DNA from: Marinilabiliales bacterium
Lineage (GTDB): Bacteria; Bacteroidota; Bacteroidia; Bacteroidales; PUMT01
DNA: 36,342 nucleotides
Assembly: GCA_007695015.1 (NCBI GenBank)
Contig: REEN01000115.1
Coordinates: 1-36,342 of the forward strand
Direction of reading: 5' to 3'
A program made the position numbers and the translations under genes. The notes beneath the pieces were generated by a model. That model saw only the letters and a program-made list of their open reading frames with translations, did not search any database and was not told the DNA's origin. This document shows positions 1 through 36,342 of this stretch, one piece after another; the stretch's first letter is position 1, and every line of letters begins with the position of its first letter.

Positions 1-16
1 TGTCCGGTAATGGACA
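1..16. repeat. Short inverted repeat at the left edge
   Basis: TGTCC and GGACA face each other across a 6-nt loop. On the minus strand it follows the stop of rnhA and a T-rich stretch. It could be part of a terminator or the tip of something lying outside the window. The edge prevents a decision. Confidence 0.25.
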
Positions 17-39
17 CTAAAGAGAAAAAAATTAATTAG

Positions 40-516
40 CTACTGAAGTCCGTTATCCTGTTCATACCCTTTGTCCTCAAGCAGATCAGGTGATCTGCTT
101 GCTTCGACTGCAAGGCGGTCGCATACCTCATTCTCCCTGATGTTTGCATGGCCTTTGACCCAGACAAACTTTACAGAATGTTTGCGGTATACCTCAAGGA
201 AACGTTTCCACAGGTCGGGGTTCTTCTTTTTTTTGAAATCCTTTTTTTCCCAGCCGAATACCCAGCCTTTTTCCACGGCATCGGCAACATACCGGGAGTC
301 AGTATAGACAGTCACCCTGCTTCCCGCTATTTTCAGAGCTTCAAGGGCAACGATAACCGCAAGGAGTTCCATCCGGTTGTTTGTGGTAAGCTTATATCCC
401 TGTGATATCTCCTTGCGGTGCTTGCCGGACATAAGGACCACTCCATAGCCGCCCGGGCCGGGATTACCCTGTGCGGCACCGTCGGTATAAACCGTTATTT
501 CAGTAGTTTCAGCCAT
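40..516 (-). CDS. rnhA: Ribonuclease HI
   Basis: The product cleaves the RNA strand of RNA-DNA hybrids in the cytoplasm, for example at R-loops and primers. From the ATG at 516 it is 158 residues, the usual length of bacterial RNase HI. Numbered from a TTG two codons earlier (522), the four acidic active-site residues are Asp14 (in YTDGAAQGNPGPGG), Glu52 (in NNRMELLA), Asp75 (in YTDSRYV) and Asp135 (in ENEVCDRLA). The His of the flexible loop (VKGHANIREN) is also present. I prefer the ATG at 516 because the TTG adds only two residues. It is the last gene of a minus-strand group; the S46 peptidase gene ends 48 nt upstream. The family assignment is secure. Confidence 0.96.
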   Translation of the reverse strand: MAETTEITVYTDGAAQGNPGPGGYGVVLMSGKHRKEISQGYKLTTNNRMELLAVIVALEALKIAGSRVTVYTDSRYVADAVEKGWVFGWEKKDFKKKKNPDLWKRFLEVYRKHSVKFVWVKGHANIRENEVCDRLAVEASRSPDLLEDKGYEQDNGLQ

Positions 517-564
517 ACACAATTTACCGGCTTCCGGCCCGGTGGCCGGTTGCCATGATCAGTT

Positions 565-2724
565 TCAGTTAACTATCGTCATCTCTTCCAGCAGGTGCGA
601 AGCCCCGGCATACCTGTCAATTATAAAAAGTATATACCTGGCGTCTACCGCTATGCAGCGCTGCAGCTCCGGTTCAAATGCAATATCACCGCTCATCGCT
701 TCCCAGTTCCCGTCAAAAACGAGTCCGGTCAGTTCACCGCGGGCATTTATGACGGGGCTTCCGGAATTGCCCCCGGTTATATCGTTGTTGGTTATGAAAT
801 TGACCGGCATTTTTCCATCCTGTCCGAACATCCCGAAATCCCGGTTCCTGTAGAGTTCCTTCAGCCGCCCGGGAACGATAAACTCATGGTCGTCAGGATC
901 TTCTTTTTCCATGACCCCTCCAAGTGTGGTTAAATGGTCGTACCATACGGCATCGCGGGGATGGTAGCCGCCGACCGTACCGTAGCTGAGCCGCATAGTA
1001 AAATTAGCGTCCGGATAAAATGTTCTTTCAGGGTCCATCTCCTTTAACCCCCTGATGAACAGGCGTTGTCCGCGACCCAGGTCATTCGAGTATTCCTGAG
1101 AAAGCTCCCTTAGTTCACCAAGCTTTTCGAAGGTTGACCGGGCAAGGACCAGCGCAGGATCACTGCCGAGCACCCCTGCGGCGGGTTCCTCAAGGAAAGC
1201 TGCCAGTCTCTGCTCACCGGCAAAAACAGAGACTTCGAACAGGTGATCAGCATAGGCCTGAAAATCACCGCCGAACTGATCGTATATCTGCCCGAGTGCA
1301 TCAGGGTGATAAGCTGGGTCAACATCATTGTAAAAAAGTTCAAGCATGGTTGCCACTACTTTCCTGTCGGTCGGAGGGTTATAATCCCTGTAAAAGGATT
1401 CTGCCGCACCTCTCAGTATCTCCACGGCAGAACCGATGGCGTCAGGCTCGGGATCATCTTCCGACAGCAGCCGCTCAAGGTTATTTGAGCGGTTGGCCAT
1501 CATCACTATTTCACAGCTGCGCAGGATGGCTTCATTGATATACTGAATGGCATGATTATATTCTCTCCTGTTATTTACCGAATTCTCAATCAGCGAGAGT
1601 GCATCGCCATATTCGCCGGCCCTCTGTTTATCGGCTGTGTACCAATCCTTGAAATCCTGCTCAATCTCTCTTTTGCGTTCATGAATACCAAGGCTCTTCA
1701 GCACCTCGCTCTGCCCGATTGAAAATTTCCAGTAATTACTGGAGTTGGAGTACTTGTTGGAGTACTGTATCCTCACCTTGTCACTGGCCAGCATGTCTTC
1801 CAGAAGGATATCCTGGCGAAGCCCCCTTATCTTTATCCTGTTGGGATGGGTAATATCAAGAACATCGGCCACCTCAAAAGAGGTCATATACCGGGTTGTG
1901 CCTCCCGGGAATCCGAGAACCATTGCAAAATCGCCGGGTTCAACACCCCTGGTTGAGACAGGCAGGTGGTGACGGGGTCTCAGAGGTATGTTCTCCCCTG
2001 AATAGTCTGCCGGCAACCCGTCCGGTCCGCTGTAAACCCTGAACAGGGCAAAATCGCCGGTATGCCTTGGCCACATCCAGTTATCGGTGTCGCCCCCGTA
2101 TTTACCTATGGAAGAGGGCGGCGTACCGACAAGCCTCACATCGGTAAACCGTTCATAAACCATCATATAGTACTGGTTACCCCCGAAAAAAGGCTGCACC
2201 CTGGCGAAGTAGTGGTTGCCGGATGAAGCCTCCTGCTCCAGCTGCCTGGATATAAACCCTGCTATCAGTGACCGCTCTTCCTCATCCATGTCAGGATCAA
2301 GCGCACCGTTTATTTTTTCGCTTACATCCTCAATACTGACAAGGAAGGTGACCGACAGTCCGGGAGAGGGTATCTCCTCGTCAGGCGAACCGGCCCAGAA
2401 ACCGTCAGTCAGGTAATCATTATCAAGGGTGGAGTGTGATTGAATAACACCATACCCGCAGTGATGGTTTGTCAGAACCAGTCCCCTCTCAGATATCATC
2501 TCTCCGGTGCATCCACCTCCGAAAATCACAATCGCATCTTTGATGCTGGAACGGTTGATGTCGTATATGTCGGAAGCACTCAGTTCAAGTCCGAGTTCCT
2601 TCATATGCACCATATTTAGCTGCTCCAGCAGCGGGAGCATCCACATACCCTCGTCTGCCCTGAGGCTGAGGCGGTAAACAAGCAGCAGTGCTGCTACAAG
2701 AACAATAATTTTACGCATGGTCAT
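565..2724 (-). CDS. S46 family dipeptidyl peptidase, DPP7-like
   Basis: This is an exported serine exopeptidase that releases dipeptides from the N-terminus of oligopeptides, normally in the periplasm of Bacteroidota that feed on protein. A signal peptide covers about residues 1-23, and the 719-residue length is typical of family S46. The expected catalytic triad is visible: His88 in TNHHCGYG, Asp224 in RHTGDFALF and Ser654 in GGNSGSPV. Residue 672 in the motif VFDGNWEAM is Gly. In this family Gly there goes with DPP7-type preference for hydrophobic P1 residues, while Arg goes with the acidic-specific DPP11, so I infer DPP7-like specificity. An in-frame ATG two codons later (2718) is an equally possible start. 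It lies 45 nt downstream of rnhB and 48 nt upstream of rnhA, so co-transcription is plausible. Confidence 0.95.
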   Translation of the reverse strand: MTMRKIIVLVAALLLVYRLSLRADEGMWMLPLLEQLNMVHMKELGLELSASDIYDINRSSIKDAIVIFGGGCTGEMISERGLVLTNHHCGYGVIQSHSTLDNDYLTDGFWAGSPDEEIPSPGLSVTFLVSIEDVSEKINGALDPDMDEEERSLIAGFISRQLEQEASSGNHYFARVQPFFGGNQYYMMVYERFTDVRLVGTPPSSIGKYGGDTDNWMWPRHTGDFALFRVYSGPDGLPADYSGENIPLRPRHHLPVSTRGVEPGDFAMVLGFPGGTTRYMTSFEVADVLDITHPNRIKIRGLRQDILLEDMLASDKVRIQYSNKYSNSSNYWKFSIGQSEVLKSLGIHERKREIEQDFKDWYTADKQRAGEYGDALSLIENSVNNRREYNHAIQYINEAILRSCEIVMMANRSNNLERLLSEDDPEPDAIGSAVEILRGAAESFYRDYNPPTDRKVVATMLELFYNDVDPAYHPDALGQIYDQFGGDFQAYADHLFEVSVFAGEQRLAAFLEEPAAGVLGSDPALVLARSTFEKLGELRELSQEYSNDLGRGQRLFIRGLKEMDPERTFYPDANFTMRLSYGTVGGYHPRDAVWYDHLTTLGGVMEKEDPDDHEFIVPGRLKELYRNRDFGMFGQDGKMPVNFITNNDITGGNSGSPVINARGELTGLVFDGNWEAMSGDIAFEPELQRCIAVDARYILFIIDRYAGASHLLEEMTIVN

Positions 2725-2769
2725 TTAATTATACTGGCTAAGATATTATAAATAATAAAAAATACCTGT

Positions 2770-3375
2770 CTATACCATTAACTCTATTTTGGTTTGAACC
2801 GGTTTAAGCCTGAAGCTTTTACGGTGATGTGGACACGCACCATGTTCTCTCAGGGCTGCAGCATGCTTCACTGTAGGGTACCCCTTGTTGCTATCCCATC
2901 CGTAAACCGGAAAATCCAGGTGCAGCTCCCTCATCAGCCCATCCCGATATGTTTTTGCAAGTATTGATGCTGCGGCAATGCTCATATAAAGCGCATCACC
3001 CTTTACAATGCATGTGTGTGGTATACCCTTGTAGGAGGAAAAACGGTTGCCGTCTGCTATTATATGCCTGGGCGTGACCGGAAGCCGGTCAAGCGCGCGA
3101 TGCATCGCCAGGATGGAGGCATTGAGTATGTTAATTCTGTCAATATCATGGCTGGAGACAACCCCTATTCCCAGGGCAACGGCATCATTCTCCACCTGTA
3201 TGCGTAGCCGTTCACGACCTGGTGGTGAAAGCTTTTTTGAATCTTTCAGGAGACTGTTTTCATAGCCGTACGGCAGTATAACTGCAGCTGCAACCACCGG
3301 TCCGGCCAGACAACCCCTGCCCGCTTCATCACAGCCAGCTTCAAAGGCATCATCCCTGTAATATCCCTTAAGCAT
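2770..3375 (-). CDS. rnhB: Ribonuclease HII
   Basis: RNase HII removes RNA from RNA-DNA hybrids and cuts at single ribonucleotides misinserted in DNA, starting ribonucleotide excision repair. The 201-residue protein has the N-terminal CDEAGRGCLAGP block with Asp16 and Glu17, then Asp108 in IADGNRF and Asp126 in VKGDALY, followed by the helix IAAASILAKTYRD. These are the four metal-binding acids and the diagnostic GRG motif of the family. Only 3 nt separate its start from the stop of the glycosyltransferase gene upstream, so the two are almost certainly co-transcribed. Having both RNase HI and HII genes within 3 kb on the same strand is convenient but not known to be functional. Confidence 0.97.
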   Translation of the reverse strand: MLKGYYRDDAFEAGCDEAGRGCLAGPVVAAAVILPYGYENSLLKDSKKLSPPGRERLRIQVENDAVALGIGVVSSHDIDRINILNASILAMHRALDRLPVTPRHIIADGNRFSSYKGIPHTCIVKGDALYMSIAAASILAKTYRDGLMRELHLDFPVYGWDSNKGYPTVKHAAALREHGACPHHRKSFRLKPVQTKIELMV

Positions 3376-3378
3376 AAT

Positions 3379-4509
3379 TCAAATATGCGAGATTACTTTC
3401 TCAATGCAATCCCAAAGTAGCCGTGAGGTCTGATCCCACGAAAAGAAATTTCTCCTTTCCCTGCCACGCTCAACAAGTACCTTCCTGTATTCAGGGTCCT
3501 TGGCCAGTCGCGCCATCGCTTCAGCCACACCGACGGGATCGTCAGGATCAACAATGTGAGCCGCATTGCCAACCACCTCAGGCACCGAGGTGCGGTTTGA
3601 AGCGATCACCGGGGTATCGCAGCTCATTGCTTCGAGAAGGGGAATGCCAAAGCCCTCGAAAAAGGGAATGTAAACCAGGGCCACCGCCGCCCCGTAGACC
3701 CGGCGCAGCTCAAGCTGGTCAAGGTATCCGGTAAACACCAGGTCATCGGCAAACTTCATACCTGAAATGGTCTTCTCCATCTCAGGGTAATCGTACATCC
3801 GCTCTCCTGCAAGCACCAGCTTTATATCGGTCCCGGTATTGCACCTGAATTTATCATATGCCCTGAGCATCCCCGATACATTCTTTCTCCGGTGGAAGGA
3901 CCCCACGAACAGGAAATAGTCGCTGCCGCCGGCAATGTCTCTTTTTACCAGGCCTTTATCTTCCCCGTTAAGGGGAACAAAATCCTCAGAAGCGCCATTG
4001 TAAACAACATCGACCTTTCCGGGAGATACCCCGAATGTCTTTATTATATCATTCCTTGAGTATTCTGATACGGTGGCAATCCTCTCAGCACGCTCGGCAA
4101 ACCGTGGAAAATACCTCCTGTAATATGCCCTTGTAAGCCAGGGGTGGAAATCAGGACGATGCATGAAATTTATGTCATGTATAACCGCAACCGAAGGAAT
4201 GGCCGTTGACAGCGGGATATACCCGTCGGGGGAGATTAAAAGCTCTGCGCCGGTGCGCCTGAGAACAGCCGGTATCGAATATTCAAACCATGTGTACCAG
4301 AGGAAAGGATGCCGGGCAGGCGGAGACGCCACGACCGGTGTTATGTTGCCGGAAAACAAGAACTCGTCTGACCATGGCCTGTCAAACAGAAAAATAAAAT
4401 CATGCTCAGGGTGGTCCCTGGTGATCCTTTTCAACGTTTCACAGGCAAACCATCCGATTCCTTCAAGTTTGCCCGGCAAAAGCAATCGTGTATTTACCGC
4501 TATCCTCAT
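3379..4509 (-). CDS. GT4 family glycosyltransferase
   Basis: This is a retaining GT-B glycosyltransferase that probably adds a sugar to a surface glycan or lipid-linked oligosaccharide at the cytoplasmic face of the inner membrane; donor and acceptor cannot be read from sequence. The 376-residue protein has the C-terminal nucleotide-sugar domain with the E-x7-E signature (Glu285 and Glu293 in EGFGIPLLEAMSCDTPVIAS). A linker region FVGSFHRRKN near residue 201 supplies phosphate-binding residues. The N-terminal domain (about residues 1-180) includes SPDGYIPL and VIHDINFMHRPDF. There is no signal peptide. It is 3 nt from rnhB and divergent from a polysaccharide flippase gene 161 nt away, which supports a role in cell-surface polysaccharide. 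Confidence 0.92.
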   Translation of the reverse strand: MRIAVNTRLLLPGKLEGIGWFACETLKRITRDHPEHDFIFLFDRPWSDEFLFSGNITPVVASPPARHPFLWYTWFEYSIPAVLRRTGAELLISPDGYIPLSTAIPSVAVIHDINFMHRPDFHPWLTRAYYRRYFPRFAERAERIATVSEYSRNDIIKTFGVSPGKVDVVYNGASEDFVPLNGEDKGLVKRDIAGGSDYFLFVGSFHRRKNVSGMLRAYDKFRCNTGTDIKLVLAGERMYDYPEMEKTISGMKFADDLVFTGYLDQLELRRVYGAAVALVYIPFFEGFGIPLLEAMSCDTPVIASNRTSVPEVVGNAAHIVDPDDPVGVAEAMARLAKDPEYRKVLVERGRERRNFFSWDQTSRLLWDCIEKVISHI

Positions 4510-4670
4510 TCAAAAAGCCGGCAATATGTGCTGCACTCCTTTCGAAACGAATGCTCCGGCAGGGTTATCATACATGCCGGATACACACCGGCTGCAAAGG
4601 TCCGTCGCTTTTCTACAGATACTGCCATTATCAATATTAATGCTTATTTTTATCCGGTCATCCTGGTCTT

Positions 4671-6104
4671 ATGAAGCGAAAATTCCTTACAAATCTAACA
4701 TTATTAATTATTCTAAACCTTCTGATCAAGCCATTTTGGGTTTTTGGCATTGACCTGACGGTACAGAACACGGTGGGCGCCAATGAATACGGCTTCTATT
4801 TCTCGTTGCTCAGCTTTTCAATGTTGTTGAACATAATCCAGGATATGGGCATCGCAAGCTTCAACAACCGCGCCATTGCAAGAAACCACGGCCTTCTATC
4901 CAGATTGATGCCCAATATCCTCATACTCAAGCTTATGCTTTTGTTGGCATATTTCATCGTAAGTCTGACCGTCGCATATTTCATAGGATATAAATGGATG
5001 CAGGTAAAACTGCTGCTGGTGCTCCTGTTCAACCAGTCCCTGAACACGCTTAACCTTTATCTTCGCAGCAATATCGGCGGACTCCAGCTTTTCCGGACTG
5101 ACAGTATTGTGTCGGTAACCGACCGTTTTCTGATGATCATAATCTGCAGCGTGCTGCTCTGGGGAAATGTTACAGGCTCAGAATTCAGGATAGAATGGTT
5201 CGTTTACGCGCAGACTGCGGCCTACTTCATAACCACGCTAATTATTCTGCTCATCCTCTCAAGACATGTTGATGCCGTTAATTTCCGGCTTGATCTTTCG
5301 GTTACCCGCAATATGCTGATAAAGAGCTATCCTTATGCACTGCTGGGACTTATGATGGTGCTTTACTACCGCACCGATTCGGTTATGCTTGAAAGAATGC
5401 TGCCTGACGGCAAGCTCCAGGCCGGAATATACGCCCAGGGGTTCCGCATACTCGATGCGGCATCGATGCTCGGTTTCCTGTTTGCCGGGATCCTTCTGCC
5501 AATGTTTGCAAAGATGATAAAGCAGAAGGAGCCGGTGGAACAACTTTTCAGGTTTTCATTCATGCTGCTTATTATACCGGCTGTTACAGGTGCAGTTGCA
5601 CTTAACTGGTTCAAATTTGAGATAATGGACCTGCTCTACAGGGAACATGCTGCGGAGTCATCAGGGGTGTTCGGATACCTGATGGTAAGTTTTGTTTTTG
5701 TAAGCAGTTCGATCATTACAGGATCTCTTCTGACCGCAAACGGGAATATCAGGTATCTCAACCTGATAGCCGGATTTAGCGTCCTGCTGAACATTGGGTT
5801 GAACCTGATATTGATCCCGCGCCTCCAGGCCCAGGGTTCAGCGCTTGCAAGCATGGTAACCCAGTCCTTTACCGCGGCCTTACAGCTGGTTTTGGTGATG
5901 CGGATTTTTGCCCTAAGTCCGTCTGTGAAATTTATTGCCAGGTTTGCCGTTTTCATAACAGTACTGGTTTTGGCCGGTTACCTTGCAAGAATGTTTGTGC
6001 CCGGTCCGTTGGCCGGCTTCCTGGTAACTGCAGCAATCGGGCCGCCAGCAGCACTGCTGCTTAAGCTGATAAGCCTCCGCGAAATAACCGGGGCGCTTTT
6101 CTAA
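4671..6104 (+). CDS. Polysaccharide/oligosaccharide flippase (MOP superfamily, Wzx-like)
   Basis: This is an integral membrane protein of 477 residues with about 12-14 hydrophobic segments. The N-terminus (LLIILNLLIKPFWVFGIDLTVQNTVG) and the early motif YGFYFSLLSFSMLLNIIQD resemble Wzx-type flippases, which move undecaprenyl-linked sugars across the inner membrane. Conserved polar positions include NRAIARN near residue 66 and a YYRTDSVMLERM segment near residue 228, usual for this fold. It stands alone on the plus strand, divergent from the glycosyltransferase gene, so the pair may serve one glycan pathway. No Wzy polymerase or further transferases lie nearby, so the substrate stays unknown. 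The hairpin-like CCGGCATAAGCCGG just after the gene lacks a T tract. Confidence 0.88.
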   Translation: MKRKFLTNLTLLIILNLLIKPFWVFGIDLTVQNTVGANEYGFYFSLLSFSMLLNIIQDMGIASFNNRAIARNHGLLSRLMPNILILKLMLLLAYFIVSLTVAYFIGYKWMQVKLLLVLLFNQSLNTLNLYLRSNIGGLQLFRTDSIVSVTDRFLMIIICSVLLWGNVTGSEFRIEWFVYAQTAAYFITTLIILLILSRHVDAVNFRLDLSVTRNMLIKSYPYALLGLMMVLYYRTDSVMLERMLPDGKLQAGIYAQGFRILDAASMLGFLFAGILLPMFAKMIKQKEPVEQLFRFSFMLLIIPAVTGAVALNWFKFEIMDLLYREHAAESSGVFGYLMVSFVFVSSSIITGSLLTANGNIRYLNLIAGFSVLLNIGLNLILIPRLQAQGSALASMVTQSFTAALQLVLVMRIFALSPSVKFIARFAVFITVLVLAGYLARMFVPGPLAGFLVTAAIGPPAALLLKLISLREITGALF

Positions 6105-6160
6105 GTGGAGTGATCCGTTTCTCCGGCATAAGCCGGGTTATGATAATCTTGAATTGTAAC

Positions 6161-6168
6161 TATATTTG
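6161..6168 (+). promoter_or_regulatory. Bacteroidota -7 box for the small lipoprotein gene
   Basis: TATATTTG matches the TAnnTTTG consensus exactly and lies 26 nt before the ATG at 6195. A clear TTTG at -33 is not seen. Confidence 0.5.
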
Positions 6169-6194
6169 CAGAGTTTCAACTAACAACTGTTAAG

Positions 6195-6641
6195 ATGCAA
6201 AAAATCAACAGATCAGCACTTCTTATCATGATAGTAATGGTACTGTTGCCTCTCTCCTGTAAAAAATATGAGGACGGGCCCTGGTTCAGTATATATTCCA
6301 AGAAGGAGCGTGTAACAGGCAACTGGTATTTTGAGCTTGTAACCGAAGACGGAAATGACATGACCGACATGTATGCAAGCCACACTCTCAATATGAGGAG
6401 GAACGGCGACCTTTACTGGTCGCAGGGCTTTATCGGCAACAATCCGTGGGACACATACGGCCCGGGCGGGGAATGGAAGTTCGTGAATGACAAGAACCAG
6501 ATTGAGATGCATTTTTATTATGGTGTTACCGAAGAGCACACACTGGTGTGGGATATCACCAGGCTTGCCTATGCCGACCTGCGCCTGAGAAGATACGAGA
6601 ACGGGGTTGAGATAGTTTGGCAACTGTGGAAACCATACTGA
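6195..6641 (+). CDS. Small lipoprotein of unknown function
   Basis: This 148-residue protein starts with a lipoprotein leader; the lipobox LPLSC places the lipid-modified Cys at residue 22. The mature part is rich in aromatic residues (GNWYFELV, RNGDLYWSQGF, GGEWKFVNDKNQIEMHFYYG, IVWQLWKPY). Alternating strand-like segments suggest a compact beta-barrel or lipocalin-like fold, with GNW as a possible lipocalin-type start, but this is only a structural guess. I do not recognise a named family. It has its own TAnnTTTG promoter box 26 nt upstream and appears to be a single-gene unit. Localisation in the outer or inner membrane is inferred from the lipobox alone. Confidence 0.75.
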   Translation: MQKINRSALLIMIVMVLLPLSCKKYEDGPWFSIYSKKERVTGNWYFELVTEDGNDMTDMYASHTLNMRRNGDLYWSQGFIGNNPWDTYGPGGEWKFVNDKNQIEMHFYYGVTEEHTLVWDITRLAYADLRLRRYENGVEIVWQLWKPY

Positions 6642-6707
6642 TGCCTCTGAATTTTGTTGATAACCACACGAATTATCAACAATCAGTCCCTTAATGCACA
6701 CTTATTC

Positions 6708-6738
6708 TTTGAATTTTTATCAGGGACCGGTATTTTTG
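6708..6738 (+). promoter_or_regulatory. Bacteroidota promoter (TTTG, 19-nt spacer, TATTTTTG)
   Basis: TTTG at 6708-6711 and TATTTTTG at 6731-6738 are separated by 19 nt, matching the -33/-7 consensus of the Bacteroidota main sigma factor. Transcription would begin near 6745 and give a leader of about 55 nt for the small gene starting at 6800. Confidence 0.65.
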
Positions 6739-6799
6739 GAAATGTACCGTACCGGTTTGCCCGGCGGACAATAGTTTTCACCGGCATTCTTTTTTAAAA

Positions 6800-7039
6800 A
6801 TGAAGAATAAAGTGCAAAAAGACGAGCAGATGAAAAGGATCCACAGGCAGTCCTTCATGCTCAACTCCCGTGAAATGAAGGCTATAAACCGCTACTGTGA
6901 AAAATACAGGGTTAGCAACAGATCCAGGTTCATGCGCGAAACCATTGTAACAGCTATCCTCAAGAAATTTGACGATGATCACCCCACCCTGTTCGGACTT
7001 GATGATAAACCCAATCTTTTCTCCGGTTCGGGCAACTGA
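6800..7039 (+). CDS. Small ribbon-helix-helix-like protein
   Basis: This 79-residue basic protein has the segment HRQSFMLNSREMKAINRYCEKYRVSNRSRFMRETIVTAIL split into a short strand (QSFMLN), a helix (REMKAINRYCEKY), a turn (VSNRS) and a second helix (RSRFMRETIVTAIL). That order is the pattern of MetJ/Arc ribbon-helix-helix DNA-binding proteins. The C-terminal DDDHPTLFGLDDKPNLF tail is acidic and probably disordered. It has a strong promoter match upstream and is convergent with ruvC (24 nt between stops). It could be a small transcription regulator, but target and partner are unknown. No toxin gene is adjacent, so an antitoxin role is not supported. I do not recognise a named family. Confidence 0.75.
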   Translation: MKNKVQKDEQMKRIHRQSFMLNSREMKAINRYCEKYRVSNRSRFMRETIVTAILKKFDDDHPTLFGLDDKPNLFSGSGN

Positions 7040-7063
7040 TCCCCGGAATACTGCCTGCTGATG

Positions 7064-7636
7064 CTATCCGACCCTGTCAGGGTTCCTGGCAATAAAGTCC
7101 TTCCATGAGCTGCTGCCCGTATTTTTCTGCAATATCTCGTTCTGATAGAAATGACAGAGTGCCGCTGCAAGTCCGTCAGTGGCATCAAGGTTCCCGGGTA
7201 ACTGCGGGATGTCAAGGATCTTCTGCAGCATGATGGCAACCTGCTCTTTTGAGGCGCCACCCTGCCCTGTAATAGCCTGCTTGATTCTAAGCGGGGCATA
7301 CTCAAATATGGGAAGCGACCTGTAAAGCCCTGCAGCCATGGCAACACCCTGGGCCCGGCCCAGTTTCAGCATCGACTGGACATTCTTGCCGTAAAAAGGC
7401 GCCTCGATGGCTATCTCATCGGGATGGTACTGATCGATAAGATGCAGTGTACGTTCAAAGATCCGCTGCAGTTTAAGGTAGTGATTGGGTAGTTTCTTCA
7501 GTTCGATAACACCGAGTGCCAGCATGGCCGGGGTCTTTCCGGTGGACTTAATGAGGCCGTAGCCCATAATTGTCGTACCGGGATCGATACCGAGTATTAT
7601 CCTCTCCTTTTCCGGTGCTTTTTGCTTAAGGGGCAT
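7064..7636 (-). CDS. ruvC: Holliday junction resolvase RuvC
   Basis: RuvC is the endonuclease that cuts Holliday junctions symmetrically together with the RuvAB branch-migration motor, in recombinational repair. The 190-residue protein has the four catalytic acids in the expected order: Asp18 ([13 protein letters not shown]), Glu79 ([10 protein letters not shown]), Asp151 and Asp154 ([11 protein letters not shown]). The [15 protein letters not shown] helix is also typical. The C-terminal region after residue 165 extends a little beyond the catalytic domain. It follows the S41 protease gene by 95 nt on the same strand; no TAnnTTTG box is seen in that gap. ruvA and ruvB are not in this window, so it is not organised as the ruvCAB operon of E. 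coli. Confidence 0.97.
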
Positions 7637-7731
7637 ATCCGCCGGCCTTTTATTCCATTAAATGACAGACCTGCTGCCGTTAACTGATAGACGGCCGTTT
7701 CACCGGGCCGCTATTTAAAACGCTTCAGATT

Positions 7732-9024
7732 CTAATGGGCACCAATCTCCGCCCTGATTCCGGTCATCTGTTCAAACGGCTGCACGTATAGTGACTTCTT
7801 CTGCGGCAGGCCGCTGAACACACCGGTAGCAATAAATTCAAGCGCCTCTTTCAAAGAAGCCTCTTCGGGATCGCCGAAAGCCCTGGTTATGTCGTCGGCA
7901 ACATAGGAGTCTGCTACAAGCCCGTCAAAGTAATCACCGAAGTCATCGGCATTGGCAATCTTGAATGTGACAGGCACAAAGGCATAAATATCACCGTAAT
8001 ACCATGCATTCATTCCCATTGGCTTCCCGTAGGTGTTGTCACCCACAATATAGACATCCATGAATGGCTTCAGTCCGTTGATAACCATCTCGCTGGCCGA
8101 GGCAGTTGCCCTGGTTGCAATGGTTATCAGCCGGTCAACATTGAAGTTAACAGCCTCGTAACTCATTGAGTCAATAAAGTTATTCTCCTCAGCCTTTTTT
8201 TCGTTGTAAAGATATTTGGCAAATGGTTCTCCGGCAACGGCAGCACCCCCTATAATGCTGGCCAGGTAATTCGCCACATTGGTCTGCCCTCCGCCGTTGT
8301 ACCGAAGATCCAGTATCAGATCATCAATTCCTTCAGTATTGAAATAATTAACGGCCTCCTCCAGCTCATCAAATGAGGGTGTGGTAAAATTCTTGAAAAC
8401 CAGGTATCCTATCCTCCTGCCGTCATATTCAATAACCTCCTTGTACAGCACGGTATTCATGAACACCTCATCCTTGGCAAGCGTCATTGACACCTGCTCC
8501 CCGTCGGGGTCAACGAAAAGGAAGTTATTGGTAACGCCGATCTCATTTGCACCAAGAAGCTGGTTGATATTAACACCCGGCTTAATTTCAGTGCCGTTCA
8601 CCTCACGCAATATCCAGCTTCTCCTGACACCCTCCTCATACATGTCGACAGTATTGAATATGAAGGTAATCCTCAGGTTACCTTCCTGGTCAAAAGCTGA
8701 GCCGAAACCGTATCCAATGAATTTTGATTCAAGGTAATACGATTCGAACTCCCTCCTGGACGTAATATAGCTCCAGCGGTCAAGCGGCCTGTGCCTTATC
8801 GCTTCCATCACATCATAGACGCTTGCGTAGTTGGCAGGGTTTATGTTGGGCATCTTGTCATACCAGTAGTACCAATCGCGCATCAAACCATAAAACTGGG
8901 TGTTTTCTTCAATTCGCTGCTGATCGGCAGGGTCATCTTCCTCATCCTTTCTGCAGGAGGTCAATACAAGCGAAGCTGAGAAGAGCAACAGGAAAAATGT
9001 AAAAATATATCTGTTTCTTTCCAT
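7732..9024 (-). CDS. S41 family C-terminal-processing-like protease, lipoprotein
   Basis: This is a cell-envelope serine protease of the tail-specific/CtpA class, anchored by a lipid. I place the start at the ATG at 9024 (430 residues) because a lipoprotein leader then begins at residue 1, with Cys24 in VLTSC; an upstream ATG at 9117 would put 31 residues before the leader. Domains in order: leader, an N-terminal helical S41 domain (about 40-100, WYYWYDKMP), a PDZ-like domain (about 100-190, IGYGFGSAF, LREVNGTEI), then the protease core with DLILDLRYNGGG. The catalytic dyad is Ser311 (ATASASEMV) and Lys334 (NTYGKPMG). It could clip envelope proteins; substrates are unknown. It is upstream of ruvC on the same strand. 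Confidence 0.92.
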   Translation of the reverse strand: MERNRYIFTFFLLLFSASLVLTSCRKDEEDDPADQQRIEENTQFYGLMRDWYYWYDKMPNINPANYASVYDVMEAIRHRPLDRWSYITSRREFESYYLESKFIGYGFGSAFDQEGNLRITFIFNTVDMYEEGVRRSWILREVNGTEIKPGVNINQLLGANEIGVTNNFLFVDPDGEQVSMTLAKDEVFMNTVLYKEVIEYDGRRIGYLVFKNFTTPSFDELEEAVNYFNTEGIDDLILDLRYNGGGQTNVANYLASIIGGAAVAGEPFAKYLYNEKKAEENNFIDSMSYEAVNFNVDRLITIATRATASASEMVINGLKPFMDVYIVGDNTYGKPMGMNAWYYGDIYAFVPVTFKIANADDFGDYFDGLVADSYVADDITRAFGDPEEASLKEALEFIATGVFSGLPQKKSLYVQPFEQMTGIRAEIGAH

Positions 9025-9116
9025 TAGATACCTTATTAGGGATAGTTTATCATTGGATAAACAAATAACCGCGGCAATAAGTTTAAACGGGTTCCGCGCT
9101 TTATTTATTTTGATCA

Positions 9117-9124
9117 CAAAATTA
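9117..9124 (-). promoter_or_regulatory. Possible -7 box for the S41 protease gene
   Basis: TAATTTTG on the minus strand fits TAnnTTTG and lies about 93 nt before the start at 9024. No -33 box is evident, so the call is weak. Confidence 0.3.
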
Positions 9125-9132
9125 ATCCATCA

Positions 9133-10065
9133 TTACCGGCCATCAGCCTCTATACCGGCCCCTGCTCCGGCCGGCGTTATAAATTTCTGCAAAACAATTC
9201 CCGCAACTATCAGTACCAGTCCCCCGACCGTTGTCAGGTGTATCTGTTCTCCCAGGACAATCCCTATCAAAACAAGTGCCAGAAAAGGGGTTATATATAT
9301 CATATTGCTGATCCTGTCGGTCGATTCGGCATACTGCATCGCCTTGAGCCAGAAAACAAAGGTAAAGCCCATCTCGAAGAGCCCGATATAAACACCGCCG
9401 GCTGACCCGTAAAAGTTCAGGGCGCCGAATCCCGAAGTCATCACCATTGCCACGGACGCAAACAGGAGAGCAAATGAGAATGACAAAAACAGCTTTACAA
9501 CCTCGTTCCTGCCATCTCTTACGTTGTATATCCAGAACAGGGCCCAGATAACAGAGCTGCCAAGTGCAAGCGACACCCCCAGAGGATCGGCAAACCTCAT
9601 GTCAAACGGCCGCCCCTGCGAAGATATAAGGTACACCCCTGCAAAACTGATCAGCATCGTTCCGATGCTCCACGGTGATATGGGCTGCCTGAGCAGTGGC
9701 ACCGAAAGGATCACCAGCATGAGCGGCCAGGTAAAATTAAGCGGTTGGGCAACCTGTGCGGGAAGTAGCGAATACGCCTCAAAAAGTACAAGGTAGTACA
9801 TGAACGGGTTGAGCAGTCCCATCGCCGCCGAATAGAGTAATTCACGGCCACTGGTTTGCTTCAATAGCCGGAACCTGCCCTGTATAGCAAGCACACCGGC
9901 CAGCGCAACACAGCTTGTCAGGGTCGCAACAAACAGTATCTGAAGGGGGGCCGTATGCGCAAGTGTAAGCTTGAATGCCGATGCCGCGGTAGACCAGAAA
10001 ACCACTGCAAGCACGGCATACATGTATGCCCTGGACTGGTTTTTGGGGTGACGGTTGCCGCCCAT
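9133..10065 (-). CDS. DMT superfamily transporter (EamA domains)
   Basis: This is an inner-membrane permease of 310 residues with about ten transmembrane helices arranged as two EamA repeats (about 14-150 and 165-295). The first repeat starts YAVLAVVFWSTAASAFKLTL, as in drug/metabolite exporters. The end of the second repeat (ITPFLALVLIGIVLGEQIH) is the characteristic conserved helix pair of the family. Such proteins export amino acids, nucleosides or other small metabolites, but the substrate cannot be told from sequence. Its start is only 4 nt downstream of the serS stop, so it is read as the second gene of a serS operon. The link to serine metabolism is only positional. Confidence 0.9.
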   Translation of the reverse strand: MGGNRHPKNQSRAYMYAVLAVVFWSTAASAFKLTLAHTAPLQILFVATLTSCVALAGVLAIQGRFRLLKQTSGRELLYSAAMGLLNPFMYYLVLFEAYSLLPAQVAQPLNFTWPLMLVILSVPLLRQPISPWSIGTMLISFAGVYLISSQGRPFDMRFADPLGVSLALGSSVIWALFWIYNVRDGRNEVVKLFLSFSFALLFASVAMVMTSGFGALNFYGSAGGVYIGLFEMGFTFVFWLKAMQYAESTDRISNMIYITPFLALVLIGIVLGEQIHLTTVGGLVLIVAGIVLQKFITPAGAGAGIEADGR

Positions 10066-10069
10066 CGCC

Positions 10070-11347
10070 TCAGGAACCGATTATATCAAAACCGCACCGC
10101 CCGGCCAGCACCCCGGGGATCCTTATCCCCTCAGGTGTCTGGTTGTTTTCAAGCAATGCAGCAACGATCCTGGGCAGTGCCAGTGCGCTGCCGTTAAGTG
10201 TATGGGCATTATTGATCTTTTTCCCATCCTTTTCACGGTACCTCAGCATCATCCGGTTCGACTGGAAACTTTCAAAGTTTGATACCGAGCTCACCTCCAG
10301 CCATTTCTCCTGCGCGGCCGAAAAAACCTCAAAATCATAGGTCTTCGATGCATGGAAGCTCATATCACCGCCACATAGAAGCAATATCCTGTATGGCAGC
10401 TCCAGTTTCACCACCAGCGATTCGATATATGAGGTCATGGCCTCAAGCCGCTCATAGGAACTTTCCGGATGCGCTATCTCCACTATCTCGACCTTATCAA
10501 ACTGGTGCAGCCTGTTAAGACCCCGGACATCCCTGCCCCATGATCCTGCTTCTCTCCGGAAACAGGGAGTATAGGATGTAAGCTTTCGCGGAAGTTCACC
10601 ATACGGTATTATTTCGTTGCGGAAGATATTTGTCAGCGGTACTTCCGCGGTAGGTATCAGGTAAAGATTATCCTGGCCTACATGGTACATCTGCCCCTCC
10701 TTATCAGGCAACTGCCCGGTTCCGAATGCAGAATCCGCATTCACCATCACCGGCGGCATTATTTCAGTATATCCGGCATTCACCGCCTCGTCAAGGAAGA
10801 AGCTTATCAGGGCACGCTGAAGCTTTGCAGCCTTCCCCTTGTATACCGGGAAGCCTGCACCGGTTATTTTGTTGCCCAGCTCAAAATCTATTATATCATA
10901 CTTGCGCGCAAGCTCCCAGTGAGGCAGTACATCCTTGTCAAGAGAGGGCCTGCGGCCTCCCTCCCTGACCAGCTTGTTGTCACCCGGAGTGTTCCCGGGG
11001 GGCACCGAATCATGGGGAACATTGGGTAACTGCACAACCAGGTCACTAAGCCGGGATTCTGTCACTGACAGTTCCTGCTGAAACTCCTTTATCTTTTCCT
11101 TGATTTCAGATGTCTGTTCCTTTGCCCTGCCGGCCTCCTCTTTTTTGCCCTCCCTGAAAAGCAGGCCTATCTGCTTGCTGATCCTGTTGGATTCGGCCAG
11201 GCTTGTGTCCAGCGCCGACTTGATCTGGCGGCGCCGGGTGTCGAGGGTGGTTATTTCATCAATAAGCCTTTCGGACTCAAAATTCTTGACCTTAAGGCGT
11301 TCAACCACCATTTGAGGGTTCTCGTTAATAGTTCTGACAGACAACAT
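10070..11347 (-). CDS. serS: Seryl-tRNA synthetase
   Basis: This class II enzyme charges tRNA-Ser (and tRNA-Sec where present) with serine in the cytoplasm. The 425-residue protein has the N-terminal antiparallel coiled coil (about residues 30-105, rich in Glu, Lys and Arg) that grips the long variable arm of the tRNA. The TAEVPLTN loop (233-240) contacts serine. Motif 2 begins at FRREAGSWGRDVRG (263-276) and motif 3 is NGSALALPRIVAALLE (385-400). The ATG at 11347 gives a normal N-terminus (MLSVRTINENPQMV). A 310-bp upstream region contains a degenerate tandem repeat and the rpmA terminator, so the leader may be unusually long. The DMT transporter gene follows after 4 nt. Confidence 0.98.
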   Translation of the reverse strand: MLSVRTINENPQMVVERLKVKNFESERLIDEITTLDTRRRQIKSALDTSLAESNRISKQIGLLFREGKKEEAGRAKEQTSEIKEKIKEFQQELSVTESRLSDLVVQLPNVPHDSVPPGNTPGDNKLVREGGRRPSLDKDVLPHWELARKYDIIDFELGNKITGAGFPVYKGKAAKLQRALISFFLDEAVNAGYTEIMPPVMVNADSAFGTGQLPDKEGQMYHVGQDNLYLIPTAEVPLTNIFRNEIIPYGELPRKLTSYTPCFRREAGSWGRDVRGLNRLHQFDKVEIVEIAHPESSYERLEAMTSYIESLVVKLELPYRILLLCGGDMSFHASKTYDFEVFSAAQEKWLEVSSVSNFESFQSNRMMLRYREKDGKKINNAHTLNGSALALPRIVAALLENNQTPEGIRIPGVLAGRCGFDIIGS

Positions 11348-11400
11348 ATCGATTTTTTTTGAAGTTCAGGTCCCGGCAGTCCCCGGTGATTATAAGCAGC

Positions 11401-11570
11401 CCCGGCCATTCTCGTCAGAACCCGGACCCATTGCAGGTTCCGGCCATTCTCGTCAGTCACCGGCTCCTTTGCCGGTCCCGGCCATTTTTGCCAGACCCGG
11501 CCATCCTCGTCAGAACAAGCCATTTTTGCCAGACCTGGCCAGGTTCATCAGGCGCTGCCATGCTCGCCAG
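11401..11570. repeat. Degenerate tandem repeat, about 19-nt unit, nine copies
   Basis: Units of 17-21 nt follow one another with the approximate consensus CCCGGCCATTYTYGYCAGA. The clearest copies start at 11401, 11439, 11477, 11496 and 11516; copies at 11421, 11460, 11534 and 11553 are more worn. It is a minisatellite located just upstream of serS, with no spacer between units, so it is not CRISPR. Confidence 0.75.
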
Positions 11571-11580
11571 TTCCAAAAAT

Positions 11581-11634
11581 AAAAAAATCCCCTGAATACT
11601 CCGCCCATCCGGGATCGCAGTTTTTCAGGAGATT
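11581..11634 (-). terminator. Intrinsic terminator of the rplU-rpmA operon
   Basis: On the minus strand AATCTCCTGAA (11634-11624) pairs over 11 bp, with one G-U wobble, with TTCAGGGGATT (11596-11586), followed by a run of seven T. The 27-nt loop holds GC-rich sequence that may fold further. It lies 24 nt after the rpmA stop. Confidence 0.8.
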
Positions 11635-11658
11635 ATTCCCTGGTGGCTGTTTTCCTTA

Positions 11659-11916
11659 TCAGGACACAGGCTCTACGGAAACAAATGATTTATCTCCCTT
11701 CTTTTTCTTAAAAACAACCTTGCCGTCAATAAGGGAAAAAAGAGTATGGTCCTTGCCCATCCCAACGTTAAGTCCGGGATGATGTTTCGTACCCCTCTGC
11801 CGGATAATGATGTTTCCGGCTTTGCATACTTCACCACCGAATATCTTTACTCCCAGTCGTTTGCTTTCTGATTCGCGACCGTTCCTTGAACTCCCAACTC
11901 CTTTCTTATGAGCCAT
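11659..11916 (-). CDS. rpmA: 50S ribosomal protein L27
   Basis: L27 is a large-subunit protein whose N-terminal tail reaches the peptidyl-transferase centre. The 85-residue product begins [16 protein letters not shown], the standard mature N-terminus without the cleavable extension found in Firmicutes. It continues with [21 protein letters not shown] and [17 protein letters not shown], both diagnostic. It follows rplU by 15 nt, the usual L21-L27 operon, and is followed by a strong intrinsic terminator. In many bacteria obgE follows this pair; here obgE is instead 17 kb away next to adk. Confidence 0.99.
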
Positions 11917-11931
11917 TTCTCTGAGATTTTA

Positions 11932-12246
11932 TTATTTCGTTACTATATCTTCGACCTGTATTTGGGTAAGAAGCTGGCGGTGACCGTTCAGCTTCTGATA
12001 GCCCTTCCTTCTTTTTTTCTTGAATACCAACACCTTGTCTCCCTTGAGATGGGTCAATATCTTGGCCTTTACAACAGCGTTCTTAACGCCGGGGGTCCCT
12101 ACCTTTACCTTGCCGTCGTTGTCGATCAGCAAAACCTTGTCAAAATCAACCTCAGCGCCCTCTTCACCTTCCAGGCGGTTGACATAAAGCTTGCTGTCCT
12201 TTTCCACCTTGAACTGCTGCCCTGCTATATCTACTATTGCGTACAT
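11932..12246 (-). CDS. rplU: 50S ribosomal protein L21
   Basis: L21 binds 23S rRNA in the large subunit together with L20. The 104-residue protein has the typical start MYAIVDIAGQQFKVEKDSKLYVNRL. It ends with the basic segment LVFKKKRRKGYQKLNGHRQ, which matches the family RNA-binding signature around the conserved KRRKGYxxxxGHRQ. It is the first gene of the rplU-rpmA operon and has a very good Bacteroidota promoter about 40 nt upstream. A short 5' leader of roughly 30 nt leaves little room for an elaborate autoregulatory structure. Confidence 0.99.
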   Translation of the reverse strand: MYAIVDIAGQQFKVEKDSKLYVNRLEGEEGAEVDFDKVLLIDNDGKVKVGTPGVKNAVVKAKILTHLKGDKVLVFKKKRRKGYQKLNGHRQLLTQIQVEDIVTK

Positions 12247-12284
12247 TGTATGAAATATTACTACGATTATTATTAATGGGAGTG

Positions 12285-12315
12285 CAAAAGTAAAAAAGTT
12301 TGACTGAATTACAAA
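12285..12315 (-). promoter_or_regulatory. Promoter of rplU-rpmA (TTTG, 19-nt spacer, TACTTTTG)
   Basis: On the minus strand TTTG at 12315-12312 and TACTTTTG at 12292-12285 are separated by 19 nt, matching the Bacteroidota -33/-7 consensus. The start site would fall near 12278, leaving a leader of about 32 nt before the ATG at 12246. Confidence 0.75.
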
Positions 12316-12498
12316 CTTTTACCACTATTATTTTCACCGGCTAAAGTAGCCGTCCGACGGCCCGGGTTATTTTCTCCCTAAAAAGTTAATTCGCTTTTGC
12401 TTTTATAAATTGATTGTTAAATTTACAATCGATATAAACCAGTTTCGGGATAATTTTATTGTTCGCAGAGAGGTTTAAGTAAATATCAGGGCGCCGTT

Positions 12499-13113
12499 AT
12501 GAGCAAGATAAAGTTGAACGTACTAGGGATATCATACAGCCAGACACAATCGGGAGCTTATGCCCTCGTGCTGGCCGAGGAAGAAGGAGAACGGCGGATC
12601 CCGATCATAATAGGTGGCTTTGAGGCACAGGCAATTGCCATCCAGCTGGAGGGGCTTAAGCCGCCACGCCCCCTTACACACGATTTGTTTTTGAGTTTTG
12701 CCTCAGCATTCGGCATATCGATTGCTGAGATCAATATCTACAAACTTGAAGAGGGTGTCTTTTATTCCAAGCTAATATGCGATGACGGCAAGAAACAGAT
12801 GACCGTCGATGCCCGCACCAGCGATGCCATTGCCCTGGCGCTGCGTTTTAGCTGTTCCATATATACCACCGAAGAGATACTTGCCAAGTCCGGTATAGTA
12901 ATTGATATCGAGCCCGAGACAAAAGAAGGCAGTTCAGCCTCATCCGGAATATTCACCGATCCCCAGGCAGGAAAAAGAAAGCCGGGAGATGAACTGCGGG
13001 ACTTCAGCCTGAGCGAGTTGAAAGAGATGCTTCAGGATGCGATCAAAAACGAGAACTACGAAAAGGCATCCGACATAAGGGACGAGATCAACCACAGGAA
13101 CAAGAAATCGTAA
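12499..13113 (+). CDS. Bifunctional nuclease family protein (DUF151) with C-terminal UVR domain
   Basis: This 204-residue cytoplasmic protein has an N-terminal bifunctional-nuclease/DUF151 domain (about 1-135). Its landmarks are ERRIPIIIGGFEAQAIAIQLEG, PRPLTHDLFLSF and DARTSDAIALALRFSCSIY. A low-complexity linker (about 136-165) is followed by a UVR motif (about 168-203, LSELKEMLQDAIKNENYEKA) like the UvrB-UvrC contact helices. Plant and bacterial relatives were reported to have RNase and DNase activity, but the bacterial role is poorly known. The combination DUF151 plus UVR is a recurrent architecture in Bacteroidota. Only 11 nt separate it from the nucleoside transporter gene, so the two form an operon. 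A nuclease next to a nucleoside importer hints at nucleic-acid turnover, which is inference. Confidence 0.92.
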   Translation: MSKIKLNVLGISYSQTQSGAYALVLAEEEGERRIPIIIGGFEAQAIAIQLEGLKPPRPLTHDLFLSFASAFGISIAEINIYKLEEGVFYSKLICDDGKKQMTVDARTSDAIALALRFSCSIYTTEEILAKSGIVIDIEPETKEGSSASSGIFTDPQAGKRKPGDELRDFSLSELKEMLQDAIKNENYEKASDIRDEINHRNKKS

Positions 13114-13124
13114 ATCTTTAAGAT

Positions 13125-14726
13125 ATGCAAAGGACTATTTTAATTGTTATGGCAGCATGCCTTATGTTGCTGTCCGCTACCTCCGTATATGCCCTGCAGA
13201 GAACTGATTCGGCCGGTCCAATCACTGCTGCCAGTATGCAGGAAGCCACCCCGCCGGAAATTGGTGATGGTGTTGCCGGACAGGATGGCACATTGCCGGG
13301 TGGCGGGCCGGCCGCACAGGATGCCTCGCTTCTTGATGATACCACTTGGCAGGAGCCTGTGCAGCAAGCCACCGGATCAGCCAGCACGGCTGCCGGCCAC
13401 AATGTTGACCTCCCTCCGCCCGATGATTTCGGCTTCAGTTTCGTGACCCTGATTCGGGGACTGTTCGGTATGCTGGTGCTGATTGCCATAGCCTGGTTAT
13501 TTTCAACCAACCGTAAAGCAATATCATGGAAGGTGGTGGGTACCGGACTGGCTATTCAGCTCATACTTGCGTTCAGCATCCTGCAGATACCCATAGTGCA
13601 CAGCTTCTTTGAGTACGTCGGAAAGATATTCGTTGTGATGCTCGATTTCTCCAAGGCGGGAACCGATTTCCTGTTTGAGGGCTTCCTCGATACCTCGACA
13701 TACGGGTACCTCTTTGCTTTCCAGGTCCTGCCCACGATAGTCTTTTTCTCAGCCCTCACCAGCCTTCTTTTCTACCTGGGGGTCATACAGAAAGTTGTCT
13801 ACGCACTTGCATGGCTTATGACCAGGGCACTGCGTATTTCAGGTGCAGAGAGCCTTTCCGTTGCAGGCAACATCTTTCTGGGGCAGACCGAGTCACCGCT
13901 CATGATCAAAGCCTACCTCGAAAAGATGACACGCTCAGAGATACTGCTTGTCATGACCGGAGGTATGGCAACAATGGCAGGTGGCGTACTTGCAGCATAC
14001 ATCAGTTTTCTAGGCGGTGATGACCCGGTGCAGAGACTTATTTTTGCCAGGCACCTCATTGCTGCGTCGATAATGGCGGCTCCGGGGGCGGTCGTCATAT
14101 CCAAAATACTGGTGCCGCAGACCGAGAAAATAGACAAGACTATGGAGATTTCACGGGACCGTATAGGCAGCAATATCCTTGACGCCATATCAAAGGGCAC
14201 GGGCGAGGGGCTGCGCCTGGCTGTCAACGTAGCTGCCATGCTGCTGGTATTTATCTCCTTCATTGCCATGTTCAACTTCATAGTGGGCAAGATAGGCGAC
14301 TGGACATCCCTCAACTCTGCGATCAGCAGCATGACAGGGGGACAGTATGACAGGCTCTCACTGCAGTTCATCCTGGGCTACACCTTTGCCCCTGTTATGT
14401 GGCTCATTGGTGTCAGCCTGCCCGACATAACCCTGCTGGGCCGACTGCTCGGAGAGAAGGTCATCATGACCGAGTTCATAGGTTATGTGAGTCTCGCCCA
14501 GCTGAAGGAAGCAGGCGCCTTTGCAGATCCGAAATCAATAATCATAGCCACTTACATGCTGTGCGGCTTCGCAAACTTTGCCAGCATCGGGATACAGATA
14601 GGCGGTATAGGATCACTTGCCCCCGGCAAGAGGGTGCTGCTGTCGCAGTTCGGTATACGGGCGCTGCTCGGCGGCACCCTTGCAGCCCTCATGTCGGCCA
14701 CCATTGTGGGGGTAATTCTTGGTTAG
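13125..14726 (+). CDS. Concentrative nucleoside transporter (CNT/NupC family)
   Basis: This inner-membrane protein of 533 residues imports nucleosides with sodium or protons. The CNT signatures are GQTESPLMIKAYLEKMTRSE in the central region, TGGMATMAGGVLAAYISFLG, and near the C-terminus CGFANFASIGIQIGGIGSLA. About nine or ten hydrophobic segments follow residue 105. Unusually, the protein starts with a signal-peptide-like stretch (1-24) and an 80-residue Ala/Gly/Pro-rich segment (25-100) before the first core helix; E. coli NupC has neither. This would place a soluble domain outside the cytoplasm if the leader is cleaved. It follows the DUF151 gene by 11 nt. Confidence 0.93.
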   Translation: MQRTILIVMAACLMLLSATSVYALQRTDSAGPITAASMQEATPPEIGDGVAGQDGTLPGGGPAAQDASLLDDTTWQEPVQQATGSASTAAGHNVDLPPPDDFGFSFVTLIRGLFGMLVLIAIAWLFSTNRKAISWKVVGTGLAIQLILAFSILQIPIVHSFFEYVGKIFVVMLDFSKAGTDFLFEGFLDTSTYGYLFAFQVLPTIVFFSALTSLLFYLGVIQKVVYALAWLMTRALRISGAESLSVAGNIFLGQTESPLMIKAYLEKMTRSEILLVMTGGMATMAGGVLAAYISFLGGDDPVQRLIFARHLIAASIMAAPGAVVISKILVPQTEKIDKTMEISRDRIGSNILDAISKGTGEGLRLAVNVAAMLLVFISFIAMFNFIVGKIGDWTSLNSAISSMTGGQYDRLSLQFILGYTFAPVMWLIGVSLPDITLLGRLLGEKVIMTEFIGYVSLAQLKEAGAFADPKSIIIATYMLCGFANFASIGIQIGGIGSLAPGKRVLLSQFGIRALLGGTLAALMSATIVGVILG

Positions 14727-14822
14727 CAACCCCGTGGCAAATGTGACAGCCTTCACTGCAGGGTTTATACTGTCCCTTAAAGAACGGGAAAAATGTGCCG
14801 GAAGCTCCCGGCACAAAAACTA

Positions 14823-14867
14823 CCGCAGGCTGCCGGCATAAAAAAACCCCGCACCGCAGTGCAGGGT
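14823..14867. repeat. 45-bp direct repeat, left copy
   Basis: It is identical to 16074-16118 at 44 of 45 positions; the only difference is A at 14840 versus G at 16091. It begins CCGCAGGCTGCCGGCAT and includes most of the terminator hairpin. The two copies bracket the fasciclin gene. Confidence 0.9.
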
Positions 14868-14869
14868 TT
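14840..14869 (-). terminator. Intrinsic terminator of the fasciclin gene
   Basis: On the minus strand AAACCCTGCAC pairs with GTGCGGGGTTT around a TGCG loop (one wobble), followed by a T tract. A second hairpin with arms GTGCCGG and CCGGCAC near 14796-14815 lies further downstream and may act as a backup or serve the converging transporter gene. Confidence 0.85.
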
Positions 14870-14893
14870 ATCCGGATTATTCCGGCTGCCGGG

Positions 14894-15826
14894 TCAGGGC
14901 AGTAAAACAGCATCGATAACGTGCACAACACCATTCTCTGCCTCAATATCAGCAACGGTAACCTGCGCATCGTTAATGAACACGTTACCGTTCGTTATCG
15001 ACACTGTTATATTATTGCCCTCGAAAAGGGTCTCAAAATCATCGCCGTCTGAAAGATCGCCCGACATAGCTTTTGCTGCTACTACGTGGTACAGAAGTAT
15101 GTTGGTCAGATCGCCTGAGGGATCTTCAAGAAGAGATTCCACTGTGCCTGCCGGAAGAGCATCAAATGCGGCATCGGTCGGCGCAAATACAGTGAACGGC
15201 CCTTCTCCCGAAAGAGCATCAGCAAGTCCGGCTGCAACAACAGCGGCAGTGAGCGTGGTGTGGTTTTCGCTGCCAACGACAATGTCAACAACTGTGGCAG
15301 GCTTGGGTGCCTCAGGTATAAGAACAGCATCGATAACGTGCACAACACCATTCTCTGCCTCAATATCAGCAACGGTAACTTTTGCATCATTTATAAAGAC
15401 TCCCTCCTGGGTTATGCTGATTGTAAGTTCATCTCCGAATACAGTAGGAACCTTCATCCCGTTGCTCAACGATCCAGACATGGCTTTGGTTGCAACAACA
15501 TGGTAGAGCAGAATGTCGGTCAGCGCCCCTGAGGGATCCTCAAGAAGTGACTCAACAGTGCCATCAGGCAATGCAGCAAATGCAGCGTCTGTAGGTGCAA
15601 ACACAGTATAGGGGCCCATCCCCTGAAGCGTTTCAATGAGGCCAGCGGCAGTAAGAGCAGCGGCCAACGTAGTATGATCATCACTACCTGCTACTATATC
15701 TACGACAGTTTCAGGCCTTTCATCTATAGGACCTGTATCATTGTCATCTTCACAGGAAGAAAATGAAAATACAAAAAATCCCAGTAATACTATCAGAGCT
15801 TTGTAACTCAGAATTTGATTTTTCAT
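14894..15826 (-). CDS. Fasciclin-domain lipoprotein (two FAS1 domains)
   Basis: This is a surface or periplasmic lipoprotein of 310 residues, probably involved in adhesion or matrix contacts as for other FAS1 proteins. The leader ends with the lipobox FSSC, so Cys25 is lipidated. An acidic spacer (EDDNDTGP) is followed by two FAS1 domains (about 40-172 and 175-310). Each carries the H1-type block GPYTVFAPTDAAFAALP or GPFTVFAPTDAAFDALP, the YHV motif (ILLYHVVA), and ends NGVVHVIDAVLIP or NGVVHVIDAVLLP. The domains are clearly tandem duplicates, and a 57-nt stretch near the end of each is still identical in DNA. The gene stands alone, has its own terminator, and is bracketed by a 45-bp direct repeat. 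Confidence 0.95.
   Translation of the reverse strand: MKNQILSYKALIVLLGFFVFSFSSCEDDNDTGPIDERPETVVDIVAGSDDHTTLAAALTAAGLIETLQGMGPYTVFAPTDAAFAALPDGTVESLLEDPSGALTDILLYHVVATKAMSGSLSNGMKVPTVFGDELTISITQEGVFINDAKVTVADIEAENGVVHVIDAVLIPEAPKPATVVDIVVGSENHTTLTAAVVAAGLADALSGEGPFTVFAPTDAAFDALPAGTVESLLEDPSGDLTNILLYHVVAAKAMSGDLSDGDDFETLFEGNNITVSITNGNVFINDAQVTVADIEAENGVVHVIDAVLLP
14907..14963. repeat. 57-bp identical tract, copy in FAS1 domain 2
   Basis: This is identical to 15323-15379 over 57 nt. It encodes the C-terminal part of the FAS1 domain (VTVADIEAENGVVHVIDAVL). Sequence outside the tract has drifted. Confidence 0.9.
15323..15379. repeat. 57-bp identical tract, copy in FAS1 domain 1
   Basis: Partner of 14907-14963, 416 bp away, in the same orientation. 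Confidence 0.9.
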
Positions 15827-16073
15827 GATTGCAGTCTTTTAATTTTTATTTGGATTATTTTAATCTACAAACATCGCCAAACTGCATTTGTTCATTTTAT
15901 TTTATTTTTCATTAAACATTTGTTGTGCTCCGCAATAATCAATCAACATATTCCTATGATCAAATCTCTATATTAGAGGGTCTTTTGTCGAATTACTCCT
16001 GATTTAACATTTTTATAAAATATTTTTTGTCTATGCAACAAAATATTTCAATAAACAATGTCACGACAGCCAT

Positions 16074-16118
16074 CCGCAGGCTGCCGGCATGAAAAAACCC
16101 CGCACCGCAGTGCAGGGT
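16074..16118. repeat. 45-bp direct repeat, right copy
   Basis: Partner of 14823-14867, offset by 1251 bp, same orientation, one mismatch. It includes the pgi terminator hairpin. Confidence 0.9.
16091..16118 (-). terminator. Intrinsic terminator of pgi
   Basis: On the minus strand ACCCTGCAC pairs with GTGCGGGGT around a TGCG loop, followed by six T. It lies 57 nt after the pgi stop and is nearly identical to the fasciclin terminator. Confidence 0.8.
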
Positions 16119-16174
16119 CTCCTGAAAATGGACGCGGCAAGCCGTTATTTCAATCGCCCCATTATTTGCAAACC

Positions 16175-17530
16175 TCAGGCTTCCAGCCTCTTGTAAATAA
16201 GCTCGGTCTCCTCCTCGAAGCCCGGTTTACGGAGCAGCGCGAACATATTGTTCTTGTAGGCCTCGACGCCCGGCTGGTCAAACGGATTGACATTCATAAG
16301 GTAACCGCTTATGGCGCAGGCCTTCTCGAAAAAATACATAAGCTGTCCGAGATAGTATTCATTCAGCTCCGGCAGCTTGATGAGGATGTTCGGCACCCCG
16401 CCGTCAACATGGGCCAGCATCGTACCCAGCTCAGCCATCTTGTTTACATAATCGATCCTCCTGCCTGCAAGGAAATTCAAACCGTCGCCGTCATCCGCCT
16501 CTTCAGGTATTTCAACATTCCGCACCGGTTTCTCTATTGAGATCACCGTCTCGAAGAGGTTGCGCTGACCCTCCTGTATATACTGGCCCATCGAGTGAAG
16601 GTCGGCCGTAAAGTTCACGCTTGCAGGAAAAATACCCTTCTTCTCCTTGCCTTCGCTCTCGCCGTAAAGCTGCTTCCACCACTCAGCCAAATAAAGCAGT
16701 TTGGGGTGGTAGCTGGCCAGTATCTCGTTTTTCGGACTTTGCCGGTACAGTGCATTCCTCGCGGCGGCATACAATGCAGAGGGATTATCCCAAAATGGTG
16801 TTCCCGGACCGGTCATCTCCTCCATTTTCCTTGCACCGGCAACCAGTTGCCGGATGTCAAAACCTGCCTGCACTATGGGAAGCATTCCAACCGGGGTAAG
16901 AAGTGAATACCGTCCCCCTACGTCGTCAGGAATTACGAATGACCTGTATCCCCTCTGGTCAGCCAGTTTTCTTAGTGCGCCCCTGTTGGCGCTGGTTATG
17001 GCGATGATCCTTTTTCCGGCCTCCTCCTGCCCGTATTTCTTCTCAAGGTGGTTGCGGAGAATACGGAAGGCTATTGCAGGTTCGGTCGTGGTGCCGGATT
17101 TGGAGATAACCGTAATGGCATAAGATATCCCATCTAAAAAGTCGACCAGCTCGCCCAGGTAGTCCTCGCTGATATTCTGCCCGGCAAATACTATGCGCGG
17201 GAACTTCCTGCCGCCGTTGGTGCACATGCCGAAGGAGTGCGTCAGGGCGTCAATGACCGCTTTAGCACCCAGGTAGGAGCCGCCGATCCCCACTACCACC
17301 ATGACATCGATCTTCTTATTCAGCCCGGCTGCAAGATCTTCAAGCTCTTTCAGAGATTCTTCTGTAATCGAAGAGGGCAGGTCAAGCCAGCCAAGGAAAT
17401 TGGCCCCTTTGCCGGTGCGCTGGTGCAGATGGCGTATATGGTAGTTTGTAAGCTCCTCATAGCCGTCCAGTGTCTCTTTCGGTATAAATGGAAAAACATT
17501 TTCGATATTAACTTCAAGATTCTTCATCAT
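16175..17530 (-). CDS. pgi: Glucose-6-phosphate isomerase
   Basis: This cytoplasmic enzyme interconverts glucose 6-phosphate and fructose 6-phosphate in glycolysis and gluconeogenesis. At 451 residues it is the short bacterial form, as in Bacillus and Bacteroides, rather than the 550-residue E. coli type. The sugar-isomerase signatures are [16 protein letters not shown] (81-96), [14 protein letters not shown] (143-156) and [13 protein letters not shown]. The Glu-containing [13 protein letters not shown] and the terminal [15 protein letters not shown] complete the active site. The start may be the ATG at 17530 or the next codon at 17527. It follows gpsA by 138 nt on the same strand; lysS-gpsA-pgi is a conserved order in Bacteroidales. 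Confidence 0.97.
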
Positions 17531-17641
17531 AATAATATTAAAATTACAATTAATCCATTATTCAATGCTTATCAGTCCCCAACCAGTCCGTTAGCAATAG
17601 CCGGAACACTGTCAGGCCGGCCACCAGGATGGTTGCCGCAA

Positions 17642-17661
17642 GACGGGCCGGCCGGCCCGTC
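17642..17661. repeat. Perfect 20-bp palindrome between gpsA and pgi
   Basis: GACGGGCCGGCCGGCCCGTC is its own reverse complement. It lies 7 nt after the gpsA stop on the minus strand. There is no T tract after it, so it is not a standard terminator. It could be a pause or mRNA-stability hairpin, or a protein-binding site. Confidence 0.7.
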
Positions 17662-17668
17662 ACGCCAC

Positions 17669-18664
17669 TCAGGCCAGCTTTTCAGTCAGCAACCTTATCT
17701 CCACGGCAGGAGAAATGCCCTCATGTAATATATTATATACCGTGTCGGTAATCGGGAGACTGATGTTGTGCTTTTTGTTTATCTCCTTGATACACCTGGT
17801 TGCATGATAACCCTCGGCAACCATATTCATTTCAAGCATAGCCGCCCTTACCGAGTATCCCTTTCCTATCATAACCCCGAACGACCTGTTCCGGCTGAAT
17901 TGCGAATAGGCGGTAACAAGAAGGTCGCCAAGGTAGGCAGAACTGTTTATTGTCCGCTTGCCCGGCCATGTATTATCAAGAAACCTTTTGATCTCCCTTA
18001 TCGAATTGGAAACGAGTACTGCCTGAAAATTATCGCCGTAACCAAGCCCGTGACAAACCCCGGCGGCAATGGAAAAAACATTCTTAAGCACCGCGGCATA
18101 TTCGGTCCCGTAAATATCCTTCGTTATGACGGTGCGTATGAAATGGCACTCAAGATATGATGCCAGCCGCTGCGCCTGCTTTTCAGTCTTCGATGCAATG
18201 GTCAGGTAGGAAAGCCTCTCAAGGGCGACCTCCTCGGCATGGCACGGACCTGTTATGATGCCTATGTTATCAAAAGGCACTCCGTAATGACGGTTAAAGA
18301 ACTCTGCAATGGTCAGGTTCTCCCCGGGAATAATGCCCTTAATGGCTGAAACCACCATCCTGTCGTCCAGGCGCAGATCAGAAACCGACAGTAAGTCTCC
18401 CAGATATGCTGATGGGACTGCAAAGATCAGTATCTGTGAGTCTTTTACCACCTTCTCAAGGTCGTTATAGAAATTGATCCTGTCAACATCAAAATTAACC
18501 GAGCTGAGGTATTTGGGGTTGTGCCCGCTTTGCGTCATATACTCAATGGTGCCCGGGTTCCTGACATACCAGTTAAGGTTGCCGGAATTGAGCAGCAGTA
18601 TCTTTGCCAGTGCCGTTGCCCAGCTTCCGCTTCCTATAAGAGCTATATTTTCCTTTTCTGCCAT
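17669..18664 (-). CDS. gpsA: Glycerol-3-phosphate dehydrogenase [NAD(P)+]
   Basis: GpsA reduces dihydroxyacetone phosphate to sn-glycerol 3-phosphate, the backbone precursor of phospholipids, in the cytoplasm. The 331-residue protein opens with the nucleotide-binding loop IGSGSWATALAKIL (10-23). It has the conserved IFAVPSAYL and the block ITGPCHAEEVALERLSYLTI. Further on, GTEYAAVLKNVFSIAAGVCHGLGYGDN carries the catalytic Lys and the substrate-binding region. The ATG overlaps the lysS stop by one base (TAATG), so the two genes are translationally coupled. The family assignment is secure. Confidence 0.97.
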   Translation of the reverse strand: MAEKENIALIGSGSWATALAKILLLNSGNLNWYVRNPGTIEYMTQSGHNPKYLSSVNFDVDRINFYNDLEKVVKDSQILIFAVPSAYLGDLLSVSDLRLDDRMVVSAIKGIIPGENLTIAEFFNRHYGVPFDNIGIITGPCHAEEVALERLSYLTIASKTEKQAQRLASYLECHFIRTVITKDIYGTEYAAVLKNVFSIAAGVCHGLGYGDNFQAVLVSNSIREIKRFLDNTWPGKRTINSSAYLGDLLVTAYSQFSRNRSFGVMIGKGYSVRAAMLEMNMVAEGYHATRCIKEINKKHNISLPITDTVYNILHEGISPAVEIRLLTEKLA

Positions 18665-20202
18665 TACTCCACGGTGTCATCTTTCCCGCCCCTCTTTTCG
18701 GGCCTCATCTGGGGGAAAAGTATAACATCCTGTATTGAGTTCGAATTTGTCATTATCATTGCCAGCCGGTCTATTCCCACTCCGAGACCTGCGGTCGGAG
18801 GCATTCCGTACTCAAGTGCCCGCAAAAAGTCCTCATCCAGAACCATCGCTTCCTTGTCGCCCCTCTCGGCAAGCTTAAGCTGCTCCATGAAACGTTCACG
18901 CTGGTCAATGGGATCATTCAGCTCTGAAAAAGAGTTGCAGAGCTCCTTACCGTTGACTATTGCTTCAAACCTCTCAACCAGCCCCTCTTTTGACCTGTGT
19001 TTCTTCGCAAGGGGCGACATCTCAATGGGATAATCGGTTATAAATGTGGGTTGTATAAGGTTTGGTTCACACAACTCACCAAAAATCTCGTCTATAATCT
19101 TGCCCTTGGCCATCGTCCGGTCAATTTCCACGCCAAGCTTGCCGGCCGTCTCCCGCAGTTTTGCCTCATCCATTTCAGAAATATCGACACCCGCAAAAGC
19201 TTCAATGGCCCCGAACATGGTGTACCTCTTCCATGGCCTTTTGAAATCGATCTCCTTGTCGCCTACCTTCAGCCTGGTCGAGCCTGTAAGGTCAACTGCC
19301 GCCTTTTCGATCATCTCCTCGACCAGGTCCATCATCCACTGGTAATCCTTGTATGCGACATAGAGCTCCATCTGGGTGAACTCAGGATTATGGAAGCGGC
19401 TCATTCCCTCGTTCCTGAAATCCTTTGCGAACTCGTACACCCCTTCATACCCTCCAACGATGAGCCTCTTGAGGTAAAGTTCGTTTGCGATCCGTAAATA
19501 CAATGTTGTATCAAGCGTGTTGTGATATGTCTTGAAGGGCCTTGCCGTTGCTCCCCCGTAAAGAGGCTGCAGCACAGGCGTTTCCACTTCGAGGTAGCCC
19601 TTGCCGTTCAAAAAGTTCCTCATCGAATCTATCAGCCGGGTGCGTCCGGTAAAAACCTCCCTTATTTGCGGATTGACTATCAGGTCGAGGTACCTCTGCC
19701 TGTACCGCTGGTCAGGATCGCTGAATGCATCATAAGTCTTCCCATCCTTCTCCTTGACAACCGGCAGCGGATGGAGCGATTTGGCAAGCAGTTTCAGCTC
19801 CTTCACATGCACCGAGATCTCACCCACCTGCGTAACGAACACAAACCCCTTTATGCCCACGATATCGCCAATATCCAGCAGCTTCTTGAAAACAGTGTTG
19901 TACATGGTCTTGTCGTCTCCCGGGCAAATTTCATCCCTCCTGAGATATATCTGGATACGGCCCGACTGGTCCTGTATCTCGGCAAAAGAGGCATTCCCCA
20001 TTATCCTCCTGGTCATTATCCTCCCTGCAACCGATACATCGCCGAAACGGCCAGGATCCTGCCTGAAGTTTTCAAGTATCTCGCGCGAACTGACATTTAC
20101 ATCAAAAGTCTCGGCAGGAAAGGGGTCGATCCCCAGCTTCTTCAGCTCTTCCAGCGCTTCCCTTCTGATTATCTCCTGCTCGCTTAAATGCAACTGATCC
20201 AT
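18664..20202 (-). CDS. lysS: Lysyl-tRNA synthetase (class II)
   Basis: LysS charges tRNA-Lys with lysine. The 512-residue protein has an N-terminal OB-fold anticodon-binding domain (about 55-165, [20 protein letters not shown]) and a class II catalytic core. Visible core motifs are [27 protein letters not shown], motif 2 [20 protein letters not shown] and motif 3 [15 protein letters not shown]. Length and order match the bacterial enzyme. It heads the minus-strand lysS-gpsA(-pgi) unit and has a TATCTTTG promoter box 16 nt upstream of the start, which implies a very short leader. Confidence 0.98.
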
Positions 20203-20217
20203 TTTTCAAATTTTTTG

Positions 20218-20225
20218 CAAAGATA
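20218..20225 (-). promoter_or_regulatory. -7 box of the lysS operon
   Basis: TATCTTTG on the minus strand fits TAnnTTTG. The start site would lie about 10 nt before the lysS ATG at 20202. The upstream element is degenerate (GTTTTCGC near 20249-20242). Confidence 0.55.
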
Positions 20226-20317
20226 GAACAAATCCTCGTTAGCGAAAACCTGCCAAAAACAGATAACTGCTTTTATTTCCCTTTCGGGGGAAGAGTACGG
20301 CACGACGGCTGATTCCA

Positions 20318-20325
20318 TATCTTTG
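20318..20325 (+). promoter_or_regulatory. Possible -7 box for lipA-lipB-recJ
   Basis: TATCTTTG on the plus strand fits TAnnTTTG. It would give a leader of about 100 nt before lipA. No -33 TTTG is visible. Confidence 0.35.
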
Positions 20326-20435
20326 ATCCTGCCAGGTTTTTATATTTCCGGGAAACCATCCTTAATTTTCTGAATAATTTACTGTAATTTTATACACTGA
20401 TACTTGACAGGTTGACATCACATGGAACGAGCAAA

Positions 20436-21353
20436 ATGAAGGCTAAGGCACAACGACTTCCGTCATGGCTGAAGATGAAATTTCCCACGGGTTACGAATA
20501 TTCAAGGGTTAAAAACCTGACCCGCAGGCATCATCTTCACACGATCTGTTCCAGCGGCAACTGCCCCAATATAGGCGACTGCTGGAGCAGGGGGACTGCC
20601 ACGTTCATGATACTGGGAGATGTATGCACCCGCAACTGCAAATTCTGCGGTGTGAAGTCAGGCAAGCCCGAACCGCCCGACAGAGGTGAGCCGGCCAGGA
20701 TTGCAGAGTCAATACGGCTGCTGGGGCTCAGGCATTGTGTTGTCACTTCGGTCGACAGGGACGACCTGCCCGATCTGGGCGCAGGTATCTGGGCGGAAAC
20801 CATAAGGTGCATAAAGGAGGTCAACCCGGAAACCGGCATCGAGGTGCTTATTCCCGATTTCAATGCCGACCATTCCCTCATAAAGCAGGTAACTGATATG
20901 CGCCCCGATGTTGTATCGCATAACCTTGAAACTGTGAGGCGCCTCACGCCTGTCATCAGGAGCAGGGCCAGGTATGAAACCAGCCTTGAGGTGATAAGGT
21001 TTGTCGCCTCACAGGGTGTCAGGTCCAAATCGGGTATAATGCTCGGACTGGGTGAAACAAGGGAAGAGGTGCTGGAAACAATGGATGACCTGGTTTCAGC
21101 CGGATGCGAAATAATGACCATCGGGCAGTACCTGGCGCCTACTGCCGGGCACATGCCTGTTGCTGACTACATAAGGCCCGAGGTGTTTGAGGAGTACCGG
21201 CTGATCGGACTCGAAAAGGGATTCAGCTTTGTCGAAAGCAGTCCCCTCGTCCGCTCTTCCTGGCAGGCCGACAGGCATGCCAGATCAACTGAAAATGTGA
21301 ATAATTCAAAATATGTCAAAAAAAGTAATTTACCAGGACCTAGGGTCCGCTGA
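20436..21353 (+). CDS. lipA: Lipoyl synthase
   Basis: LipA is a radical-SAM enzyme that inserts two sulfurs into protein-bound octanoyl groups to make lipoyl cofactors for 2-oxoacid dehydrogenases and the glycine cleavage system. I use the ATG at 20436 (305 residues); a TTG at 20412 would add eight. The auxiliary cluster cysteines are Cys38, Cys43 and Cys49 (CSSGNCPNIGDC). The radical-SAM cysteines are Cys64, Cys68 and Cys71 (CTRNCKFC). The C-terminal SSPLVRSSW supplies the conserved serine of the RSSY-like motif. The reading frame runs about 20 residues past the usual end and overlaps the start of lipB by 41 nt. Confidence 0.97.
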   Translation: MKAKAQRLPSWLKMKFPTGYEYSRVKNLTRRHHLHTICSSGNCPNIGDCWSRGTATFMILGDVCTRNCKFCGVKSGKPEPPDRGEPARIAESIRLLGLRHCVVTSVDRDDLPDLGAGIWAETIRCIKEVNPETGIEVLIPDFNADHSLIKQVTDMRPDVVSHNLETVRRLTPVIRSRARYETSLEVIRFVASQGVRSKSGIMLGLGETREEVLETMDDLVSAGCEIMTIGQYLAPTAGHMPVADYIRPEVFEEYRLIGLEKGFSFVESSPLVRSSWQADRHARSTENVNNSKYVKKSNLPGPRVR

Positions 21354-22020
21354 TTACAAAAAAGCATGGGAGCACCAGGAAAAACTATTTAACAGTCTAT
21401 TAGCAGGGAAAAACAGTTCTGCCGGCACAGCCGGACGATCCGGATCAGTTGCCGGGTACCTGTTGTTTTGCGAACACCCCCACGTTTATACGCTTGGGAA
21501 AAGCGGAGCTGAAAACAACCTGCTCATAGATCCCGCTTTTTTGAAGAAGATCGGAGCGGACTACTACAAAATCGACCGGGGCGGTGACATTACCTACCAT
21601 GGTCCCGGACAGATTGTGGGGTATCCAATCTTTGACCTTGAGCAGTTCGGCACCGGCGTAAGACAGTATATATATAATATTGAGGAGGCCATCATCCTTA
21701 CACTCTCGGGTTATGGCATAGAGGCCTCAAGACTCTCTTCAGCGTCAGGGGTTTGGCTCGACTCCGAAAGCCCCTCCTCAGCAAGGAAAATATGCGCAAT
21801 AGGTGTGCGTGCAAGCAGGCACGTCACCATGCATGGTTTTGCATTCAATGTGAACACCGACCTCTCCTATTTCAGCCACATCAACCCCTGCGGATTCGCC
21901 GACAAAGGAGTTACCTCGATGGAGAAGGAGCTGGGTGCGGCTCAGGATATGGACGATTTAAGGGAAAATCTGAAAAAGAACCTCGAAGCAGTCTTCGGAA
22001 TGGATCTCAGCGATAACTAA
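21313..22020 (+). CDS. lipB: Octanoyl-[acyl carrier protein]-protein N-octanoyltransferase
   Basis: LipB moves octanoate from acyl carrier protein to the lipoyl domains of target enzymes, the step before LipA. The 235-residue protein has GGDITYHGPGQIVGYPIFDL (90-109), the catalytic Lys159 in ARKICAIGVRASRHVTMHG and the catalytic Cys193 in INPCGFADKGVTS. An insertion of Ser/Gly/Ala-rich sequence at residues 32-47 is a likely flexible loop. The gene starts inside the 3' end of lipA (41-nt overlap) and is followed by recJ after 15 nt, so lipA-lipB-recJ is read as one unit. Confidence 0.97.
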   Translation: MSKKVIYQDLGSADYKKAWEHQEKLFNSLLAGKNSSAGTAGRSGSVAGYLLFCEHPHVYTLGKSGAENNLLIDPAFLKKIGADYYKIDRGGDITYHGPGQIVGYPIFDLEQFGTGVRQYIYNIEEAIILTLSGYGIEASRLSSASGVWLDSESPSSARKICAIGVRASRHVTMHGFAFNVNTDLSYFSHINPCGFADKGVTSMEKELGAAQDMDDLRENLKKNLEAVFGMDLSDN

Positions 22021-22035
22021 TCAGGATTTTCAGGT

Positions 22036-23760
22036 ATGGAAAGAGAATGGATCATAAAAGAACAGGTTAACAGCAACGAGGCGGATTCACTGGCCGCCGA
22101 GCTGAACATAGCCCCATCCCTGGCCAACCTTCTGGTTCAGAGAAACATTAAAACATTCGACCAGGCCAGGGTATTCTTCAGGCCCGAACTGACCGACCTG
22201 CATGACCCTTTCCTGATGAAGGATATGGGAATGGCCACCGAAAGGATAATCACAGCGATAAGGAAAAACGAAAATATACTGGTTTACGGCGATTATGATG
22301 TAGACGGTACCACATCGGTGGCACTGGTCTATTCATTCCTGAAACTTAACTACCCGAATATTTCTTTTTATATACCAGACAGGTTTTCTGAAGGTTACGG
22401 CATCAGCAAAAAAGCAATCGACTTCGCGGCAGACAGCAACGTCAGCCTCATCATTGCCCTGGATTGCGGTATTAAGGCTGTTGAAAAGGTAGCATATGCC
22501 AAATCGAAAAATATCGACTTCATCATATGCGACCATCATATGCCGGGCGATACCATACCTGAAGCAGCTGCGATACTCGACCCGAAGCAGCCCGGCTGCA
22601 GCTACCCGTTCAGGGAGCTTTCGGGTTGCGGGGTGGGGTTCAAGCTTATGCAGGCGCTGACCATCAACAGTGATTACACCATGGACGAGCTTCTGAAGCT
22701 CCTCGACATGGTGGTGGTAAGCATAGCATCGGATATTGTTCCCATCACGGGTGAAAACAGGATACTTGCGCATTGGGGACTAAAACGGTTGAATGATGAG
22801 CCTTGTCCCGGACTAAAATCGATCATCAAAATTGCAGGCATCGAAAAAAAGGAGATCACGATCGAAGACATAGTCTTCCGTATCGGCCCCCGCATCAATG
22901 CCGCGGGTCGGATGAAGTCGGGAAATACGGCCGTTGAGCTGCTGATCGCACAGGATGACCATCTCGCAAAAGAGATAGGCGGCCTGATAGATGACTTCAA
23001 CAATAAACGAAAAGATGTCGACAGGGAGATAACCCAGGAGGCCATCAGGATGATAGCGGCCGACAGCGAATATGAAGACCGTAAGTCCACCGTCCTCTTC
23101 AACCCCGATTGGAGCAAGGGCGTTATCGGCATTGTCGCTTCGCGGCTGATCGAGACCTATTACCGGCCAACCGTAATACTTACCGAATCGAACGGCCTGG
23201 CCACCGGCTCTGCACGGTCAGTTCCCGGCTTCGACATCTACCAGGTGGTTGAGGCCTGCAGCGACCTGCTTGAGAATTTCGGGGGACACATGTATGCGGC
23301 CGGAATGACCATGAAGATCGGGAATGTGGAGACCTTCCGAAAGCGTTTTGAAGCGCTGGTTAGCGGCAGTATCACACCCGACCAGCTATCTCCGAAGATA
23401 GACCTCGATGCGGTGATCTCCATAAAGGAGATCGACGACAGGTTCTGCCGTATCCTGCAACAGTTCCAGCCATTCGGACCCGAGAACACCTCACCGATCT
23501 TTTTGGCCCGCAACCTGGTGGCAGGCCCCAACATAAAGATCGTGGGGCCCACAAGGGAGCACCTTAAGATGGAGGTCTTCAGCGAAGACGCCCCCGGTCA
23601 TATTTTCCAGGCTATAGCTTTCCACCAGGCAGAGCACTATAAGCTCATAAGCTACGGCATACGCTTTGACGCCTGCTTCACCGTCGAAGAGAACGTCTTC
23701 AGGGGCGCCTCAACCTGGCAACTCAACATAAGAGACATCAAAACCCGGGAGGACAGCTGA
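22036..23760 (+). CDS. recJ: Single-stranded-DNA-specific 5'-3' exonuclease RecJ
   Basis: RecJ degrades single-stranded DNA 5' to 3' in recombination, mismatch and base-excision repair. The 574-residue protein has the DHH-family motifs in order: DYDVDGTTS (86-94), the Asp143 motif ALDCG, and CDHHMPGD with His167 and His168. The DHHA1 part contains RIGPRINAAGRM, GIVASRLIE and the nucleotide-binding loop SARSVPGFDIYQ. The ENFGGHMYAAGMTM segment is also typical. A C-terminal OB-fold domain (about 460-570) includes QFQPFGPENTSPIF. It is 15 nt after lipB and converges with the helix-hairpin-helix gene 99 nt away. Confidence 0.97.
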   Translation: MEREWIIKEQVNSNEADSLAAELNIAPSLANLLVQRNIKTFDQARVFFRPELTDLHDPFLMKDMGMATERIITAIRKNENILVYGDYDVDGTTSVALVYSFLKLNYPNISFYIPDRFSEGYGISKKAIDFAADSNVSLIIALDCGIKAVEKVAYAKSKNIDFIICDHHMPGDTIPEAAAILDPKQPGCSYPFRELSGCGVGFKLMQALTINSDYTMDELLKLLDMVVVSIASDIVPITGENRILAHWGLKRLNDEPCPGLKSIIKIAGIEKKEITIEDIVFRIGPRINAAGRMKSGNTAVELLIAQDDHLAKEIGGLIDDFNNKRKDVDREITQEAIRMIAADSEYEDRKSTVLFNPDWSKGVIGIVASRLIETYYRPTVILTESNGLATGSARSVPGFDIYQVVEACSDLLENFGGHMYAAGMTMKIGNVETFRKRFEALVSGSITPDQLSPKIDLDAVISIKEIDDRFCRILQQFQPFGPENTSPIFLARNLVAGPNIKIVGPTREHLKMEVFSEDAPGHIFQAIAFHQAEHYKLISYGIRFDACFTVEENVFRGASTWQLNIRDIKTREDS

Positions 23761-23859
23761 TATTTCCATCATACCTTAACCGGACAAATCTGTTTGAAAT
23801 GCCCCGTCAGCCCGGAGATGTTCAATGCGCAGATTATATGCACACTTTCCTGAACCGGA

Positions 23860-25935
23860 TCACCACCGTATCCTCACCTGCACCTTCAGCTCCGAGCGCC
23901 TGTTCCCGTTTATCTCGTTAAGTCCGGTACCTATGGTCTCCCTCTCCGGCAGCATGGTCAGGGCATACCTGATCCACAAATCGGTGCGGGGCCCTGCGCT
24001 GTAACGGGTCATCAGGTATGTGCGAAAACCCTTGTCGTAGTAGGCGGGAATAGAAAAGGCATAAAGCACGTCGTTCTCATAGGCAAATATCCGTGCATCA
24101 TAGCTGTCGGTGCTGAACAGCCCGTACCTGAATGCGAACGACAGTGGAATGCCGGCCGGCCTGTACAGAACGTCCTGGTAAAGGAGATATCCCCTTTCGG
24201 GGGAACGGGACTCCCTCCTGTAAAGCGACATCTCGGCCCTGTTCCTCAACTCAAGTGTTGAAGAAACAAAATAGCCGATATGGTAACGCAGCCTGGTAAT
24301 ACCCGCATCTTCGAGCACCCTTGTCTCGTGATGGCCTGCCGGGAAATTGACGGGTTTGAACTTGTGCCTGAAGCTCCAGTACATATGAAGGCTGCGCGAA
24401 TGGCTGAAATCTGCCTGCACGAAATACTCAACCCCCGACGAGGGTGCGTGGGCAGTGTACCTGGCCCACGGGAAAGAGAAAATATCTGTATAGGCAGAGA
24501 CCTTCCACCGCCGGTACGGATGTATCACCACACCGGCGTACAGCCCCCTCTCGTTGGCTGTACGTGTATTCTCCCTGAAACCGTTGCTGAAATATGCATG
24601 GTAGTTACGGTCATACCTCCTGTAAAGGAGAGAGAGGCTGAGACGGGGAGCCGGCGTTGAAGTCGCCCCCGCCAGGAATGCCTTACCACCGCTGCTGCTC
24701 ATGGCACCCTCGCCGAAAAACATCACAGGGCCGGCCGAAAACTGGTAATCAATACCACCGGTCATATTGCTGCTTCCCCTGAAATCAAACTGGTTATAGT
24801 GTCTCACGGGAGGGTTGAGCACCGCATCATATTCAAGGCCCATAACAGTCGCACCAACCCTGAAGAGACGGTGGTTGTAGTTAAGGTTCCCTCCCATGAT
24901 GGTCTCGCCGAGGATGTTCTTTCCCGCCATCTGCGAAGGGGTTGCATGCAGTCCGCTGTTCTGAAGCGCTGATACCTCAAGTATTCCTCCATCTTCATCA
25001 ATGGCCGAAACCGAGGCATCGATCTTTTTTCGGGAGGCAAACAGGGTGCCTTCGGCTCCCTCACCGAGGCGCAGGGTGATGCCGCCGCCCCTGAAGAACA
25101 TGTTCTCATCGGTCGAAGAGTAGCTCTGCAGTCCGCGCGGACTCTTCCTGATGGCAAGTGTATTGGAGGACTTGCCAAAGGCAAGGCCCGACCACAGCAC
25201 CAGTCCCTGCCCGAAACTGGCCTGGTAATCACCGAGAGTAATGGTTTTCACCCTGCCAAGGTCGTTGAGCTGCAGGTGGAAGGTATGATAATCGAAGCCA
25301 TAGGGGTTGCTGCCCCTCAGAAACTCTTCACCGGCATCCTTCTCAGCCACAAAGCCTGCCTGTACCTGGTTCCGGTAGTTGAACCGGTAACGGGTGTATG
25401 CTTTAAGCGGACTTCCAAGGTAGCGGGAGTTGGGAGCGGCGGCAAGCTCCTCTTCGGTTGCCGGCGCATATCCCCTCTGCTGTTGCAGAACCTGCTGGGC
25501 ACGGACAAAGAGCTGGTGCCTGCCGTGCCTCAGCGCAGCTGAAGGCGAGAGGCTGATAACAGGCATCGCCTCCTCAACCGTCACAAAAGGGAGTATCTTT
25601 CTTATCTCATCGTACGAGAAACCCTCAATATACTGTAGTTCAAATAATGATGCCAGCCGGCCCCTTTCCCTGCGATACCGTAAAAGGTTTGCCATCTGCA
25701 GTTCATTGATAAAAAAGAGGCGGCGCAGCTCCTCCTCACCGGCGCTGTTCAGATCGACCGGATACCTGAGGAGATTGAGAAGTTCGTCATAGACACTTTC
25801 AAGGTCTGTGTCAAACTCATCAACGGCTGCCAGCTCCTCTATCAGCTCCTCAATAATTCTGAAAGGATCCTGCTCCTGTCCGCCGGCAGGCAAAAATAAT
25901 AAGATCAATATCAGGCTGATCAGCAAGCCTCTCAT
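23860..25935 (-). CDS. Outer-membrane protein with N-terminal helix-hairpin-helix (ComEA-like) domain and beta-barrel
   Basis: I place the start at the ATG at 25935 (691 residues), where a signal peptide begins at residue 1 (MRGLLISLILILLFLPAGGQ). An upstream frame opening to 26082 would overlap the preceding gene by 147 nt. After an acidic helical stretch (20-55) come two helix-hairpin-helix repeats (about 59-118: PVDLNSAGEEELRRLFF, LASLFELQYIEGFSYDEI) like the DNA-binding domain of ComEA. The remaining 560 residues alternate in beta-strand style with many aromatic residues and end in QVRIRW, as expected of an outer-membrane barrel. Proteins of this shape recur in Bacteroidota without a known role; DNA uptake is only a suggestion. 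The start overlaps the stop of the PorV-like gene by one base (TGATG). Confidence 0.8.
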   Translation of the reverse strand: MRGLLISLILILLFLPAGGQEQDPFRIIEELIEELAAVDEFDTDLESVYDELLNLLRYPVDLNSAGEEELRRLFFINELQMANLLRYRRERGRLASLFELQYIEGFSYDEIRKILPFVTVEEAMPVISLSPSAALRHGRHQLFVRAQQVLQQQRGYAPATEEELAAAPNSRYLGSPLKAYTRYRFNYRNQVQAGFVAEKDAGEEFLRGSNPYGFDYHTFHLQLNDLGRVKTITLGDYQASFGQGLVLWSGLAFGKSSNTLAIRKSPRGLQSYSSTDENMFFRGGGITLRLGEGAEGTLFASRKKIDASVSAIDEDGGILEVSALQNSGLHATPSQMAGKNILGETIMGGNLNYNHRLFRVGATVMGLEYDAVLNPPVRHYNQFDFRGSSNMTGGIDYQFSAGPVMFFGEGAMSSSGGKAFLAGATSTPAPRLSLSLLYRRYDRNYHAYFSNGFRENTRTANERGLYAGVVIHPYRRWKVSAYTDIFSFPWARYTAHAPSSGVEYFVQADFSHSRSLHMYWSFRHKFKPVNFPAGHHETRVLEDAGITRLRYHIGYFVSSTLELRNRAEMSLYRRESRSPERGYLLYQDVLYRPAGIPLSFAFRYGLFSTDSYDARIFAYENDVLYAFSIPAYYDKGFRTYLMTRYSAGPRTDLWIRYALTMLPERETIGTGLNEINGNRRSELKVQVRIRW

Positions 25936-26786
25936 CAGAATATATAACTGAGTGAAAAATGCGGTGTCAGCCCCAGCACCTGGTGGCCGGTAAAGGCAAT
26001 ATCTGCCACCAGTCCCCCAAAACCATAGCCTATCCCGAATGACGGCTGCACAGGGTCGGATATTATACCGGTACGGAGCCACAGCGATTCAAAAAGTCCC
26101 ATCTCCAGCCCCCCTTTCAGGACCATCCTGTTGTCAAGATCCTTTTCGGCCTCGGCGGCAGCCAGCAGGCTTTCCGACAGGTACCCGGATACCCCGAACC
26201 TCAGAACCGTGGGCAGCGGCTCTCCGTAATAGGTATACCTTGTGGCCCTGGTGGGGTTGTAAATATGCGCGGCAACGAACAGTCCGTCCACAGGCTCGGC
26301 TATAAACCCTCCTTCGACGGTAACATTGCCCGCATACCCGTAATCTCCGGCAATATAGGTATGCAGGTAATTAACCTGCAATCCGGCCGAGAACCTCTCC
26401 CCGAACCCCCGGCCGAATGCCAGTCCCAGTTTGCTCTCATAATATTTGGTAAATCCGAAGTAGGTATAGCTTACACCGATGGTCCCCGGCCTGAAAGGCA
26501 GGGCTGCCGCAACGGCCTGGAGCCCGAATTCGGGGACAAGGAACCTGTTCTCATGATGAAAGGCGGCCTGGAAAGACCTCAGTCCTGCCAGTCCTGCCTG
26601 GTTATGTTGCACCGACCAGATGTCGCCAACTGCCACGAATGCATTGCCCATTGCTGCCGGACGGCTGCCAAGCGGATAATTTTCATTCCCCGAAAGGGGT
26701 ATAAAGGCAATAAACAGGAACACCGGCAGGGAGAGCCAGGCGGCCCTCCTGCCGGTGCGGCAAGATCTTTGTGCTTTTTTTTTCAT
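25935..26786 (-). CDS. PorV/PorQ-like outer-membrane protein
   Basis: This 283-residue exported protein has a basic N-terminus and a hydrophobic leader (about 16-34). It continues with the block LGSRPAAMGNAFVAVGDIWSVQHNQAGLA, a form of the GARAxGMGGAFVAVADDxxAxxxNPAGL signature of PorV/PorQ (FadL-type barrel) proteins. The rest is strand-rich, with many Gly and aromatic residues, and ends FSLSYIF with a terminal Phe as barrels often do. PorV relatives assist type IX secretion, but this one lacks the partner genes nearby, so a general barrel role is all I claim. It follows purE by 46 nt and is coupled to the helix-hairpin-helix gene. A perfect inverted repeat overlaps its start codon. Confidence 0.78.
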   Translation of the reverse strand: MKKKAQRSCRTGRRAAWLSLPVFLFIAFIPLSGNENYPLGSRPAAMGNAFVAVGDIWSVQHNQAGLAGLRSFQAAFHHENRFLVPEFGLQAVAAALPFRPGTIGVSYTYFGFTKYYESKLGLAFGRGFGERFSAGLQVNYLHTYIAGDYGYAGNVTVEGGFIAEPVDGLFVAAHIYNPTRATRYTYYGEPLPTVLRFGVSGYLSESLLAAAEAEKDLDNRMVLKGGLEMGLFESLWLRTGIISDPVQPSFGIGYGFGGLVADIAFTGHQVLGLTPHFSLSYIF

Positions 26787-26817
26787 TGAATATGTCCCGG
26801 TGAAGAAACATATTCAA
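26786..26817 (-). promoter_or_regulatory. Perfect 10-bp inverted repeat reaching the start codon of the PorV-like gene
   Basis: On the minus strand TTGAATATGT (26817-26808) and ACATATTCAA (26795-26786) are exact complements across a 12-nt loop; the last A is the A of the ATG. In mRNA the stem would sequester the initiation region. As DNA it could be an operator. No T tract follows, so it is not a terminator for purE. Confidence 0.6.
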
Positions 26818-26832
26818 GTTAGAAAAAATTTT

Positions 26833-27345
26833 TTAATTTGTCTTGTATTCGAACTTAATTTCTGACAGATCCTTGTTTGCCTTGAGAATCTTCTCCTTCA
26901 GTGAGGCCTTGAACCCCTTTACCGTTTCATGGATCTCCGGGTCGCCCGTACCCAGGATCTGGGCCGCCAGGATACCGGCGTTCCTTGCTCCGTCAATGGC
27001 AACGGTCGCAACCGGTATACCGGCCGGCATCTGCAGGATGGAGAGGATCGAATCCCATCCGTCGAGTGAATTGGATGAGTTAATGGGTACGCCAATAACA
27101 GGCACGGCAGTCAGTGCGGCAATAACGCCAGGCAGGTGGGCCGCACCGCCCGCTCCCGCAATGAAGACGCGTATCCCCCTGTCATACGCCTTCGATGCAA
27201 ACTCCATCACCTTTTCGGGTGTACGGTGGGCCGAAAGGGCGTTGATCTCAAAAGGAATTTTGAATTCGTTCAGGATCTTTGCTGCCTCTTCCATTATAGG
27301 CATGTCTGAAGTGCTGCCCATGATAATGCTAACCTTTGCTTCCAT
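26833..27345 (-). CDS. purE: N5-carboxyaminoimidazole ribonucleotide mutase
   Basis: Class I PurE moves the carboxyl group of N5-CAIR to give CAIR in de novo purine synthesis, working after PurK. The 170-residue protein has the phosphate-binding loop MGSTSDMPIM (9-18), the catalytic His40 in ALSAHRTPEKV, the GAGGAAHLPGVIAA loop, and GVPINSSNSLDGWDSILSIL. The last is typical of class I; class II enzymes differ there. purK is not present in this window. It is divergent from hpt (261 nt between them), which is a purine salvage gene, so the two may share regulation. No clear purine riboswitch was recognised between them. Confidence 0.97.
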   Translation of the reverse strand: MEAKVSIIMGSTSDMPIMEEAAKILNEFKIPFEINALSAHRTPEKVMEFASKAYDRGIRVFIAGAGGAAHLPGVIAALTAVPVIGVPINSSNSLDGWDSILSILQMPAGIPVATVAIDGARNAGILAAQILGTGDPEIHETVKGFKASLKEKILKANKDLSEIKFEYKTN

Positions 27346-27606
27346 AGTTTCTTATATTTCTTTGTTTTTTGTTATCCCCGGCAACATTCAGGTTACCGGC
27401 CGTTGTTATTATTTGAAATTATCTGTAGCTGTTATCCCTTATTTTTTTAATTTCGCAAGATACTTAAAATTTGCAATTCGGAGCAAGTGCTACCGGATCA
27501 AAACAGGGCCACAAAAAAAGTTTTACTTTAGCCGCCAACCGTTTACGCGTTCGGATGGCGGCCCCTGAAATCAATATGAACCCGTGTTTCGGCAAAGTCC
27601 CCGTTA

Positions 27607-28182
27607 ATGGAAAAAATAAGACTGCACGACAAGGAATTCACAATTTTTTTATCCCCTGCAAAGATACAGGATGCAGTGTCGGAAATGGCCGCAAAGATCA
27701 ATAATGACCTTGCGGGGAAGAACCCCCTGTTCCTGGGCATACTGAACGGTTCGTTCATGTTCACGGCCGATCTGCTTAAAAAGATTGACATCGACTGCAG
27801 CGTCTCATTCATTAAGCTCGCATCTTACTGCGGCGACAGAACCACGGGTACAGTAAAGGAGCTGATCGGGCTGGATGAGGACCTGGACGGCAGGTCAGTG
27901 GTAATTCTTGAAGATATCGTCGATACGGGAACAACACTCCAGAGCCTGGTAGCCAGGCTCTGGAAAATGAAACCGCTCGAGGTGAGGATCGCCACCCTGC
28001 TTCTGAAGCCCGGTGCATTTTCAGGAGGCGTACATCTTGATTATGTGGGACTGGAAATCCCCAACGATTTTATTGTCGGATACGGACTTGATTATGATCA
28101 GCTCGGCAGAAATTTTGAAGGCATCTACAAGGTTTTGCCGGACGGCGACACAGGTTGCAATCACGGCAATTCCGGGGATTAA
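27607..28182 (+). CDS. hpt: Hypoxanthine phosphoribosyltransferase
   Basis: This salvage enzyme joins hypoxanthine or guanine with PRPP to form IMP or GMP. The 191-residue protein has the PRPP-binding signature VVILEDIVDTGTTL (98-111), the flexible-loop tail KLASYCGDRTTG (70-81) and GILNGSFMFTADL (44-56). Near the C-terminus, VGLEIPNDFIVGYGLDYD is the usual purine-binding block. It heads a plus-strand cluster hpt-adk-obgE that is conserved in Bacteroidales. The last residues (DTGCNHGNSGD) are variable. Confidence 0.96.
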   Translation: MEKIRLHDKEFTIFLSPAKIQDAVSEMAAKINNDLAGKNPLFLGILNGSFMFTADLLKKIDIDCSVSFIKLASYCGDRTTGTVKELIGLDEDLDGRSVVILEDIVDTGTTLQSLVARLWKMKPLEVRIATLLLKPGAFSGGVHLDYVGLEIPNDFIVGYGLDYDQLGRNFEGIYKVLPDGDTGCNHGNSGD

Positions 28183-28236
28183 AACTATATACTGAATATC
28201 TGATCAACCATATTTCTAACTTTCAAACACACAAAC

Positions 28237-28830
28237 ATGCTTAACATTGTAATATTCGGCCCGCCGGGCGCAGGAAAGGGAACGCAGTCGGAACTGATCA
28301 TCGATAAGTACAAACTCACCCATCTTTCGACGGGAGATATATTGCGGAACGAGATAGCAAACAAGACGCTGCTCGGACTGGAGGCACAGAAGATCATAGA
28401 GAAGGGAGAGCTCGTGTCTGACGATATTGTTATCGGGATGGTAAAGAACAAGATCGAGAGCAACCTCGACGGCAACGGTTTTATTTTTGACGGGTTTCCC
28501 CGTACCACCGCGCAGGCTGAGGCGCTGGACAAGCTGCTGGAGGAGAAAGGCACGGCCATATCGGCTATGATATCACTTGACGTAGAAGAAGACGAGCTGG
28601 TAAAAAGGCTTCTCAAAAGGGCTGAGGACCAGGGGCGTACCGACGACAACATTGATGTGATCAAAAACCGGATAAAGGTGTACAATGAGGTGACATCGCA
28701 CGTGTGCAACTACTACGGCAGAAAGGGCAAATACAGTCCGGTTGACGGAACGGGCTCCATCGAAGAGATCTTTGACCGCATATCGGCGGTGATAGACGGA
28801 CTGGGGAAAAAGAGGCCCTGCTGCGGTTAA
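28237..28830 (+). CDS. adk: Adenylate kinase
   Basis: This enzyme equilibrates ATP plus AMP with two ADP. The 197-residue protein has the P-loop GPPGAGKGTQ (8-17), the AMP-binding block HLSTGDILRNEI, the DGFPRTTAQAEAL motif, and GRTDDNIDVIKNRIKVYNE after the LID. The LID itself is short, without the zinc-binding cysteines of Gram-positive enzymes, as in the short bacterial and AK1-like form. The C-terminus GKKRPCCG is unusual, with two adjacent cysteines after the normal end of the fold. It follows hpt by 54 nt and precedes obgE by 205 nt, with a tandem repeat between. Confidence 0.97.
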   Translation: MLNIVIFGPPGAGKGTQSELIIDKYKLTHLSTGDILRNEIANKTLLGLEAQKIIEKGELVSDDIVIGMVKNKIESNLDGNGFIFDGFPRTTAQAEALDKLLEEKGTAISAMISLDVEEDELVKRLLKRAEDQGRTDDNIDVIKNRIKVYNEVTSHVCNYYGRKGKYSPVDGTGSIEEIFDRISAVIDGLGKKRPCCG

Positions 28831-28853
28831 GAAATTATCAGCACCGGTATTCC

Positions 28854-28949
28854 GGCGTTCTGGTATTGCCGGGGACCGGTAATGCGGCGTTCTGGCTTTG
28901 CCGGGGCCCGGTAATGCGGCGTTCTGGCTTTGCCGGGGCCCGGTAATGC
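28854..28949. repeat. Tandem repeat, 32-nt unit, three copies, upstream of obgE
   Basis: Units 28886-28917 and 28918-28949 are identical; 28854-28885 differs at three positions. A worn fourth unit starts at 28950. The unit begins GGCGTTCTGG and contains GCCGGGGCCCGG. No spacers occur between units, so it is a minisatellite and not CRISPR. Confidence 0.9.
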
Positions 28950-28984
28950 GGCATTACGGCAGCGCCAAAATACCGGCATTTGTT

Positions 28985-28992
28985 TAACTTTG
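28985..28992 (+). promoter_or_regulatory. -7 box of obgE
   Basis: TAACTTTG fits TAnnTTTG and lies 44 nt before the obgE ATG, directly after the minisatellite. The -33 region has no TTTG, but the repeat provides the upstream DNA. Confidence 0.5.
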
Positions 28993-29035
28993 CACGGCCT
29001 CACTATTTGAGCTAATAACCTTATCAATAACCTGC

Positions 29036-30037
29036 ATGGCCGATACCAATTTTGTCGATTACGTAAAGATATTCTGCCGCTCGGGTAAAGGCGGTGCAGG
29101 ATCGGTGCATTTTCACAGGGACAAGTTCACCTCAAAAGGCGGGCCCGACGGGGGCGATGGCGGTCGCGGGGGGCATGTTATCCTGCGCGGCAATTCCCAT
29201 CTGTGGACACTTATTCATCTGAAATACAGGCGTCATGTATTTGCAGAGAACGGCGAGCCCGGCTCTTCGGCCCAGAAGACCGGGGCAAGCGGCAATGACA
29301 AAGTGGTTGAGGTCCCCCTGGGAACTGTTGCCAAAGATGCAGAGACAGGCAGGGTGATCTTTGAAATTACCGGGCACGGCGAAGAGAGGATCATGGCAGA
29401 AGGGGGAAGGGGCGGACTGGGAAATGTCAACTTTAAAAGCGCCACGATGCAGACCCCCCGTTTTGCCCAGCCCGGCGAGGACGCCGTCGAGGGCTGGTTC
29501 ATCCTCGAGCTGAAGATACTGGCCGATGTGGGACTGGTGGGATTTCCCAACGCGGGCAAGTCGACACTCCTCTCGGTGGTGTCGGCCGCGAAGCCAAAGA
29601 TCGCCAACTACCCTTTCACCACGCTGGTGCCCAACCTGGGCATTGTACCATACAGGGACAGCAGGTCATTTGCCATGGCCGACATACCGGGCATCATTGA
29701 GGGGGCGCATGAGGGACGGGGACTCGGACTGCGGTTTTTGAGACATATAGAGCGTAATGCCATGCTCCTTTTCATGGTGCCGGCCGACAGTCCCGGCATC
29801 AAAAATGAATACGATGTGCTTATCAGCGAGTTGCGCAAGTACAATCCCGAACTTCTCGACAAGGAGAGGCTGCTTGCCGTTACCAAGTCAGATATGCTGG
29901 ATGAGGAGCTGAAGAACGAGTTGTCGGCCGAACTTGAGAGGGATTTACCCGGAGTACCGAAAATGTTTATCTCTGCGGTAACGGGCGACGGAATAGATAA
30001 GCTGAAAGACAGGCTGTGGAAAATATTGAACCGTTAA
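29036..30037 (+). CDS. obgE: GTPase Obg/CgtA
   Basis: Obg is a conserved GTPase that binds the 50S subunit and links ribosome assembly with the stringent response. The 333-residue protein has the glycine-rich Obg fold (1-158, with [14 protein letters not shown] and GGRGGLGN). The G domain follows: G1 GFPNAGKST (169-177), G2 region [13 protein letters not shown]3 [12 protein letters not shown] (216-227), G4 TKSDM and G5 SAVTGDGI. The C-terminal OCT domain of the Bacillus form is absent, normal for this length. It is the third gene of the hpt-adk-obgE cluster, but a tandem repeat and its own promoter box suggest separate expression. Confidence 0.97.
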
Positions 30038-30182
30038 CCTGTTATCAGCAGCTGTGAGCAGAGTTTCATGTCTACCCGGAAGGTTTACGCCCGTGCTGAC
30101 TCTTGCCTGAACAGTCCGGTCCATGCCGTCAACTTTGGCATGTAAATTGTCGTATGTTTTTCAGATACAACAACCAACAGCC

Positions 30183-30779
30183 ATGTTACCGAAAACAAAT
30201 ACTACCAAAATCAAGCAGCAGCACAGGCGGGGAGCCCTGTTTTCTGCCGCATGGGCGCTGCTGGCAGCAGTTTTATTGCTGCTGCCCTCCTGTTACAAGG
30301 GAGAGTACGGCCAGCCGGGACTTGCCTTTGTTGCATTTACCTGGATTGATGACGAGCCCGCCTACATTGAGATCGAAAATGAGTTCATACCCCCGGTGTT
30401 TTACTGGGACTGGTTCTACCGGGTCGATCCGGGACTCTATTATATCTATTACGAAGGCGTCCACCGGAGGGGCGGAAGACTTAACCCGTACGCGTGGGAA
30501 CTGGAATATGAGGTCTGGGAGAACCCGGGCAAAAAGGGTAAACACCCCTGGCAGGTCGGCCCCGACGGACCGGATGCCTATTTTACCATAGAGCTTACAC
30601 CATTTGGCCCTGAAGTATTCTATGAAGAGGTCTACCCTGAAAAGTCGGCACAACTGGAAGATGAGACTGAGATAATTATGAATAACGGTGATGTCATCAT
30701 AATTGAAAAACAAAACAAAAACCACACCCTGAGGCTCACCTACAGGAAGGTGGCGCCCCGGAATGACAGCAACCAGTAA
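30183..30779 (+). CDS. Lipoprotein of unknown function, aromatic-rich
   Basis: I place the start at the ATG at 30183 (198 residues); an upstream frame opening at 30123 adds 20 residues before the leader. The basic N-terminus (TKIKQQHRRG) and hydrophobic stretch end in the lipobox LLPSC, so the Cys at residue 37 is lipidated. The mature protein is rich in Tyr, Trp and acidic residues (FIPPVFYWDWFYRVDPGLYY) and looks like a single beta-rich domain. A strand-like ending (HTLRLTYRKV) follows an acidic turn. I recognise no family. It lies 145 nt after obgE and converges with dmsC. Confidence 0.7.
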   Translation: MLPKTNTTKIKQQHRRGALFSAAWALLAAVLLLLPSCYKGEYGQPGLAFVAFTWIDDEPAYIEIENEFIPPVFYWDWFYRVDPGLYYIYYEGVHRRGGRLNPYAWELEYEVWENPGKKGKHPWQVGPDGPDAYFTIELTPFGPEVFYEEVYPEKSAQLEDETEIIMNNGDVIIIEKQNKNHTLRLTYRKVAPRNDSNQ

Positions 30780-30812
30780 AGGCAATTATCACTCCATATA
30801 CAGCACCACCTA

Positions 30813-30853
30813 TCTGATCCGGGCCGGGCAGGCCCGGAAAAAGCCCTCAGATC
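30813..30853. terminator. Nested hairpin between convergent genes
   Basis: ATCTGA and TCAGAT enclose CCGGGCC-GGGCA-GGCCCGG. The stem is strong, but no T tract follows on either strand, so termination is only possible. It lies between the aromatic-rich lipoprotein gene and dmsC and overlaps the dmsC stop region. Confidence 0.35.
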
Positions 30854-31713
30854 CCGAGCCGGTAAAACCCTGCATAAAAGATGTACCTTCCGGTGATCTC
30901 TGCCACAAAGACCAGTGCAAGCGCGACAAGAAGATATCTCCTGAACGACCTGTCACCCCAGGCTGAGGGCACAGCAAGGCGGAACAGGATCATTCCCGTA
31001 CCTGCAGTAAGCAAGAGGTAATACAGGATATCCATCAGAAGCGGCAGATCCCTGGGTGGAAATGCAGCCTGTCCCGGATCGGGCGCGGGCCCTGAACCGG
31101 TCACAACTCTTACCACAAAAGCAACCGCCATCAACCAGCCAAGCCCCCTGAGATACCGGTAATTGGCTGAATTACCAGGATCACCGGAATGAAGGGATGC
31201 TATAATGCAGAGCAGGACAGGTACCCCCGTCAGCAAGCCGCTTGCATAGAAAACAAGCAGGGTGCCACCTCTATTCCATGCCGGTACAGAGGGTATCATA
31301 TACAGCCTTGCCATGGTAAAGACCATGATTAACCCCGCAAACACAGCAAGCCACAGCATTGTACGGTTGACCGCCTCAACGGCAAGGCCCTTTCGCATCA
31401 AAAACCACCATAGCAGCAACAGGAAGCTGAAGACAGACACCATGAGTATTTCACGGCTCAGCCAGGAAGTGCGGAGGTTTGAAAGCGCATAAACAGCCCT
31501 CAGGGGTGAGCCCAGGTGGAAAAACGAGAAGAAAAGGGCCGCAGCCATCAGCAGTAATGCAACACCCGCTGCACTTACCCTCACCCTGCCGTAAACGATC
31601 CTGGCTGCCGGCTGCTTCACAAAAGAAAGAACCAGCAAGGCAAACACAATGCCGAAGGCGGCCTGTGCAAAAACGGTAAAAAATATCAGCGACCAGTCCA
31701 CCGAAAAAGTCAT
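30847..31713 (-). CDS. dmsC: DMSO reductase-type membrane anchor subunit
   Basis: This inner-membrane subunit takes electrons from the quinone pool and passes them to the iron-sulfur subunit. The 288-residue protein has about eight hydrophobic helices and opens DWSLIFFTVFAQAAFGIVFA, like DmsC. Polar residues sit where the family binds menaquinol (FHLGSPLRAVYALSNLRTSWLSREI, about 65-89). The ATG overlaps the dmsB stop by four bases (ATGA), so the pair is translationally coupled. The family assignment rests on the B-C arrangement and helix pattern; the exact electron acceptor of the whole enzyme is not fixed by this subunit. Confidence 0.9.
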   Translation of the reverse strand: MTFSVDWSLIFFTVFAQAAFGIVFALLVLSFVKQPAARIVYGRVRVSAAGVALLLMAAALFFSFFHLGSPLRAVYALSNLRTSWLSREILMVSVFSFLLLLWWFLMRKGLAVEAVNRTMLWLAVFAGLIMVFTMARLYMIPSVPAWNRGGTLLVFYASGLLTGVPVLLCIIASLHSGDPGNSANYRYLRGLGWLMAVAFVVRVVTGSGPAPDPGQAAFPPRDLPLLMDILYYLLLTAGTGMILFRLAVPSAWGDRSFRRYLLVALALVFVAEITGRYIFYAGFYRLGI

Positions 31714-32330
31714 ACTACCTCCTCCCTGTTATTGATGTCAAGTTTCTCCCTTGCCGCCTTCCTGGCATCCTTGTGAGGCTTTACCACCAGCGCCGGATTG
31801 GTAATCGACGGGTCGGGCAGGGGGTACATTGACGGGGGATCCATCAGAACGTCCCTTATCTTATAGAGATCGTCTGCATCAAGAACCCTCATCGGGCATG
31901 CCGAAACGCATGCAGGCGGCTTGCCCTGCTCAATATAGTCGGCGCACATGGTACACTTTGTAATCACGCCCTTCTCACGGTCATAGAAAAGTGCGCCGTA
32001 GGGGCAGGTCCACTCGCAATAGCGGCATCCCATGCACCTCTTCTCATCAATCAGGACCAGTCCGTTACCGTTCCTGTAAATAGCCTTATTCGGACAAGAG
32101 TTCATGCACACCGGGTTAAGGCAGTGATTGCACGCCATTGAAATGTAGTACGAATAGATATCGGGCACCCATGCCTTACCCTCCCGCCGCCAGTCGCCGC
32201 CGGCAACCTCATAAACCCTTCTCCACAACATGCCCTTTTTCAGGTCATGCTTGTCCCTGCAAGCCACCTGGCAGGTCTTGCAGCCCGAACAGGCTGTGGA
32301 GTCAAAATAAAATGCAAGCTGCCTCGTCAT
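31710..32330 (-). CDS. dmsB: Four-cluster ferredoxin subunit of a DMSO reductase-type enzyme
   Basis: This subunit carries electrons from the membrane anchor to the molybdenum subunit. The 206-residue protein has sixteen cysteines in four groups for [4Fe-4S] clusters: Cys14, 17, 20, 24; Cys67, 70, 75, 79; Cys99, 102, 105, 109; and Cys126, 129, 141, 145. The spacing CxxCxxCxxxC and the CTMC-x11-CVSAC group match DmsB. There is no signal peptide; such subunits travel with the Tat-exported catalytic partner. It has a TATATTTG promoter box about 35 nt upstream. An oppositely oriented small gene separates it from dmsA, so dmsBC must be expressed apart from dmsA. Confidence 0.95.
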   Translation of the reverse strand: MTRQLAFYFDSTACSGCKTCQVACRDKHDLKKGMLWRRVYEVAGGDWRREGKAWVPDIYSYYISMACNHCLNPVCMNSCPNKAIYRNGNGLVLIDEKRCMGCRYCEWTCPYGALFYDREKGVITKCTMCADYIEQGKPPACVSACPMRVLDADDLYKIRDVLMDPPSMYPLPDPSITNPALVVKPHKDARKAAREKLDINNREEVV

Positions 32331-32364
32331 AAATTAATCCTTTATAATAGCAAAACAGATATTG

Positions 32365-32372
32365 CAAATATA
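32365..32372 (-). promoter_or_regulatory. -7 box of dmsBC
   Basis: TATATTTG on the minus strand fits TAnnTTTG and lies 35 nt before the dmsB ATG. No TTTG at -33 is seen. It indicates that dmsBC can be transcribed without dmsA. Confidence 0.5.
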
Positions 32373-32468
32373 GTTAACTTATTTTTTCACCTTTATCAGC
32401 CAGGCAACGAGCCCCGACTTACCAATCCGAATTTCATTTAAGATTATCCAAATTAAAATATTATCAAC

Positions 32469-32476
32469 TAAATTTG
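32469..32476 (+). promoter_or_regulatory. -7 box of the small nucleotidyltransferase gene
   Basis: TAAATTTG on the plus strand fits TAnnTTTG. The start site would fall near 32483, which argues for translation from the ATG at 32506 and against the one at 32488. Confidence 0.5.
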
Positions 32477-32505
32477 TAATATGCCGGATGCCAATAAATA
32501 CAATC

Positions 32506-32820
32506 ATGGATAAAACAACAATAGAAGAAGTTATCGGTTATTTGAAGCAATCACTTCTTGATCATGGCATCAGGGTCGAGTCAATAATTCTTTTCGGTTC
32601 AGCCCTCAAAGGCAAAATTGATCCCGGCAGCGATATCGATCTGATTGTGATTTCTCCTGATTTCAGGAACATTGATATTTTTGAAAGAGCCAGAATAACC
32701 ATGAGTCCCGAAATAGAAACTTTGAGAAAATTTCTGGTCCCGATGGATATAGTAAATCTTTCACCGGAAGAGTATCAGGAGTCGAATATGAAGTATTTTA
32801 AAAGCAGGGTTGTTGCTTGA
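32506..32820 (+). CDS. MNT-type small nucleotidyltransferase
   Basis: This is a minimal nucleotidyltransferase of 104 residues from the ATG at 32506; the ATG at 32488 would add six. The family signature GSALKGKIDPGSDIDL (31-46) supplies Gly31, Ser32 and the metal-binding Asp43 and Asp45. The third acid is Asp81 in VPMDIVNL. Such proteins are usually antitoxins that transfer AMP to a HEPN toxin encoded next to them. No HEPN gene is present: downstream is a terminator and then the end of dmsA, upstream is dmsB. The gene is AT-richer than its neighbours, runs against the dms genes and splits them, which suggests an insertion. The function is therefore open. Confidence 0.88.
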   Translation: MDKTTIEEVIGYLKQSLLDHGIRVESIILFGSALKGKIDPGSDIDLIVISPDFRNIDIFERARITMSPEIETLRKFLVPMDIVNLSPEEYQESNMKYFKSRVVA

Positions 32821-32844
32821 TACCTGCCCATTATGTAAATTGTT

Positions 32845-32870
32845 TATCGGCTAATATGCCGATATTTTAA
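32845..32870 (+). terminator. Intrinsic terminator of the nucleotidyltransferase gene
   Basis: TATCGGC and GCCGATA form a perfect 7-bp stem around TAATAT, followed by TTTTAA. It lies 24 nt after the stop and ends 4 nt before the 3' end of dmsA. Confidence 0.65.
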
Positions 32871-32873
32871 TCA

Positions 32874-35486
32874 TCACCCCTCTTTCCTTACCTCCACCAT
32901 TATGGTGTGCTGAGCATTGCCGAATGCCAGCGGCGTCCACCTGTGCGAAGTCAGCACGTTGACACATCCGCGCCGGTCAATGCCGTTCTCATCAGGCTCC
33001 CACCATGCCCCCTGCGGTATGTTCACCACTCCCGGCATTATTTTCGGGGTCAGCCTGCACGGGATGACCATTTTCCCACGTTCGTTCCACACCATCACCT
33101 TGTCGCCATCCCCGATCCCCCTCTCTGCGGCATCCAGCGGGTTGATGAACACCCTCTGCGGGAACGCCTCATTGAGCCAGTCGACGTTATCGTGTGTCGA
33201 GTGCACCCTCTGCATGTAGTGGTGACCGATAGCCTGCAGGGGGTAATCTTTGCTTTCTTCCCCGAAAGGGCTTTCCCATTCCTGTATATATTTCGGCACA
33301 GCCGGAATTTCAGATGGATTTCCCATTCTGAACAGCCTCTCCGAGAATATCTCAATCTTTCCCGTCGGGGTGTTCAGGGGATGCTTTCGCGGATCTTTAC
33401 GGAAATCGGCCATCGCCACCTTCGGCTGGGTTACCGGCACGCTGTACACCCCGGTGTTCTTCTCCTCCAGCTCATCGAGCGACGGTATGTCGGGGAACCG
33501 GGTATTACGGTAGCGCTCAACGGCCCATTCTATCCAGCCCCTCTCGGTGCGCCCCTCGGTATACTGCTCCCGTACCCCGAACCTTTCGGCCAGTCCGGCG
33601 CAGATATTGTAATCGCTTTTCGTTTCATGCGGGGGTTTGGCAATCTGCGGCATGATGATCACCTCGTCGCCGTATTTCCACCCGTCTTCCAGACCCCAGC
33701 TCTCAAACTGGGTGCAGACCGGCAGCACCAGGTCGGCGAACTTTCCCGAGGGGGTCATGAACTGGTCCTGGAAGGCAATGAACTCAACCAGGTTCTCATC
33801 GGCCAGTATCTTTGCAGTCCGGTTCACATCAGAGTGCTGGTTGATCAGAATATTGGACGCCACACACCATATCAGCTTCACATTGCTCTCCAGCCTCTCC
33901 ACTCCCCGCAAACCCTCAGAAGGCCCCATTTCAGTCCCCCGCAGAATCGCTTCGGTCCACAAAAACACAGGAATACTCGCCGTTACAGGGTTGCGGCCGG
34001 TGGGGAACACGTTCCAGAAGGGCCCGCCGTCATCGGCCTGCAGAGCGATGCCGCTGGCCCATCCGCCGGGAATGCCGACATTGCCCGTTATGGCCGCCAG
34101 CACGCACCCCGCCAGCACCGGCTGCTCGCCGTATGCACGCCGCTGCATGCCATAACCCTGGTACAGCACGGCCGGTTTGGAGCTGCCGTATTCGCGGCCT
34201 ATACGTTCAATGGTAGTCGCAGGTATGCCCGTTATCGCCTCTGCCCACTGCGGTGTCTTGGGGATGCCGTCGCGGGTGCCGAAGATGTAGTCATGGTAGC
34301 TCTCCTCGTTTTCACAGCCCGGCGGCATGTGGCTTTTATCGAAACCGATGCAGCACCGGTCAATGAAATCCTTGTCATGCAGGTTCTCAGAGATGATAAC
34401 ATAAGCCATGGCGCTCATCATCGCAACGTCGGTGCCGGGCCTGATGGGTATCCACTCGTCGGCCAGCGATACTGCGCTCATGGTCATCTGCGGGTCGATG
34501 CAGACAACACGGGCCCCGTTCTCCCTGGCTTTCTTAATGAAAAAGTCGCTGTTGGTGCCGTCGCGCATCTCGGCCGGGTTCCACCCCCACATGATGATAA
34601 ATTTGCTGTTCACCCAGTCCTGCCTCTGGTTGCCGGTCACCGACGTCCCGTAAACGTAAGGTGTAGCCCTGCTTATGCATGCCCAGCTATAGGAGTTGTA
34701 GTAACCAAGGGAACCCCCCAGCAGGTTCATCAGCCTTGCTGCCGTCTGCCTGCCGCCCACCTGGTTATAGCTTCCTGTGCCGTATGGCACCAGTATCGCC
34801 TGGTTACCGTATTTTTCCCTGACACGCTCTATTTGCGAAGCAAGGATGTCATATGCCTCATCCCAGCTTATCCTTTCAAATTTCCCCTCGCCCCTTTTGC
34901 CGGTTCGTTTCATGGGGTATTTGAGCCTGTCGGGGTGGTACTGCCGGCGCCGGTATGCGCGGCCCCTTATGCAGGCCCTGAGCTGCGGGTCGGCCAGCGT
35001 ATCGCCGGGCCGGTCATCAGTCTCAATCCTTATTATCTTCTCTTCTTTTACGTGTAGTGTGAGTACGCACCTGCCGCCGCAGTTGTGTGCCGGGCATCCC
35101 GCACGAATTATCTTCACCCCGTCAACCTCATCAACCAGCACCGGGGTATGCCTCTCCAGCTCCCTGATACACCCTGCCAGCGGTCCCCCAACCACGAGTC
35201 CCCCGCCCAGCAGCGCCCCCATCTTCAGGAAGCAGCGCCGGTCGATCGAAACCTGAGGATTCCCGTTTTCTGGCGAGGCCTGAGCAGGACCCTTATCTGG
35301 CAATGCCGGAGAATTCCCGTTATCGGGCGAAGCTTGAGAATGCCCGGTATCGCTTGAATCCGGAAGCTTCCCGTCGCCAACCGAGCCCTTAGGATGCCTG
35401 TTACCAACCATGGCTTGACGATGCCTGCTATCAGAAGCCGCACCGGTTTTTCCGGTCTTGCTTATTTTATCAAGTCTTTTATCCAC
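32874..35486 (-). CDS. dmsA: DMSO reductase-type molybdopterin oxidoreductase, catalytic subunit
   Basis: This is a Tat-exported, probably lipid-anchored bis-MGD molybdoenzyme that would reduce an S- or N-oxide or a related compound. The 870 residues comprise an 80-residue repetitive N-terminal extension (20-82), a Tat signal with Arg83 and Arg84 (DRRCFLKMGALLGGG) ending in a lipobox LAGC (Cys106), and the catalytic core. The [4Fe-4S] ligands are Cys131, Cys136, Cys140 and Cys172. The likely molybdenum ligand is Ser267 in NSYSWACISRATPYVYG, aligning with the Ser of E. coli DmsA. The C-terminal dinucleotide-binding domain includes HSTHDNVDWLNEAFPQRVFI. The physiological substrate is unknown. 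No TorD-type chaperone gene is visible here. Confidence 0.93.
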   Translation of the reverse strand: MDKRLDKISKTGKTGAASDSRHRQAMVGNRHPKGSVGDGKLPDSSDTGHSQASPDNGNSPALPDKGPAQASPENGNPQVSIDRRCFLKMGALLGGGLVVGGPLAGCIRELERHTPVLVDEVDGVKIIRAGCPAHNCGGRCVLTLHVKEEKIIRIETDDRPGDTLADPQLRACIRGRAYRRRQYHPDRLKYPMKRTGKRGEGKFERISWDEAYDILASQIERVREKYGNQAILVPYGTGSYNQVGGRQTAARLMNLLGGSLGYYNSYSWACISRATPYVYGTSVTGNQRQDWVNSKFIIMWGWNPAEMRDGTNSDFFIKKARENGARVVCIDPQMTMSAVSLADEWIPIRPGTDVAMMSAMAYVIISENLHDKDFIDRCCIGFDKSHMPPGCENEESYHDYIFGTRDGIPKTPQWAEAITGIPATTIERIGREYGSSKPAVLYQGYGMQRRAYGEQPVLAGCVLAAITGNVGIPGGWASGIALQADDGGPFWNVFPTGRNPVTASIPVFLWTEAILRGTEMGPSEGLRGVERLESNVKLIWCVASNILINQHSDVNRTAKILADENLVEFIAFQDQFMTPSGKFADLVLPVCTQFESWGLEDGWKYGDEVIIMPQIAKPPHETKSDYNICAGLAERFGVREQYTEGRTERGWIEWAVERYRNTRFPDIPSLDELEEKNTGVYSVPVTQPKVAMADFRKDPRKHPLNTPTGKIEIFSERLFRMGNPSEIPAVPKYIQEWESPFGEESKDYPLQAIGHHYMQRVHSTHDNVDWLNEAFPQRVFINPLDAAERGIGDGDKVMVWNERGKMVIPCRLTPKIMPGVVNIPQGAWWEPDENGIDRRGCVNVLTSHRWTPLAFGNAQHTIMVEVRKEG
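35241..35429 (-). repeat. Seven 27-nt repeats encoding the N-terminal extension of DmsA
   Basis: Residues 20-82 divide into seven 9-residue units, for example TGHSQASPD, NGNSPALPD, KGPAQASPE and NGNPQVSID. The DNA units 35258-35284, 35285-35311 and 35312-35338 are each 27 nt and share most positions (TTCCCGTTTTCTGGCGAGGC and variants). Copies toward the start of the gene are more diverged. Confidence 0.85.
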
Positions 35487-35489
35487 TTA

Positions 35490-35511
35490 AAATAATCAAG
35501 TAAATAATCAA
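35490..35511. repeat. Direct repeat AAATAATCAA just upstream of dmsA
   Basis: Two identical 10-mers at 35490-35499 and 35502-35511 are spaced 12 bp start to start, within 25 bp of the dmsA ATG. They may be regulator half-sites; the TTGAT element resembles a CRP/FNR half-site but as a direct repeat. Confidence 0.35.
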
Positions 35512-35686
35512 TGAATTATAACCTATAAATGAAAAATTCATTGCTTTTTGTGAAACCCAGCATAAAGGGGATTCATATCTAATCCTCTTTTTAAAACCTA
35601 TAAGACTATTACACCGATTTTATTCCAGGCGTTATAAAAAAGCGAAATGAATATAACTTGTATATCATGTTGGTAACTGTAGTATT

Positions 35687-36016
35687 TTATGCTATTTTGA
35701 AATCTCCGTCCTGCAATTCAACATTAAAATTGACCTTGGCTTGTAAGGCGTTAAAAACTTTCAGAATTGTCGCTATGGTTACATTTTTTGCATTTCTTTC
35801 AATTCTGGAAATCTGTGATTTTTGAACGCCAATCATTTCTCCCAGTTCTGATTGGGTGAGATGTCTTTCCTTACGTGTTTGCCTTATCATTTCACCTAAA
35901 AGGTCAAGTCTCAACTCATACTCGTATATATCTCTTTTTTCTGTTCCGACTTTCCCAAGGTGTTTATCTTTCAATTGGTCAAGGGAATAAGTTTTCATTT
36001 TTTTTGACTTTTCCAT
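35687..36016 (-). CDS. HigA-like antitoxin, XRE-family helix-turn-helix
   Basis: This 109-residue DNA-binding protein has a Cro/CI-type helix-turn-helix (about 40-93) with LLGEMIRQTRKERHLTQSEL, the recognition helix VQKSQISRIERN and the following VTIATILKVFNAL. The N-terminal 35 residues (KMKTYSLDQLKDKHLGKVGT) are typical of the antitoxin partners of HigB-type toxins, where they contact the toxin. The start could also be the ATG at 35998. It is 6 nt downstream of the toxin gene, the toxin-first order of HigBA loci. It would neutralise the toxin and repress the operon. Confidence 0.88.
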   Translation of the reverse strand: MEKSKKMKTYSLDQLKDKHLGKVGTEKRDIYEYELRLDLLGEMIRQTRKERHLTQSELGEMIGVQKSQISRIERNAKNVTIATILKVFNALQAKVNFNVELQDGDFKIA

Positions 36017-36022
36017 GATTTC

Positions 36023-36342
36023 TTATTTTTTGTTTTTCTGTTCAAAGTAGAGTCTCATTATCCCTCGTGCCTTTTCAATTTCTTTCTTAGGCACTTTGTG
36101 GGTTTTCTTAATAATTCCGTGTGTTGCAATAACCAAGGTTTCACTGTTATCTTCTTTATCCCAGAAAGCAAAAATTCGATAGTGTAAATTTGAATATTTA
36201 GTACGTAACTCCCAGATATCCGTTTCCAATTTTTTGAAAAGTTCAGGATCATTCTCATACTTCGATTTGTCAATATTGTAAATGATCTTATCCTTAACTT
36301 TTTCATCCAAAGTATCAAAAAACTCCCACACTTCTTCAAGTA
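36023..36342 (-). CDS. HigB/RelE-like toxin, 5' end beyond the window
   Basis: This is a Gp49/HigB-like mRNA interferase related to RelE, which cuts mRNA at the ribosome when the antitoxin is lost. The readable part is about 106 residues. It has the usual start-proximal block LEEVWEFFDTLDEKVKDKI, then WELRTKYSNLHYRIFAFWD and the conserved LVIATHGIIKKTHKVPKKEIEKA tail. A GTG at 36331 could be read as a start, but the open frame continues to the window edge with residues (LEE) that belong to the family's first helix, so the true start probably lies a few codons outside. It precedes the antitoxin gene by 6 nt. Confidence 0.85.
   Translation of the reverse strand, partial: LEEVWEFFDTLDEKVKDKIIYNIDKSKYENDPELFKKLETDIWELRTKYSNLHYRIFAFWDKEDNSETLVIATHGIIKKTHKVPKKEIEKARGIMRLYFEQKNKK

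Follow-up and report, generated by a model that had tools for sequence, protein, structure and literature searches.

A direct repeat carrying a predicted terminator brackets a fasciclin gene beside pgi, and the closest relative lacks the gene

What is to be made of two neighbouring bacterial genes that end in nearly the same 45 bases? The question arises on contig REEN01000115.1 of a soda-lake Marinilabiliales bacterium (GenBank assembly GCA_007695015.1), of which positions 1 to 36,342 were analysed; this whole stretch of 36,342 nucleotides is called the window here. In it a fasciclin gene of the cell-surface adhesion type (14894-15826, minus strand) lies between pgi, which encodes glucose-6-phosphate isomerase (16175-17530, minus strand; PF00342), and a nupC-like Na+ nucleoside transporter gene that is convergent with the fasciclin gene (13125-14726, plus strand; PF07662, PF01773 and PF07670). 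The fasciclin protein of 310 residues has two FAS1 domains (PF02469 in two stretches, 7e-79) and a lipoprotein-like N-terminus with a lipobox recognised by eye. Beyond nupC on one side lies bfn (bifunctional nuclease), and pgi, gpsA and lysS follow on the other, lysS having been named by eye from its translation. Pfam searches of five window proteins found no integrase or transposase among them. A sequence-only reading of the window had proposed that the gene is a cassette gained or lost beside pgi, and that one recombination between the flanking repeats would remove it and leave pgi with a terminator.

The bracketing repeat proved to be as described. Positions 14823-14867 and 16074-16118 are identical at 44 of 45 nt, the sole difference (A/G) being at position 18, and the two copies lie 1251 nt apart from start to start. 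A 27-nt core was found at two places in the window when up to three mismatches were allowed, and no match came up in 100 dinucleotide-shuffled versions of the window. On the minus strand both copies resemble intrinsic (rho-independent) terminators in having a GC-rich predicted stem (at least 11 pairs), a 4-nt loop and a U run. When folded as 61-nt segments the two gave energies of -25.8 and -31 kcal/mol, values equalled by 2 and 0 of 200 shuffles, respectively. Copy 2 (14823-14867, minus strand; hairpin 14844-14869 plus a GC-rich tail) starts 26 nt past the fasciclin stop codon and copy 1 (16074-16118, minus strand) 56 nt past that of pgi, the 56-nt interval being 16119-16174 (minus strand). 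The view that each copy terminates the gene it follows is thus borne out to the extent that terminator-like hairpins stand behind both genes, with transcription termination at either copy a prediction from folding. A simple terminator pattern scan listed only one of the two copies, that behind the fasciclin gene; a second terminator-like hairpin after that gene (14794-14815, minus strand) also came from the terminator scan. A third, partial copy of the first half of the terminator lies near nupC (14754-14768, minus strand; 14 of 15 bases, 0 of 300 shuffles). A longer duplication that takes in the flanks of both copies was rejected, since the likeness of the flanks is at shuffle level (776 of 1000 shuffles downstream, 544 of 1000 upstream and 460 of 1000 upstream without the stop codons).

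Dispersed repeats of the REP, BIME or MITE type are palindromic intergenic sequences found near gene ends. The present repeat differs from these in copy number. In the genome of the window (G000; 3,416,348 bases in 118 contigs) the 45-mer was found at three or fewer mismatches in these two places only, and a looser stem pattern likewise gave two places across the genome. A common or dispersed terminator element was therefore rejected; the sequence-only reading had recognised that a 45-mer at many unrelated gene ends would be such an element and not a cassette border, and the search for further copies that it proposed returned none. A blast-type search of G000 with the surrounding 101 bases gave two extra weak matches, one of 83% over 36 nt and one of 17 nt exact (mostly outside the 45-mer). 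The former, on contig C64, is a similar but different terminator and no further copy. We also surveyed direct-repeat pairs (at least 30 nt, at least 90% identity, within 6 kb) in 17 stretches of G000 (332,400 bases) and in the window. The fasciclin/pgi pair was the only one with copies more than 100 nt apart and both mostly outside reading frames of at least 100 residues; the sample contained one other such pair, its copies 79 nt apart. What sets the fasciclin/pgi pair apart from ordinary intrinsic terminators is that a stretch of 45 bases is common to the ends of two adjacent genes, and no other gene-end pair of this kind was found in the 332,400 bases sampled.

The relatives speak to whether the gene is a recent arrival. 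The named relatives within the genus are all metagenome-assembled genomes (MAGs) of Bacteroidales or Bacteroidetes, most with CSSed labels, which PMC6704655 uses for Cock Soda Lake sediment. Twelve of the 13 genus genomes have pgi, with none in G003, and in eight (G000, G001, G004, G005, G007, G008, G010 and G011) the pgi contig carries a fasciclin gene downstream of pgi. The linkage probably extends to G006 and G012, for a total of 10 of 13: in both, the pgi contig ends before the fasciclin gene and the fasciclin contig begins at that gene. Two genomes, G009 and G002, have no fasciclin gene at the pgi locus, and G002 (75% complete) gave no FAS1 match anywhere and no nupC match. Outside the genus no fasciclin gene (E 1e-5) was found at any of 69 pgi loci, with at least 1.5 kb of sequence behind pgi in 59 of them and at least 5.5 kb in 46, and no fasciclin match at 1e-30 was obtained in the three genomes from the other genus of the family. 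Divergence of the gene also resembles that of its neighbours. Between G000 and G010, DNA identity is 81.9% over 758 nt of the fasciclin gene and some upstream sequence, 79.6% for pgi and 82.6% for nupC. A newly gained cassette was therefore rejected, as a fasciclin gene adjoining pgi is the usual state of the genus; the part of the cassette proposal that concerned loss fared better and is partly supported by G009.

In a tree built from pgi, gpsA and bfn, G000 and G009 were sisters (100/98) inside a clade with G006 and G010 (100/99), both of which carry the fasciclin gene; many of the other forks were weak, 7 of 15 being open. Mapped on this tree, fasciclin presence and absence required three changes over 18 rows, with the six outgroup rows scored as absent from their available stretches and G006 and G012 scored as present. 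A single gain at the root of the genus, followed by losses in G002 and G009, would account for this distribution. The simplest reading of these comparisons is that the fasciclin gene is old at this place and that G009 lost it. The fasciclin tree placed G005 together with G000, G010 and G006 (100/99), a clade from which G005 is excluded by the other genes, and owing to this different placement exchange of the fasciclin gene within the genus is possible. In G001, G007, G012 and G002 no nupC separates bfn from the fasciclin gene (or from pgi), so the interval from pgi to bfn gains and loses more than one gene. The number of FAS1 domains varies across the genus.

Comparison of the sequences behind the two genes indicated which copy is the older. 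After the fasciclin gene a CCTGCA or TGCAGG arm was found in all nine genomes compared (G000, G001, G005, G006, G007, G008, G010, G011 and G012), although G011 matches the pattern with its second arm only. Searched for at three or fewer mismatches, the 27-nt core turned up in three of the 13 genomes of the genus: G000 has it at two places, and G006 and G010 have a single occurrence each, behind their fasciclin genes. In the pgi spacer the picture is different. CCCTGCA or TGCAGGG was found in G000 alone among the nine, with none in the eight fasciclin-bearing relatives (the spacers of G006 and G012 being incomplete), and the pgi spacer of G004 has neither motif. The pgi spacer of G009, which stands outside the nine-genome comparison, contains TGCAGGG. 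The longest exact stretch common to the pgi and fasciclin spacers is at most 9 nt in the eight other genomes compared, and behind pgi G006 has instead a strong CCGG-type hairpin (-33.5 kcal/mol). Thus, a terminator of this kind belongs to the fasciclin gene in the relatives examined, and the copy behind pgi appears to be derived, a later arrival, which speaks further against a gained cassette.

The G000 pgi spacer seems to retain something of what copy 1 joined. The first 130 nt after pgi show no likeness to G006 or G010 (160 and 762 of 1000 shuffles, respectively). However, the tail of copy 1 together with the next part of the spacer (16052-16088, minus strand) aligns to the terminators that follow pgi in G006 (0 of 500 shuffles) and G005 (1 of 500). 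Without the copy 1 tail the alignment is weaker (13 of 500 against G006 and 87 of 500 against G010), and the whole G000 spacer up to the fasciclin gene aligns with that of G010 (0 of 500). We infer that 16052-16088 is what remains of an older pgi terminator. Given the G006 and G005 tail alignments, copy 1 was seemingly set at the edge of that terminator with the original spacer kept before the fasciclin gene. The 15-nt tail of the 45-mer also weakly resembles a stretch after the G006 fasciclin terminator (63 of 500 shuffles; 6 of 500 when the stretch is shortened). As the tail resembles the old pgi terminator and, more weakly, this G006 stretch, it may have been copied in either direction.

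The sequence-only reading had suggested looking for a relative without the fasciclin gene and with a single terminator, and G009, the closest relative of G000 (pgi 95% identical), is such a genome. Its order is gpsA and pgi, then 56 nt, one CCCTG...CAGGG hairpin and nupC. At -12.1 kcal/mol the fold of this hairpin is weak, and 12 of 200 shuffles reached the same stability. From the pgi stop codon to the terminator, the 56 nt of G000 and those of G009 align without a gap and agree at 34 of 56 positions (0 of 1000 shuffles); no match to G009 was obtained with the G000 flank on the fasciclin side (103 of 1000). The G009 hairpin and the bases that follow it match copy 1 at 27 of 40 positions (1 of 1000 shuffles), and their match to copy 2 is of similar quality (5 of 1000). 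The terminator matches either G000 copy at only 20 of the 27 core bases, and the core was not found in G009 at three or fewer mismatches. The arrangement found in G009, one terminator and no fasciclin gene, is what removal of the gene by recombination would leave, although this terminator differs from the 45-mer itself. On the other side, nupC lies 9 nt from the 45-nt stretch in G009 versus 96 nt in G000. Owing to this difference G009 is no clean crossover product of a G000-like allele, and the history must also include later changes or an ancestral spacer that was shorter. The equal 56-nt flank argues that the pgi-side terminator most likely predates the G000-G009 split; 20 of 27 in G009 against 44 of 45 between the G000 copies argues for homogenisation or fresh copying in G000 after it. 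No window-type fasciclin gene or fragment of one was found elsewhere in G009 (85% complete). The other FAS1 matches of G009 lie in frames of 521 to 776 residues on contig C76 and have far lower scores. Both genomes also carry another FAS1 gene, whose product has a sorting-type tail at the C-terminus, and in each it sits at contig ends (the start of C43 and the end of C28 in G000, the end of C37 in G009). The FAS1 scrap at the end of G009 C37, considered as a possible leftover, is the end of this different gene, with the sorting-type tail and 93% likeness to G000 C43.

We consider one history moderately probable from these alignments. A fasciclin (FAS1 lipoprotein) gene would have been long resident between pgi and nupC, and its intrinsic terminator would have been copied, in the ancestor shared by G000 and G009, to a site behind pgi that borders on the older terminator of that gene. 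Along the lineage of the window the two copies would then have been homogenised to 44 of 45, by conversion or by fresh copying. With direct copies 1.25 kb apart, the fasciclin gene could be removed by replication slippage or recombination, leaving pgi with one terminator. G009 would be the most likely product of a deletion between the copies, for which recombination between them is a plausible route. Each of these steps (the copying, its direction for the 15-nt tail, the homogenisation and a G009 deletion by way of these copies) we infer from present-day sequences.

The competing explanation that survives best, although we think it unlikely, holds that two unrelated events took place: an illegitimate deletion in G009 that left a CCCTG-type terminator at pgi and, later, a duplication of the terminator in G000. 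It would account readily for copies that are 44/45 alike within G000 set against 20/27 core bases between G000 and G009. It accounts poorly for the 56 nt that separate the pgi stop codon from the terminator in both genomes with an ungapped flank, and for the finding that none of the eight fasciclin-bearing relatives has CCCTGCA or TGCAGGG in its available pgi spacer.

Rather improbable is a second alternative, in which the loss had already occurred in the G000-G009 ancestor and G000 regained the gene from a relative, integration at the terminator making the repeat. Integration by recombination at the terminator would yield near-identical copies, and the nearer position of G005 in the fasciclin tree than for other genes points to possible movement of the gene within the genus. 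Arguing the other way, the spacer before the fasciclin gene aligns along its full length with the G010 spacer (0/500) and, tail included, with the G006 and G005 pgi terminators. A fasciclin divergence from G010 like that of the neighbouring genes also argues against regain, although the donor may have been equally distant.

A third alternative, which we rate just below the second, concerns only the origin of copy 1 and not the later deletion, and its probability overlaps with that of the favoured history. Copy 1 would be the footprint of a lost tandem fasciclin gene, the order pgi, fasciclin, terminator, fasciclin, terminator having become pgi, terminator, fasciclin, terminator. G007 offers a precedent: two fasciclin genes stand in tandem behind its pgi, and a TCCTGCA/TGCAGGA stem comes after each. 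However, the 56 nt before copy 1 are unlike the 26 nt between the fasciclin stop codon and copy 2 (460/1000 shuffles). The second G007 gene has four FAS1 domains in a 611-residue frame. Finally, that an assembler merely skipped the fasciclin gene in G009 is very improbable: several of these MAGs do have FAS1 genes at the ends of contigs and G009 is 85% complete, but the CSSed16 assemblies used k up to 121 (PMC6704655), longer than the repeat, and no stray fragment of the gene was found in G009, the C37 scrap being part of another.

The favoured history, of ancestral terminator copying followed by deletion in G009, has a counterpart in known systems. In PMC2884548, repeats were reported to flank 10 to 18% of the variable segments in three species, most of the repeats being shorter than 30 bp, with slippage as the proposed mechanism. 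The locus resembles these microdiversity loci in that a segment with direct-repeat flanks is present or absent at one place, deletion between the repeats being what that text proposes. The fasciclin gene is present on the pgi contig in G000 and seven others and absent at the locus in G009 and G002, and the occupied G000 allele has direct repeats. The differences are that PMC2884548 compares strains of one species with repeats mostly under 30 bp, whereas here related species are compared and the repeat is a 45-bp terminator. The fasciclin/pgi locus thus looks like ordinary repeat-assisted gene loss of a known kind, the detail here being that the repeat is a terminator. It suggests one simple way for an accessory surface gene to be lost while the neighbouring gene stays terminated. 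The case is a small one, in which a prediction from one sequence was borne out by a relative, and it leaves the broader picture unchanged. Doubtful as a general reading, though worth stating, is the idea that terminators act as portable seams: a hairpin would be copied to the end of a neighbouring gene, conversion would preserve the likeness of the copies, and the intervening gene could be cleanly removed with the neighbour's transcription end unharmed. If this were true, gene-end hairpins would shape which genes get lost. A literature search on terminators as sites of recombination or gene loss, judged from titles, found nothing on point.

Several further features of the window were observed. 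Within the fasciclin gene a 57-nt exact repeat joins the end of FAS1 domain 2 (14906-14962, minus strand) to that of FAS1 domain 1 (15323-15379, minus strand). The longest exact stretch between FAS1 domains is 57 nt in G000, 71 nt in G006 (between two of its three domains) and 15 nt in G005, and the identical domain ends look like the result of conversion between domains. Upstream of the fasciclin gene lies an AT-rich element (15887-15918; TGTTTAAT ... AAATGAACA) that is similar in G010 and G005 and partly so in G006 and G001; it occurs once in G000 at three or fewer mismatches and is possibly a promoter or regulator site. Elsewhere in the window a degenerate repeat cluster of the CCGGCCATTCTCGTCAG type (11382-11573), with spacings of 19 nt and multiples thereof, lies immediately before an ORF recognised by eye as serS-like, and GC-rich repeats at 28844-28960 have a 32-nt period with three copies in register.
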